Shown in pieces: positions 1 to 31,725 of a stretch of DNA of 31,725 nucleotides. Within the stretch, counting starts at the first letter, position 1. Each line of letters begins with the position of its first letter. The stretch comes from a virus. Both the position numbers and the translations under genes were made by a program. Below the pieces are notes generated by a model. The model was not told the origin of the DNA. It worked only from the letters and a program-made list of their open reading frames with translations, and did not search any database. Location of the stretch: positions 1-31,725 of the IMG/VR virus record IMGVR_UViG_3300010157_000173; one strand, written 5' to 3'.

Positions 1-26
1 ACAATTTTAAATAAAAAATAAATAAT

Positions 27-320
27 ATGACAACAGTATTTCAAAACACAGGAAATTTTACACTATTTTTAAATGGTGGAGAATTTAATTATAATATAAT
101 GACAAATGCTTTTTGTAATGGAGAAGATCCTAATAATTCAAATAATTTATTGGTGATTTATCAATCTTTACAGTTTAGTATTCCAAAAGATCAAATACAA
201 TTTCAAATGAATCAAATTAATTTTTCAATTTTGAAATTAAAACCAACAGGAAGTTACACAGAATATAGTACAACAAATTCATTTAAAAGTATTTATAATA
301 CTTATTTAACTAATGTATAA
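27..320 (+). CDS. Hypothetical phage protein, 97 aa
   Basis: I do not recognise this protein. It is polar, rich in Asn, Gln and Ser, has no transmembrane stretch, and contains a single Cys near residue 30. Its start is preceded by a purely A/T leader with no Shine-Dalgarno. Its TAA shares one base with the ATG of the next gene, so it is probably the first visible member of the transcription unit that leads into the replicative helicase. Real-gene status rests on frame conservation and perfect junction with its neighbour. Confidence 0.6.
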   Translation: MTTVFQNTGNFTLFLNGGEFNYNIMTNAFCNGEDPNNSNNLLVIYQSLQFSIPKDQIQFQMNQINFSILKLKPTGSYTEYSTTNSFKSIYNTYLTNV

Positions 321-790
321 TGACTGATTTAGAAAAAATAGAAGATTGGGTGAAATTTCATCAAGTTCAAATGGTTGCTGGAACTGCAATTTATACCAAA
401 GAATTATTAGCTTTTATTCAATCTCTTAAACCAAAAAAAGAAAAATTAGATTTTACAGGTATTCATAGTAAATTACAAAATAGACTGAAAGAGTTAACTG
501 GTAAAACTAATTATCGTGTACAAAATAAATGGAATTTTATACCTTCTGAGAAAGATTTAACACTTGGTTTAAATAAAGTAAGTGTTAAGTACAAGTTAAA
601 AGATGTACAAAAGATTCAAAATTTACTACTTTTGCATTGTGAGAGGGCTGTAAAGGAACAATTCAATTATGTACCTTTATTAATTTACTACATTTCTAAA
701 AATAATGTTTCTCAATTAGCTAGTGATATGGAAAATATAGAAGAAATTAAATTAGGAGAGATAGATACAAATAATGAATTAACACTATGA
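320..790 (+). CDS. Hypothetical protein upstream of the helicase, 156 aa
   Basis: No family recognised. The protein is mixed-charge and probably mostly helical in its second half (residues about 90-150); the N-terminal 60 residues are Lys/Glu rich. It starts in a TAATG junction with the preceding gene and its stop overlaps the helicase start by four bases (ATGA), so its translation is likely coupled to that of the helicase. That position would suit a helicase accessory or loader protein, but nothing in the sequence itself proves this; it is guilt by association only. Confidence 0.65.
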   Translation: MTDLEKIEDWVKFHQVQMVAGTAIYTKELLAFIQSLKPKKEKLDFTGIHSKLQNRLKELTGKTNYRVQNKWNFIPSEKDLTLGLNKVSVKYKLKDVQKIQNLLLLHCERAVKEQFNYVPLLIYYISKNNVSQLASDMENIEEIKLGEIDTNNELTL

Positions 791-1959
791 GTTTATATAC
801 AGATTTAATCAAAGAAGTAGATAATGGTTTAATTGGTAGAAATGGTGCAATACCTTTTCCTGTAGCTAAATTAGATGATTATTTAGAAGTTAGTAAAAAT
901 ACTAACTATTTATTAGTAGCAGATACTGGTGGAGGTAAATCAACTTTTGCTCAGGATTTAATATTAAATACTTTAGATTGGTATGCTATTAACAAATCAG
1001 ATGATATTAAATTAAGTATTATTTATTTTGGTATGGAAAGGAAAATGTATATGTATAGTGCTAAATGGGTATCAAGAATGATATTTTTAAATACAGGTAT
1101 ACTAATCCCTGTTAAAAAAATATTAGGTAGAAAAAGAACTTGGTCTCAGGAATTACAAAAATCAGTAGTAGACAGATTAACTAAAGAAGAGTATGAAATG
1201 GTTAAATTTTATGCTCAGATTTTTGATGAATGGGAAAAAGATGATACTTTTATAGCTATTGAAGGTACACATAATCCAACTGGTATTTCAGTTTATCTAG
1301 AACAATTTGCCAAAAAACATGGTAAAATTATTCCAAGAAAAGAAGGTATTTTAGAGAAAGGTAAATATGAACCAACACACCCTAATCATATTGTATTAAT
1401 TGTTACAGATTATGTTGGTGTATTGGATCCAGAAAAAGATGAAACTGGTGTTAAAAAGCAAAGATTAGATAAATATTCTATGACAATGAGAAAAGCCAGA
1501 GATCATTATGGGTTTAGTCCTGTAAATATTCAGCAATTATCAAGACAAGTTTCTTCTTCTGATAGATTGAAATTAAATGATTTAAAACCTAAATTAGCAG
1601 ATATAGCAGATACTTCTGAGTTAGCTAGAGATGCTGATGTTGTTATTGCAATTTTTGAACCCTTTAGATATGTAACTTCTGATATAAAAACTGATTTATT
1701 AGGTTATGAATTAAACAAATTAAGAGATGAAAAAGGTTACAAATATTATAGAAGTTTGCATATTTTAAAATCATCTTTTGATGGGGATGGTATTAATGTT
1801 GGAGTTTCTTTTATGCCACAGACAGGTATCATTAAAACAATGCCAGCTAAACCACAAGAAATGACTGAAGAACAATATAAATCTATAATTAATCATAGTT
1901 ATTTTTTAGAAAACAAACCAAAAAAACTTCTATCTTTACAGGAAGCATTAATTAAATAA
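787..1959 (+). CDS. dnaB: DnaB-family replicative DNA helicase
   Basis: Predicted 5'-3' replicative helicase that unwinds the phage fork with ATP. A RecA-type core is visible: Walker A ADTGGGKS at residues 45-52, a FGMERK stretch around 81-86 equivalent to the DnaB 'E' segment after the P-loop, Walker B IVLIVTD at 202-208, and the downstream DnaB signature with Gln249/Gln250 and Arg253 (QQLSRQ) followed by the typical 'aspartates-ADVVI' segment near 285-292. At 390 aa it is shorter than cellular DnaB (about 470 aa) and the N-terminal primase-interaction domain is reduced to roughly 40 residues, as in many phage helicases. It overlaps the previous gene by four bases. The primase lies 3.3 kb downstream. 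Family assignment is strong; hexamer formation is inferred. Confidence 0.92.
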   Translation: MSLYTDLIKEVDNGLIGRNGAIPFPVAKLDDYLEVSKNTNYLLVADTGGGKSTFAQDLILNTLDWYAINKSDDIKLSIIYFGMERKMYMYSAKWVSRMIFLNTGILIPVKKILGRKRTWSQELQKSVVDRLTKEEYEMVKFYAQIFDEWEKDDTFIAIEGTHNPTGISVYLEQFAKKHGKIIPRKEGILEKGKYEPTHPNHIVLIVTDYVGVLDPEKDETGVKKQRLDKYSMTMRKARDHYGFSPVNIQQLSRQVSSSDRLKLNDLKPKLADIADTSELARDADVVIAIFEPFRYVTSDIKTDLLGYELNKLRDEKGYKYYRSLHILKSSFDGDGINVGVSFMPQTGIIKTMPAKPQEMTEEQYKSIINHSYFLENKPKKLLSLQEALIK

Positions 1960-1962
1960 AAA

Positions 1963-2175
1963 ATGAATTTAAATAGTATAGAAGAAATAAAATTTTATGT
2001 TATAAATCCTTGGGGTGTAGGTGAAACAATAGATTTACAAAAGTTATCAGATGATGATTTTGTAAAATTAGTTGAAGAAGATGGTCAAGTTTACACTAAA
2101 CTTGAATTTATTGGATTACTCAACGATAGTGCATATTCATTAACAAGAAATAATACTTATTTGAGAATTTTTTAA
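1963..2175 (+). CDS. Small hypothetical protein, copy 1 of a duplicated family
   Basis: A 70-residue acidic protein with no recognised family. Its pattern (Y-V-I-N-P near residues 13-17, then a cluster of acidic residues, a V-Y-T block near 43-45, and a C-terminal N-x-Y-L-R-I) is repeated in the gene at 2363-2581, where the same blocks appear as Y-L-I-N-L, V-Y-T-L and S-Y-I-R-I. The two are therefore likely tandem duplicates separated by a small membrane-protein gene. It begins only three bases after the helicase stop, so it is co-transcribed with the helicase. Confidence 0.65.
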   Translation: MNLNSIEEIKFYVINPWGVGETIDLQKLSDDDFVKLVEEDGQVYTKLEFIGLLNDSAYSLTRNNTYLRIF

Positions 2176-2186
2176 AATAAATAAAA

Positions 2187-2366
2187 ATGAATAGACAAAC
2201 AAGAAAATTTATATGGAATATACCTTTTGCATTAATTGGGGGATATTTAGCTATTAATGATTGGGAAAAAGTATTTACACATTTTACATGGGAATCTTTA
2301 ATTTTTGCAATACTACTTACATTTACTAGTTTAAGAGCATATAGTGATATAAATGATACATTATGA
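2187..2366 (+). CDS. Small membrane protein, 59 aa
   Basis: A short ORF with two hydrophobic stretches: residues about 9-22 (FIWNIPFALIGGYLAI) and about 38-49 (WESLIFAILLTF), separated by a polar loop. It begins with a basic N-terminus (RQTRK), so a two-pass inner-membrane peptide with the N-terminus inside is the simplest reading. Its TGA overlaps the following ATG in an ATGA junction, supporting that it is translated. A similarly organised two-segment peptide occurs at 15146-15316. Function unknown. Confidence 0.6.
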   Translation: MNRQTRKFIWNIPFALIGGYLAINDWEKVFTHFTWESLIFAILLTFTSLRAYSDINDTL

Positions 2367-2581
2367 AAGAAACAAGAGTATATCTAATTAATTTAGATGA
2401 AATACAAATTGAAACAGAAAAAGAATTATCAAGAATATTAGAATCAAATGAACTATTTATGGAAGAGGCTGAATATCAAGGATATGTATATACATTAGAA
2501 AGTTTCCAAGAAACATATAATAATAGTCATTTATGTTCTGATAATAGTTACATAAGAATAATAGAAATAGAAACAAATTAA
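2363..2581 (+). CDS. Small hypothetical protein, copy 2 of a duplicated family
   Basis: A 72-residue acidic protein related by eye to the product of 1963-2175: both begin with a Y-hydrophobic-I-N strand, carry a central acidic helix, a V-Y-T block followed by an aromatic/acidic turn, and end in [SN]-x-Y-[IL]-R-I. It starts four bases inside the membrane-peptide gene (ATGA). The gene ends 18 bases before the Sak4-like ATPase. No biochemical function can be read from it. Confidence 0.65.
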   Translation: MKETRVYLINLDEIQIETEKELSRILESNELFMEEAEYQGYVYTLESFQETYNNSHLCSDNSYIRIIEIETN

Positions 2582-2585
2582 ACAA
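2576..2585 (+). promoter_or_regulatory. Leader motif AATTAAACAA
   Basis: Ten-base A-rich motif straddling the stop of the preceding gene and ending 14 bases before the ATG of the Sak4-like ATPase. The same word recurs in front of several other operon-leading genes here (see findings). Role as translation enhancer or promoter part is inferred. Confidence 0.4.
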
Positions 2586-2599
2586 ACAATAAATAATAT

Positions 2600-3430
2600 A
2601 TGAGTGAAAAACAAAGAACAGATTTTGCCTTACCAACGGAAATAACAAAAGCTGATGCTTGTGCTCCAAGGGATTTAGTTGTAATTTCACAGCCAAAAAT
2701 GGGTAAAGGGACTATTTTAGGTGCTTTTACAGAAAGTTACAATGGGTTAGTTTTAGATTTAGAAAAAGGTGGTTATGAATACATACCAGCAAGAAAAATG
2801 AGTATTTATACTAGCCATGAAACTACTATTGAAGAAGCTTTTACTAATTATACTAAGATTAGAAATCTTTTATTGGAAAATAAAGGAAAATATGACTATT
2901 TAATTATTGATGGTTTATCTGATTTAGATAAATTATCTGATATTGGAGGTACATATTTATTTATGGATTCAGTAATGGGTAAGAATTTTAATAGAAAAGA
3001 TGGGGTAAAATTAAAATATTCAGACCCTGGTTTTGTATCTGTTGTAGAATATCTTAAAGATGGCGGTGGATATAAATGGACTAGAGATTGGTTTTTACAA
3101 CAAATTGAAATATTTAGACAAATAGCTCCTTATAGAATTTATGCGGCACATGTGGCTGATAAATTAATTAGAGATGGTGGTAGAGAAGAAGTAGCAGGTT
3201 CAGAGTTATTTTTAACTGGTAAATTAAAAACTATTTTTGCAGCTAAAGTGACTTCTTTAGCTAAATTAATAGCTGAAGATAATAAAAGATACCTTAATTT
3301 TGAAGTAGCTAATGATTCTATTATTGCAGGAAGTAGAGCACCACATTTACAAGGTAAGATTTTAATTTCTGAAAAAAATAAAGAAACAGGTAAAGTAAAA
3401 ACATTTTGGGATAGTATCTATAAATGTTAA
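2600..3430 (+). CDS. Sak4-like ATP-binding protein (AAA_24 type)
   Basis: Predicted RecA-fold ATPase of the phage Sak4/AAA_24 group, which promotes single-strand annealing or strand exchange together with phage SSB. Visible features are a strand-loop of Walker A type, SQPKMGKGT (residues 30-38), a Walker B strand YDYLIIDGLSDL (98-109), and a long C-terminal half with basic patches. The P-loop is slightly degenerate: Lys36 is followed by Gly37 then Thr38 instead of directly by Ser/Thr. The length (276 aa) is somewhat above typical Sak4. The SSB candidate lies two genes downstream, interrupted only by a homing endonuclease, matching the usual Sak4-SSB pairing. An alternative is a generic phage NTP-binding protein; I favour recombination. 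Confidence 0.75.
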   Translation: MSEKQRTDFALPTEITKADACAPRDLVVISQPKMGKGTILGAFTESYNGLVLDLEKGGYEYIPARKMSIYTSHETTIEEAFTNYTKIRNLLLENKGKYDYLIIDGLSDLDKLSDIGGTYLFMDSVMGKNFNRKDGVKLKYSDPGFVSVVEYLKDGGGYKWTRDWFLQQIEIFRQIAPYRIYAAHVADKLIRDGGREEVAGSELFLTGKLKTIFAAKVTSLAKLIAEDNKRYLNFEVANDSIIAGSRAPHLQGKILISEKNKETGKVKTFWDSIYKC

Positions 3431-3471
3431 ACAAATAATTTGGAATTATCAAAAACAATGATTATATTATA

Positions 3472-3563
3472 GTGTAGAAGTACGAGATCTACATTATTAA
3501 CTTATTATTAGGCATATTTCTATTTGTGTACTCGTACTACCAATTAGATTTATGCCTATTTTT
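3472..3563 (+). ncRNA. Structured intergenic RNA with predicted kissing loops
   Basis: The 138-base gap between the Sak4-like gene and the homing endonuclease folds into two hairpins. Hairpin 1 pairs GTGTAGA (3472-3478) with TCTACAT (3488-3494), loop 3479-3487. Hairpin 2 pairs TAGGCATA (3509-3516) with TATGCCTA (3551-3558). The loop of hairpin 1 contains AGTACGAG (3479-3486), which is the exact reverse complement of CTCGTACT (3531-3538) in the loop of hairpin 2, an eight-base loop-loop match. A smaller A/T hairpin (3435-3449) precedes them. CpG is otherwise rare here, so the paired CG steps stand out. The fold is read by eye; function is unknown. Confidence 0.5.
3509..3563 (+). terminator. 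Intrinsic-terminator-like hairpin before the homing endonuclease
   Basis: An eight-pair stem (3509-3516 with 3551-3558) is followed by TATTTTT. The loop is unusually long (34 bases) and is the part that can pair with the upstream hairpin loop, so termination could be conditional. Confidence 0.5.
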
Positions 3564-3568
3564 GTTTT

Positions 3569-4195
3569 ATGATAATTTTAAATGGTAAACATTATGTTTA
3601 TAGACACATTAGGTTAGATAAATATGAACCTTTTTATATAGGTATTGGTACTAAAGATTCTATTAAAAAATGGAAGAGTAATTATAAAAGATCTTATGAT
3701 AAAAAATATAGAAATGATTTATGGAAAAAGATTTATAATAAAACTTCTTACAAAATAGAAATTTTAATTGAATCAAATGATTATGAGTTTATAAAAGAAA
3801 AGGAAAAATATTTTATTAAATTATATGGGAGAAAGGATTTAGGAACAGGTACTCTCTGTAACCTTACAGATGGTGGAGAAGGGGGTTTAAACTGTCTTAA
3901 AACAGAAGAAATCAAACTAAAAATTAGTAACAAATTGAAAGGTAGAAAAGTTCCTATAGAAACTTTAATGAAAAGGGTTAAAGGGATAAAGAAAAATAAA
4001 GATTCACCAGGTTATAAAAGATTAAAAGATAAGTTATCTAAAAAAGTAATTCAATTAGATAAAAATTTTAATCCTATTAAAGAATGGGATAGTATTACTG
4101 AAGCAGGAAAAAATGGTTTCCAAATTAGTAAAATTAGTCTTTGTTGTAATAATAAAAGACCTTTTCACAAAGGATACATATGGAAATTTAAATAA
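3569..4195 (+). CDS. GIY-YIG homing endonuclease with NUMOD3 and NUMOD1 modules
   Basis: Free-standing homing endonuclease, a selfish gene that cuts cognate DNA near its insertion point. The GIY-YIG core is at the N-terminus: YVYRHIR (residues 9-15) and PFYIGIGT (21-28), with downstream Arg/Lys and a Glu-containing helix near 60-75. A NUMOD3-like DNA-binding repeat is near 118-138 (KISNKLKGRKVP), and a NUMOD1-like module fills about 155-208, with the pattern V-I-Q-L-D then SITEAG and the ending GYIWKF. It sits between the Sak4-like gene and the SSB candidate, splitting what is normally an adjacent pair, behind its own structured leader. Family call is strong; its target site is unknown, though the flanking genes are obvious candidates. 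Confidence 0.9.
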   Translation: MIILNGKHYVYRHIRLDKYEPFYIGIGTKDSIKKWKSNYKRSYDKKYRNDLWKKIYNKTSYKIEILIESNDYEFIKEKEKYFIKLYGRKDLGTGTLCNLTDGGEGGLNCLKTEEIKLKISNKLKGRKVPIETLMKRVKGIKKNKDSPGYKRLKDKLSKKVIQLDKNFNPIKEWDSITEAGKNGFQISKISLCCNNKRPFHKGYIWKFK

Positions 4196-4205
4196 AAAGA
4201 AAAAA

Positions 4206-4271
4206 GCTTAAAAATTATAAAGAAGAGGGAGCAAATTAAAAATTAAACAAAAACAAATATAAATTTTAAGC
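4206..4271 (+). promoter_or_regulatory. Inverted repeat spanning the SSB-candidate leader
   Basis: GCTTAAAAATT (4206-4216) and AATTTTAAGC (4262-4271) are complementary except for one bulged A. The right arm ends four bases before the ATG at 4276, so the long hairpin could influence initiation of this probably highly expressed gene. The stem is A/T-rich and the loop long, so stability is doubtful. Confidence 0.35.
4241..4250 (+). promoter_or_regulatory. Leader motif AATTAAACAA
   Basis: Copy of the recurrent ten-base word, 25 bases upstream of the SSB-candidate ATG and inside the loop of the inverted repeat at 4206-4271. Confidence 0.4.
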
Positions 4272-4275
4272 AAAC

Positions 4276-5226
4276 ATGAACATTAATTTAAATGAACAAA
4301 ACAGTAGTCAAAAACAGTTATTAGTAGGTAATGGTTTACTAAAAGTATTAGCATTTAGTCCTAACAAGGAAGAATTAGCTAAAATCTATGGTGGTGAAGT
4401 AAAAGAAGATGCAAAAGACAGAGAGTATGTAAAACAAATGGAAATTAAAGTAGGAGAAGAAACAAAAACTGTTGATTCTGTTAACATTTGGGTATATGTA
4501 CAAGAACAAAAAACAAATACAATTCATCCAATTTTCTTTACATTAAAACAACATGAAGAAATTTCTTCTAAAGGTCAGAAATGCTTTATTAATCAATTTG
4601 GTGCTACATCTTATGCTCAAGACTTTGAAAGTTTAAGAGATAGTATGGTAGCTATGAAAATGAAAGATAAAAATGGTAATGAAGGAGAAGTTAGAATGAA
4701 ATGTAGACCAGCTTTAATGGGTGAAAAAGAGTTTTATAGCTTTTTAAAAGCTTGGATTCCATTAAATAGATTTATGGTTGGTGAAGATGGTTATGCAGCA
4801 AGTAGTTTATTTGTAGATACAAATAAATTATTTGCAGGTAATTTCTCTGAATTAAACAATCTTTTAAAAGAAGAATCCATTGCTAACTTAACAGTAATTG
4901 GTACTTTCGGTGTAAAACAAAAAATTAAAGAAGAAGGATCAACAGAAGATATGCAAGTAGTATCTAATAGATATTTCTTAAAAGGTTCTGAATATTCCAG
5001 ATTAACTAATTTTAGTACTAAACCAGATGCTGTTACTGTTGTTAGTAATTTAACAGGTAAAGGGGATTATGATTTAAAACAATTTACAAAAGATGTAAAT
5101 GATGCTCAATATGGATTAGCATCTAAAATTCATTATTTCTTTGAACCTATTACTAATTATGACCCAAGTAAAAATCCAGTAGCTACTAATGCTGCTGTAG
5201 TTGATTCAGGTTCAGCAGATTATTAA
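4276..5226 (+). CDS. Candidate single-stranded DNA-binding protein
   Basis: A 316-residue soluble protein with no enzymatic motif. It resembles the phage proteins annotated as SSB in crAss-like and related Bacteroidota phages: a Lys/Glu-rich N-terminal beta-rich half, the segment I-N-Q-F-G-A-T-x-Y-A near residues 109-118, a conserved F-L-K-A-W-I-P-L-N block near 156-164, and a low-complexity C-terminus ending in an Asp/Ser-containing tail. Placement supports the call: recombinase-type ATPase upstream, primase immediately downstream after a terminator. It has its own long leader and terminator, consistent with a monocistronic, strongly expressed gene. I see no OB-fold motif I can prove, so this stays a candidate. 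Confidence 0.6.
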   Translation: MNINLNEQNSSQKQLLVGNGLLKVLAFSPNKEELAKIYGGEVKEDAKDREYVKQMEIKVGEETKTVDSVNIWVYVQEQKTNTIHPIFFTLKQHEEISSKGQKCFINQFGATSYAQDFESLRDSMVAMKMKDKNGNEGEVRMKCRPALMGEKEFYSFLKAWIPLNRFMVGEDGYAASSLFVDTNKLFAGNFSELNNLLKEESIANLTVIGTFGVKQKIKEEGSTEDMQVVSNRYFLKGSEYSRLTNFSTKPDAVTVVSNLTGKGDYDLKQFTKDVNDAQYGLASKIHYFFEPITNYDPSKNPVATNAAVVDSGSADY

Positions 5227-5236
5227 TCATTAAATT

Positions 5237-5264
5237 AAGGCACTCAGAAATGGGTGCCTTTTTT
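5237..5264 (+). terminator. Intrinsic terminator after the SSB candidate
   Basis: AAGGCACTC (5237-5245) pairs with GGGTGCCTT (5252-5260, one G-U pair) around a six-base loop, followed by a run of T. It lies between the SSB candidate stop and the primase start and is one of the clearest terminators in the window. Confidence 0.85.
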
Positions 5265-5272
5265 ATTTACTT

Positions 5273-6274
5273 ATGAATATCAACTTACAAAAACAACCGA
5301 TAACAAAAGATTTTATATTAAGTAAAATAAGCCCTTTAAATATATTCAGTTATTACATGCCTTATGAATGGAAAATAAACAGAAGGTGTAGAAATCCATT
5401 TGTAAACAGAGATAATAATCCATCTATGATAATAGGGGATAAAAATGGTGAATTAATCTTTAAATGTTTTAATAGTAATAACCAAGGTGATTGTTTTTCT
5501 TTTGTACAACAGATGTTTAATATAACATTTGAAAAAGCTTTAGAAAAAATAGCTCAAGATTTTGGTATATTAAATAAAAATAAAGATTTCACCAGGGTTA
5601 TTCAAAATTTACCTAAAGTAGATAAAATTAAATCTCATACAAATATTATTCAGTGTGCCCCTTTTACAGAATGGCAGGGTTATCATATAGAATATCTTAA
5701 AAAATATACTTTAGAACCTAAAGATTTACAATTTTGTGAAGATACTAAAGCATATCCATTAAAAGATTATTGGATAAATAAAAGAAAAATGGTAGTACAT
5801 AAAGATGAATTAGGATTATTCTACAATGTAGGTGCTTATAATAAAGTATATTTTCCTAATAGATCTAAAGAAGATAAATGGAAATCTACTATACCTTTTA
5901 CTTATATACATGGATTAAATAATATGAAAGGGTGTAATGTAGGTATTTTAACTAAATCTATTAAAGACGCTGCTATTATTAGCAAATATATAACTAAATG
6001 TGTTTGTGTAATTCAAGCTGAAAATGTTACAGCTATTTCTAAAGAAAATGTAGAGTTTTTAAAACAAAATATTAAGAATTTATATGTGGCTTTAGACCAA
6101 GATCAGCCTGGAAAGTTGGCAAGTTTTGCTATTTGTGATTATTTAAGTGCAAGGCATATTAATCCTCCTGATTATCTTTTAGAAAATAAAGCTACAGATT
6201 TTGCAGATTGGGTAGCATTAGAAGGTATAGAACCAGTAATAAATCATTTTAAAACAAAAATAAAAGAATTATGA
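5273..6274 (+). CDS. DNA primase with CHC2-like zinc-binding and TOPRIM domains
   Basis: Predicted DnaG-type primase that makes RNA primers at the fork. The N-terminal 100 residues match the CHC2 layout: RCRNPF at 38-43 with Cys39, N-N-P-S-M around 48-52, then KCF (Cys65) and QGDC (Cys74) followed by FSFV, and a final A-Q-D-F-G-I. The zinc knuckle looks incomplete because the usual His ligand is not evident. The TOPRIM domain shows ILTKSIKD (225-232), in which the catalytic Glu is replaced by Lys as in some phage primases, and DQDQPG (275-280), the DxDxxG metal-binding motif. A KATDFADW block follows near 306-313. At 333 aa it lacks the C-terminal helicase-interaction domain of DnaG. Its TGA overlaps the UDG start. 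Confidence 0.88.
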   Translation: MNINLQKQPITKDFILSKISPLNIFSYYMPYEWKINRRCRNPFVNRDNNPSMIIGDKNGELIFKCFNSNNQGDCFSFVQQMFNITFEKALEKIAQDFGILNKNKDFTRVIQNLPKVDKIKSHTNIIQCAPFTEWQGYHIEYLKKYTLEPKDLQFCEDTKAYPLKDYWINKRKMVVHKDELGLFYNVGAYNKVYFPNRSKEDKWKSTIPFTYIHGLNNMKGCNVGILTKSIKDAAIISKYITKCVCVIQAENVTAISKENVEFLKQNIKNLYVALDQDQPGKLASFAICDYLSARHINPPDYLLENKATDFADWVALEGIEPVINHFKTKIKEL

Positions 6275-6987
6275 AATTAGATTTAGACAAATTTCAACCT
6301 TTAATGGGAGAATGGTGGGGTAGGGTTAAATACATTTTTGAAAAACCAGAAATGTATGAATTATACCAAGAAATGAAAGAAATGTCAGCAAAAGGTATAA
6401 AAATAACTCCTAAATCTTCTGATTTATGGAAATTTTTAAAAGAATGTCCACCTAATGAGCTAAAGTTAGTTATTATTGGTTTTGATAGTTACCCTGGAAT
6501 ATATGCTAACGGTGATTTTCATGCTGATGGTATAGCTTTTAGTAATAGTTATAGTCCTGATAAAAAATGTCAACCATCCCTAGAATATTTTTGGGATGGA
6601 TTATCTGAAGATTTAGGGATTCAATTAGAACATAAAAATGATTTAACCTTTTTAGCTAATCAAGGTGTATTATTAGGTAATAGAGCTTTAGCTTGTCAAT
6701 TATATAAAACAGGTTCTTTATTAGGTAAATTTGATTTCTTTTGGAAAGAGTTTTTAGGTATAATTAGTGGATTTGGAGTTCCAATTATATTGATTGGTAA
6801 AGATGCTCAAGTATTAAAACAGTATTGTAATGAAAAAACTAATGCTGTATTTGAAATTGAACATCCTAGTTATGCAGCAAGAAAAAATCAATTATGGAAT
6901 ACTCAAAAAGTATTTACTAAAGTAGAACAACTATTAAAAGATAATAATAACCAATATATAGATTGGCAAGATGAATTACCATTTTAA
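6271..6987 (+). CDS. ung: Family-1-like uracil-DNA glycosylase with altered water-activating loop
   Basis: Predicted to excise uracil from DNA. Order of motifs follows bacterial Ung: GFDSYPG at 70-76 in place of GQDPYHG, ADGIAFSN at 85-92, VLLGNRAL at 133-140, HPSYAARK at 198-205, and an ending IDWQDELP like the Ung tail. Aligning by eye, catalytic Asp (72), Tyr (74), uracil-stacking Phe (90), uracil-reading Asn (137) and the His of HPS (198) are kept, while Gln63, Pro65 and His67 of E. coli Ung become Phe, Ser and Pro. The protein is near usual length (238 aa). It overlaps the primase by four bases, so it is probably made with the replisome; a dUTPase is encoded at 23721. Activity is likely but specificity may differ. 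Confidence 0.82.
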   Translation: MKLDLDKFQPLMGEWWGRVKYIFEKPEMYELYQEMKEMSAKGIKITPKSSDLWKFLKECPPNELKLVIIGFDSYPGIYANGDFHADGIAFSNSYSPDKKCQPSLEYFWDGLSEDLGIQLEHKNDLTFLANQGVLLGNRALACQLYKTGSLLGKFDFFWKEFLGIISGFGVPIILIGKDAQVLKQYCNEKTNAVFEIEHPSYAARKNQLWNTQKVFTKVEQLLKDNNNQYIDWQDELPF

Positions 6988-6999
6988 AATTAAAAGAAT

Positions 7000-7281
7000 A
7001 TGAGCAAATCACAAGAAACTTATTTACAATTAAAAGATAATGTAGTAATTAAAGTAAAATTCACATATTATCCTGCTGAAAAAGGTATAAGAGATTATTT
7101 AGGTTTTCAAGAAGAACCTGATGTAGATGAATATTATACTATAGAAGATATACAACAAGTACAAGGTACTTTATTAGAATTTTTTGATTGGCTTAATAAT
7201 AAAGCTGAATTAGAAAATTGTAAATTAAATTTATACGAAATATTAGAAAATCAAATTAAAAGATGTGCAGAAAATCAATAA
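7000..7281 (+). CDS. Conserved-looking hypothetical protein, 93 aa
   Basis: Acidic protein with a beta-rich N-terminus (V-I-K-V-K-F-x-Y near 15-23), a central E-P-D-V-D-E-Y-Y block, and a C-terminal amphipathic helix ending in Cys. Similar small proteins with an 'EPD' block and an I-L-E-x-Q-I helix are common in phages of Bacteroidota, but I know of no function. Its last 19 bases overlap the next gene in another frame. Confidence 0.65.
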   Translation: MSKSQETYLQLKDNVVIKVKFTYYPAEKGIRDYLGFQEEPDVDEYYTIEDIQQVQGTLLEFFDWLNNKAELENCKLNLYEILENQIKRCAENQ

Positions 7282-7577
7282 GACCAGTAATAGATGCTTT
7301 TTTGTTAGGGAAAGCTAAAAAAATAACAAATACAGAATCAACAGGGGATAAATTATTTCTTTTTGGTAATTGTATAGCTAAATGGGTAAATATGGAAATA
7401 TGGATTTCTAATGGTAACTATCCTTTATCAGCTACTACAAAAGATAGGTTAAATGGATTAGGAGCCCATATTACTACTAAAAAAAGTATACATTATCTTA
7501 ATGGTATAGAATGGGATGGCTCATGGATAAACATTAATCACAAACCAGAAATTAAACAAGAAAAAACATTATTTTAA
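7263..7577 (+). CDS. Conserved phage hypothetical protein, 104 aa
   Basis: Contains the run N-T-x-S-T-G, L-F-L-F-G-N, I-W-I-S-N-G, then T-T-K-D-R-L-N-G-L and Y-L-N-G-I-E-W-D-G-S-W-I, an arrangement I associate with a widespread phage hypothetical family of unknown function. The regular beta-turn rich pattern suggests a small beta-sandwich. The start overlaps the preceding gene by 19 bases; there is no later in-frame Met before the conserved block. It ends two bases before the RIIA-like gene and carries a copy of the AATTAAACAA word at 7550-7559 near its end. Confidence 0.7.
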   Translation: MCRKSIRPVIDAFLLGKAKKITNTESTGDKLFLFGNCIAKWVNMEIWISNGNYPLSATTKDRLNGLGAHITTKKSIHYLNGIEWDGSWININHKPEIKQEKTLF

Positions 7578-7579
7578 AG

Positions 7580-9880
7580 ATGATATTAAATCAAGCAAAT
7601 AGTAGAGATATTCAAATAGAAGGTATTGAAGATTCAAAGCAAATGAATATTTCTTTATCACAAGAAACTCAAAGCCATATTATTAAAGTTTTAACAGAAA
7701 CTTATAAATATCCAGCTAAAAGTATTGTAAGAGAAAATTTTTCTAATCATTGGGATAGCCATTATGAAAATGGCAATATTGAAACTCCTATTTTAGTAAA
7801 ATTATATAAAAATGATACTTATAACTATACTTTAGAAACTCAAGATTTTGGATTGGGTATGTCTAAAGAAGAGTTTTATAAATATTATTTAGGTATCGGT
7901 GAATCTACTAAAAGAAATAAACCATTTTTAATTGGTGGTATGGGTATGGGTTGCAAAGCTGCATTATCCTATACTAATTCTTTTGAAGTAATTACAAGAA
8001 AAAATGGGGTTGAGTGTAAATTTCTAATATATAAAGGTGAAGAATTCCCTGAATGTACAGAAATTTATGAAAAACCTACTACAGAAAGTAATGGGGTAAC
8101 TATTAAAGTTCCTGTAGACAGATATGATTTTTCTTCTTTTAAAGAAGCTATTAAAACTCAATTATGTTATTTTCCAACAGCATTGATTCAAATTGAAGGA
8201 GATACATTTGATTATAAAAACGCTAAATTATTTGAGAATGATTTATTTATTTGGTCAGAAATTAACCCAGAAGAAAAATTACATATATCTTTTAATAATT
8301 GTAATTACCCTATTGATTGGGATGTTTTAAAAACAGATAAAATTTATTTACCTGTAGCTATTAAAATAGCTATTGACTCTGGGGTAACTCCAGAATTTAA
8401 TAGAGAATCATTACAATATTCTAAAGCAACTAAAGAATTAATCCTCTCTAAAATCAAAGAAATTGCTTCATGGTTTGTAAATAAATACAATGAAGAAAAT
8501 AATAAAGAATTTGATACCATTAGAGAGATTTATGATCAATTAGAGTATGATAATAAACAAGTTACTATAACTAATAAAACTTTTAATGTAAAAGATATTA
8601 CTAAATATAGTGATATTCAATTAGTAGATTGGAAAGTAAAAGGGTATAGTAATTTACAGCCTTTGAAATGGTTTACTTCTAGAAAATCTGATATGTTTGA
8701 GGAATATCAACAAATTGCTAAATATAATGGTAGAACTTGGTCAACTAAAAGATGTTATGATAAAAGATACACTAATTTTAATAATTCAAGATACCAATTT
8801 GTAATTTGTGAAGGTGTACCAACTATTCATTTAAAACAATATTTAATTAACAAATTCCCAAGAAAAGAATTAATTGTTTTAAAAAGAAGTAAAAAATTAA
8901 AATTATTTGGTTCCACTTCTTATATGGATATTTGTAAATTATATAATTGGTCAAAAGACAAATGGAGAACAATTATTCAAGATTGGCAAAGATTTGAAAA
9001 TGAGTTTATTTCTACAATTCCTAATTTTACAGGTGTTCAAGAAACCCCAGAATATATTAAATTTGTAGAAGATTATAAAGAAGAACAAAAAGCTAACAGA
9101 AAATCTGGGTATTATTCTGGGAATTACAAAACTTTAGATAAACAAAAAGGGGATATAACTATTTCTTATTGTAGAAGTAAAGAAATTGGTATTGGATATA
9201 TGTTTGAGAAGAAAGCTATACCTTTAACTAATTTGTATAAAGAAAAATGTATTAATTTATATTTTACAGAAGATACCGATAAACAATTAGCTTCTAATTT
9301 ATACGATTTATTAAGACAAAAAGTAAAAGTATGTTTTATAGGAAAACAAGAAATTAAAAAAGTAACAAATATTAAACAATTTTATAATTATAAACAATTT
9401 ATGGATAGTAAATTTTTCAAAAGAATAGTAACTAGTCAATTATTTGCAAATACAATAGAGCAATATGAAACAATTTTAGAAAAAGAAGGTATGAGTATTA
9501 TCAAAAATTGTGTTGAACCATTTGATAATGATATTAACACTTTAAGAAAATACACAAGTAAAAATGGAAGACAAATTAAAGATAATGAAGTATTAGAATC
9601 AATGAAATCTGTTGCAAAAGAACAAAATTTATATGATTTTGAACTTTGGGATGTTTATCAAAGAGTAAAAACTAATATAGATAAATATAGTTTTGTATCT
9701 TTATTAAAAAATCCTAATAGTTATTGGACTAAAGAAACTACAAAAGAAATGAATTCTTTAATCACTCAAATTATGTATCATAAATTTATCACAAATAAAC
9801 AACTTCCAGAAGGTTTGGAAATTCAATTTGTAGAAAAAGAAAAAGTAGAATTACAAGAACCAGAAGAAATCATGGCATAA
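7580..9880 (+). CDS. rIIA: RIIA-like GHKL ATPase (phage exclusion-resistance protein)
   Basis: Large protein (766 aa) with an N-terminal GHKL (Bergerat) ATP-binding fold. The N-box is R-E-N-F-S-N-H-W-D-S (Glu52, Asn56, Asp59); the G1 box is DFGLGM (89-94); the G2 box is GGMGMGCKAA (119-128). The remainder is Lys- and aromatic-rich with no further motif. T4 rIIA, a membrane-associated protein that protects against prophage-encoded exclusion, has similar length and architecture. The pairing with a RIIB-like gene 390 bases downstream makes the assignment much stronger than the ATPase motif alone. It ends with its own terminator-like hairpin. Biochemical role remains unclear even in T4. Confidence 0.8.
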   Translation: MILNQANSRDIQIEGIEDSKQMNISLSQETQSHIIKVLTETYKYPAKSIVRENFSNHWDSHYENGNIETPILVKLYKNDTYNYTLETQDFGLGMSKEEFYKYYLGIGESTKRNKPFLIGGMGMGCKAALSYTNSFEVITRKNGVECKFLIYKGEEFPECTEIYEKPTTESNGVTIKVPVDRYDFSSFKEAIKTQLCYFPTALIQIEGDTFDYKNAKLFENDLFIWSEINPEEKLHISFNNCNYPIDWDVLKTDKIYLPVAIKIAIDSGVTPEFNRESLQYSKATKELILSKIKEIASWFVNKYNEENNKEFDTIREIYDQLEYDNKQVTITNKTFNVKDITKYSDIQLVDWKVKGYSNLQPLKWFTSRKSDMFEEYQQIAKYNGRTWSTKRCYDKRYTNFNNSRYQFVICEGVPTIHLKQYLINKFPRKELIVLKRSKKLKLFGSTSYMDICKLYNWSKDKWRTIIQDWQRFENEFISTIPNFTGVQETPEYIKFVEDYKEEQKANRKSGYYSGNYKTLDKQKGDITISYCRSKEIGIGYMFEKKAIPLTNLYKEKCINLYFTEDTDKQLASNLYDLLRQKVKVCFIGKQEIKKVTNIKQFYNYKQFMDSKFFKRIVTSQLFANTIEQYETILEKEGMSIIKNCVEPFDNDINTLRKYTSKNGRQIKDNEVLESMKSVAKEQNLYDFELWDVYQRVKTNIDKYSFVSLLKNPNSYWTKETTKEMNSLITQIMYHKFITNKQLPEGLEIQFVEKEKVELQEPEEIMA

Positions 9881-9885
9881 ATTAT

Positions 9886-9942
9886 AGTAAGGGTATAACT
9901 TGTCTATTTTAAATAATTAGTCAGGTTATATCTTTACTTTTT
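9886..9942 (+). terminator. Terminator-like hairpin after RIIA
   Basis: AGTAAGGGTATAAC (9886-9899) pairs with GTTATATCTTTACT (9925-9938), 14 pairs including two G-U, followed by TTTT. The 25-base loop is long, but the stem and T-run are convincing in the only gap between RIIA and the next gene. Confidence 0.65.
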
Positions 9943-9958
9943 AAAAATTAAAAGAAAA

Positions 9959-10267
9959 ATGAAAGATTATTTAGGAAATGAAATAAAAGCTGGAGATATA
10001 GTGGTAAAACCCAGAGCAGGTGATTTTCATCTTTATATTATAGCTAGAATTACACCAAAAGCTGTAATATTACTAAATGAAGGTACTGAGTGGCATACTG
10101 ATAATACAAATAATATTAGAAATTTTAAAAGAATTATTAAAGAATATAGAACTAAATCAGAGCAAGTTATAGTAGCCACAGAACAATTAAAAGAAAGATT
10201 TACCCATTTTCATAAAATAGAAATAGATTATTACAATAACAATTATAAACAAAAACAAACATTATAA
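9959..10267 (+). CDS. Hypothetical protein between RIIA and RIIB, 102 aa
   Basis: Begins with Y-L-G-N-E-I-K-A-G-D-I-V-V, the start of a small SH3/KOW-like beta-barrel seen in many phage proteins ('designed' to open with G-D-x-V), followed by a basic, helical C-terminal half with K-E-R-F and Y-Y-N-N-N repeats. No family name can be given. It follows the terminator and joins RIIB through a TAATG junction, so the two are likely co-expressed. Confidence 0.65.
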   Translation: MKDYLGNEIKAGDIVVKPRAGDFHLYIIARITPKAVILLNEGTEWHTDNTNNIRNFKRIIKEYRTKSEQVIVATEQLKERFTHFHKIEIDYYNNNYKQKQTL

Positions 10268-11562
10268 TGGAAAACAAAAACATTTTTAGCAAAGCATTTG
10301 ACTATGTTATAGGTAGAAAACCTAAAGAAAAAGCAGTAGTAGAATCTTACAAAGATTTTGTAAGAGAATTAACAAAATTAAATAAAATTATTTATGATGC
10401 TACTTCTAAACATTGTCAAGTAATAGTAGGTGAAGATATTATTACAGGAACTGTAGATAATATGACTGAAGAAATTAGACAACAGTTAAAAACAGGTAGT
10501 TATCAAGAAATTACTCAAATTTTAGCACCAAAAGTAGAAATAACAAAAGACAATGAAGAATTAATAGTAGAACAACATTTAGATGTATTTGAAGATAATG
10601 AAGATTTTGATGTAGTAGGAAATGAAGTTTACTTTAAAAATGTGAAATCATTAGCTATACCTAAATCTATTGTTATGGTATTTGTAGAATTACTTGATAA
10701 ATTAGATATTTACCAAGGAACAAAAAAGTTTTATCAATATGAAGAACAATATGAAACAATGAAAGCTTTTACTTGGAAATTATTAAGTAATCCTATAGAA
10801 GAATCTAGAAATAATCTAATGGATTATATCAAAAAATTCAATGTGAAGATGAGTACATCAGGAAACCTTGTCATGTTTAGAAATATTGTTTCTACAGGTA
10901 AAAAAGATAAAAGTTATATAGAATATATTTCTAAAGAATATTTTAGAATAAAAGGGAACAAAAAATCTCCAAAACATTACACTGTATATGAAGATAATGG
11001 CAACTATTTTACTAAATTAACAGTAAACGGTGGTGATGCTTTTGCTAAAAATTTAGGTTGTTTGCATGATTTATATCAAAACTTATCTAAAGAAACATCT
11101 AATACATACACAGATAACCACACAAAAACTTACAAAATTTCTTTGGGCAGCATCTATCGTATTAGAGAAGAAGATATTGATAAAAATATGAATGGTTCAT
11201 GCGGTGGATTCTTACACTTAACTGCTGGGGAACATGCCTATGACTACAGTAGTTTTGGAAATACTTCTGTATGCGTTTTAGTAAATCCTATGAATGCTGC
11301 TAAGATGAGAACAGCTAGTGAAGGCAAAATTGGAGTAACAGAAATGTTTATTTGTTGTAAAATAGATAATGAAAATGATATTCCAGATTTAGCTCATTTT
11401 GATGGAGAGTACGAGCAATTAACTTTAGCAGATATTAAAGCATCTTTAGAAGCTAAAACATTAGATAAATTCTCTGTTACAGATGATGTAACTTCTATGA
11501 ATTATAATGAACTTTTATTAATGCAACAATATTTACAAAATAGAATTGTTAAAATTAATTAA
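10267..11562 (+). CDS. rIIB: RIIB-like protein
   Basis: 431 residues. The C-terminal two-thirds shows the RIIB pattern: a segment R-N-N-L-M-D-Y-I-K-K-F followed by the 'test-G-N-L-V-M-F-R-N-I' strand (about 185-210), then about 310-365 a block with C-G-G-F-L-H-L, A-G-E-H-A-Y-D-Y, and V-N-P-M-N-A-A-K-M like the G-L-H-x-G-S-x-x-Y-A and V-x-P-x-D-V-V-S blocks of RIIB-like phage proteins. T4 rIIB is 312 aa; the extra length here is an N-terminal acidic domain (residues 1-150) that includes T-G-T-V-D-N-M-T-E-E-I. In T4, RIIB acts with RIIA. Gene order here supports partnership. Ends at a strong terminator. Confidence 0.75.
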   Translation: MENKNIFSKAFDYVIGRKPKEKAVVESYKDFVRELTKLNKIIYDATSKHCQVIVGEDIITGTVDNMTEEIRQQLKTGSYQEITQILAPKVEITKDNEELIVEQHLDVFEDNEDFDVVGNEVYFKNVKSLAIPKSIVMVFVELLDKLDIYQGTKKFYQYEEQYETMKAFTWKLLSNPIEESRNNLMDYIKKFNVKMSTSGNLVMFRNIVSTGKKDKSYIEYISKEYFRIKGNKKSPKHYTVYEDNGNYFTKLTVNGGDAFAKNLGCLHDLYQNLSKETSNTYTDNHTKTYKISLGSIYRIREEDIDKNMNGSCGGFLHLTAGEHAYDYSSFGNTSVCVLVNPMNAAKMRTASEGKIGVTEMFICCKIDNENDIPDLAHFDGEYEQLTLADIKASLEAKTLDKFSVTDDVTSMNYNELLLMQQYLQNRIVKIN

Positions 11563-11575
11563 ACAATAACCAAAT

Positions 11576-11613
11576 ACAGCCTACAGATTATTATATTTGT
11601 AGGCTGTTTTTTA
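11576..11613 (+). terminator. Intrinsic terminator after RIIB
   Basis: ACAGCCTACA (11576-11585) pairs perfectly with TGTAGGCTGT (11598-11607), followed by T-rich sequence. The 12-base loop and the adjacent stem contain TATATTTG (11592-11599), matching the Bacteroidota -7 promoter consensus TAnnTTTG, so the next unit may start from within the terminator. Confidence 0.85.
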
Positions 11614-11623
11614 ATTAAAAATT

Positions 11624-11854
11624 ATGCAAAAAACATTTGAAGAAATAATGAATGAGGTAGATGAAAAATATTACTGGGAAAATAATTATTATTTATCTAA
11701 AACTAATGAAATAGAATTTGCTGAAACATGCATGAAAATAGTAAGAGAACAAACTATAAAAGAATGTTTAGATATTTGTCAATCTACTTTTGATATTGAT
11801 TATTGCGAAAAACAAATTAATGATTTATCTAAAAACAATATTAGAAAGTTATGA
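11624..11854 (+). CDS. Hypothetical protein, 76 aa
   Basis: Acidic and probably all-helical; contains three Cys (residues about 36, 47 and 61) with E-C-L-D-I-C spacing but no clear zinc motif. It opens the accessory gene block just after the RIIB terminator and its stop overlaps the next start (ATGA). Function unknown. Confidence 0.6.
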   Translation: MQKTFEEIMNEVDEKYYWENNYYLSKTNEIEFAETCMKIVREQTIKECLDICQSTFDIDYCEKQINDLSKNNIRKL

Positions 11855-12027
11855 ATCAAATAGCTGAAAAAAGAAAAGAAAATAAATCTAAATTAATATT
11901 AGATGTTGTTCATGATTTAATGGAAAATCAGTATGATAGTCAACAATATATAAAAGATTTATTAATAGAAGCATTATCTAAAAGAAATCAAAAAGAATTA
12001 AAACAAATATTATATGGCTGGGAATAA
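11851..12027 (+). CDS. Hypothetical helical protein, 58 aa
   Basis: Too short for standard gene finding. Sequence is charged and helical: residues 1-15 basic, residues 15-58 a long amphipathic pattern (L-I-L-D-V-V-H-D-L, D-L-L-I-E-A-L, L-K-Q-I-L). The start is fixed by an ATGA overlap with the preceding stop. Its 3' end overlaps the next gene by 14 bases. Confidence 0.55.
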   Translation: MNQIAEKRKENKSKLILDVVHDLMENQYDSQQYIKDLLIEALSKRNQKELKQILYGWE

Positions 12028-12283
12028 ATATTATTTCATTTCAGTTACAGAAATGAACGGAGAACAAGAATACTATTTACCAATAGTTAGAGAGCTAGAT
12101 AGTAGAAAATCAATAGCTAAATTAGCTGATGATATTGCTAAAACATGGTATGATTCTTATAATTGTAAACCAAAATTTGAAGATGAAGGGTATTATCATT
12201 TAGGTGGTTTAGTACATGTTTCAATTAATTGCTGGAGAGAAATTACAGAAATAGAATATCAATTATTAAAAAGATTTATATGA
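12014..12283 (+). CDS. Hypothetical protein, 89 aa
   Basis: Opens with K-Y-Y-F-I-S-V-T-E-M-N-G-E-Q-E-Y, then a helical segment with W-Y-D, then G-Y-Y-H-L-G-G-L-V-H-V and W-R-E-I-T-E-I-E. This alternating strand pattern (strand-helix-strand-strand ending in W-R-E-I) is one I associate with small uncharacterised proteins of Bacteroidota phages. No function known. Stop overlaps the next start by four bases. Confidence 0.65.
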   Translation: MAGNKYYFISVTEMNGEQEYYLPIVRELDSRKSIAKLADDIAKTWYDSYNCKPKFEDEGYYHLGGLVHVSINCWREITEIEYQLLKRFI

Positions 12284-12729
12284 TAAAGCATAAAGAATAC
12301 TTAGAAATTAATCACACTATAAGTAATAAAAATATAAAAGTGATTAGAAATCAATTGTCTACTAAATTAGTAGAGGAAAACCCTGAATATTTATTTGTAT
12401 TTGCTGAGAATAGTAAATTAGAAGGTTATAGACCACAATTAATAATTAGAGAATGTCAAAATGTATTTCCTTTAACTATACAAAAAGGAATTAATGAATG
12501 GTTTAAATCTGATGATTTATGGGATATTTTAGAAAAAGAGTTAGAAAATTTATTAGAAATTCACTTGAATATAATGAATAAAACATCAAAATACAAAGGT
12601 ATTTGTTTTCAAGAACAAGGCATAGGTTCTAAAGAATGTATGTTTAGATATGATTTATATTCTTATTTACAACTTTCTGAATATTTATTTAAATTCTTTA
12701 ATTTTAATAACTTACAAACTCTTTCATAA
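12280..12729 (+). CDS. Hypothetical protein, 149 aa
   Basis: Not recognised. Mixed alpha/beta composition with a W-F-K-S-D-D-L-W-D-I-L helix near the middle and a C-terminal F-N-F-N-N-L stretch. The frame is open from 12229, but I choose the ATG at 12280 because it forms an ATGA junction with the stop of the preceding gene, the rule at most junctions here, and removes a 55-base overlap. Its stop shares a base with the next start (TAATG). Confidence 0.6.
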   Translation: MIKHKEYLEINHTISNKNIKVIRNQLSTKLVEENPEYLFVFAENSKLEGYRPQLIIRECQNVFPLTIQKGINEWFKSDDLWDILEKELENLLEIHLNIMNKTSKYKGICFQEQGIGSKECMFRYDLYSYLQLSEYLFKFFNFNNLQTLS

Positions 12730-12884
12730 TGTCACAAGAAAAAAAAGAACAAAAAAGAAGAGATTTAATGGCTAAAATGATAATTCAAGACAGAGAAGAT
12801 TCTGCTGAAAGGGGATTGGTAGCAGTGATTTGTTTTATAATTTTACCATTGCTATTTATATTATATTATAAAATTTTTAATTAA
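12729..12884 (+). CDS. Small single-pass membrane protein, 51 aa
   Basis: Residues 1-28 are highly charged (Lys, Arg, Glu); residues 30-46 form one hydrophobic helix (VAVICFIILPLLFILYY) ending in a short basic tail. Such a highly charged cytoplasmic head with a single C-terminal anchor is typical of small phage membrane peptides. The start is supported by a TAATG junction. Function unknown. Confidence 0.6.
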   Translation: MSQEKKEQKRRDLMAKMIIQDREDSAERGLVAVICFIILPLLFILYYKIFN

Positions 12885-12920
12885 ATTTATGACACCAATT
12901 GAAAAAGCAAAAAAAAAATT

Positions 12921-13106
12921 ATGACATTAGAAAGAAAAATAGCTTTATTAGATAAATCAGATGTTTTATCTTTATTAAAAGAATTTGGTATTACACAACA
13001 ACAAATTGAGGATAAAACTAAAGAATTAAAAGATAGAATGTCTGATTTATTAAAGGAAGCTGATAAAAAACAATATAAATTAGATTATAAATTTTATGGG
13101 GAATAA
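12921..13106 (+). CDS. Hypothetical helical protein, 61 aa
   Basis: Highly charged, with heptad-like hydrophobics (L-L-D-K-S-D-V-L-S-L-L, I-E-D-K-T-K-E-L-K-D-R-M) suggesting a coiled coil over residues 3-50. Its end overlaps the GIY-YIG-type gene by 11 bases. No family identified. Confidence 0.55.
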   Translation: MTLERKIALLDKSDVLSLLKEFGITQQQIEDKTKELKDRMSDLLKEADKKQYKLDYKFYGE

Positions 13107-13536
13107 TTGGAGATATAAAGGAAAAGATATTAAAGTACTACCAAATTGTTTTGGATTTACTTATAAAATTTGGCTAATTAAAGATATAGATGGTTACAAA
13201 AATGGAACTATATATATTGGGAAAAAACAACTAAATTCTGTAAGAAAAACCAAAATCTCTAGAAAAGAGAAAGCAGCTACAGGTAATAATAGAAAAAAGT
13301 TTAAAAAAGTAGTTACACCTATGGATTGGGAAAACTATTGGAGTTCCTCTTTAGTGATTAAACAATTAATTGAAAAGTATGGTAATCAAATATTTAGAAG
13401 AGAAATTTTAGAATTTTATCCTGATAAATACAATTTGTCTTTTGGAGAGTTAAAACAAATGTTTTTACATAAAATTTATGAAGTTCCAACTTTAAATGGT
13501 ACTGTAGGTAGATATTATATAAATAAATTAAAATGA
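13096..13536 (+). CDS. GIY-YIG-type putative endonuclease (SegE-like)
   Basis: N-terminal signature F-T-Y-K-I-W-L-I (residues 21-28), then G-T-I-Y-I-G-K-K-Q (about 37-45) is the phage GIY-YIG variant seen in SegE-like endonucleases, followed by a basic K-K-F-K-K-V region, then W-E-N-Y-W-S-S-S (about 77-84), I-x-Q-L-I-E-K-Y-G, and F-R-R-E-I-L with a likely catalytic Glu (near 102). A final E-L-K-Q-M-F helix completes the pattern. At 146 aa it is a compact single-domain enzyme without NUMOD modules. It overlaps its neighbours at both ends, so it may be domesticated rather than a recent insertion. Either a homing nuclease or a host-DNA-degrading nuclease is possible. Confidence 0.65.
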   Translation: MGNNWRYKGKDIKVLPNCFGFTYKIWLIKDIDGYKNGTIYIGKKQLNSVRKTKISRKEKAATGNNRKKFKKVVTPMDWENYWSSSLVIKQLIEKYGNQIFRREILEFYPDKYNLSFGELKQMFLHKIYEVPTLNGTVGRYYINKLK

Positions 13537-13784
13537 AAAAATGTTTTAGCTGTAAACTAACCCTACCTTTATTTTGTTTTAGTAAAAATAAAAGAACATT
13601 TCAATTAAAATCAGATAAAGGTAGGAATATAGTTTGTTTAAGATGTAACTATAATTATATTAAACAAGATATGTTTTGTTGGTATTTTTCCAATAGCTTA
13701 GGTAAATTTGTAAGAAAAGAGTTTAAAAGTAAACTAGATATAATTAAACATTTAATTAAAACATATAATGGAGGAAATAGATGA
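13533..13784 (+). CDS. Zinc-ribbon-like hypothetical protein, 83 aa
   Basis: Two Cys pairs, CFSC (residues 4-7) and CLRC (35-38), separated by 27 residues, fit a small four-Cys zinc ribbon. The rest is basic and aromatic. It is translationally coupled to the GIY-YIG-type gene (ATGA). Nucleic-acid binding is a reasonable inference; beyond that nothing can be said. Confidence 0.6.
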   Translation: MKKCFSCKLTLPLFCFSKNKRTFQLKSDKGRNIVCLRCNYNYIKQDMFCWYFSNSLGKFVRKEFKSKLDIIKHLIKTYNGGNR

Positions 13785-13840
13785 TAATTTTAGAAAAAAA
13801 AACAAATAAAACTTTGTTTAAAATAAAACAATTAAATTAA
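13781..13840 (+). CDS. Possible 19-residue peptide
   Basis: Starts in an ATGA junction with the zinc-ribbon gene and encodes a basic peptide (M-I-I-L-E-K-K). It fills most of the gap before the AAA ATPase. Could be chance; listed because the junction follows the local rule. Confidence 0.25.
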   Translation: MIILEKKTNKTLFKIKQLN

Positions 13841-13851
13841 AAAAAATTACA

Positions 13852-14685
13852 ATGATTAGAACAATAATAAATTACACTGATAATAAAGTAATGTTAAATG
13901 ATGCAGAAGTTTTTGACACTTTTAAAACTTTACAACCTAATTTTTATACACTTGAATATGACATACACAGGCAATTTAAGAATTTTAAAAAGAATGAAAT
14001 GCCTAAAGTTTTTTCTTTAATGCCTTGTGATGAATTTAATAATTTAGATGATTATATTAATACCTTTTTAAGTAAGGATTATGAAGATCTTTGTTTAAAA
14101 ACTAATATGTTATATAAATCAGGAGTTTTATTATATGGTAAACCTGGTTACGGTAAAAGTAATTTTGTAAATTATATAATAAGTAAAACTATAAAAAATA
14201 AAAATGCTTGTGTTTTTTCCTTAAATACAATTTTAGATATTGAAAATATAATGAATTTAAGCAAAGATTTAAGGTTATTACAAAATAATTTATTTGTTTT
14301 TATTTTTGAAGAATTAGATCAAATAATAAGAGATAGCTCTTATGCAGAAGGTTTGTTAAAAAACTTTATGGATGGTATTAACTCTATAAATAATTGTTTA
14401 TTTATTGGAACAACAAATTATATTGATAATATTCCTAAAGCACTATGTGAAAGACCTTCTAGGTTTAGAAAATCTTACAAAATAGAAGCATCTTCTAATT
14501 TAGAAGAAAATAAGAAATGGATAAAAGAAATAATTACTAAATTTAATAGTAATTTATCAGAAAAAGAATCTGAAGATTTATGTGAAAAATGTTTAAATAA
14601 ATCAATCGATGAAATAAAACATACTATTATTGATTTTTGTCTAAATATAAAAGATATAAATATAAATAAAAAATTGGGATTTTAA
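13852..14685 (+). CDS. AAA-family ATPase
   Basis: A 277-residue AAA+ ATPase. Walker A is GKPGYGKS at residues 96-103, Walker B is FVFIFEELD (148-156) with Glu in place of the usual first Asp, sensor 1 is GTTN (186-189), and an arginine-finger-like ERPSRFR follows at 200-206. The layout (about 90-residue N-terminal region, one AAA module, short helical C-terminus) resembles the single-module phage ATPases related to the FtsH/Bcs1 branch. Substrate unknown; it could remodel a protein complex or load a DNA enzyme. It has its own 11-base A-rich leader and is followed with no gap by the next gene. Confidence 0.8.
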   Translation: MIRTIINYTDNKVMLNDAEVFDTFKTLQPNFYTLEYDIHRQFKNFKKNEMPKVFSLMPCDEFNNLDDYINTFLSKDYEDLCLKTNMLYKSGVLLYGKPGYGKSNFVNYIISKTIKNKNACVFSLNTILDIENIMNLSKDLRLLQNNLFVFIFEELDQIIRDSSYAEGLLKNFMDGINSINNCLFIGTTNYIDNIPKALCERPSRFRKSYKIEASSNLEENKKWIKEIITKFNSNLSEKESEDLCEKCLNKSIDEIKHTIIDFCLNIKDININKKLGF

Positions 14686-14922
14686 ATGGAACAAATTAAA
14701 GAATTTTTATTAAAAAATGGGTTTAAACAATTTTCAGAAGATGTTTATACAAATAATAAATGTGCTTTAAGTTATTTAGAAAATAAACATACATATAAAA
14801 TAATATTTCAGTTATCAATAAATGATTCAGAAGTAGAATTATATTCTCCAGATTTAAATATTTATTGGCTTGTAGGAGTATTAACATGGTATGGATTAAT
14901 AGATAAAAATTATAAACAATGA
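14686..14922 (+). CDS. Hypothetical protein, 78 aa
   Basis: Begins with an amphipathic helix (I-K-E-F-L-L-K-N-G-F) followed by strands with Y-K-I-I-F-Q-L and W-L-V-G-V-L-T-W-Y-G-L. The opening 'helix then G-F-K-x-F' recurs at 22909, and both may belong to the same broad class of small phage proteins. Starts directly after the AAA ATPase stop, so the two are co-transcribed. Confidence 0.6.
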   Translation: MEQIKEFLLKNGFKQFSEDVYTNNKCALSYLENKHTYKIIFQLSINDSEVELYSPDLNIYWLVGVLTWYGLIDKNYKQ

Positions 14923-15146
14923 ATAAAGAAATTTTAAAGTATTTACCAACACATATTGATGAATCTGATTTACAATGGTCTGGAAATATAGATAATAAAG
15001 ATGTAGCTGTATTTTTTGATAATAGTGAGTATAGTGTATTTAGTACAGAAGGTTATCATGGAACAATGGAATTAGGATTTACTATGTCTGAATTGTTGCA
15101 TGTAGCTAAACATAAACCAATACCTTATATTTTAATAAGAATATAA
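14919..15146 (+). CDS. Hypothetical protein, 75 aa
   Basis: Acidic, unrecognised. Contains W-S-G-N-I-D-N-K-D-V-A-V-F-F and Y-S-V-F-S-T-E-G-Y-H-G-T-M-E strands, suggesting a small beta-rich fold. ATGA overlap with its upstream neighbour and TAATG with the downstream one place it inside a coupled chain. Confidence 0.6.
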   Translation: MNKEILKYLPTHIDESDLQWSGNIDNKDVAVFFDNSEYSVFSTEGYHGTMELGFTMSELLHVAKHKPIPYILIRI

Positions 15147-15316
15147 TGAATAAGATAATAGCAATAATAGAAGTACTAATTATATTAGCTTTAGTACAAT
15201 GGTACGTGATACCTAATTGGCATTATCACCCATTAACATTTTCTGATTTATTTGTATTAGAAGCTTTTTATTTTTTAGGGGATAATTTATATAAACAATT
15301 AAAAAGTAAAGTATAA
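15146..15316 (+). CDS. Small membrane protein, 56 aa
   Basis: Residues 4-18 (IIAIIEVLIILALVQ) are a hydrophobic segment; a polar W-H-Y-H-P loop follows; residues 31-44 (LTFSDLFVLEAFYFL) are a second, weaker one; the C-terminus is basic. The layout echoes the peptide at 2187-2366 and could be a distant paralog. Both ends use one-base TAATG overlaps. Confidence 0.6.
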   Translation: MNKIIAIIEVLIILALVQWYVIPNWHYHPLTFSDLFVLEAFYFLGDNLYKQLKSKV

Positions 15317-15405
15317 TGGATACAGTAATGTTTAATCTAATGTTAGATAATATTAGTCAAGAAGAATTAAAAGAATTATTTGAATTAATAAAAGAAAGTA
15401 TATGA
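15316..15405 (+). CDS. Possible 29-residue peptide
   Basis: A short acidic helix (E-E-L-K-E-L-F-E-L-I-K-E). It is bracketed by a TAATG start and an ATGA end, and without it the coupling chain would break; this is the main argument for translation. Function unknown. Confidence 0.4.
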   Translation: MDTVMFNLMLDNISQEELKELFELIKESI

Positions 15406-15644
15406 AAAATTATAAAAGAAGAAAAAATTATTATAATGCTACTAAAGAAGAGCAAAAACTTATGGATGATTTGGAAAATGGTTTATTAAAAACTGATACT
15501 GAAGAAGAACAAGAAATTTATAATAAAGCTTTAATGTTAAAAACAAAAGACTCTATTTATGGTGGCTTGGCTTTTTGGTTTCAGAAAAGAAAACCAGAAC
15601 CCCCATTATTTAAAATGAATATAGATTTTAAAGAACAAGAATAA
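15402..15644 (+). CDS. Hypothetical protein, 80 aa
   Basis: Basic N-terminus (residues 1-12, K-N-Y-K-R-R-K-N-Y-Y), acidic middle (T-E-E-E-Q-E-I), and a Pro/aromatic patch near 55-70 (A-F-W-F-Q-K-R-K-P-E-P-P). The bipolar charge could suit a DNA- or protein-binding adaptor. No family recognised. Confidence 0.6.
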   Translation: MKNYKRRKNYYNATKEEQKLMDDLENGLLKTDTEEEQEIYNKALMLKTKDSIYGGLAFWFQKRKPEPPLFKMNIDFKEQE

Positions 15645-15647
15645 ATT

Positions 15648-15800
15648 ATGAAAAGAAAAATAGAATTAATAGATGTTAGATATTATGAAAACTTAGCTTC
15701 TACTATTAAAATAGAAGCAGATAAAGAAACAATAGCTAAAATATTAGAATTTATAGCACAAGAATCAATTAAAATAAATCAAATTAATAATGCCAATTAA
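15648..15800 (+). CDS. Hypothetical protein, 50 aa
   Basis: Short ORF reading M-K-R-K-I-E-L-I-D-V then an amphipathic helix with I-A-K-I-L-E-F-I. It starts three bases after the previous stop and overlaps the DUF932 gene by 11 bases. Translation is plausible from spacing only. Confidence 0.5.
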   Translation: MKRKIELIDVRYYENLASTIKIEADKETIAKILEFIAQESIKINQINNAN

Positions 15801-16542
15801 AACAAAAATACAAGATAGAGATTTTATTAATAATGTACCATTACCAGAGTATAATGGGGATAGTTATACAGTAATTTCTCATGCGAATTTATTAAATCAA
15901 GTTTATGAAAACTTAGATAAAGAAGGATTTAAAGTAGAGAAAGAATCATTTAGAGTTAGTTCTGGTGGTCAAATTATGAATGCTCATATACAACTAGCAT
16001 TAAATATTGATCCAGAAATGACTTTTGAAATAGGAGTATTGAATTCCTACAATAAACAAAAAAAAGTTACTCTATGTAGTGGTTCTAAAGTAATTATTTG
16101 TAATAATGGAATGATATTAGGTACTTCTGAATATGGTTCTTTAAAAAGAAAACATTCTGGTAAGGCAGATGTAGAAGTAAATAAATACATTCCAGAAATG
16201 ATTAAAAGAGCTGGAGATAATTTTGAAGAATTAATTAGATTTAAAGAAAAAATGAAAGAAATTGAAACTTCTAAAAAAATTATGGCTAAATTAATTGGTG
16301 ATATGTATTTAAATGAAGAAATTATTTCTGATACACAAATGTCTATTATTAGAAAAGAATTTCAAAATCCTTCTTATAATTATGGTACATCGGAAAATAA
16401 TTTATGGACTTTATTTAATGCTGTTACAGTGGCTACAAAAGAAAGTAATGCTAAAGATTATATTAAAGTACACCAAGATTTATCAGATTATGTAGTAAAT
16501 GAGTTTGGGATTATTACTAAAAAAGAATTAGAATTAATATGA
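15790..16542 (+). CDS. DUF932 / phage-plasmid-like protein
   Basis: 250 residues with the DUF932 layout: N-terminal Y-T-V-I-S-H-A-N-L-L helix, F-K-V-E-K-E-S-F-R-V-S-S-G-G-Q strand, a central G-S-K-V-I-I-C-N-N-G-M-I-L block (about 98-110) typical of the family, then L-K-R-K-H-S-G and a long C-terminal helical region with N-N-L-W-T-L-F-N-A-V-T. DUF932 proteins occur widely on phages and plasmids; their function is not established, though DNA transactions are suspected. It is coupled by ATGA to the acidic small-gene run that follows. Confidence 0.8.
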   Translation: MPIKTKIQDRDFINNVPLPEYNGDSYTVISHANLLNQVYENLDKEGFKVEKESFRVSSGGQIMNAHIQLALNIDPEMTFEIGVLNSYNKQKKVTLCSGSKVIICNNGMILGTSEYGSLKRKHSGKADVEVNKYIPEMIKRAGDNFEELIRFKEKMKEIETSKKIMAKLIGDMYLNEEIISDTQMSIIRKEFQNPSYNYGTSENNLWTLFNAVTVATKESNAKDYIKVHQDLSDYVVNEFGIITKKELELI

Positions 16543-16760
16543 AAATACAAATTGAAAGTAAACCATTTAGTGTAACTAATTATTATAGCGGTGTATATAC
16601 TAAAGATATAGGGGGTGAATTAGAGTATAAAGAAGAATCCTATGAATTTACAATAATAGAAGGAGATAATATAATAGATATTACTTGGTGTGATGAAATT
16701 CCAAATAATAATGAGGAAATAGAACAACAAATTTTTAATCAATTTAAAGAAAATTTATGA
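16539..16760 (+). CDS. Acidic small protein, 73 aa
   Basis: First of six successive acidic small genes. Predominantly beta-strand N-terminus (F-S-V-T-N-Y-Y-S-G-V-Y) and an acidic C-terminus (E-I-P-N-N-N-E-E-I-E). No family. It overlaps both neighbours by four bases. Confidence 0.6.
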   Translation: MKIQIESKPFSVTNYYSGVYTKDIGGELEYKEESYEFTIIEGDNIIDITWCDEIPNNNEEIEQQIFNQFKENL

Positions 16761-17035
16761 GAAAATATTTAGATTATAAACATAGTTCTTGGTCACGTAT
16801 TTATTTTTCAGATGATACAGATATGAAAATGATAGCTAAAAAAATAGAAGAAGAACATTTAGTACCATCAGAGCTATGTGATGAAGATTTAGGTTTTATA
16901 GAATGGGAAACAATGATAGAAACAGAAGAATATATTACACCTAAAGAAAATGATAATCAACCTACAATAGAGATATATGAAGGTGAAAATATGCAAGAAT
17001 GTATTTGGGATAATGTCAATAAAGATAAACAATAA
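16757..17035 (+). CDS. Strongly acidic small protein, 92 aa
   Basis: Starts basic (M-R-K-Y-L-D-Y-K-H) then becomes heavily Asp/Glu rich for most of its length (for example C-D-E-D-L-G-F-I-E-W-E-T and E-T-E-E-Y). Contains two Cys. No homolog recognised. The charge profile would suit a DNA-mimicking or protein-binding inhibitor, but that is speculation from composition. Confidence 0.6.
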   Translation: MRKYLDYKHSSWSRIYFSDDTDMKMIAKKIEEEHLVPSELCDEDLGFIEWETMIETEEYITPKENDNQPTIEIYEGENMQECIWDNVNKDKQ

Positions 17036-17040
17036 ATATT

Positions 17041-17208
17041 ATGAAAATAATAATTTTAGATTTTAGTACAGGAGAAGTACATGTGTATCCATATGACATA
17101 AATGTATGGGAAGATGCTATTGAATTTATAGAATGTGAAGAAATAGGATTAAATTCAAATAATTGCCAATGGATGACAACAGATAATTTATCAATACAAA
17201 TACATTAA
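17041..17208 (+). CDS. Acidic small protein, 55 aa
   Basis: Short ORF: K-I-I-I-L-D-F-S-T-G-E-V-H-V-Y-P-Y-D then an acidic helix and a W-M-T-T-D-N-L-S-I-Q-I end. The opening resembles small proteins I associate with Bacteroidota phages ('ILDFSTGEVH'), so it is probably real, but no function is known. It starts five bases after the preceding stop and ends two bases before the next ATG. Confidence 0.65.
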   Translation: MKIIILDFSTGEVHVYPYDINVWEDAIEFIECEEIGLNSNNCQWMTTDNLSIQIH

Positions 17209-17210
17209 TT

Positions 17211-17432
17211 ATGAATATAACAATAAATTTACTAGAAGTAGCTTCAGAATTAGCACATGATTCAACAGTAGATGAAGTATTAAATCCTTTATCTGATTTA
17301 CAATTAATTAATGAAGATGATATGTGGGAAACTGATGAAAATGAAAATACGATTTACAAAGAAGAAGTGCAAGATATATTTAATAAATGGTATGATTTCT
17401 ATTATGATAAACTTTTAAAATATAAAATATGA
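17211..17432 (+). CDS. Acidic small protein, duplicated family copy 1, 73 aa
   Basis: Related by eye to 17707-17925: both read I-N-L-x-x-[VL]-x-x-E-L-A near residues 5-15, a D-x-x-W-E block, N-x-I-Y-x-E, [IT]-F-N-[KN]-W, and end in L-K-[YH]-K-I. The protein is strongly acidic in the middle. The pair is separated by one unrelated gene, so a local duplication is likely. Coupled to the next gene by ATGA. Confidence 0.65.
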   Translation: MNITINLLEVASELAHDSTVDEVLNPLSDLQLINEDDMWETDENENTIYKEEVQDIFNKWYDFYYDKLLKYKI

Positions 17433-17638
17433 ACACAATTTATCAATTAAGAGATAATGATACAGATGAATTATTAGGGCTATATATTTTTGAAGATAGT
17501 AATGTAGGTGATGAACAAATATCAATTTGGTATTTTGATTATAAAAGAGGAATTGAAATATATGATGATTTTGATTGTTACTTAGATTCAAAAAATATTA
17601 AATTTGAAAGATTATTCACAGAAGAAGTATATGTATAA
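17429..17638 (+). CDS. Acidic small protein, 69 aa
   Basis: Opens N-T-I-Y-Q-L-R-D-N-D-T-D-E-L-L-G-L-Y and continues with I-W-Y-F-D-Y and D-D-F-D-C-Y, a strand-rich acidic protein. No family recognised. It sits between the two duplicated copies and is followed by the only sizeable gap (about 68 bases) in this block. Confidence 0.6.
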   Translation: MNTIYQLRDNDTDELLGLYIFEDSNVGDEQISIWYFDYKRGIEIYDDFDCYLDSKNIKFERLFTEEVYV

Positions 17639-17690
17639 TTTATATCAGATAAGATACATCATCTATTAAAACAATAACAATTGTATCATA

Positions 17691-17700
17691 AATTAAACAA
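17691..17700 (+). promoter_or_regulatory. Leader motif AATTAAACAA
   Basis: Copy of the recurrent word six bases before the ATG at 17707, in the 68-base gap that also holds a weak GATACA/TGTATC inverted repeat (17653-17658 and 17682-17687). Confidence 0.4.
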
Positions 17701-17706
17701 ACAAAT

Positions 17707-17925
17707 ATGGAAATAAATTTAAAAGACTTACTTATAGAATTAGCTGATTTAGCCACTAAAAGAGAAATATGTGATAATGAAAGTCTTGATGAGGGTGATG
17801 GTTTTTGGGAATTAGTATATAGAAGAGATGATTATGATAATATCATTTATACAGAACCAGCACAACAAACATTTAATAATTGGTGGGGTTATTATAATAA
17901 TACAATATTAAAACATAAAATATGA
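17707..17925 (+). CDS. Acidic small protein, duplicated family copy 2, 72 aa
   Basis: Second member of the family also encoded at 17211. Shared features are the I-N-L-K-D-L-L-I-E-L-A helix, F-W-E-L block, N-I-I-Y-T-E, F-N-N-W-W and the L-K-H-K-I ending. Divergence is large, so duplication is old or the copies came in separately. It has its own leader and is coupled by ATGA to the nuclease gene, so it may be expressed with the recombination genes rather than with its sibling. Confidence 0.65.
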   Translation: MEINLKDLLIELADLATKREICDNESLDEGDGFWELVYRRDDYDNIIYTEPAQQTFNNWWGYYNNTILKHKI

Positions 17926-19010
17926 ATGTAAACTTAGAAAATAAAGTAGTAGAAAAAGTAAAATACAGAGATTTAAAAGGTTTAAATTACTCAGCTATAA
18001 AACTATTTGATGAAAGTAGAATAGATTTTTATAGACAAATGGTTTTAGGTGAAAAACCTGTAGAAAAAAGTAGTTATAGTTTACAGATAGGAACTTTGGT
18101 GGACTTTGCATTGTTGGAGTGCAGAGCAAATGAAAAAGAATTTGAATTAAAATTTGATGAATATTATACTTTATATACAGGTGTAAAAGGTAGTGGGCAA
18201 GATTTCTTGTTAGCTGATGAAATATTTAAACTGACCAAAAGAGATATTGTAGATGGTGAAATAACCACTGATTTTGAGTATAGATTTAAAGAAGCATTTG
18301 AAACTTTACAAAAAGATGGTAAATTTAAAGGTAAAACTTGGGATAAAGGTTTAGAATCTTTTAACAAAACAGCTAAAGAATATTTTGATAGTTTGATGCA
18401 AAATATTTCTAAGGAAGTAGTATCTTTACAGGACTTAGAAAAAGCTAAAAGTATAGTAAATACTTTAGTTACAGATGATATTACAAAAGATATATTTAAA
18501 GGTAATGATGATTTAGAATATTTAACTAAGTTTGTTATTGAATGGAAATATAAAGGATTTGACTGCAAGTCTGAATTAGATGCAATTTTAATTTCGCACT
18601 CAGATAAAACTATTCAACCAATTGATCTAAAATCAACTTATGATAATCAGTCTTTTGAATATAACTATTTAAAATTTAGTTATTATTTACAACAAGCTTT
18701 TTATTTCTTAGCAGTACAATATTGGGCTAAAGAAAATAATTTAGAAGATTATGAAATACTACCTTTATATTTTGTAGTGTGTGATACTTCTAAAAATAAT
18801 CAAAGACCTTTAATTTATAAACTAACTAAAGAACATATTATGGAAGGTTTAAAAGGTTTTACTACTGAATTAGGGTATAAATATAGAGGTATAGAGGAAT
18901 TAGTAGATGAAATTAATTGGTGTAATGAAAACCAAATATGGAATATCTCCAAAGAAAACTATGAAAATAATGGTATTGTGAATTTAAAAACTTTTAATAA
19001 AAATAGATGA
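17922..19010 (+). CDS. PD-(D/E)XK nuclease, RecE / Cas4-like
   Basis: Predicted exonuclease of the RecE (exonuclease VIII)/RecB-like group. Motifs run in the family order: an N-terminal L-N-Y-S-A-I-K-L-F helix (21-29), I-G-T-L-V-D-F-A-L (56-64), where an Asp takes the usual His position, S-E-L-D-A-I-L-I (217-224) with catalytic Asp220, I-D-L-K-S-T (234-239) giving the D-x-K signature, and Y-Y-L-Q-Q-A-F-Y (254-261), the QxxxY motif. Length 362 aa suits a phage RecE-type core. It lies a short distance upstream of the RecA-like recombinase and would generate 3' single strands for it. Nuclease assignment is strong; polarity is inferred from family. Confidence 0.85.
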   Translation: MNVNLENKVVEKVKYRDLKGLNYSAIKLFDESRIDFYRQMVLGEKPVEKSSYSLQIGTLVDFALLECRANEKEFELKFDEYYTLYTGVKGSGQDFLLADEIFKLTKRDIVDGEITTDFEYRFKEAFETLQKDGKFKGKTWDKGLESFNKTAKEYFDSLMQNISKEVVSLQDLEKAKSIVNTLVTDDITKDIFKGNDDLEYLTKFVIEWKYKGFDCKSELDAILISHSDKTIQPIDLKSTYDNQSFEYNYLKFSYYLQQAFYFLAVQYWAKENNLEDYEILPLYFVVCDTSKNNQRPLIYKLTKEHIMEGLKGFTTELGYKYRGIEELVDEINWCNENQIWNISKENYENNGIVNLKTFNKNR

Positions 19011-19387
19011 GAGAATTAAAATTTAAAGTTTGGACTGGAAAAGAAATGATTCCTTGGAAAAATGCTTGGAACACAGAAACAAAATTACCAAAACAATTTG
19101 GGGAAAATAAATATTTATCTATTGTTATTTTAGCTATGTTAGCTAAAAGTAATAATGGTTTCACAGCTTTACAATTTACAGGATTACAAGATAAAAATGG
19201 TAAAGATATTTATGAAGGTGATATTGTAAGCCATTTACATAGTGCAGATACTTGTGTTGTAGTATTTCAAAAAGAAACCGCAATGTTTTTAGCACAAGAA
19301 ATAGGTGATGAAAAACTTGGATTTGGCATTGATGATGTCACATCAGTAATTGGTAATATTTATGAAAATCAAAATTTATTAAAATAA
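19007..19387 (+). CDS. YopX-like protein
   Basis: 126 residues with the YopX family layout: M-R-E-L-K-F-K-V-W start, a variable middle, the diagnostic T-G-L-Q-D-K-N-G-K-D-I-Y-E-G-D-I-V (about 58-74), then V-V-F-Q-K-E and an ending V-I-G-N-I-Y-E-N. YopX proteins are small phage proteins of unknown function, common in Firmicutes and Bacteroidota phages. ATGA overlap with the nuclease gene. Confidence 0.85.
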   Translation: MRELKFKVWTGKEMIPWKNAWNTETKLPKQFGENKYLSIVILAMLAKSNNGFTALQFTGLQDKNGKDIYEGDIVSHLHSADTCVVVFQKETAMFLAQEIGDEKLGFGIDDVTSVIGNIYENQNLLK

Positions 19388-19388
19388 T

Positions 19389-19838
19389 ATGCAAGTTAAA
19401 CCATGTTTTGAAAAATATAAAGTTTTAAAACAAACTTTCATTTTACAAGATGATTTATTTAATAATTTTTATCTAACAGAATTAGAAATTTATCCTAAAC
19501 CATTAGGAAATTTTGAATTAATTATAACCCCATATACTTTATTAAGAGTATTAGGTAAAATTGAAAATTATAATAATGGTGTAGTTGCATTTTCATCAGT
19601 TGCTTATTTTAAAGATAAAAAAAGACTAGAAAATAATTATAATATCGATAGTATTTTAGTTAAAGAAATTAAAAAAGAAACTGGTTCTTTTATGTTTACT
19701 AATTATAATACTGAAATACAAAGATTATTTGATGAAAATGGTAAATACATAGAATCAGAACAAGAATTTAAACAAAGATGGGCAAATCTTAAAGAAAAAG
19801 AGGGTTCTGCTTTTGAATTTAAAATTTATAAACAATAA
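19389..19838 (+). CDS. Hypothetical protein before RecA, 149 aa
   Basis: Unrecognised. Alternating strands in the first 100 residues (Y-K-V-L-K-Q-T-F, L-I-I-T-P-Y-T-L-L-R-V-L), then a charged helical C-terminus (E-F-K-Q-R-W-A-N-L-K-E-K-E-G). It begins one base after the YopX-like stop and ends six bases before the recombinase, so it is expressed with recombination genes. Confidence 0.65.
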   Translation: MQVKPCFEKYKVLKQTFILQDDLFNNFYLTELEIYPKPLGNFELIITPYTLLRVLGKIENYNNGVVAFSSVAYFKDKKRLENNYNIDSILVKEIKKETGSFMFTNYNTEIQRLFDENGKYIESEQEFKQRWANLKEKEGSAFEFKIYKQ

Positions 19839-19844
19839 AATAAT

Positions 19845-20879
19845 ATGGCAAAAGAAAAAACAGAAGAAAAAAAATTAAACTTAGAAGAAACTATTAAATC
19901 TTTAGAAAAAACTTTTGGGAAAGGTTCTATTATTAACTTTAAAGAGAATGATAGGAGAGATTATAATGTTATTCCTACAGGAAGTATAAAGATTGATTAT
20001 CAAGCTTTAGGTGTCGGTGGTTTTGTAAAAGGTAAAATGTATTTAATTAAGGGTTGGCAAGGTTCAAATAAATCTACTTTATGTGGGCATTTATCTGCTA
20101 ATTGTCAAAAACAAGGTGGTACAGTACTTTATATTGATAGTGAACATGCAGTAGATATTTGTTATTTTAATAATCTTGGTGTAGATACTAATCATAACTT
20201 TATACTTATTCAACCTGATAATTTTGAAATGGGTATGGAAATGGCTTTACAATTGATTAATACAGGAGAAATAGATTTATGCATTATTGATTCAGATTCT
20301 GGTTTACTCCCTAAAGGAATGATGGAAGCTGAGGTAGGTACTCAAACTATAGGTAAAAAAGCTAAAGCTAATTCAGAAACTTACCCTAAATTTAAGTTAG
20401 CTATTAGTAAACATAATGTTTTAGGACTTGTGGTAGCACAATACAGAGTAAACCCTGGACAAATGTTTGGTGATAATAGAACAATTCCTGGTGGGTTTGC
20501 ATTAGAATATTGGGGAGATACTCTTGTAGAATTAACTAAAAGGTTAAGAAAAGAAGGTGATGAAACTTCTGGTACAGATACTACATTTAAAACTACAAAA
20601 AATAAAACATTTACTCCTTATAAGGAAGTTAAGTTTAATACTTTATTTGGTGTAGGGATTGATTTTTTAGATGAAATTCTGCAATTAGGTAAAGAATTTG
20701 AATTATGGAAATTAAGAGCAGGTGTTATTACTTATAATGATACTAAGTATGATGAAGATACTTTTAAATCTCTTCTAGTAGATAATCCAGAATTTCATGA
20801 AGAAATTAAAAATAAAATAGTAGATTTAATTAAAAATGGTAAATTAGTAGAAGAAACTAAAGTGTTAGAACATGAATAA
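19845..20879 (+). CDS. RecA/UvsX-like recombinase with unusual P-loop
   Basis: Predicted strand-exchange recombinase. The RecA path is clear: an N-terminal polymerisation helix, F-G-K-G-S-I-I (about 24-30), I-P-T-G-S-I-K-I-D (43-51), Walker A region GWQGSNKST (70-78), Y-I-D-S-E-H-A-V-D (97-104) with Glu100, Walker B L-C-I-I-D-S (145-150), and an L2-like region with G-G-F-A-L-E-Y-W near 212-220. In the P-loop the Gly before the catalytic Lys is Asn75; T4 UvsX also departs from canonical Gly there. The C-terminal domain (about 270-344) is shorter than RecA's and acidic at the end. It overlaps the next gene by eight bases. Second recombination ATPase of the window with the Sak4-like one. Confidence 0.88.
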   Translation: MAKEKTEEKKLNLEETIKSLEKTFGKGSIINFKENDRRDYNVIPTGSIKIDYQALGVGGFVKGKMYLIKGWQGSNKSTLCGHLSANCQKQGGTVLYIDSEHAVDICYFNNLGVDTNHNFILIQPDNFEMGMEMALQLINTGEIDLCIIDSDSGLLPKGMMEAEVGTQTIGKKAKANSETYPKFKLAISKHNVLGLVVAQYRVNPGQMFGDNRTIPGGFALEYWGDTLVELTKRLRKEGDETSGTDTTFKTTKNKTFTPYKEVKFNTLFGVGIDFLDEILQLGKEFELWKLRAGVITYNDTKYDEDTFKSLLVDNPEFHEEIKNKIVDLIKNGKLVEETKVLEHE

Positions 20880-21231
20880 AGTATTTATAAATAGAAGAGT
20901 ATTTAATAAGTCTGGAGAAAGGCTTGCAATTTATGGGAAAATAGTAGATTTATGGGAAATGGAAATTACAGTTATAAAATGTAATATTGAAGATAGGTTT
21001 GAAAAGAAGATTGCAGATAAATTATATAATGAAGGTAAAGGATTAAAATATATCATAGAGTTGGATAGTTTAAATCATCCTGGCAAATCCTTTAATTTAT
21101 ATTGTAAGGATACATTTTATTTTGAACCTATAGGATTTACATTTGCTATAGATTTAAGTGGTTTAGAGAATACTAAAAATGTTAAATTTTTACATTCTAA
21201 AAAAGATAGAAAAATTATAATTAAATACTAA
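20872..21231 (+). CDS. Hypothetical protein after RecA, 119 aa
   Basis: Unrecognised, basic. Starts inside the recombinase end (eight-base overlap). Contains F-I-N-R-R-V-F, I-T-V-I-K-C and Y-F-E-P-I-G-F-T-F-A-I strands and a Lys-rich tail (S-K-K-D-R-K-I-I-I-K-Y). Position suggests a recombination accessory; unproven. Confidence 0.6.
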   Translation: MNKVFINRRVFNKSGERLAIYGKIVDLWEMEITVIKCNIEDRFEKKIADKLYNEGKGLKYIIELDSLNHPGKSFNLYCKDTFYFEPIGFTFAIDLSGLENTKNVKFLHSKKDRKIIIKY

Positions 21232-21416
21232 TGAATTTAGATTTAAAGACCTATAATTTACTCATCATAGGAGAATTACAAAAACTAGTAAGAAAAGAGG
21301 AAATAGAATTTATGGAAATCTTTAGTAGGTATGGCATATCTGCTGAAGATACTTCCAAACAAATTTATAAAAAACTATGTAATGAGCCTAAAAAGAACAC
21401 CATTAAAAAGAAGTAG
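21231..21416 (+). CDS. Hypothetical helical protein, 61 aa
   Basis: Small amphipathic-helix protein (L-L-I-I-G-E-L-Q-K-L-V, E-F-M-E-I-F-S-R-Y-G-I) with a Lys-rich end. Its TAG lies 35 bases inside the HNH gene. Starts with a TAATG junction. Confidence 0.55.
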   Translation: MNLDLKTYNLLIIGELQKLVRKEEIEFMEIFSRYGISAEDTSKQIYKKLCNEPKKNTIKKK

Positions 21417-21777
21417 TAAGCCTTTGAAGAAGTATAGCAAAAAAGGTTTAGAAAAGAAAAAAGAAAAAACAGAAACAAGTAAGTTAATGCATCAGTTTTT
21501 TCTTGATTTATGGGATGAAAGAGAATTATTTAATGGAGATATTTTTTATTGTAAATGTGAAGAAACTGGAAAAACATTAACAAGAAACTTTTATAGAGGT
21601 AACTCATGTTGCTACAGTCATATTTTGCCTAAAAGTAAGTATAAAGAGTTGGCTTTTATGAAAGAGAACATTATGATAGTTTCTCCAGAAGCACATGCTC
21701 AATATGAACTAAACCCAGAAAAAACTCCTAATCAGTTAAAAAGAAAATTAAAGTTATTAGAGAAAATAAACAATTAA
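21382..21777 (+). CDS. HNH-type (NinG-like) nuclease candidate
   Basis: 131 residues. The basic N-terminus L-K-R-T-P-L-K-R-S-S (3-12) is typical of phage NinG-like proteins. Then come C-K-C (57-59) followed by C-C-Y-S-H-I (76-81), K-S-K-Y (84-87), and E-N-I-M-I-V-S-P-E-A-H-A-Q (95-107), which together look like an HNH/treble-clef fold with zinc Cys and catalytic His80. I use the ATG at 21382 rather than the first in-frame ATG at 21331 because it starts at the conserved basic motif. NinG acts in lambda recombination; here the neighbouring RecA-like protein gives a similar context. Nuclease activity is inferred. Confidence 0.65.
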   Translation: MSLKRTPLKRSSKPLKKYSKKGLEKKKEKTETSKLMHQFFLDLWDERELFNGDIFYCKCEETGKTLTRNFYRGNSCCYSHILPKSKYKELAFMKENIMIVSPEAHAQYELNPEKTPNQLKRKLKLLEKINN

Positions 21778-21823
21778 TTATTAAAGAAGAGGTTATTAAA
21801 GAAAGAAAAATAATAATTAAAAA

Positions 21824-22402
21824 ATGGAAGAAAAACAGATAGAAAGACTATTAGTATTAAAGGATTTAACAACAATATTCTTTTCAAGAGTATTATTTAA
21901 AGAAATATATGATTTTAATGAATCAAATATTTTAGGAGTTAAACATAAACATTGTCAGGTTGGATTTATAAAATGTATGTTAAGTGAAAATCATGGAGAA
22001 TTATTTATGTTTTATAATTCTGATGGACATTACACAGACCCAATACATAAAAATTATTGGCAAGTTTTGTATGATTTTATAAAAGCTTCAGATTTATTTA
22101 TAGAAGAATATAAATTATCCGATAAACATTATATATTTAAAATTAGATTCCCTAAACAGTATTTAAAAGATTATGATTTAATTTTAGAAGGTAAATATTC
22201 TAAACTATCTAAATCTTATATGAGTTATTATCCTGGTACTGATAGTTTATTATACCATCTGCATTATAAAACTTCCGATATTAAAGAAGGTTATTCTAAA
22301 AAATTTAAAGTTCCTGTAAAAGCATTTAATGATGTTGAATTAGGACCAAAAATAGATAAGGATAAAGAAATTTATAAAGTTAATTTTGGAATAAATGTAT
22401 AA
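21824..22402 (+). CDS. Hypothetical protein, 192 aa
   Basis: Not recognised. Possible features are a helical N-terminus (1-30), H-K-H-C-Q-V-G-F-I near 47-55, W-Q-V-L-Y-D-F-I-K helix around 80-90 and a Lys/Tyr-rich beta-strand C-terminus. No membrane segment. It has a 46-base leader and ends at a strong terminator, so it is the last gene of its unit. Confidence 0.6.
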   Translation: MEEKQIERLLVLKDLTTIFFSRVLFKEIYDFNESNILGVKHKHCQVGFIKCMLSENHGELFMFYNSDGHYTDPIHKNYWQVLYDFIKASDLFIEEYKLSDKHYIFKIRFPKQYLKDYDLILEGKYSKLSKSYMSYYPGTDSLLYHLHYKTSDIKEGYSKKFKVPVKAFNDVELGPKIDKDKEIYKVNFGINV

Positions 22403-22410
22403 ATATATTG

Positions 22411-22441
22411 AAAGTGCTAGTATCTTTGCTAGCACTTTTTA
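22411..22441 (+). terminator. Intrinsic terminator
   Basis: AAAGTGCTAG (22411-22420) and CTAGCACTTT (22429-22438) form a perfect ten-pair stem with an eight-base loop and a T-run. The loop reads TATCTTTG, which matches the Bacteroidota -7 consensus TAnnTTTG. Confidence 0.88.
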
Positions 22442-22450
22442 ATTAAACAA
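22441..22450 (+). promoter_or_regulatory. Leader motif AATTAAACAA
   Basis: Copy of the recurrent word directly after the terminator and three bases before the ATG at 22454. Confidence 0.4.
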
Positions 22451-22453
22451 AAA

Positions 22454-22705
22454 ATGATAGCAATATTATCAAAAAAAGATTTTAGTCCTGAATTTACAAG
22501 ATTAATAGAGTTTATATTTAATCAAGGATATAAACAAAACAACTATTCATTGTTGAGTAGTGAAACATTTGCAAATATAGTGATACATAATTTAAACTTA
22601 AATCACAAACCTATGTTTAATATACCATTTGATGCAAATTGTGAATTTCAAAAAGTAGTGGCTTTTACAAAACAATACCCACTATTAATGTACGTAAATA
22701 ATTAA
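22454..22705 (+). CDS. Hypothetical protein, 83 aa
   Basis: First gene after the 22411 terminator. Mixed alpha/beta: I-A-I-L-S-K-K-D-F strand, an F-I-F-N-Q-G-Y helix, and a C-terminal F-Q-K-V-V-A-F-T-K-Q-Y-P helix. One Cys. No family recognised. Confidence 0.6.
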   Translation: MIAILSKKDFSPEFTRLIEFIFNQGYKQNNYSLLSSETFANIVIHNLNLNHKPMFNIPFDANCEFQKVVAFTKQYPLLMYVNN

Positions 22706-22714
22706 AAATAAAAT

Positions 22715-22909
22715 ATGGATTTAAAAATTAGTAAAAAAGAAAACAGTAAATGGATTAGCAGATGGGTTAACAATGTTAGTTCACATGAAATTAAAAATGA
22801 TGTTATTATATCAAAAGATTTTAATAATGAAGAAACCCAAACAAAATTTGATCCTAGCACAGAATGGATCACAGAAGTAAAATATTTTAATATATTTAAA
22901 CCTGAATAA
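22715..22909 (+). CDS. Hypothetical protein, 64 aa
   Basis: Polar, Lys/Asn rich; contains W-I-S-R-W-V-N-N-V-S and E-W-I-T-E-V-K-Y-F. It ends in a TAATG junction with the next gene. An opposite-strand frame covers the same interval but has no matching junctions. Function unknown. Confidence 0.55.
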   Translation: MDLKISKKENSKWISRWVNNVSSHEIKNDVIISKDFNNEETQTKFDPSTEWITEVKYFNIFKPE

Positions 22910-23154
22910 TGGAACAAGAATTAAAAAAATTAGGATTTAAAAGAAAATGGCTATATGATAAATCTGGATTTTGGTTTGAAAAAAGTTTTAAGTTTATTGA
23001 TTTAAAATTTGTATTTTCTTGGGATACAGATCAAGAATTAGGTGATGTAGTAATAGAATATAAAAAAGATTATATGGAATTAGGTCAATTTAAATCTTTT
23101 AAACAATTTATAAAAACATATAATAGTTATGCTGATACCATTATTAAAAAATAG
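22909..23154 (+). CDS. Hypothetical protein, 81 aa
   Basis: Opens with a helix followed by L-G-F-K-R-K-W-L-Y, then strands F-W-F-E-K-S-F-K-F and L-K-F-V-F-S-W-D-T, and a C-terminal helix with F-K-Q-F-I-K-T-Y. This N-terminal pattern recalls the 14686 gene. It terminates with TAG 26 bases inside the next gene. No function known. Confidence 0.6.
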   Translation: MEQELKKLGFKRKWLYDKSGFWFEKSFKFIDLKFVFSWDTDQELGDVVIEYKKDYMELGQFKSFKQFIKTYNSYADTIIKK

Positions 23155-23527
23155 TATTTATTGTGAAAACTGTAAAACAGAAATAGAAAGTAAAACTGTT
23201 CATAATTACATTATTTGTAAATGTAAAGGTCAAAAACAAGTTAGTACAGATGGTGGAATGTTTTATCAACATTATGGATATGGGGATAAAGCTAAATATA
23301 AAATTACTTCTGTATATGATAATGGTAAATTAGAAACTAGACTTAAATATTTAAAATGGGGCACATTTGGTGTATCTGGAAATAAATTTGAATGGAAATT
23401 TATAAATGAATTAACAGATGAACATTTATGTGCTATATTAAATACCCAAAAGAATATTTCTGCCTTATATAGACAAACAATAGAAGATTTACTCATTGAA
23501 AGAGAAAGAACAAATACAATGATATGA
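23129..23527 (+). CDS. Hypothetical protein with a small zinc-binding segment, 132 aa
   Basis: Residues 12-35 hold C-E-N-C then C-K-C, a plausible four-Cys knuckle, followed by V-S-T-D-G-G, a layout I associate with small phage proteins of unknown function (DUF7695-like, not certain). The C-terminal half has F-E-W-K-F-I and a Leu/Arg-rich helix. The start is 26 bases inside the preceding gene; I find no better in-frame ATG before the Cys motif. Confidence 0.6.
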   Translation: MLIPLLKNSIYCENCKTEIESKTVHNYIICKCKGQKQVSTDGGMFYQHYGYGDKAKYKITSVYDNGKLETRLKYLKWGTFGVSGNKFEWKFINELTDEHLCAILNTQKNISALYRQTIEDLLIERERTNTMI

Positions 23528-23724
23528 AAGCAATATTAGAATTTAATTTACCAGAGGATAAATTTCTATATAAAACAGCTTTAAATGGTTTTGATTATTT
23601 AATAGCTTTACAGGAATTTGATAGATGGTTAAGAAATAATGAAAAAAGTGGATTAACTCCAACTTTTGAAGAAATACAACAATATTTTAAAGAAACAATA
23701 CAAGATATAAATTTATACGAATGA
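23524..23724 (+). CDS. Conserved phage small protein, 66 aa
   Basis: Opens with K-A-I-L-E-F-N-L-P-E-D-K and continues with L-Q-E-F-D-R-W-L-R-N, a pattern common in small proteins of Bacteroidota phages, usually near nucleotide-metabolism genes. Function unknown. It overlaps dUTPase by four bases, so it is co-translated with it. Confidence 0.7.
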   Translation: MKAILEFNLPEDKFLYKTALNGFDYLIALQEFDRWLRNNEKSGLTPTFEEIQQYFKETIQDINLYE

Positions 23725-24146
23725 AAGTAAAAATAAAAAAATTAGTAGAAAATGCAGTAATACCTGCTTATAGTAAGCCTGGTGATGCTGGGATGGATTT
23801 AACTTGTACAGAAATTGAATTAACACAAGATTACATTGCTTATAAAACAGGATTAGCTTTTGAAATCCCTGAAGGTTATGTAGGGTTATTATTCCCTAGA
23901 AGTAGTAATAGTAAAAAAGATTTATTATTAAGTAACTCTGTAGGAGTGTTGGACTCTGGATATAGAGGTCAAGTAGAATTTAGATATAAACATATCTCTA
24001 CAGATTGGGATTTAGCTAATAAATATTCTGTAAGAGACAGAATAGGTCAAATTATTATACTTCCTTATCCACAAATAGAATTTGAAGAAGTTCAAGAATT
24101 ATCTGAAACTGAAAGAGGAAACGGAGGGTTTGGATCAACTAATTAA
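23721..24146 (+). CDS. dut: dUTPase (dUTP diphosphatase)
   Basis: Hydrolyses dUTP to dUMP and PPi, limiting uracil in DNA and supplying dUMP. All five trimeric dUTPase motifs are visible: P-G-D-A-G-M-D-L (20-27), P-R-S-S-N-S-K-K (59-66), G-V-L-D-S-G-Y-R-G (75-83) with catalytic Asp and Tyr, R-I-G-Q-I-I (107-112), and R-G-N-G-G-F-G-S (132-139), the glycine-rich substrate-closing tail. Length 141 aa is standard for the trimeric family. It complements the UDG at 6271 in keeping uracil out of phage DNA. ATGA overlap upstream. Confidence 0.97.
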   Translation: MKVKIKKLVENAVIPAYSKPGDAGMDLTCTEIELTQDYIAYKTGLAFEIPEGYVGLLFPRSSNSKKDLLLSNSVGVLDSGYRGQVEFRYKHISTDWDLANKYSVRDRIGQIIILPYPQIEFEEVQELSETERGNGGFGSTN

Positions 24147-24153
24147 TAAAAAA

Positions 24154-24318
24154 ATGAAATTAATTTATAAATTACAATGTTTATTTTGGTATAATTTAGG
24201 GGATAATGTTTATTATTTTCCTTGGAGGTGGTGTTTTAAATTATATCAATATTCCATGCAGAAAAGTGTAGAGATAAATGATAAATATGATTTAAAAATT
24301 TGGAAAAGTGCAGAATAA
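24154..24318 (+). CDS. Hypothetical protein, 54 aa
   Basis: Short, aromatic- and Cys-containing protein (C-L-F-W-Y-N-L-G-D-N-V-Y-Y-F-P-W-R-W-C). The frame is open from 24082, but I choose 24154 since that removes a long overlap with dUTPase and has the A-rich leader AATAAAAAA. Possibly membrane-associated. Function unknown. Confidence 0.55.
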   Translation: MKLIYKLQCLFWYNLGDNVYYFPWRWCFKLYQYSMQKSVEINDKYDLKIWKSAE

Positions 24319-24355
24319 ATGTTATATTGTATTACACAAAAAATAAAATAAATAA

Positions 24356-27325
24356 ATGAATATTAAAAAGTTAAGTTTAGACAAAGAAATTTTATCTGAA
24401 GTGACTGTTTTTATGAAATATTCAAAGTATTTACCTGAACTAAACAGGAGAGAAACCTGGGAAGAATTAGTTACAAGAAATATGGAGATGCACATAAAAA
24501 AGTATCCTTTTTTAAAAAAAGAGATTAAAGAAAACTATAAACTTGTTTATAACAAGAAAGTTTTACCTTCTATGAGAAGTATGCAATTTGCAGGTAAATC
24601 AATAGAAGTTAGTCCTAATAGAATTTTTAATTGTGCTTATGCTCCTATAGATGATATTAGAGTATTTGGTGAAATTATGTTTTTATTATTAGGTGGTACT
24701 GGTGTAGGATATTCTGTACAAAAACATCATATTGAAAAATTACCTGAAATTAAAAAACCCAATATTAAAAGAAAGAAAAGATTTTTAATTGCTGATAGTA
24801 TTGAAGGATGGAGTGATGCTGTAAAAATGTTAATAAAAACATATTTTACAGGTACAAGTACTTTAGAATTTGATTTTAGTGATATTAGACCTAAAGGTAG
24901 CAGATTAGTAACAAGTGGTGGTAAAGCTCCAGGACCTCAACCTTTAAAAGAATGTTTAATTCATATACAAGGTATTTTAGATAAAAAAGATGATGGGGAT
25001 AAATTAACTCCATTAGAAGTTCACGATATTGTTTGTTTTATTGCTGATGCAGTATTAGCTGGTGGTATTAGAAGAGCTGCATTAATAAGTTTATTTAGTG
25101 CTGATGATGATGAAATGATTGCTTGTAAAACAGGTAATTGGTGGGAAACTAATCCACAAAGAGGAAGAAGTAATAATTCTGCTGTATTATTAAGACATAA
25201 AATTACAAAAGACTTTTTCATGGATTTATGGAAAAGAGTAGAATTAAGTAATGCTGGTGAACCTGGTATTTATTTAACTAATGATAAAGATTGGGGAACA
25301 AATCCATCATTAAGGGCTGGAACTAAAGTTCTAACAACAGAAGGTATCTTCCCAATTGAAGAATTACAAGATAAAACCTTCAAAGTTAAAAATTTAAATA
25401 GTGAAATATCTGATGCTAAATGTTGGTTGTCAGGTAAAAATCAACAACTTGTTAAGTTAACACTTGAAGATGGAACTGAATATTTTGCAACTAAAGAACA
25501 TGAGTGGCCTGTTTGGAATGGTGAAAAATACGTTAAAGTTAAAACACCAGAATTAACAAACGGTGATAAATTACCAATAATTAGAGAAAATAAATTATTT
25601 GATGGTCATTTAGGCGTGTATGATGATGGGTTCTTATGTGGATGGATTATTGGTGATGGTTGGGTTTCAGATAGAAAAGAATATTCAGAATATGGTATGA
25701 TAGTATCAGATACTGACGATGAATCTAATATTTCCGATAAATTAATAAAAACATTAAAACTAAATGTTCCAGGTTTTAATGGTGAATTTAAACGTAGATA
25801 TAAGAAAGGATACCAAGATATTGGGGAGGAAATGCAAATATCACATATTGATACACACACCAAAGAAATATCTATAAATAATAAAAGTGTTGATGAATAT
25901 ATTAAAAGTTTTGGTGTTGTTAATAAACACGTTGGTTTACCTAAATCGGTATGGGTTAATGGGTCTGAGGATTTTAGAAAGGGGTTGATTGATGGTTTAT
26001 TTAGTTCTGATGGTAATATTAGTAAGACACAAAAAAGAATAACGTATACATCATCCCACAAACAGCTTATAGATGATTTATCTGAATTGTTAGGGTTTTA
26101 CGGTATAAAATCTAAAATAAAGGTGGGTAAATCAGTATTAGATGGTTACGATAAAGAATTTACCCGATATGATTTAAGGATATGTGAAACAAACTCCATT
26201 AAACATTTTATATCATTGTTTAATTTAACAAATAAGTATAAACAAGATATATTAGATTCTTATGTGTTTAGATATAATATACACGATGATAAACAAATAA
26301 AAATTGAATCCGTTGAATTAACGGATATTTATGAGGATGTTTGGGATATATCAGTTTTTGACACCACACATTGTTTTCAAATATCTAAAGTAATAACAGG
26401 AAATTGTTGCGAAATTGCTTTAAGACCCTTCCAATTCTGTAATTTATGTGAAGTAAATGTAAGTGATATTCAAAGTCAAGAAGACTTAAACAACAGAGTA
26501 AAAGCTGCTGCATTTATTGGTACATTACAAGCTGGTTATACAGATTTTCATTATTTAAGAGATATTTGGAAAAAAACTACAGAAAAAGATGCTTTAATAG
26601 GGGTTTCTATGACAGGTATTGGTAGCGGTGAAATATTAAAATTCAATATGAAAGAAGCTACTAAAGTTGTAAAAGAAGAAAATGAAAGAGTTGCTAGTTT
26701 AATTGGTATTAATAAAGCTGCAAGAACTACAACAGTTAAACCTGCTGGTACTACTTCTTTAACTTTAGGAACTTCAAGTGGTATTCATGCGTGGCATAAT
26801 CATTATTATATTAGAAGAATTAGAGTGGGTAAAAATGAAGCTATATATACTTATCTTTTAATTAATCACCCTGAATTATTAGAAGATGATTATTTTAGAC
26901 CACATGATACAGCTATTATTTCTGTCCCACAAAAAGCACCTGATAATGCTATTATAAGAACTGAATCTCCTTTGGATTTATTAGAAAGAGTTAAAAAAGT
27001 ACATTTAGAATGGATTAAACCAGGTCATAGATCAGGTAGTAATTCCCATAATGTATCTGCTACTATCTCTATTAAACCTGAAGAATGGATTACGATTGGT
27101 AGCTGGATGTGGGAAAATAAAGAACATTATAATGGTTTATCTGTTTTACCTTATGACAATGGTAGTTATATACAAGCTCCTTTTGAAGATTGTACAAAAG
27201 AAAAATATGAAGAAATGATAAAACATTTACATAATATTGATTTATCTCAAGTAGTAGAAATGGATGATGCTACAGATCAAAAAGGAGAACTAGCATGTAG
27301 TTCTTCTGGATGTGAAGTGAAATAA
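24356..27325 (+). CDS. nrdJ: Class II (adenosylcobalamin-dependent) ribonucleotide reductase with an in-frame intein
   Basis: Converts ribonucleotides to deoxyribonucleotides. The precursor is 989 aa; removing residues 318-683 leaves 623 aa, resembling monomeric RTPR (739 aa in Lactobacillus leichmannii). F-N-C-A-Y-A-P (Cys93) matches the first active-site Cys; G-G-T-G-V-G-Y follows near 113-119. Across the intein, N-P is rejoined to C-C-E-I-A-L-R-P, giving the thiyl-radical Cys (684), Glu (686), and Cys695 eleven residues further, the same spacing as C408/C419 of RTPR. The tail C-S-S-S-G-C (981-986) fits the C-terminal redox pair. A phage RNR of this class does not need a separate small subunit but depends on host cobalamin. 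It ends at a strong terminator. Confidence 0.92.
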   Translation: MNIKKLSLDKEILSEVTVFMKYSKYLPELNRRETWEELVTRNMEMHIKKYPFLKKEIKENYKLVYNKKVLPSMRSMQFAGKSIEVSPNRIFNCAYAPIDDIRVFGEIMFLLLGGTGVGYSVQKHHIEKLPEIKKPNIKRKKRFLIADSIEGWSDAVKMLIKTYFTGTSTLEFDFSDIRPKGSRLVTSGGKAPGPQPLKECLIHIQGILDKKDDGDKLTPLEVHDIVCFIADAVLAGGIRRAALISLFSADDDEMIACKTGNWWETNPQRGRSNNSAVLLRHKITKDFFMDLWKRVELSNAGEPGIYLTNDKDWGTNPSLRAGTKVLTTEGIFPIEELQDKTFKVKNLNSEISDAKCWLSGKNQQLVKLTLEDGTEYFATKEHEWPVWNGEKYVKVKTPELTNGDKLPIIRENKLFDGHLGVYDDGFLCGWIIGDGWVSDRKEYSEYGMIVSDTDDESNISDKLIKTLKLNVPGFNGEFKRRYKKGYQDIGEEMQISHIDTHTKEISINNKSVDEYIKSFGVVNKHVGLPKSVWVNGSEDFRKGLIDGLFSSDGNISKTQKRITYTSSHKQLIDDLSELLGFYGIKSKIKVGKSVLDGYDKEFTRYDLRICETNSIKHFISLFNLTNKYKQDILDSYVFRYNIHDDKQIKIESVELTDIYEDVWDISVFDTTHCFQISKVITGNCCEIALRPFQFCNLCEVNVSDIQSQEDLNNRVKAAAFIGTLQAGYTDFHYLRDIWKKTTEKDALIGVSMTGIGSGEILKFNMKEATKVVKEENERVASLIGINKAARTTTVKPAGTTSLTLGTSSGIHAWHNHYYIRRIRVGKNEAIYTYLLINHPELLEDDYFRPHDTAIISVPQKAPDNAIIRTESPLDLLERVKKVHLEWIKPGHRSGSNSHNVSATISIKPEEWITIGSWMWENKEHYNGLSVLPYDNGSYIQAPFEDCTKEKYEEMIKHLHNIDLSQVVEMDDATDQKGELACSSSGCEVK
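25307..26404 (+). mobile_element. LAGLIDADG intein in the ribonucleotide reductase
   Basis: 366-residue intein from Ser318 to Asn683 of the precursor. Block A reads S-L-R-A-G-T-K-V-L-T, block B has G-T-E-Y-F-A-T-K-E-H-E-W (T-x-x-H), two LAGLIDADG motifs are L-C-G-W-I-I-G-D-G-W (near residue 428) and G-L-I-D-G-L-F-S-S-D-G (near 543), and block F/G ends V-F-D-T-T-H-C-F-Q-I then V-I-T-G-N with C-extein Cys684 as +1. The first residue is Ser and the penultimate is Gly instead of His, both less common. The central part is visibly richer in CpG than the flanking exteins. Splicing activity and homing activity are predicted, not shown. Confidence 0.92.
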
Positions 27326-27336
27326 ATAACAAAAAC

Positions 27337-27367
27337 AAAAGAGTGGTAGAAATATCACTCTTTTTTT
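27337..27367 (+). terminator. Intrinsic terminator after the ribonucleotide reductase
   Basis: AAAAGAGTG (27337-27345) pairs with CACTCTTTT (27356-27364) around a ten-base loop and is followed by T-rich sequence. Confidence 0.8.
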
Positions 27368-27378
27368 AATTAAAAAAT

Positions 27379-28446
27379 ATGATAACATTATATAAAAAAG
27401 ACAGTAAAGGAAAAATTAGAATTATAAACTTTTGGTGTGAAGGAAATTTATTTCATACAGAAGCTGGATTATTAGGTGGTAAATTAATTAAAAATACTAC
27501 TAATTGTGTTTCAAAAAATATTGGTAAATCTAATGAAACTAAATCAAGAGAGCAAGCTATATTTGAAATGGAATCTAAAATAAGAGAGAAATTACAAGAA
27601 GATTATTTTAGAACTAAAGAAGAAGCAGAAAATAATATTGTAATACTTCCTATGTTAGCTAAATCTTACGAAGATGAGAAAAAGAAAATAGATTGGAGTA
27701 AAGATAAAATTTATATACAACCAAAATTAGATGGACAGCGTTGTTTAGCAATAATTAAAGATAATAAAGTTAAATTGATTTCTAGAGATGGTGTAGTAAT
27801 TGAAAATATGGGGCATATAGAAGTCTCATTATCTTTTATTATGGAAGATTGTATTTTAGATGGAGAATTATACTCACATGGTTTAACATTTCAAGAAAAT
27901 ATGAAATTAGTTAAAAAATTAAGACCAGAAACATCTAAATTGATAAAATATCATGTTTATGATTGTATAACGCCAGACAATTTTACTAAAAGATTTAATT
28001 ATTTACAAATGTTAGTAGAAGGTGTGGAGAATACTATTTTGGTATCAACTATGGCTATAACTAGTGAAGAAGAAATGATTAAATATCATGGAATTAATAT
28101 GTCTTCTGGTTATGAAGGTTCTATTATTAGAAGAGATGGATCATATAAAATTAATGGTAGAAGTAATAATTTATTGAAATTTAAAGACTTTCAAGATTTA
28201 GATGCTAAAATTATTGATATTATACCAGCAGAAAATAGACCTGAATGGGGTATTGTTTTATGTGAATATAATGGAAAACAATTTAAAGCAACTCCAAAAA
28301 TGTCTCAAGAGGATAAAATAGATTTACTAAAGAATAAAAATGAATATATTGGTAAAACTTGTATTATTACTTATTTTGAATTTACAGATGATAATATACC
28401 TCGTTTTCCTATTTATAAAGGTATTCGTCTAGATAATAACAAATAA
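27379..28446 (+). CDS. ATP-dependent DNA ligase with N-terminal WGR-like domain
   Basis: Seals nicks in phage DNA. Nucleotidyltransferase motifs are complete: motif I Q-P-K-L-D-G-Q-R (114-121) with adenylated Lys116, motif III I-L-D-G-E-L (159-164), IIIa Y-H-V-Y-D-C (191-196), motif IV Y-E-G-S-I-I-R (245-251), motif V L-L-K-F-K-D (265-270). A C-terminal OB region follows (about 275-355). The first 80 residues (L-Y-K-K-D-S-K-G-K-I then N-I-G-K-S-N-E-T-K-S-R-E-Q-A) look like a WGR domain, occasionally found in viral ligases. Length 355 aa is normal for such phage ligases. It is a single-gene unit between two terminators. Confidence 0.93.
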   Translation: MITLYKKDSKGKIRIINFWCEGNLFHTEAGLLGGKLIKNTTNCVSKNIGKSNETKSREQAIFEMESKIREKLQEDYFRTKEEAENNIVILPMLAKSYEDEKKKIDWSKDKIYIQPKLDGQRCLAIIKDNKVKLISRDGVVIENMGHIEVSLSFIMEDCILDGELYSHGLTFQENMKLVKKLRPETSKLIKYHVYDCITPDNFTKRFNYLQMLVEGVENTILVSTMAITSEEEMIKYHGINMSSGYEGSIIRRDGSYKINGRSNNLLKFKDFQDLDAKIIDIIPAENRPEWGIVLCEYNGKQFKATPKMSQEDKIDLLKNKNEYIGKTCIITYFEFTDDNIPRFPIYKGIRLDNNK

Positions 28447-28456
28447 AAAATTAATT

Positions 28457-28488
28457 AAGGAGCAATACTAATAATATTGCTCCTTTTT
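28457..28488 (+). terminator. Intrinsic terminator after the ligase
   Basis: AAGGAGCAATA (28457-28467) and TATTGCTCCTT (28475-28485) form an eleven-pair stem with a seven-base loop and a T-run. Confidence 0.88.
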
Positions 28489-28490
28489 AT

Positions 28491-28498
28491 TAATTTTG
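28491..28498 (+). promoter_or_regulatory. Candidate Bacteroidota-type -7 box TAATTTTG
   Basis: Matches TAnnTTTG directly after the ligase terminator and at the head of the next gene cluster. No TTG is visible at the expected -33 spacing, so support is partial. Confidence 0.35.
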
Positions 28499-28551
28499 CA
28501 GGATGATTAAAATATATGATAACATAACAGGAGAATTAATTTATATAAAAA

Positions 28552-28695
28552 ATGATAATTAGTTTAATAATATTTTTTATTGGGTATTGGTATTTTGAAC
28601 CTAATATTGATAAAGTAAATAATATGTATTTGCTATATTACAATACAAGAAAAAATGGAGTTTTAAATAGAAATTATATAATTTTATGGGAATAA
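28552..28695 (+). CDS. Small membrane-like peptide, 47 aa
   Basis: Hydrophobic N-terminal stretch (residues 2-14, IISLIIFFIGYWY) followed by a polar/Asn-rich tail; could be a signal-anchor peptide. It overlaps the next start by ten bases. Nothing else supports it. Confidence 0.4.
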   Translation: MIISLIIFFIGYWYFEPNIDKVNNMYLLYYNTRKNGVLNRNYIILWE

Positions 28696-28955
28696 TTGAT
28701 TTTATAAGACAAAAACAATCAGAATATCTTAAACTATACCAACAATTTTTAAAAGATAACCCTGGAAAAATAATGTGTTCATATGGTATACAATATGAAG
28801 TTTGTAAAAATTTAATTAAAACTTGTAATACAATAGAGGATATTAAGAAATATGAAGAAAGATGTTTAAAATTGTATAAAAATGCAAAAGGTCCAAATGG
28901 ACATTATATAGCAGCAAAAACTTGTAAAGAAATAATAGAAGAATATGGAAAATAA
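28686..28955 (+). CDS. Hypothetical cysteine-containing protein, 89 aa
   Basis: Basic, helical, four Cys spread over the sequence (near residues 31, 40, 47 and 81, with one more near 65) but no obvious paired zinc motif. Contains two Y/K-rich helices (F-I-R-Q-K-Q-S-E-Y-L-K-L-Y, Y-E-E-R-C-L-K-L-Y-K). Not recognised. Overlaps the next gene by 11 bases. Confidence 0.6.
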   Translation: MGIIDFIRQKQSEYLKLYQQFLKDNPGKIMCSYGIQYEVCKNLIKTCNTIEDIKKYEERCLKLYKNAKGPNGHYIAAKTCKEIIEEYGK

Positions 28956-29454
28956 TAGTAGTCACGATGATATATACCCTAAAAAAGAAGGGTATTACGA
29001 AGTAGAACTACAAGGCTCTACATGTAATAAGTTAGTATGTTATTTTACAGGAGTAAATTGGTTAATCCCAAAAACTTATAGCAGAGTCCCTAATGATAAA
29101 ATTATCTCTTTTAAATGGACTATTGCTACAGAATTTGAAAATACTTTAGTTATAAAGAGTGATAATCCTTTAAAAGGTAAAAAAGAATCAACAGGTAAAC
29201 AACATGTAGAATATGATTGGGATTTTTTAAAATCTCAAATGAGTAGACTGGGGAAATATAAAATAGAAAATGGTGGTAAGTATGAATATGAAAACTGGAA
29301 AAAAAAGATAGATATTAAAGAATTAAAAAAAGCTTTATTAAGACATACTTTAGCTATTATGGATGATGTTTATTTAGATGAGGGGGAAGAATTTGGACAT
29401 TTAAACGCCATAGCGTTAAACAGTATGTTTATATTCACACAATTAAATAAATAA
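28945..29454 (+). CDS. dATP/dGTP diphosphohydrolase-like protein (DUF5664 type) with an extra N-terminal domain
   Basis: Two parts. Residues about 8-60 (P-K-K-E-G-Y-Y-E-V then F-T-G-V-N-W-L and I-I-S-F-K-W) look like the small beta-rich W-x-x-P-type domain common in phage proteins. Residues about 95-165 contain R-L-G-K-Y, Y-E-Y-E-N-W-K-K, L-K-K-A-L-L-R-H-T-L-A-I-M, D-E-G-E-E-F-G-H-L-N-A-I-A-L-N, the K-Y-x-x-x-N-W / A-x-x-R-H / G-H-L arrangement of the phage dATP/dGTP diphosphohydrolase N-terminal domain (DUF5664-like). The predicted helical all-alpha pocket is consistent with nucleotide binding. Enzymatic activity is inferred; the metal ligands cannot be confirmed by eye. Confidence 0.6.
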   Translation: MENNSSHDDIYPKKEGYYEVELQGSTCNKLVCYFTGVNWLIPKTYSRVPNDKIISFKWTIATEFENTLVIKSDNPLKGKKESTGKQHVEYDWDFLKSQMSRLGKYKIENGGKYEYENWKKKIDIKELKKALLRHTLAIMDDVYLDEGEEFGHLNAIALNSMFIFTQLNK

Positions 29455-29459
29455 ATAAC

Positions 29460-30431
29460 ATGACTTTAGAATATTTTATTAATTCTTGTAAAAATTATAA
29501 ATTAACTAATTTTACAAAAGTTATATTTTTTGATATTAAAAATAACATAGTTTATTTTTATGATAAGAACCAATTTATTCATAAAATGAATTGTTGTAAT
29601 ATTTATAAAAATCAAAAATATTCTATTAGATCAGCAATAAACAAAACGGAGTATTTCATAAATAAAGCTAAAGAAATTCATGGTGATAGGTATGATTATA
29701 GTTTGGTTAATTATATTAAACATGATAATAAAATTACAATCATATGTCCCATACATGGGATTTTTTCACAAACACCTAATGCTCATTTATCTAAAAAAGG
29801 TTGTAAAAAATGTGGTTATAGAACTTCTTTAAAAGAAAAACCTATAAGATTATCATTATTAGATAACTTTTTAATTAATGCTAATAAAATACATTCAAAT
29901 AAATATGATTATTCTAAATTTTTAGTAAATAATGCCAAAACTAAAGGGATAATTATTTGTCCTACACATGGAGAATTTTTAATGAATATTAATAATCATA
30001 TTTCAGGTAAACAAAAATGTAAAAAATGTATTGAAAAGAAAAGTTGTTATTATAACATTGAAAATGCTGTTAAATATGAACAAGAATGGTCAAATACACC
30101 AGCAATATTATATGTAGTATTATTAACAAATGGGGTAGATAATTGGTTAAAAATAGGAGTTTCTAGAAGAAAATTAAGCAATAGAATGGCTGAAATACCT
30201 TTAAATTATAAAGAAATATTTATCAAAAATACAAATTTTTATAAAGCAATAATTTTAGAAAATTATCTTATTAAGAAATTTAATAAAAATAAAAAAATAC
30301 CTAAAATTAAATTTGGAGGTATGTATGAATGTTTTAGTGAAAGAATTAAATTAGAAATAATAGATCTTTTATCATTTTTAAAAGATGATGAAATTAATAT
30401 TGAATTATTAAACAACAATTCAATATTATGA
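29460..30431 (+). CDS. Homing endonuclease with DUF723 repeats and GIY-YIG domain
   Basis: 323 residues. After a variable 60-residue N-terminus, two tandem DUF723-like DNA-binding units are visible: F-I-N-K-A-K-E-I-H-G-D-R-Y-D-Y-S with I-I-C-P-I-H-G-I-F and G-C-K-K-C-G (about 66-120), and F-L-I-N-A-N-K-I-H-S-N-K-Y-D-Y-S with I-I-C-P-T-H-G-E-F and K-C-K-K-C (about 137-196). The C-terminal third (about 215-310) is a GIY-YIG/T5orf172-type nuclease: I-L-Y-V-V-L-L, L-K-I-G-V-S, K-L-S-N-R-M, I-L-E-N-Y-L-I-K-K-F with catalytic Glu, and G-G-M-Y-E-C-F. Free-standing selfish gene; insertion target probably nearby. ATGA overlap with the next gene. Confidence 0.88.
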   Translation: MTLEYFINSCKNYKLTNFTKVIFFDIKNNIVYFYDKNQFIHKMNCCNIYKNQKYSIRSAINKTEYFINKAKEIHGDRYDYSLVNYIKHDNKITIICPIHGIFSQTPNAHLSKKGCKKCGYRTSLKEKPIRLSLLDNFLINANKIHSNKYDYSKFLVNNAKTKGIIICPTHGEFLMNINNHISGKQKCKKCIEKKSCYYNIENAVKYEQEWSNTPAILYVVLLTNGVDNWLKIGVSRRKLSNRMAEIPLNYKEIFIKNTNFYKAIILENYLIKKFNKNKKIPKIKFGGMYECFSERIKLEIIDLLSFLKDDEINIELLNNNSIL

Positions 30432-30547
30432 TTAGACATTATTTAGCAGAAGATAGCGGATTAGACGAATCTGGATTAGAACATATAATTCACACTTGCT
30501 GGAATAGTTTAGCTAGACTTGAATTACACTTAAAAAATAAAAAGTAA
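30428..30547 (+). CDS. Small hypothetical protein, 39 aa
   Basis: Short acidic-to-basic peptide (L-A-E-D-S-G-L-D-E-S-G-L then H-I-I-H-T-C-W and L-H-L-K-N-K-K). It starts with an ATGA overlap and ends with a TAATG overlap, the only evidence that it is translated. Confidence 0.45.
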   Translation: MIRHYLAEDSGLDESGLEHIIHTCWNSLARLELHLKNKK

Positions 30548-30846
30548 TGGAATTAAATAAATATGAGATATTAATGGGTGATATATTGAGAGATTTAACA
30601 TATGGTAAAGATCCAGATTATACAGAATTAAAATTAAATGGTAGTTTAATAATTGAAAAAGAACTCATTAATGATACTACATTAACTGTAATGACTTGGA
30701 TTTCTAACACTGATAGTAAAGTTATTAATATTACTTATATTGATAGAAAGAATTTTTTAAAAAAAGAATTAGAAAAAGCTATTAAAAGAGAAGATTTTGA
30801 AAATGCAAGTAAATTACAAGAAAAAATTAAAAAGTATAATAAATGA
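30547..30846 (+). CDS. UVR-motif protein, 99 aa
   Basis: The C-terminal segment L-K-K-E-L-E-K-A-I-K-R-E-D-F-E-N-A-S (residues about 71-88) followed by K-L-Q-E-K-I-K-K is the UVR motif shared by UvrB, UvrC and McsA-type proteins, a small helix-turn-helix that mediates protein-protein contact. The N-terminal 70 residues are an unrecognised beta-rich domain. A stand-alone UVR module might hijack a host complex, but no partner can be named. Confidence 0.6.
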   Translation: MELNKYEILMGDILRDLTYGKDPDYTELKLNGSLIIEKELINDTTLTVMTWISNTDSKVINITYIDRKNFLKKELEKAIKREDFENASKLQEKIKKYNK

Positions 30847-31004
30847 AAGATTTCATAACAGAGTTATATAGTCATGCTTTAAGAAAGAAAAAGAATTTGA
30901 ATATTCAAGTATTTAAAAGACTTTTAAAGATGAAATATAAAATAAATATAGAAACAGATTTAATTAAAAAAAGAATAAATGAAAAAAATATTAGCAATTA
31001 CTGA
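30843..31004 (+). CDS. Small basic hypothetical protein, 53 aa
   Basis: Lys/Arg-rich, probably helical (L-R-K-K-K-N-L-N, F-K-R-L-L-K-M-K-Y). Starts in an ATGA junction with the UVR-motif gene and runs 26 bases into the glycosyltransferase. Function unknown. Confidence 0.5.
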   Translation: MKDFITELYSHALRKKKNLNIQVFKRLLKMKYKINIETDLIKKRINEKNISNY

Positions 31005-31725
31005 CGAAGTAGGAAGTAATTATCACAGAATACAATTACCTTTAAGTTATTTTAATCAACAAGAATTTGATATTATTTATAGACCATTAAATAATGGACC
31101 TTTACAAGAATATGAAGTTCAAGGAATTGATGTTTTATTTTTTAATTGGACTATTCAAAATTCAGCTTATCAATTAAGCTTATTAAAAAAGAAATTTGGA
31201 TTTAAAATTGTAATGGATATGGATGATCATTGGGATATTTCTCCTACACATCCTAGTTACAGAATGATATTACAATATATACCTTTACTAAAAGATTTAT
31301 TAATTTTAGCAGATCATATTACTTGTACTACAGAACCTTTAAAAAGAAAATTATTAGAATTTAATAATAATATTACAGTAGTATCTAATAGAATTCCTTA
31401 TGGAGATAAACAATTTGAAATAGAATCTGCTAAAAAGAGAGATAAGATTAGATTTGGATTTATTGGTTCTATTAGTCATTTACCTGATTGGTATTCTATT
31501 AAAAATGATATTGATAGAATAGTAAATGATAAAGAAATCATGGATAATTGTGAGTTTGTTATTTGTGGGTATAATGATTTAAATGATTATTCTAAACAGA
31601 TTTGGACTAATATTTATCATTTATTTAAAGGAAAAGCAAGAGTATTTAAAACCAGAGATATACATAGTTATATGTATCTTTATAATGAAGCTGATATTGT
31701 TTTAGCTCCATTAGTAAATAATGGT
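30979..31725 (+). CDS. Glycosyltransferase-like protein, 3' end cut by the window
   Basis: First 249 residues of a longer protein. The N-terminus has M-K-K-I-L-A-I-T-D and a Y-H-R-I-Q-L-P-L segment, then V-M-D-M-D-D-H-W (about 73-80), a second Rossmann-like part beginning D-K-I-R-F-G-F-I-G-S-I near 153-163, a C-G-Y-N-D-L strand-turn and, at the cut, a Y-N-E-A-D-I-V-L-A-P-L sequence like the C-terminal E-x-x-D-x-x-L-x-P block of GT4-type glycosyltransferases. Phage members usually add sugars to DNA bases or virion proteins. The last known position is inside the donor-binding domain, so the full length cannot be judged. Confidence 0.75.
   Translation, partial: MKKILAITDEVGSNYHRIQLPLSYFNQQEFDIIYRPLNNGPLQEYEVQGIDVLFFNWTIQNSAYQLSLLKKKFGFKIVMDMDDHWDISPTHPSYRMILQYIPLLKDLLILADHITCTTEPLKRKLLEFNNNITVVSNRIPYGDKQFEIESAKKRDKIRFGFIGSISHLPDWYSIKNDIDRIVNDKEIMDNCEFVICGYNDLNDYSKQIWTNIYHLFKGKARVFKTRDIHSYMYLYNEADIVLAPLVNNG

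What the first reader, a model, noticed from the sequence alone, without database searches (positions are those of the whole stretch)
25307..26404. Intein inserted exactly before the thiyl-radical cysteine of a phage class II RNR
Excision joins N-P (residues 316-317) to C-C-E-I, restoring the catalytic N-P-C-x-E-I motif. The +1 splicing nucleophile (Cys684) is therefore also the residue that should carry the substrate-activating thiyl radical, so the unspliced enzyme must be dead and splicing gates dNTP synthesis. In addition the intein starts with Ser rather than Cys and has Gly instead of His before its terminal Asn, so its splicing chemistry may be slow or conditional.
Basis: partly seen in the sequence, partly recalled or inferred. 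Interest (0 to 1): 0.75.

Follow-up and report, generated by a model that had tools for sequence, protein, structure and literature searches.

The report
Intein at phage RNR's radical cysteine
A self-splicing, mobile protein insert (an intein) interrupts a phage's DNA-building-block enzyme exactly at the cysteine that carries its catalytic radical; the insert belongs to a family that uses only this codon in distantly related enzymes, and its splice site contains a proline that engineered inteins tolerate badly.

Summary
ORF 24356-27325 (989 aa) is a monomeric class II ribonucleotide reductase whose residue 684 aligns with the thiyl-radical Cys408 of L. leichmannii RTPR. A 366-aa LAGLIDADG intein (25307-26404) sits exactly before it. 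62 intein-less relatives read GTNPCCEIALR. The same intein family occupies the same NP|C codon in 47 further loci, 42 with both boundaries, and was found nowhere else. Hosts include monomeric and dimeric class II RNRs, mostly viral, plus two bacterial bins. The class 1 splicing residues are conserved, the intein is under purifying selection (omega about 0.12) and the fold is confirmed.

Unspliced enzyme should be inactive. But Ser1 and the penultimate Gly are family traits, not decay, and nothing shows that splicing is conditional. Other inteins use the same codon in Chloroflexota chromosomes, Thermus and Nodularia phages and class I phage NrdA, so the site is a recurrent target. Best reading: an ordinary mobile intein with unusual splice-junction chemistry. 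Splicing itself is untested.

The parts
24356..27325 (+). Gene for a monomeric class II (adenosylcobalamin-dependent) ribonucleoside-triphosphate reductase precursor, 989 aa
   Evidence: TIGR02505 RTPR 253.9 bits, split by the intein and below the 340 cut-off; RTPR 1l1l by sequence and by predicted fold, Z 33.2 over 565 residues
24356..25306 (+). N-extein, residues 1-317, ends ...GTNP
   Evidence: aligned with intein-less relatives
25304..25306 (+). Pro at -1 of the splice site
   Evidence: invariant in the 27-sequence alignment A3
25307..26404 (+). Intein, 366 aa (residues 318-683)
   Evidence: 47 further loci at the same codon
25307..25309 (+). Ser1, intein N-terminal nucleophile
   Evidence: invariant in A2 and A3
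25490..25507 (+). Block B TKEHEW: Thr B:7 (T62), His B:10 (H65), Trp B:12 (W67)
   Evidence: H65 and W67 invariant, T62 in at least 90%; block nomenclature from PMC4031507
25625..25660 (+). LAGLIDADG motif 1, DGFLCGWIIGDG (intein residues 107-118)
   Evidence: G116, D117 and G118 invariant
25973..26014 (+). LAGLIDADG motif 2, FRKGLIDGLFSSDG (intein residues 223-236)
   Evidence: PF14528 at intein residues 223-303; D235 in at least 90% of the family
26345..26347 (+). Asp F:4 (intein D347)
   Evidence: invariant
26369..26371 (+). His F:13 (intein H355)
   Evidence: invariant
26396..26404 (+). Thr G:5, Gly G:6, Asn G:7 at the intein C-terminus (TGN)
   Evidence: T and N invariant, G in at least 90%
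26405..27322 (+). C-extein, residues 684-989, begins CCEIALRPFQFCNLCE
26405..26407 (+). Cys684: +1 splicing nucleophile and equivalent of RTPR radical Cys408
   Evidence: invariant in A4
26411..26413 (+). Glu686, equivalent of RTPR Glu410
   Evidence: invariant in A4
26438..26440 (+). Cys695, equivalent of redox Cys419
   Evidence: invariant in A4
24632..24634 (+). Cys93, equivalent of redox Cys119
   Evidence: invariant in A4
27296..27313 (+). C-terminal CSSSGC cysteine pair (C981, C986), RTPR-like reductant relay
   Evidence: position and conservation; role from knowledge of RTPR

Best explanation
The insert is a mobile class 1-type intein with a LAGLIDADG homing endonuclease. It has specialised on the codon of the radical cysteine in class II RNR genes because that is among the most conserved DNA and protein stretches available and supplies a Cys at +1. 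After translation the intein folds, Ser1 attacks the Pro317-Ser318 bond, the acyl group passes to Cys684, Asn683 cyclises, and the exteins join to restore N-P-C-C-E-I. The same thiol then serves as the radical carrier. Shown here: position, boundaries, conserved splicing residues, predicted fold, selection and site fidelity. Inferred: the order of chemical steps, that splicing is constitutive and complete, that the endonuclease still cuts, and that the precursor is inactive.
For: C684 = Cys408. All class 1 catalytic positions filled and conserved across 12-27 relatives at 31-87% identity (PMC4031507). Purifying selection: dN/dS 0.08-0.14 in five pairs, 0.119 against the nearest relative. Five RNR cysteines plus N316 and E686 kept, so the product is expected to be a working enzyme. 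Intein silent divergence from the nearest relative (dS 0.67) is lower than that of the flanking exteins (0.80-1.04), and intein and RNR trees disagree at supported nodes (L128, L103/L109), as expected of homing. Fold.
Against: No protein data. Pro at -1 is reported to disrupt the first acyl shift (PMC13123727). PF14890 and TIGR01445 scores lie just under their cut-offs. The intein and RNR trees agree in outline (the core group is not rejected, p-AU 0.43), so transfer is not frequent at every level. No raised identity next to the insertion, as co-conversion might leave.
Confidence: 0.72

Rival explanations
1. Variant chemistry: because the -1 residue is Pro, the first N-O acyl shift is bypassed and Cys684 attacks the Pro317-Ser318 bond directly, as in class 2 inteins; Ser1 is then structural.
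For: -1 Pro invariant and stated to block the first step. Penultimate His is absent, as in class 2 inteins, which have Ser there; the residues class 2 needs (Thr B:7, His B:10, Asp F:4) are present.
Against: Ser1 is strictly conserved, and class 2 inteins carry Ala1. Relatives at the same codon keep Cys1 with -1 Pro, which suggests that the first nucleophile is used.
Confidence: 0.12
2. Regulated splicing: excision is slow or depends on redox state, temperature or host state, so the intein works as a post-translational switch for phage dNTP synthesis.
For: Position at an essential residue; Pro-1, Ser1 and Gly G:6 may lower the rate. Conditional inteins exist (for example mycobacterial DnaB, PMC6195587, abstract), and the A. 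aeolicus R2 intein alters metal loading of the mature enzyme (PMC8772380).
Against: The traits are family-wide; most close relatives lack the intein (66 of 101 fetched loci had one uninterrupted RNR match and no intein match), so a switch is not needed. No direct evidence.
Confidence: 0.1
3. Splicing-dead insert: the intein has decayed and the phage RNR is a pseudogene.
For: Unusual splice-site residues; no protein evidence.
Against: Open frame, omega about 0.12, invariant catalytic residues, intact RNR active site.
Confidence: 0.03

Closest known systems
Chromosomal Cys1/His-Asn inteins in dimeric class II NrdJ of Chloroflexota (found here; probably one of the rir1 alleles of the literature, which one not established)
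   Same: Same codon (NP|C), -1 Pro, +1 radical Cys, LAGLIDADG, detectable homology (E 1e-20 to 3e-34)
   Different: Cys1 and VHN at the C-terminus instead of Ser1 and TGN; no Trp at B:12
NrdJ-1 split intein (marine metagenome; PDB 8ubs)
   Same: Class II RNR, same NPC motif (native NPC/SEI flanks, PMC13123727); splicing fold (Z 16.7)
   Different: Inserted one codon later, after the radical Cys; split, Cys1, Ser+1; fast splicing proven
PI-PfuI, P. furiosus intein endonuclease (PDB 1dq3)
   Same: Best structural match over the whole intein (Z 29.2, 329 residues); best PDB sequence match, in the endonuclease part
   Different: 19% identity over the structural match; an RNR intein by my recollection, its insertion site not checked
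Inteins in Thermus phages G20c and TSP4 and Nodularia phage kac65v151
   Same: Same NP|C codon in phage class II RNR; G20c and Nodularia cases already noted as inteins by others (PMC6459318; record annotation)
   Different: Cys1; weak or no sequence similarity (22% for G20c)
Class I phage NrdA inteins (Vibrio, Salicola, Pseudoalteromonas phages)
   Same: Inserted before the class I radical Cys: SNL|C...LTGQ|CxEI
   Different: Cys1, C-terminal Gln, -1 Leu, class I enzyme
A. aeolicus NrdB intein
   Same: LAGLIDADG intein in an RNR active site, splicing shown (PMC8772380)
   Different: Radical-generating subunit, between iron ligands

Membership tests
Inteins (class 1) | Cys1 or Ser1 nucleophile | tested here: met
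   Ser1, invariant
Inteins (class 1) | Thr B:7, His B:10, Asp F:4, C-terminal Asn, Cys/Ser/Thr at +1 | tested here: met
   T62, H65, D347, N366, C+1
Inteins (class 1) | Penultimate His G:6 (usual, not required; about 5% of functional inteins differ, PMC4031507) | tested here: not met
   Gly in the window and nearly all relatives
Inteins (class 1) | HINT splicing fold | tested here: met
   model pLDDT 88; matches to PI-PfuI, VMA, DnaB, gp41-1, NrdJ-1 inteins
Inteins (class 1) | Autocatalytic excision with ligation of exteins | not testable with these tools
   needs expression
Inteins (class 2) | Ala1 and Ser G:6 (KlbA orthologues) | tested here: not met
   Ser1, Gly G:6 (definition)
Inteins (class 3) | Cys F:4 as first nucleophile (W-C-T set) | tested here: not met
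   Asp at F:4; Trp B:12 and Thr G:5 are present
LAGLIDADG homing endonuclease | Domain above cut-off and two motifs with acidic residues | tested here: met
   PF14528 58.2 bits (cut-off 22.5); D117 invariant, D235 in at least 90%
LAGLIDADG homing endonuclease | Cuts the intein-less allele | not testable with these tools
   needs a cleavage assay
Monomeric class II RNR (RTPR, NrdJm) | Curated TIGR02505 score | tested here: inconclusive
   253.9 bits, cut-off 340.05; the precursor is split by the intein
Monomeric class II RNR (RTPR, NrdJm) | Cys119, Cys408, Cys419, Asn406, Glu410 and C-terminal Cys pair | tested here: met
   C93, C684, C695, N316, E686, C981, C986
Monomeric class II RNR (RTPR, NrdJm) | B12-type insertion domain and fold | tested here: met
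   PF21995 33.9 bits over cut-off 27; 1l1l Z 33.2
NrdJ-1 insertion site (after the radical Cys) | NPC | intein | [S/C]EI | tested here: not met
   window is NP | intein | CCEI; a relative, L036, has the NrdJ-1 type site
rir1 allele nomenclature | Identity with a named rir1 site | not tested
   site sequences of rir1-b, -g, -k, -l, -m are not given in the text read (PMC4071816)

The most novel reading that the evidence does not exclude
A phage-centred intein clade fixed to the RNR radical cysteine has evolved a splicing pathway adapted to an obligate Pro at -1 (with Ser1, Trp B:12 and TGN), possibly with a modified first step, and its rate controls when the phage RNR becomes active.
Probability: 0.12. 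Interest if true: 0.75.

Novelty: new variant of a known kind. Interest (0 to 1): 0.48.

Why it matters
The +1 thiol of splicing and the radical-carrying thiol of catalysis are one atom, so splicing and catalysis share a residue that neither can lose. The site is invaded by several intein groups in class I and II RNRs, and relatives have further inteins before the two redox cysteines (Cys119 and Cys419 equivalents). This makes RNR a good test of why inteins choose catalytic residues. A natural family with Pro at -1 in every member would give intein engineers a starting point for Pro-containing junctions, which are said to fail with common inteins.

Tried and rejected
Chance or artefact: rejected (47 further loci, 42 with both boundaries; not dereplicated, L008-L011 are near copies). 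Class 3 intein: rejected, Asp not Cys at F:4. Class 2: Ala1 absent. Decay: omega 0.12. Co-conversion signal beside the site: none seen. Wholesale conflict of intein and RNR trees: rejected, AU p 0.43 for the core group; only single nodes conflict. Weak hits L130-L133 (23-34%) lie in other contexts with Cys1 and were not pursued. Identification of the Pyrococcus and named rir1 sites failed: papers not held or silent, and the PRK08332 control search was uninformative. The literature search found no statement of an intein placed before the RNR radical Cys, but the held library is partial (10 searches).

Full report
OBSERVATION. The window holds one 989-aa ORF, 24356-27325 (+), with no stop. Residues 318-683 (nt 25307-26404) form a 366-aa insert; the flanks read GTNP | SLRAGTKVLTTEG...HCFQISKVITGN | CCEIALRPFQFCNLCE. 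The coordinates in the finding are exact.

HOST ENZYME. Sequence search of the PDB gives a single entry, L. leichmannii RTPR (1l1l). Query 681-684 pairs with RTPR 405-408, so C684 is Cys408, C695 is Cys419 and C93 is Cys119. NCBIfam's best hit is TIGR02505 RTPR (253.9 bits, below the curated 340; the protein is split by the insert). In a 20-sequence alignment C93, N316, C684, E686, C695 and C981 are invariant and C986 nearly so. That Cys408 carries the thiyl radical and Cys119/Cys419 the reducing equivalents is established RTPR biochemistry, not tested here.

EMPTY SITE. Among loci fetched from viral contigs, 62 uninterrupted relatives read GTNPCCEIALR and four more differ by one residue in that stretch. 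Joining the window's flanking codons gives GGAACAAATCCA-TGTTGCGAAATT, one base from an allele in three intein-less relatives.

INTEIN ANATOMY. LAGLIDADG_3 matches at 58.2 bits; Intein_splicing at E 5e-8, 33.3 bits against a cut-off of 35.8. AlphaFold2 with 27 sequences and five flanking residues on each side gives pLDDT 88. VIA-align puts PI-PfuI first (Z 29.2, 3.6 A, 329 residues, from its residue 1 to 454), then VMA, DnaB, NrdJ-1 and gp41-1 inteins. A model of the whole precursor (pLDDT 81, pTM 0.59) matches RTPR with both exteins together (Z 33.2, 565 residues, 3.5 A) and PI-PfuI with residues 318-683; confidence falls under 50 at 310-317 and 684-689, the two halves of the active-site loop.

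SPLICING RESIDUES. Following the block nomenclature of PMC4031507: Ser1, Thr B:7 (T62), His B:10 (H65), Asp F:4 (D347), His F:13 (H355), Asn G:7 (N366) and Cys+1 are present. In 26 aligned inteins S1, H65, W67, D347, H355, T364 and N366 are invariant, T62 and G365 in at least 90%. With flanks included, Asn-2, Pro-1, Cys+1 and Glu+3 are invariant in 27 sequences. Hence Ser1 and Gly G:6 are family traits. About 5% of functional inteins lack His G:6 (PMC4031507). The set is class 1; Trp B:12 and Thr G:5 recall class 3, but F:4 is Asp.

PROLINE AT -1. This was not in the finding. [quoted passage not shown] A title on engineered Ssp DnaX inteins with flanking proline was seen only as a reference. 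Yet every member here, and the unrelated or distantly related inteins at the same codon, have -1 Pro. Either these inteins cope with it or they use another route; only experiment can tell.

SELECTION AND MOBILITY. dN/dS is 0.119 for the window intein against L008 and 0.08-0.14 for four other pairs. dS of the intein against L008 is 0.67; of the flanking exteins 1.04 and 0.80. Intein identity stays at 42-52% where the RNR halves have dropped to 22-42% (L115, L119, L124, L125, L134, L135). Trees agree in outline, and the core RNR group is not rejected by the intein data (p-AU 0.43). Supported conflicts exist: L128 has a monomeric RNR but its intein groups with those of dimeric RNRs (98/97), though on a long branch, and the L103 and L109 inteins are sisters (100/100) while the L109 RNR is sister to L012 (99/93). 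This fits homing on top of descent.

SITE FIDELITY. With the intein alignment, 44 viral loci, two bacterial bins and one phage genome carry the family at NP|C; 42 show both boundaries and five, truncated, show one. None was found elsewhere; four weak hits (L130-L133) are other inteins. Hosts score best as RTPR (TIGR02505) or dimeric NrdJ_Z (TIGR02504). L134 (Chloroflexi bin) sits in what looks like a chromosomal setting, beside an SbcD-like phosphoesterase and a monooxygenase (my reading of the ORFs).

OTHER INTEINS AT CATALYTIC CYSTEINES. In a sample of 400 Chloroflexota genomes 27 have a match to the intein model at E 1e-20 or better; the eleven examined besides L146 all sit at NP|C with Cys1, nearly all with VHN. 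Thermus phages G20c and TSP4 and a Nodularia phage have Cys1 inteins at NP|C. Class I NrdA of Vibrio, Salicola and Pseudoalteromonas phages have SNL|C...LTGQ|CxEI, the class I radical Cys. Close relatives of the window RNR also have inteins before the Cys119 equivalent (L030, L025), after Cys408 (L036, the NrdJ-1 type site), before Cys419 (L035) and a split intein at KPSG|T or KPAG|T. The radical cysteine is thus a recurrent target, as expected for elements that need Cys, Ser or Thr at +1 and a conserved DNA site.

MECHANISM. Most likely the intein excises itself soon after folding, yielding N-P-C-C-E-I, and the endonuclease carries it to empty alleles. That the precursor is inactive is inferred from separation of Asn406 from Cys408 and Glu410. 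Gating of dNTP synthesis has no support beyond plausibility; most close relatives do without the intein. The A. aeolicus R2 precedent (PMC8772380) shows that an RNR active-site intein can splice fully in E. coli and even influence metal loading, so an effect on folding or cofactor binding remains possible.

NOVELTY. Inteins in phage RNRs, inteins beside RNR catalytic residues and NrdJ-1 one codon away are known (PMC3653736, PMC8772380, PMC13123727). What seems new, within a partial library, is a large Ser1/Pro-1/Gly G:6 clade confined to the radical cysteine of class II RNRs. I rate this a variant of a known kind.

Noticed in passing
L030:2813-8196 (also L008-L011, L031, L032): One RNR gene with three inteins: before the Cys119 equivalent, before the Cys408 equivalent, and a native split intein at KPSG|T with a free-standing endonuclease-like ORF (6504-7532) between the halves, so RNR would need trans-splicing.
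   Followed up: partly
L027:3968-7454: Same split intein at KPAG|T but without the endonuclease; IntC and C-extein start a second ORF at 6762.
   Followed up: partly
L035:2807-7657: RNR ORF of 1617 aa with three inteins: an Ala1 intein at SMR|A..VTHN|SMQ that looks class 3 (Trp in block B, Cys F:4, Thr G:5), the radical-Cys intein with a degraded second LAGLIDADG motif, and one before the Cys419 equivalent ending in Gln.
   Followed up: partly
L136 (Thermobifida phage P318), L137-L139: Inteins ending LTGQ|C before RNR catalytic cysteines (Cys119 equivalent in P318; class I radical Cys in the others); Gly before the last residue recurs in inteins at RNR cysteines.
   Followed up: partly
L002 (Thermus phage TSP4, 483-3272): RNR annotated as two genes that meet inside the NP|C intein; either a natural split intein or a sequencing error (record is marked UNVERIFIED).
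   Followed up: no
window 3569-4195: HNH homing-endonuclease-like ORF (phrog_314), a second possible mobile element in the same replication region.
   Followed up: no
window 787-30431: T4-like gene set at 24.7% G+C: DnaB-like helicase, primase, RIIA, RIIB, UvsX-like recombinase, dUTPase, ATP-dependent DNA ligase.
   Followed up: partly
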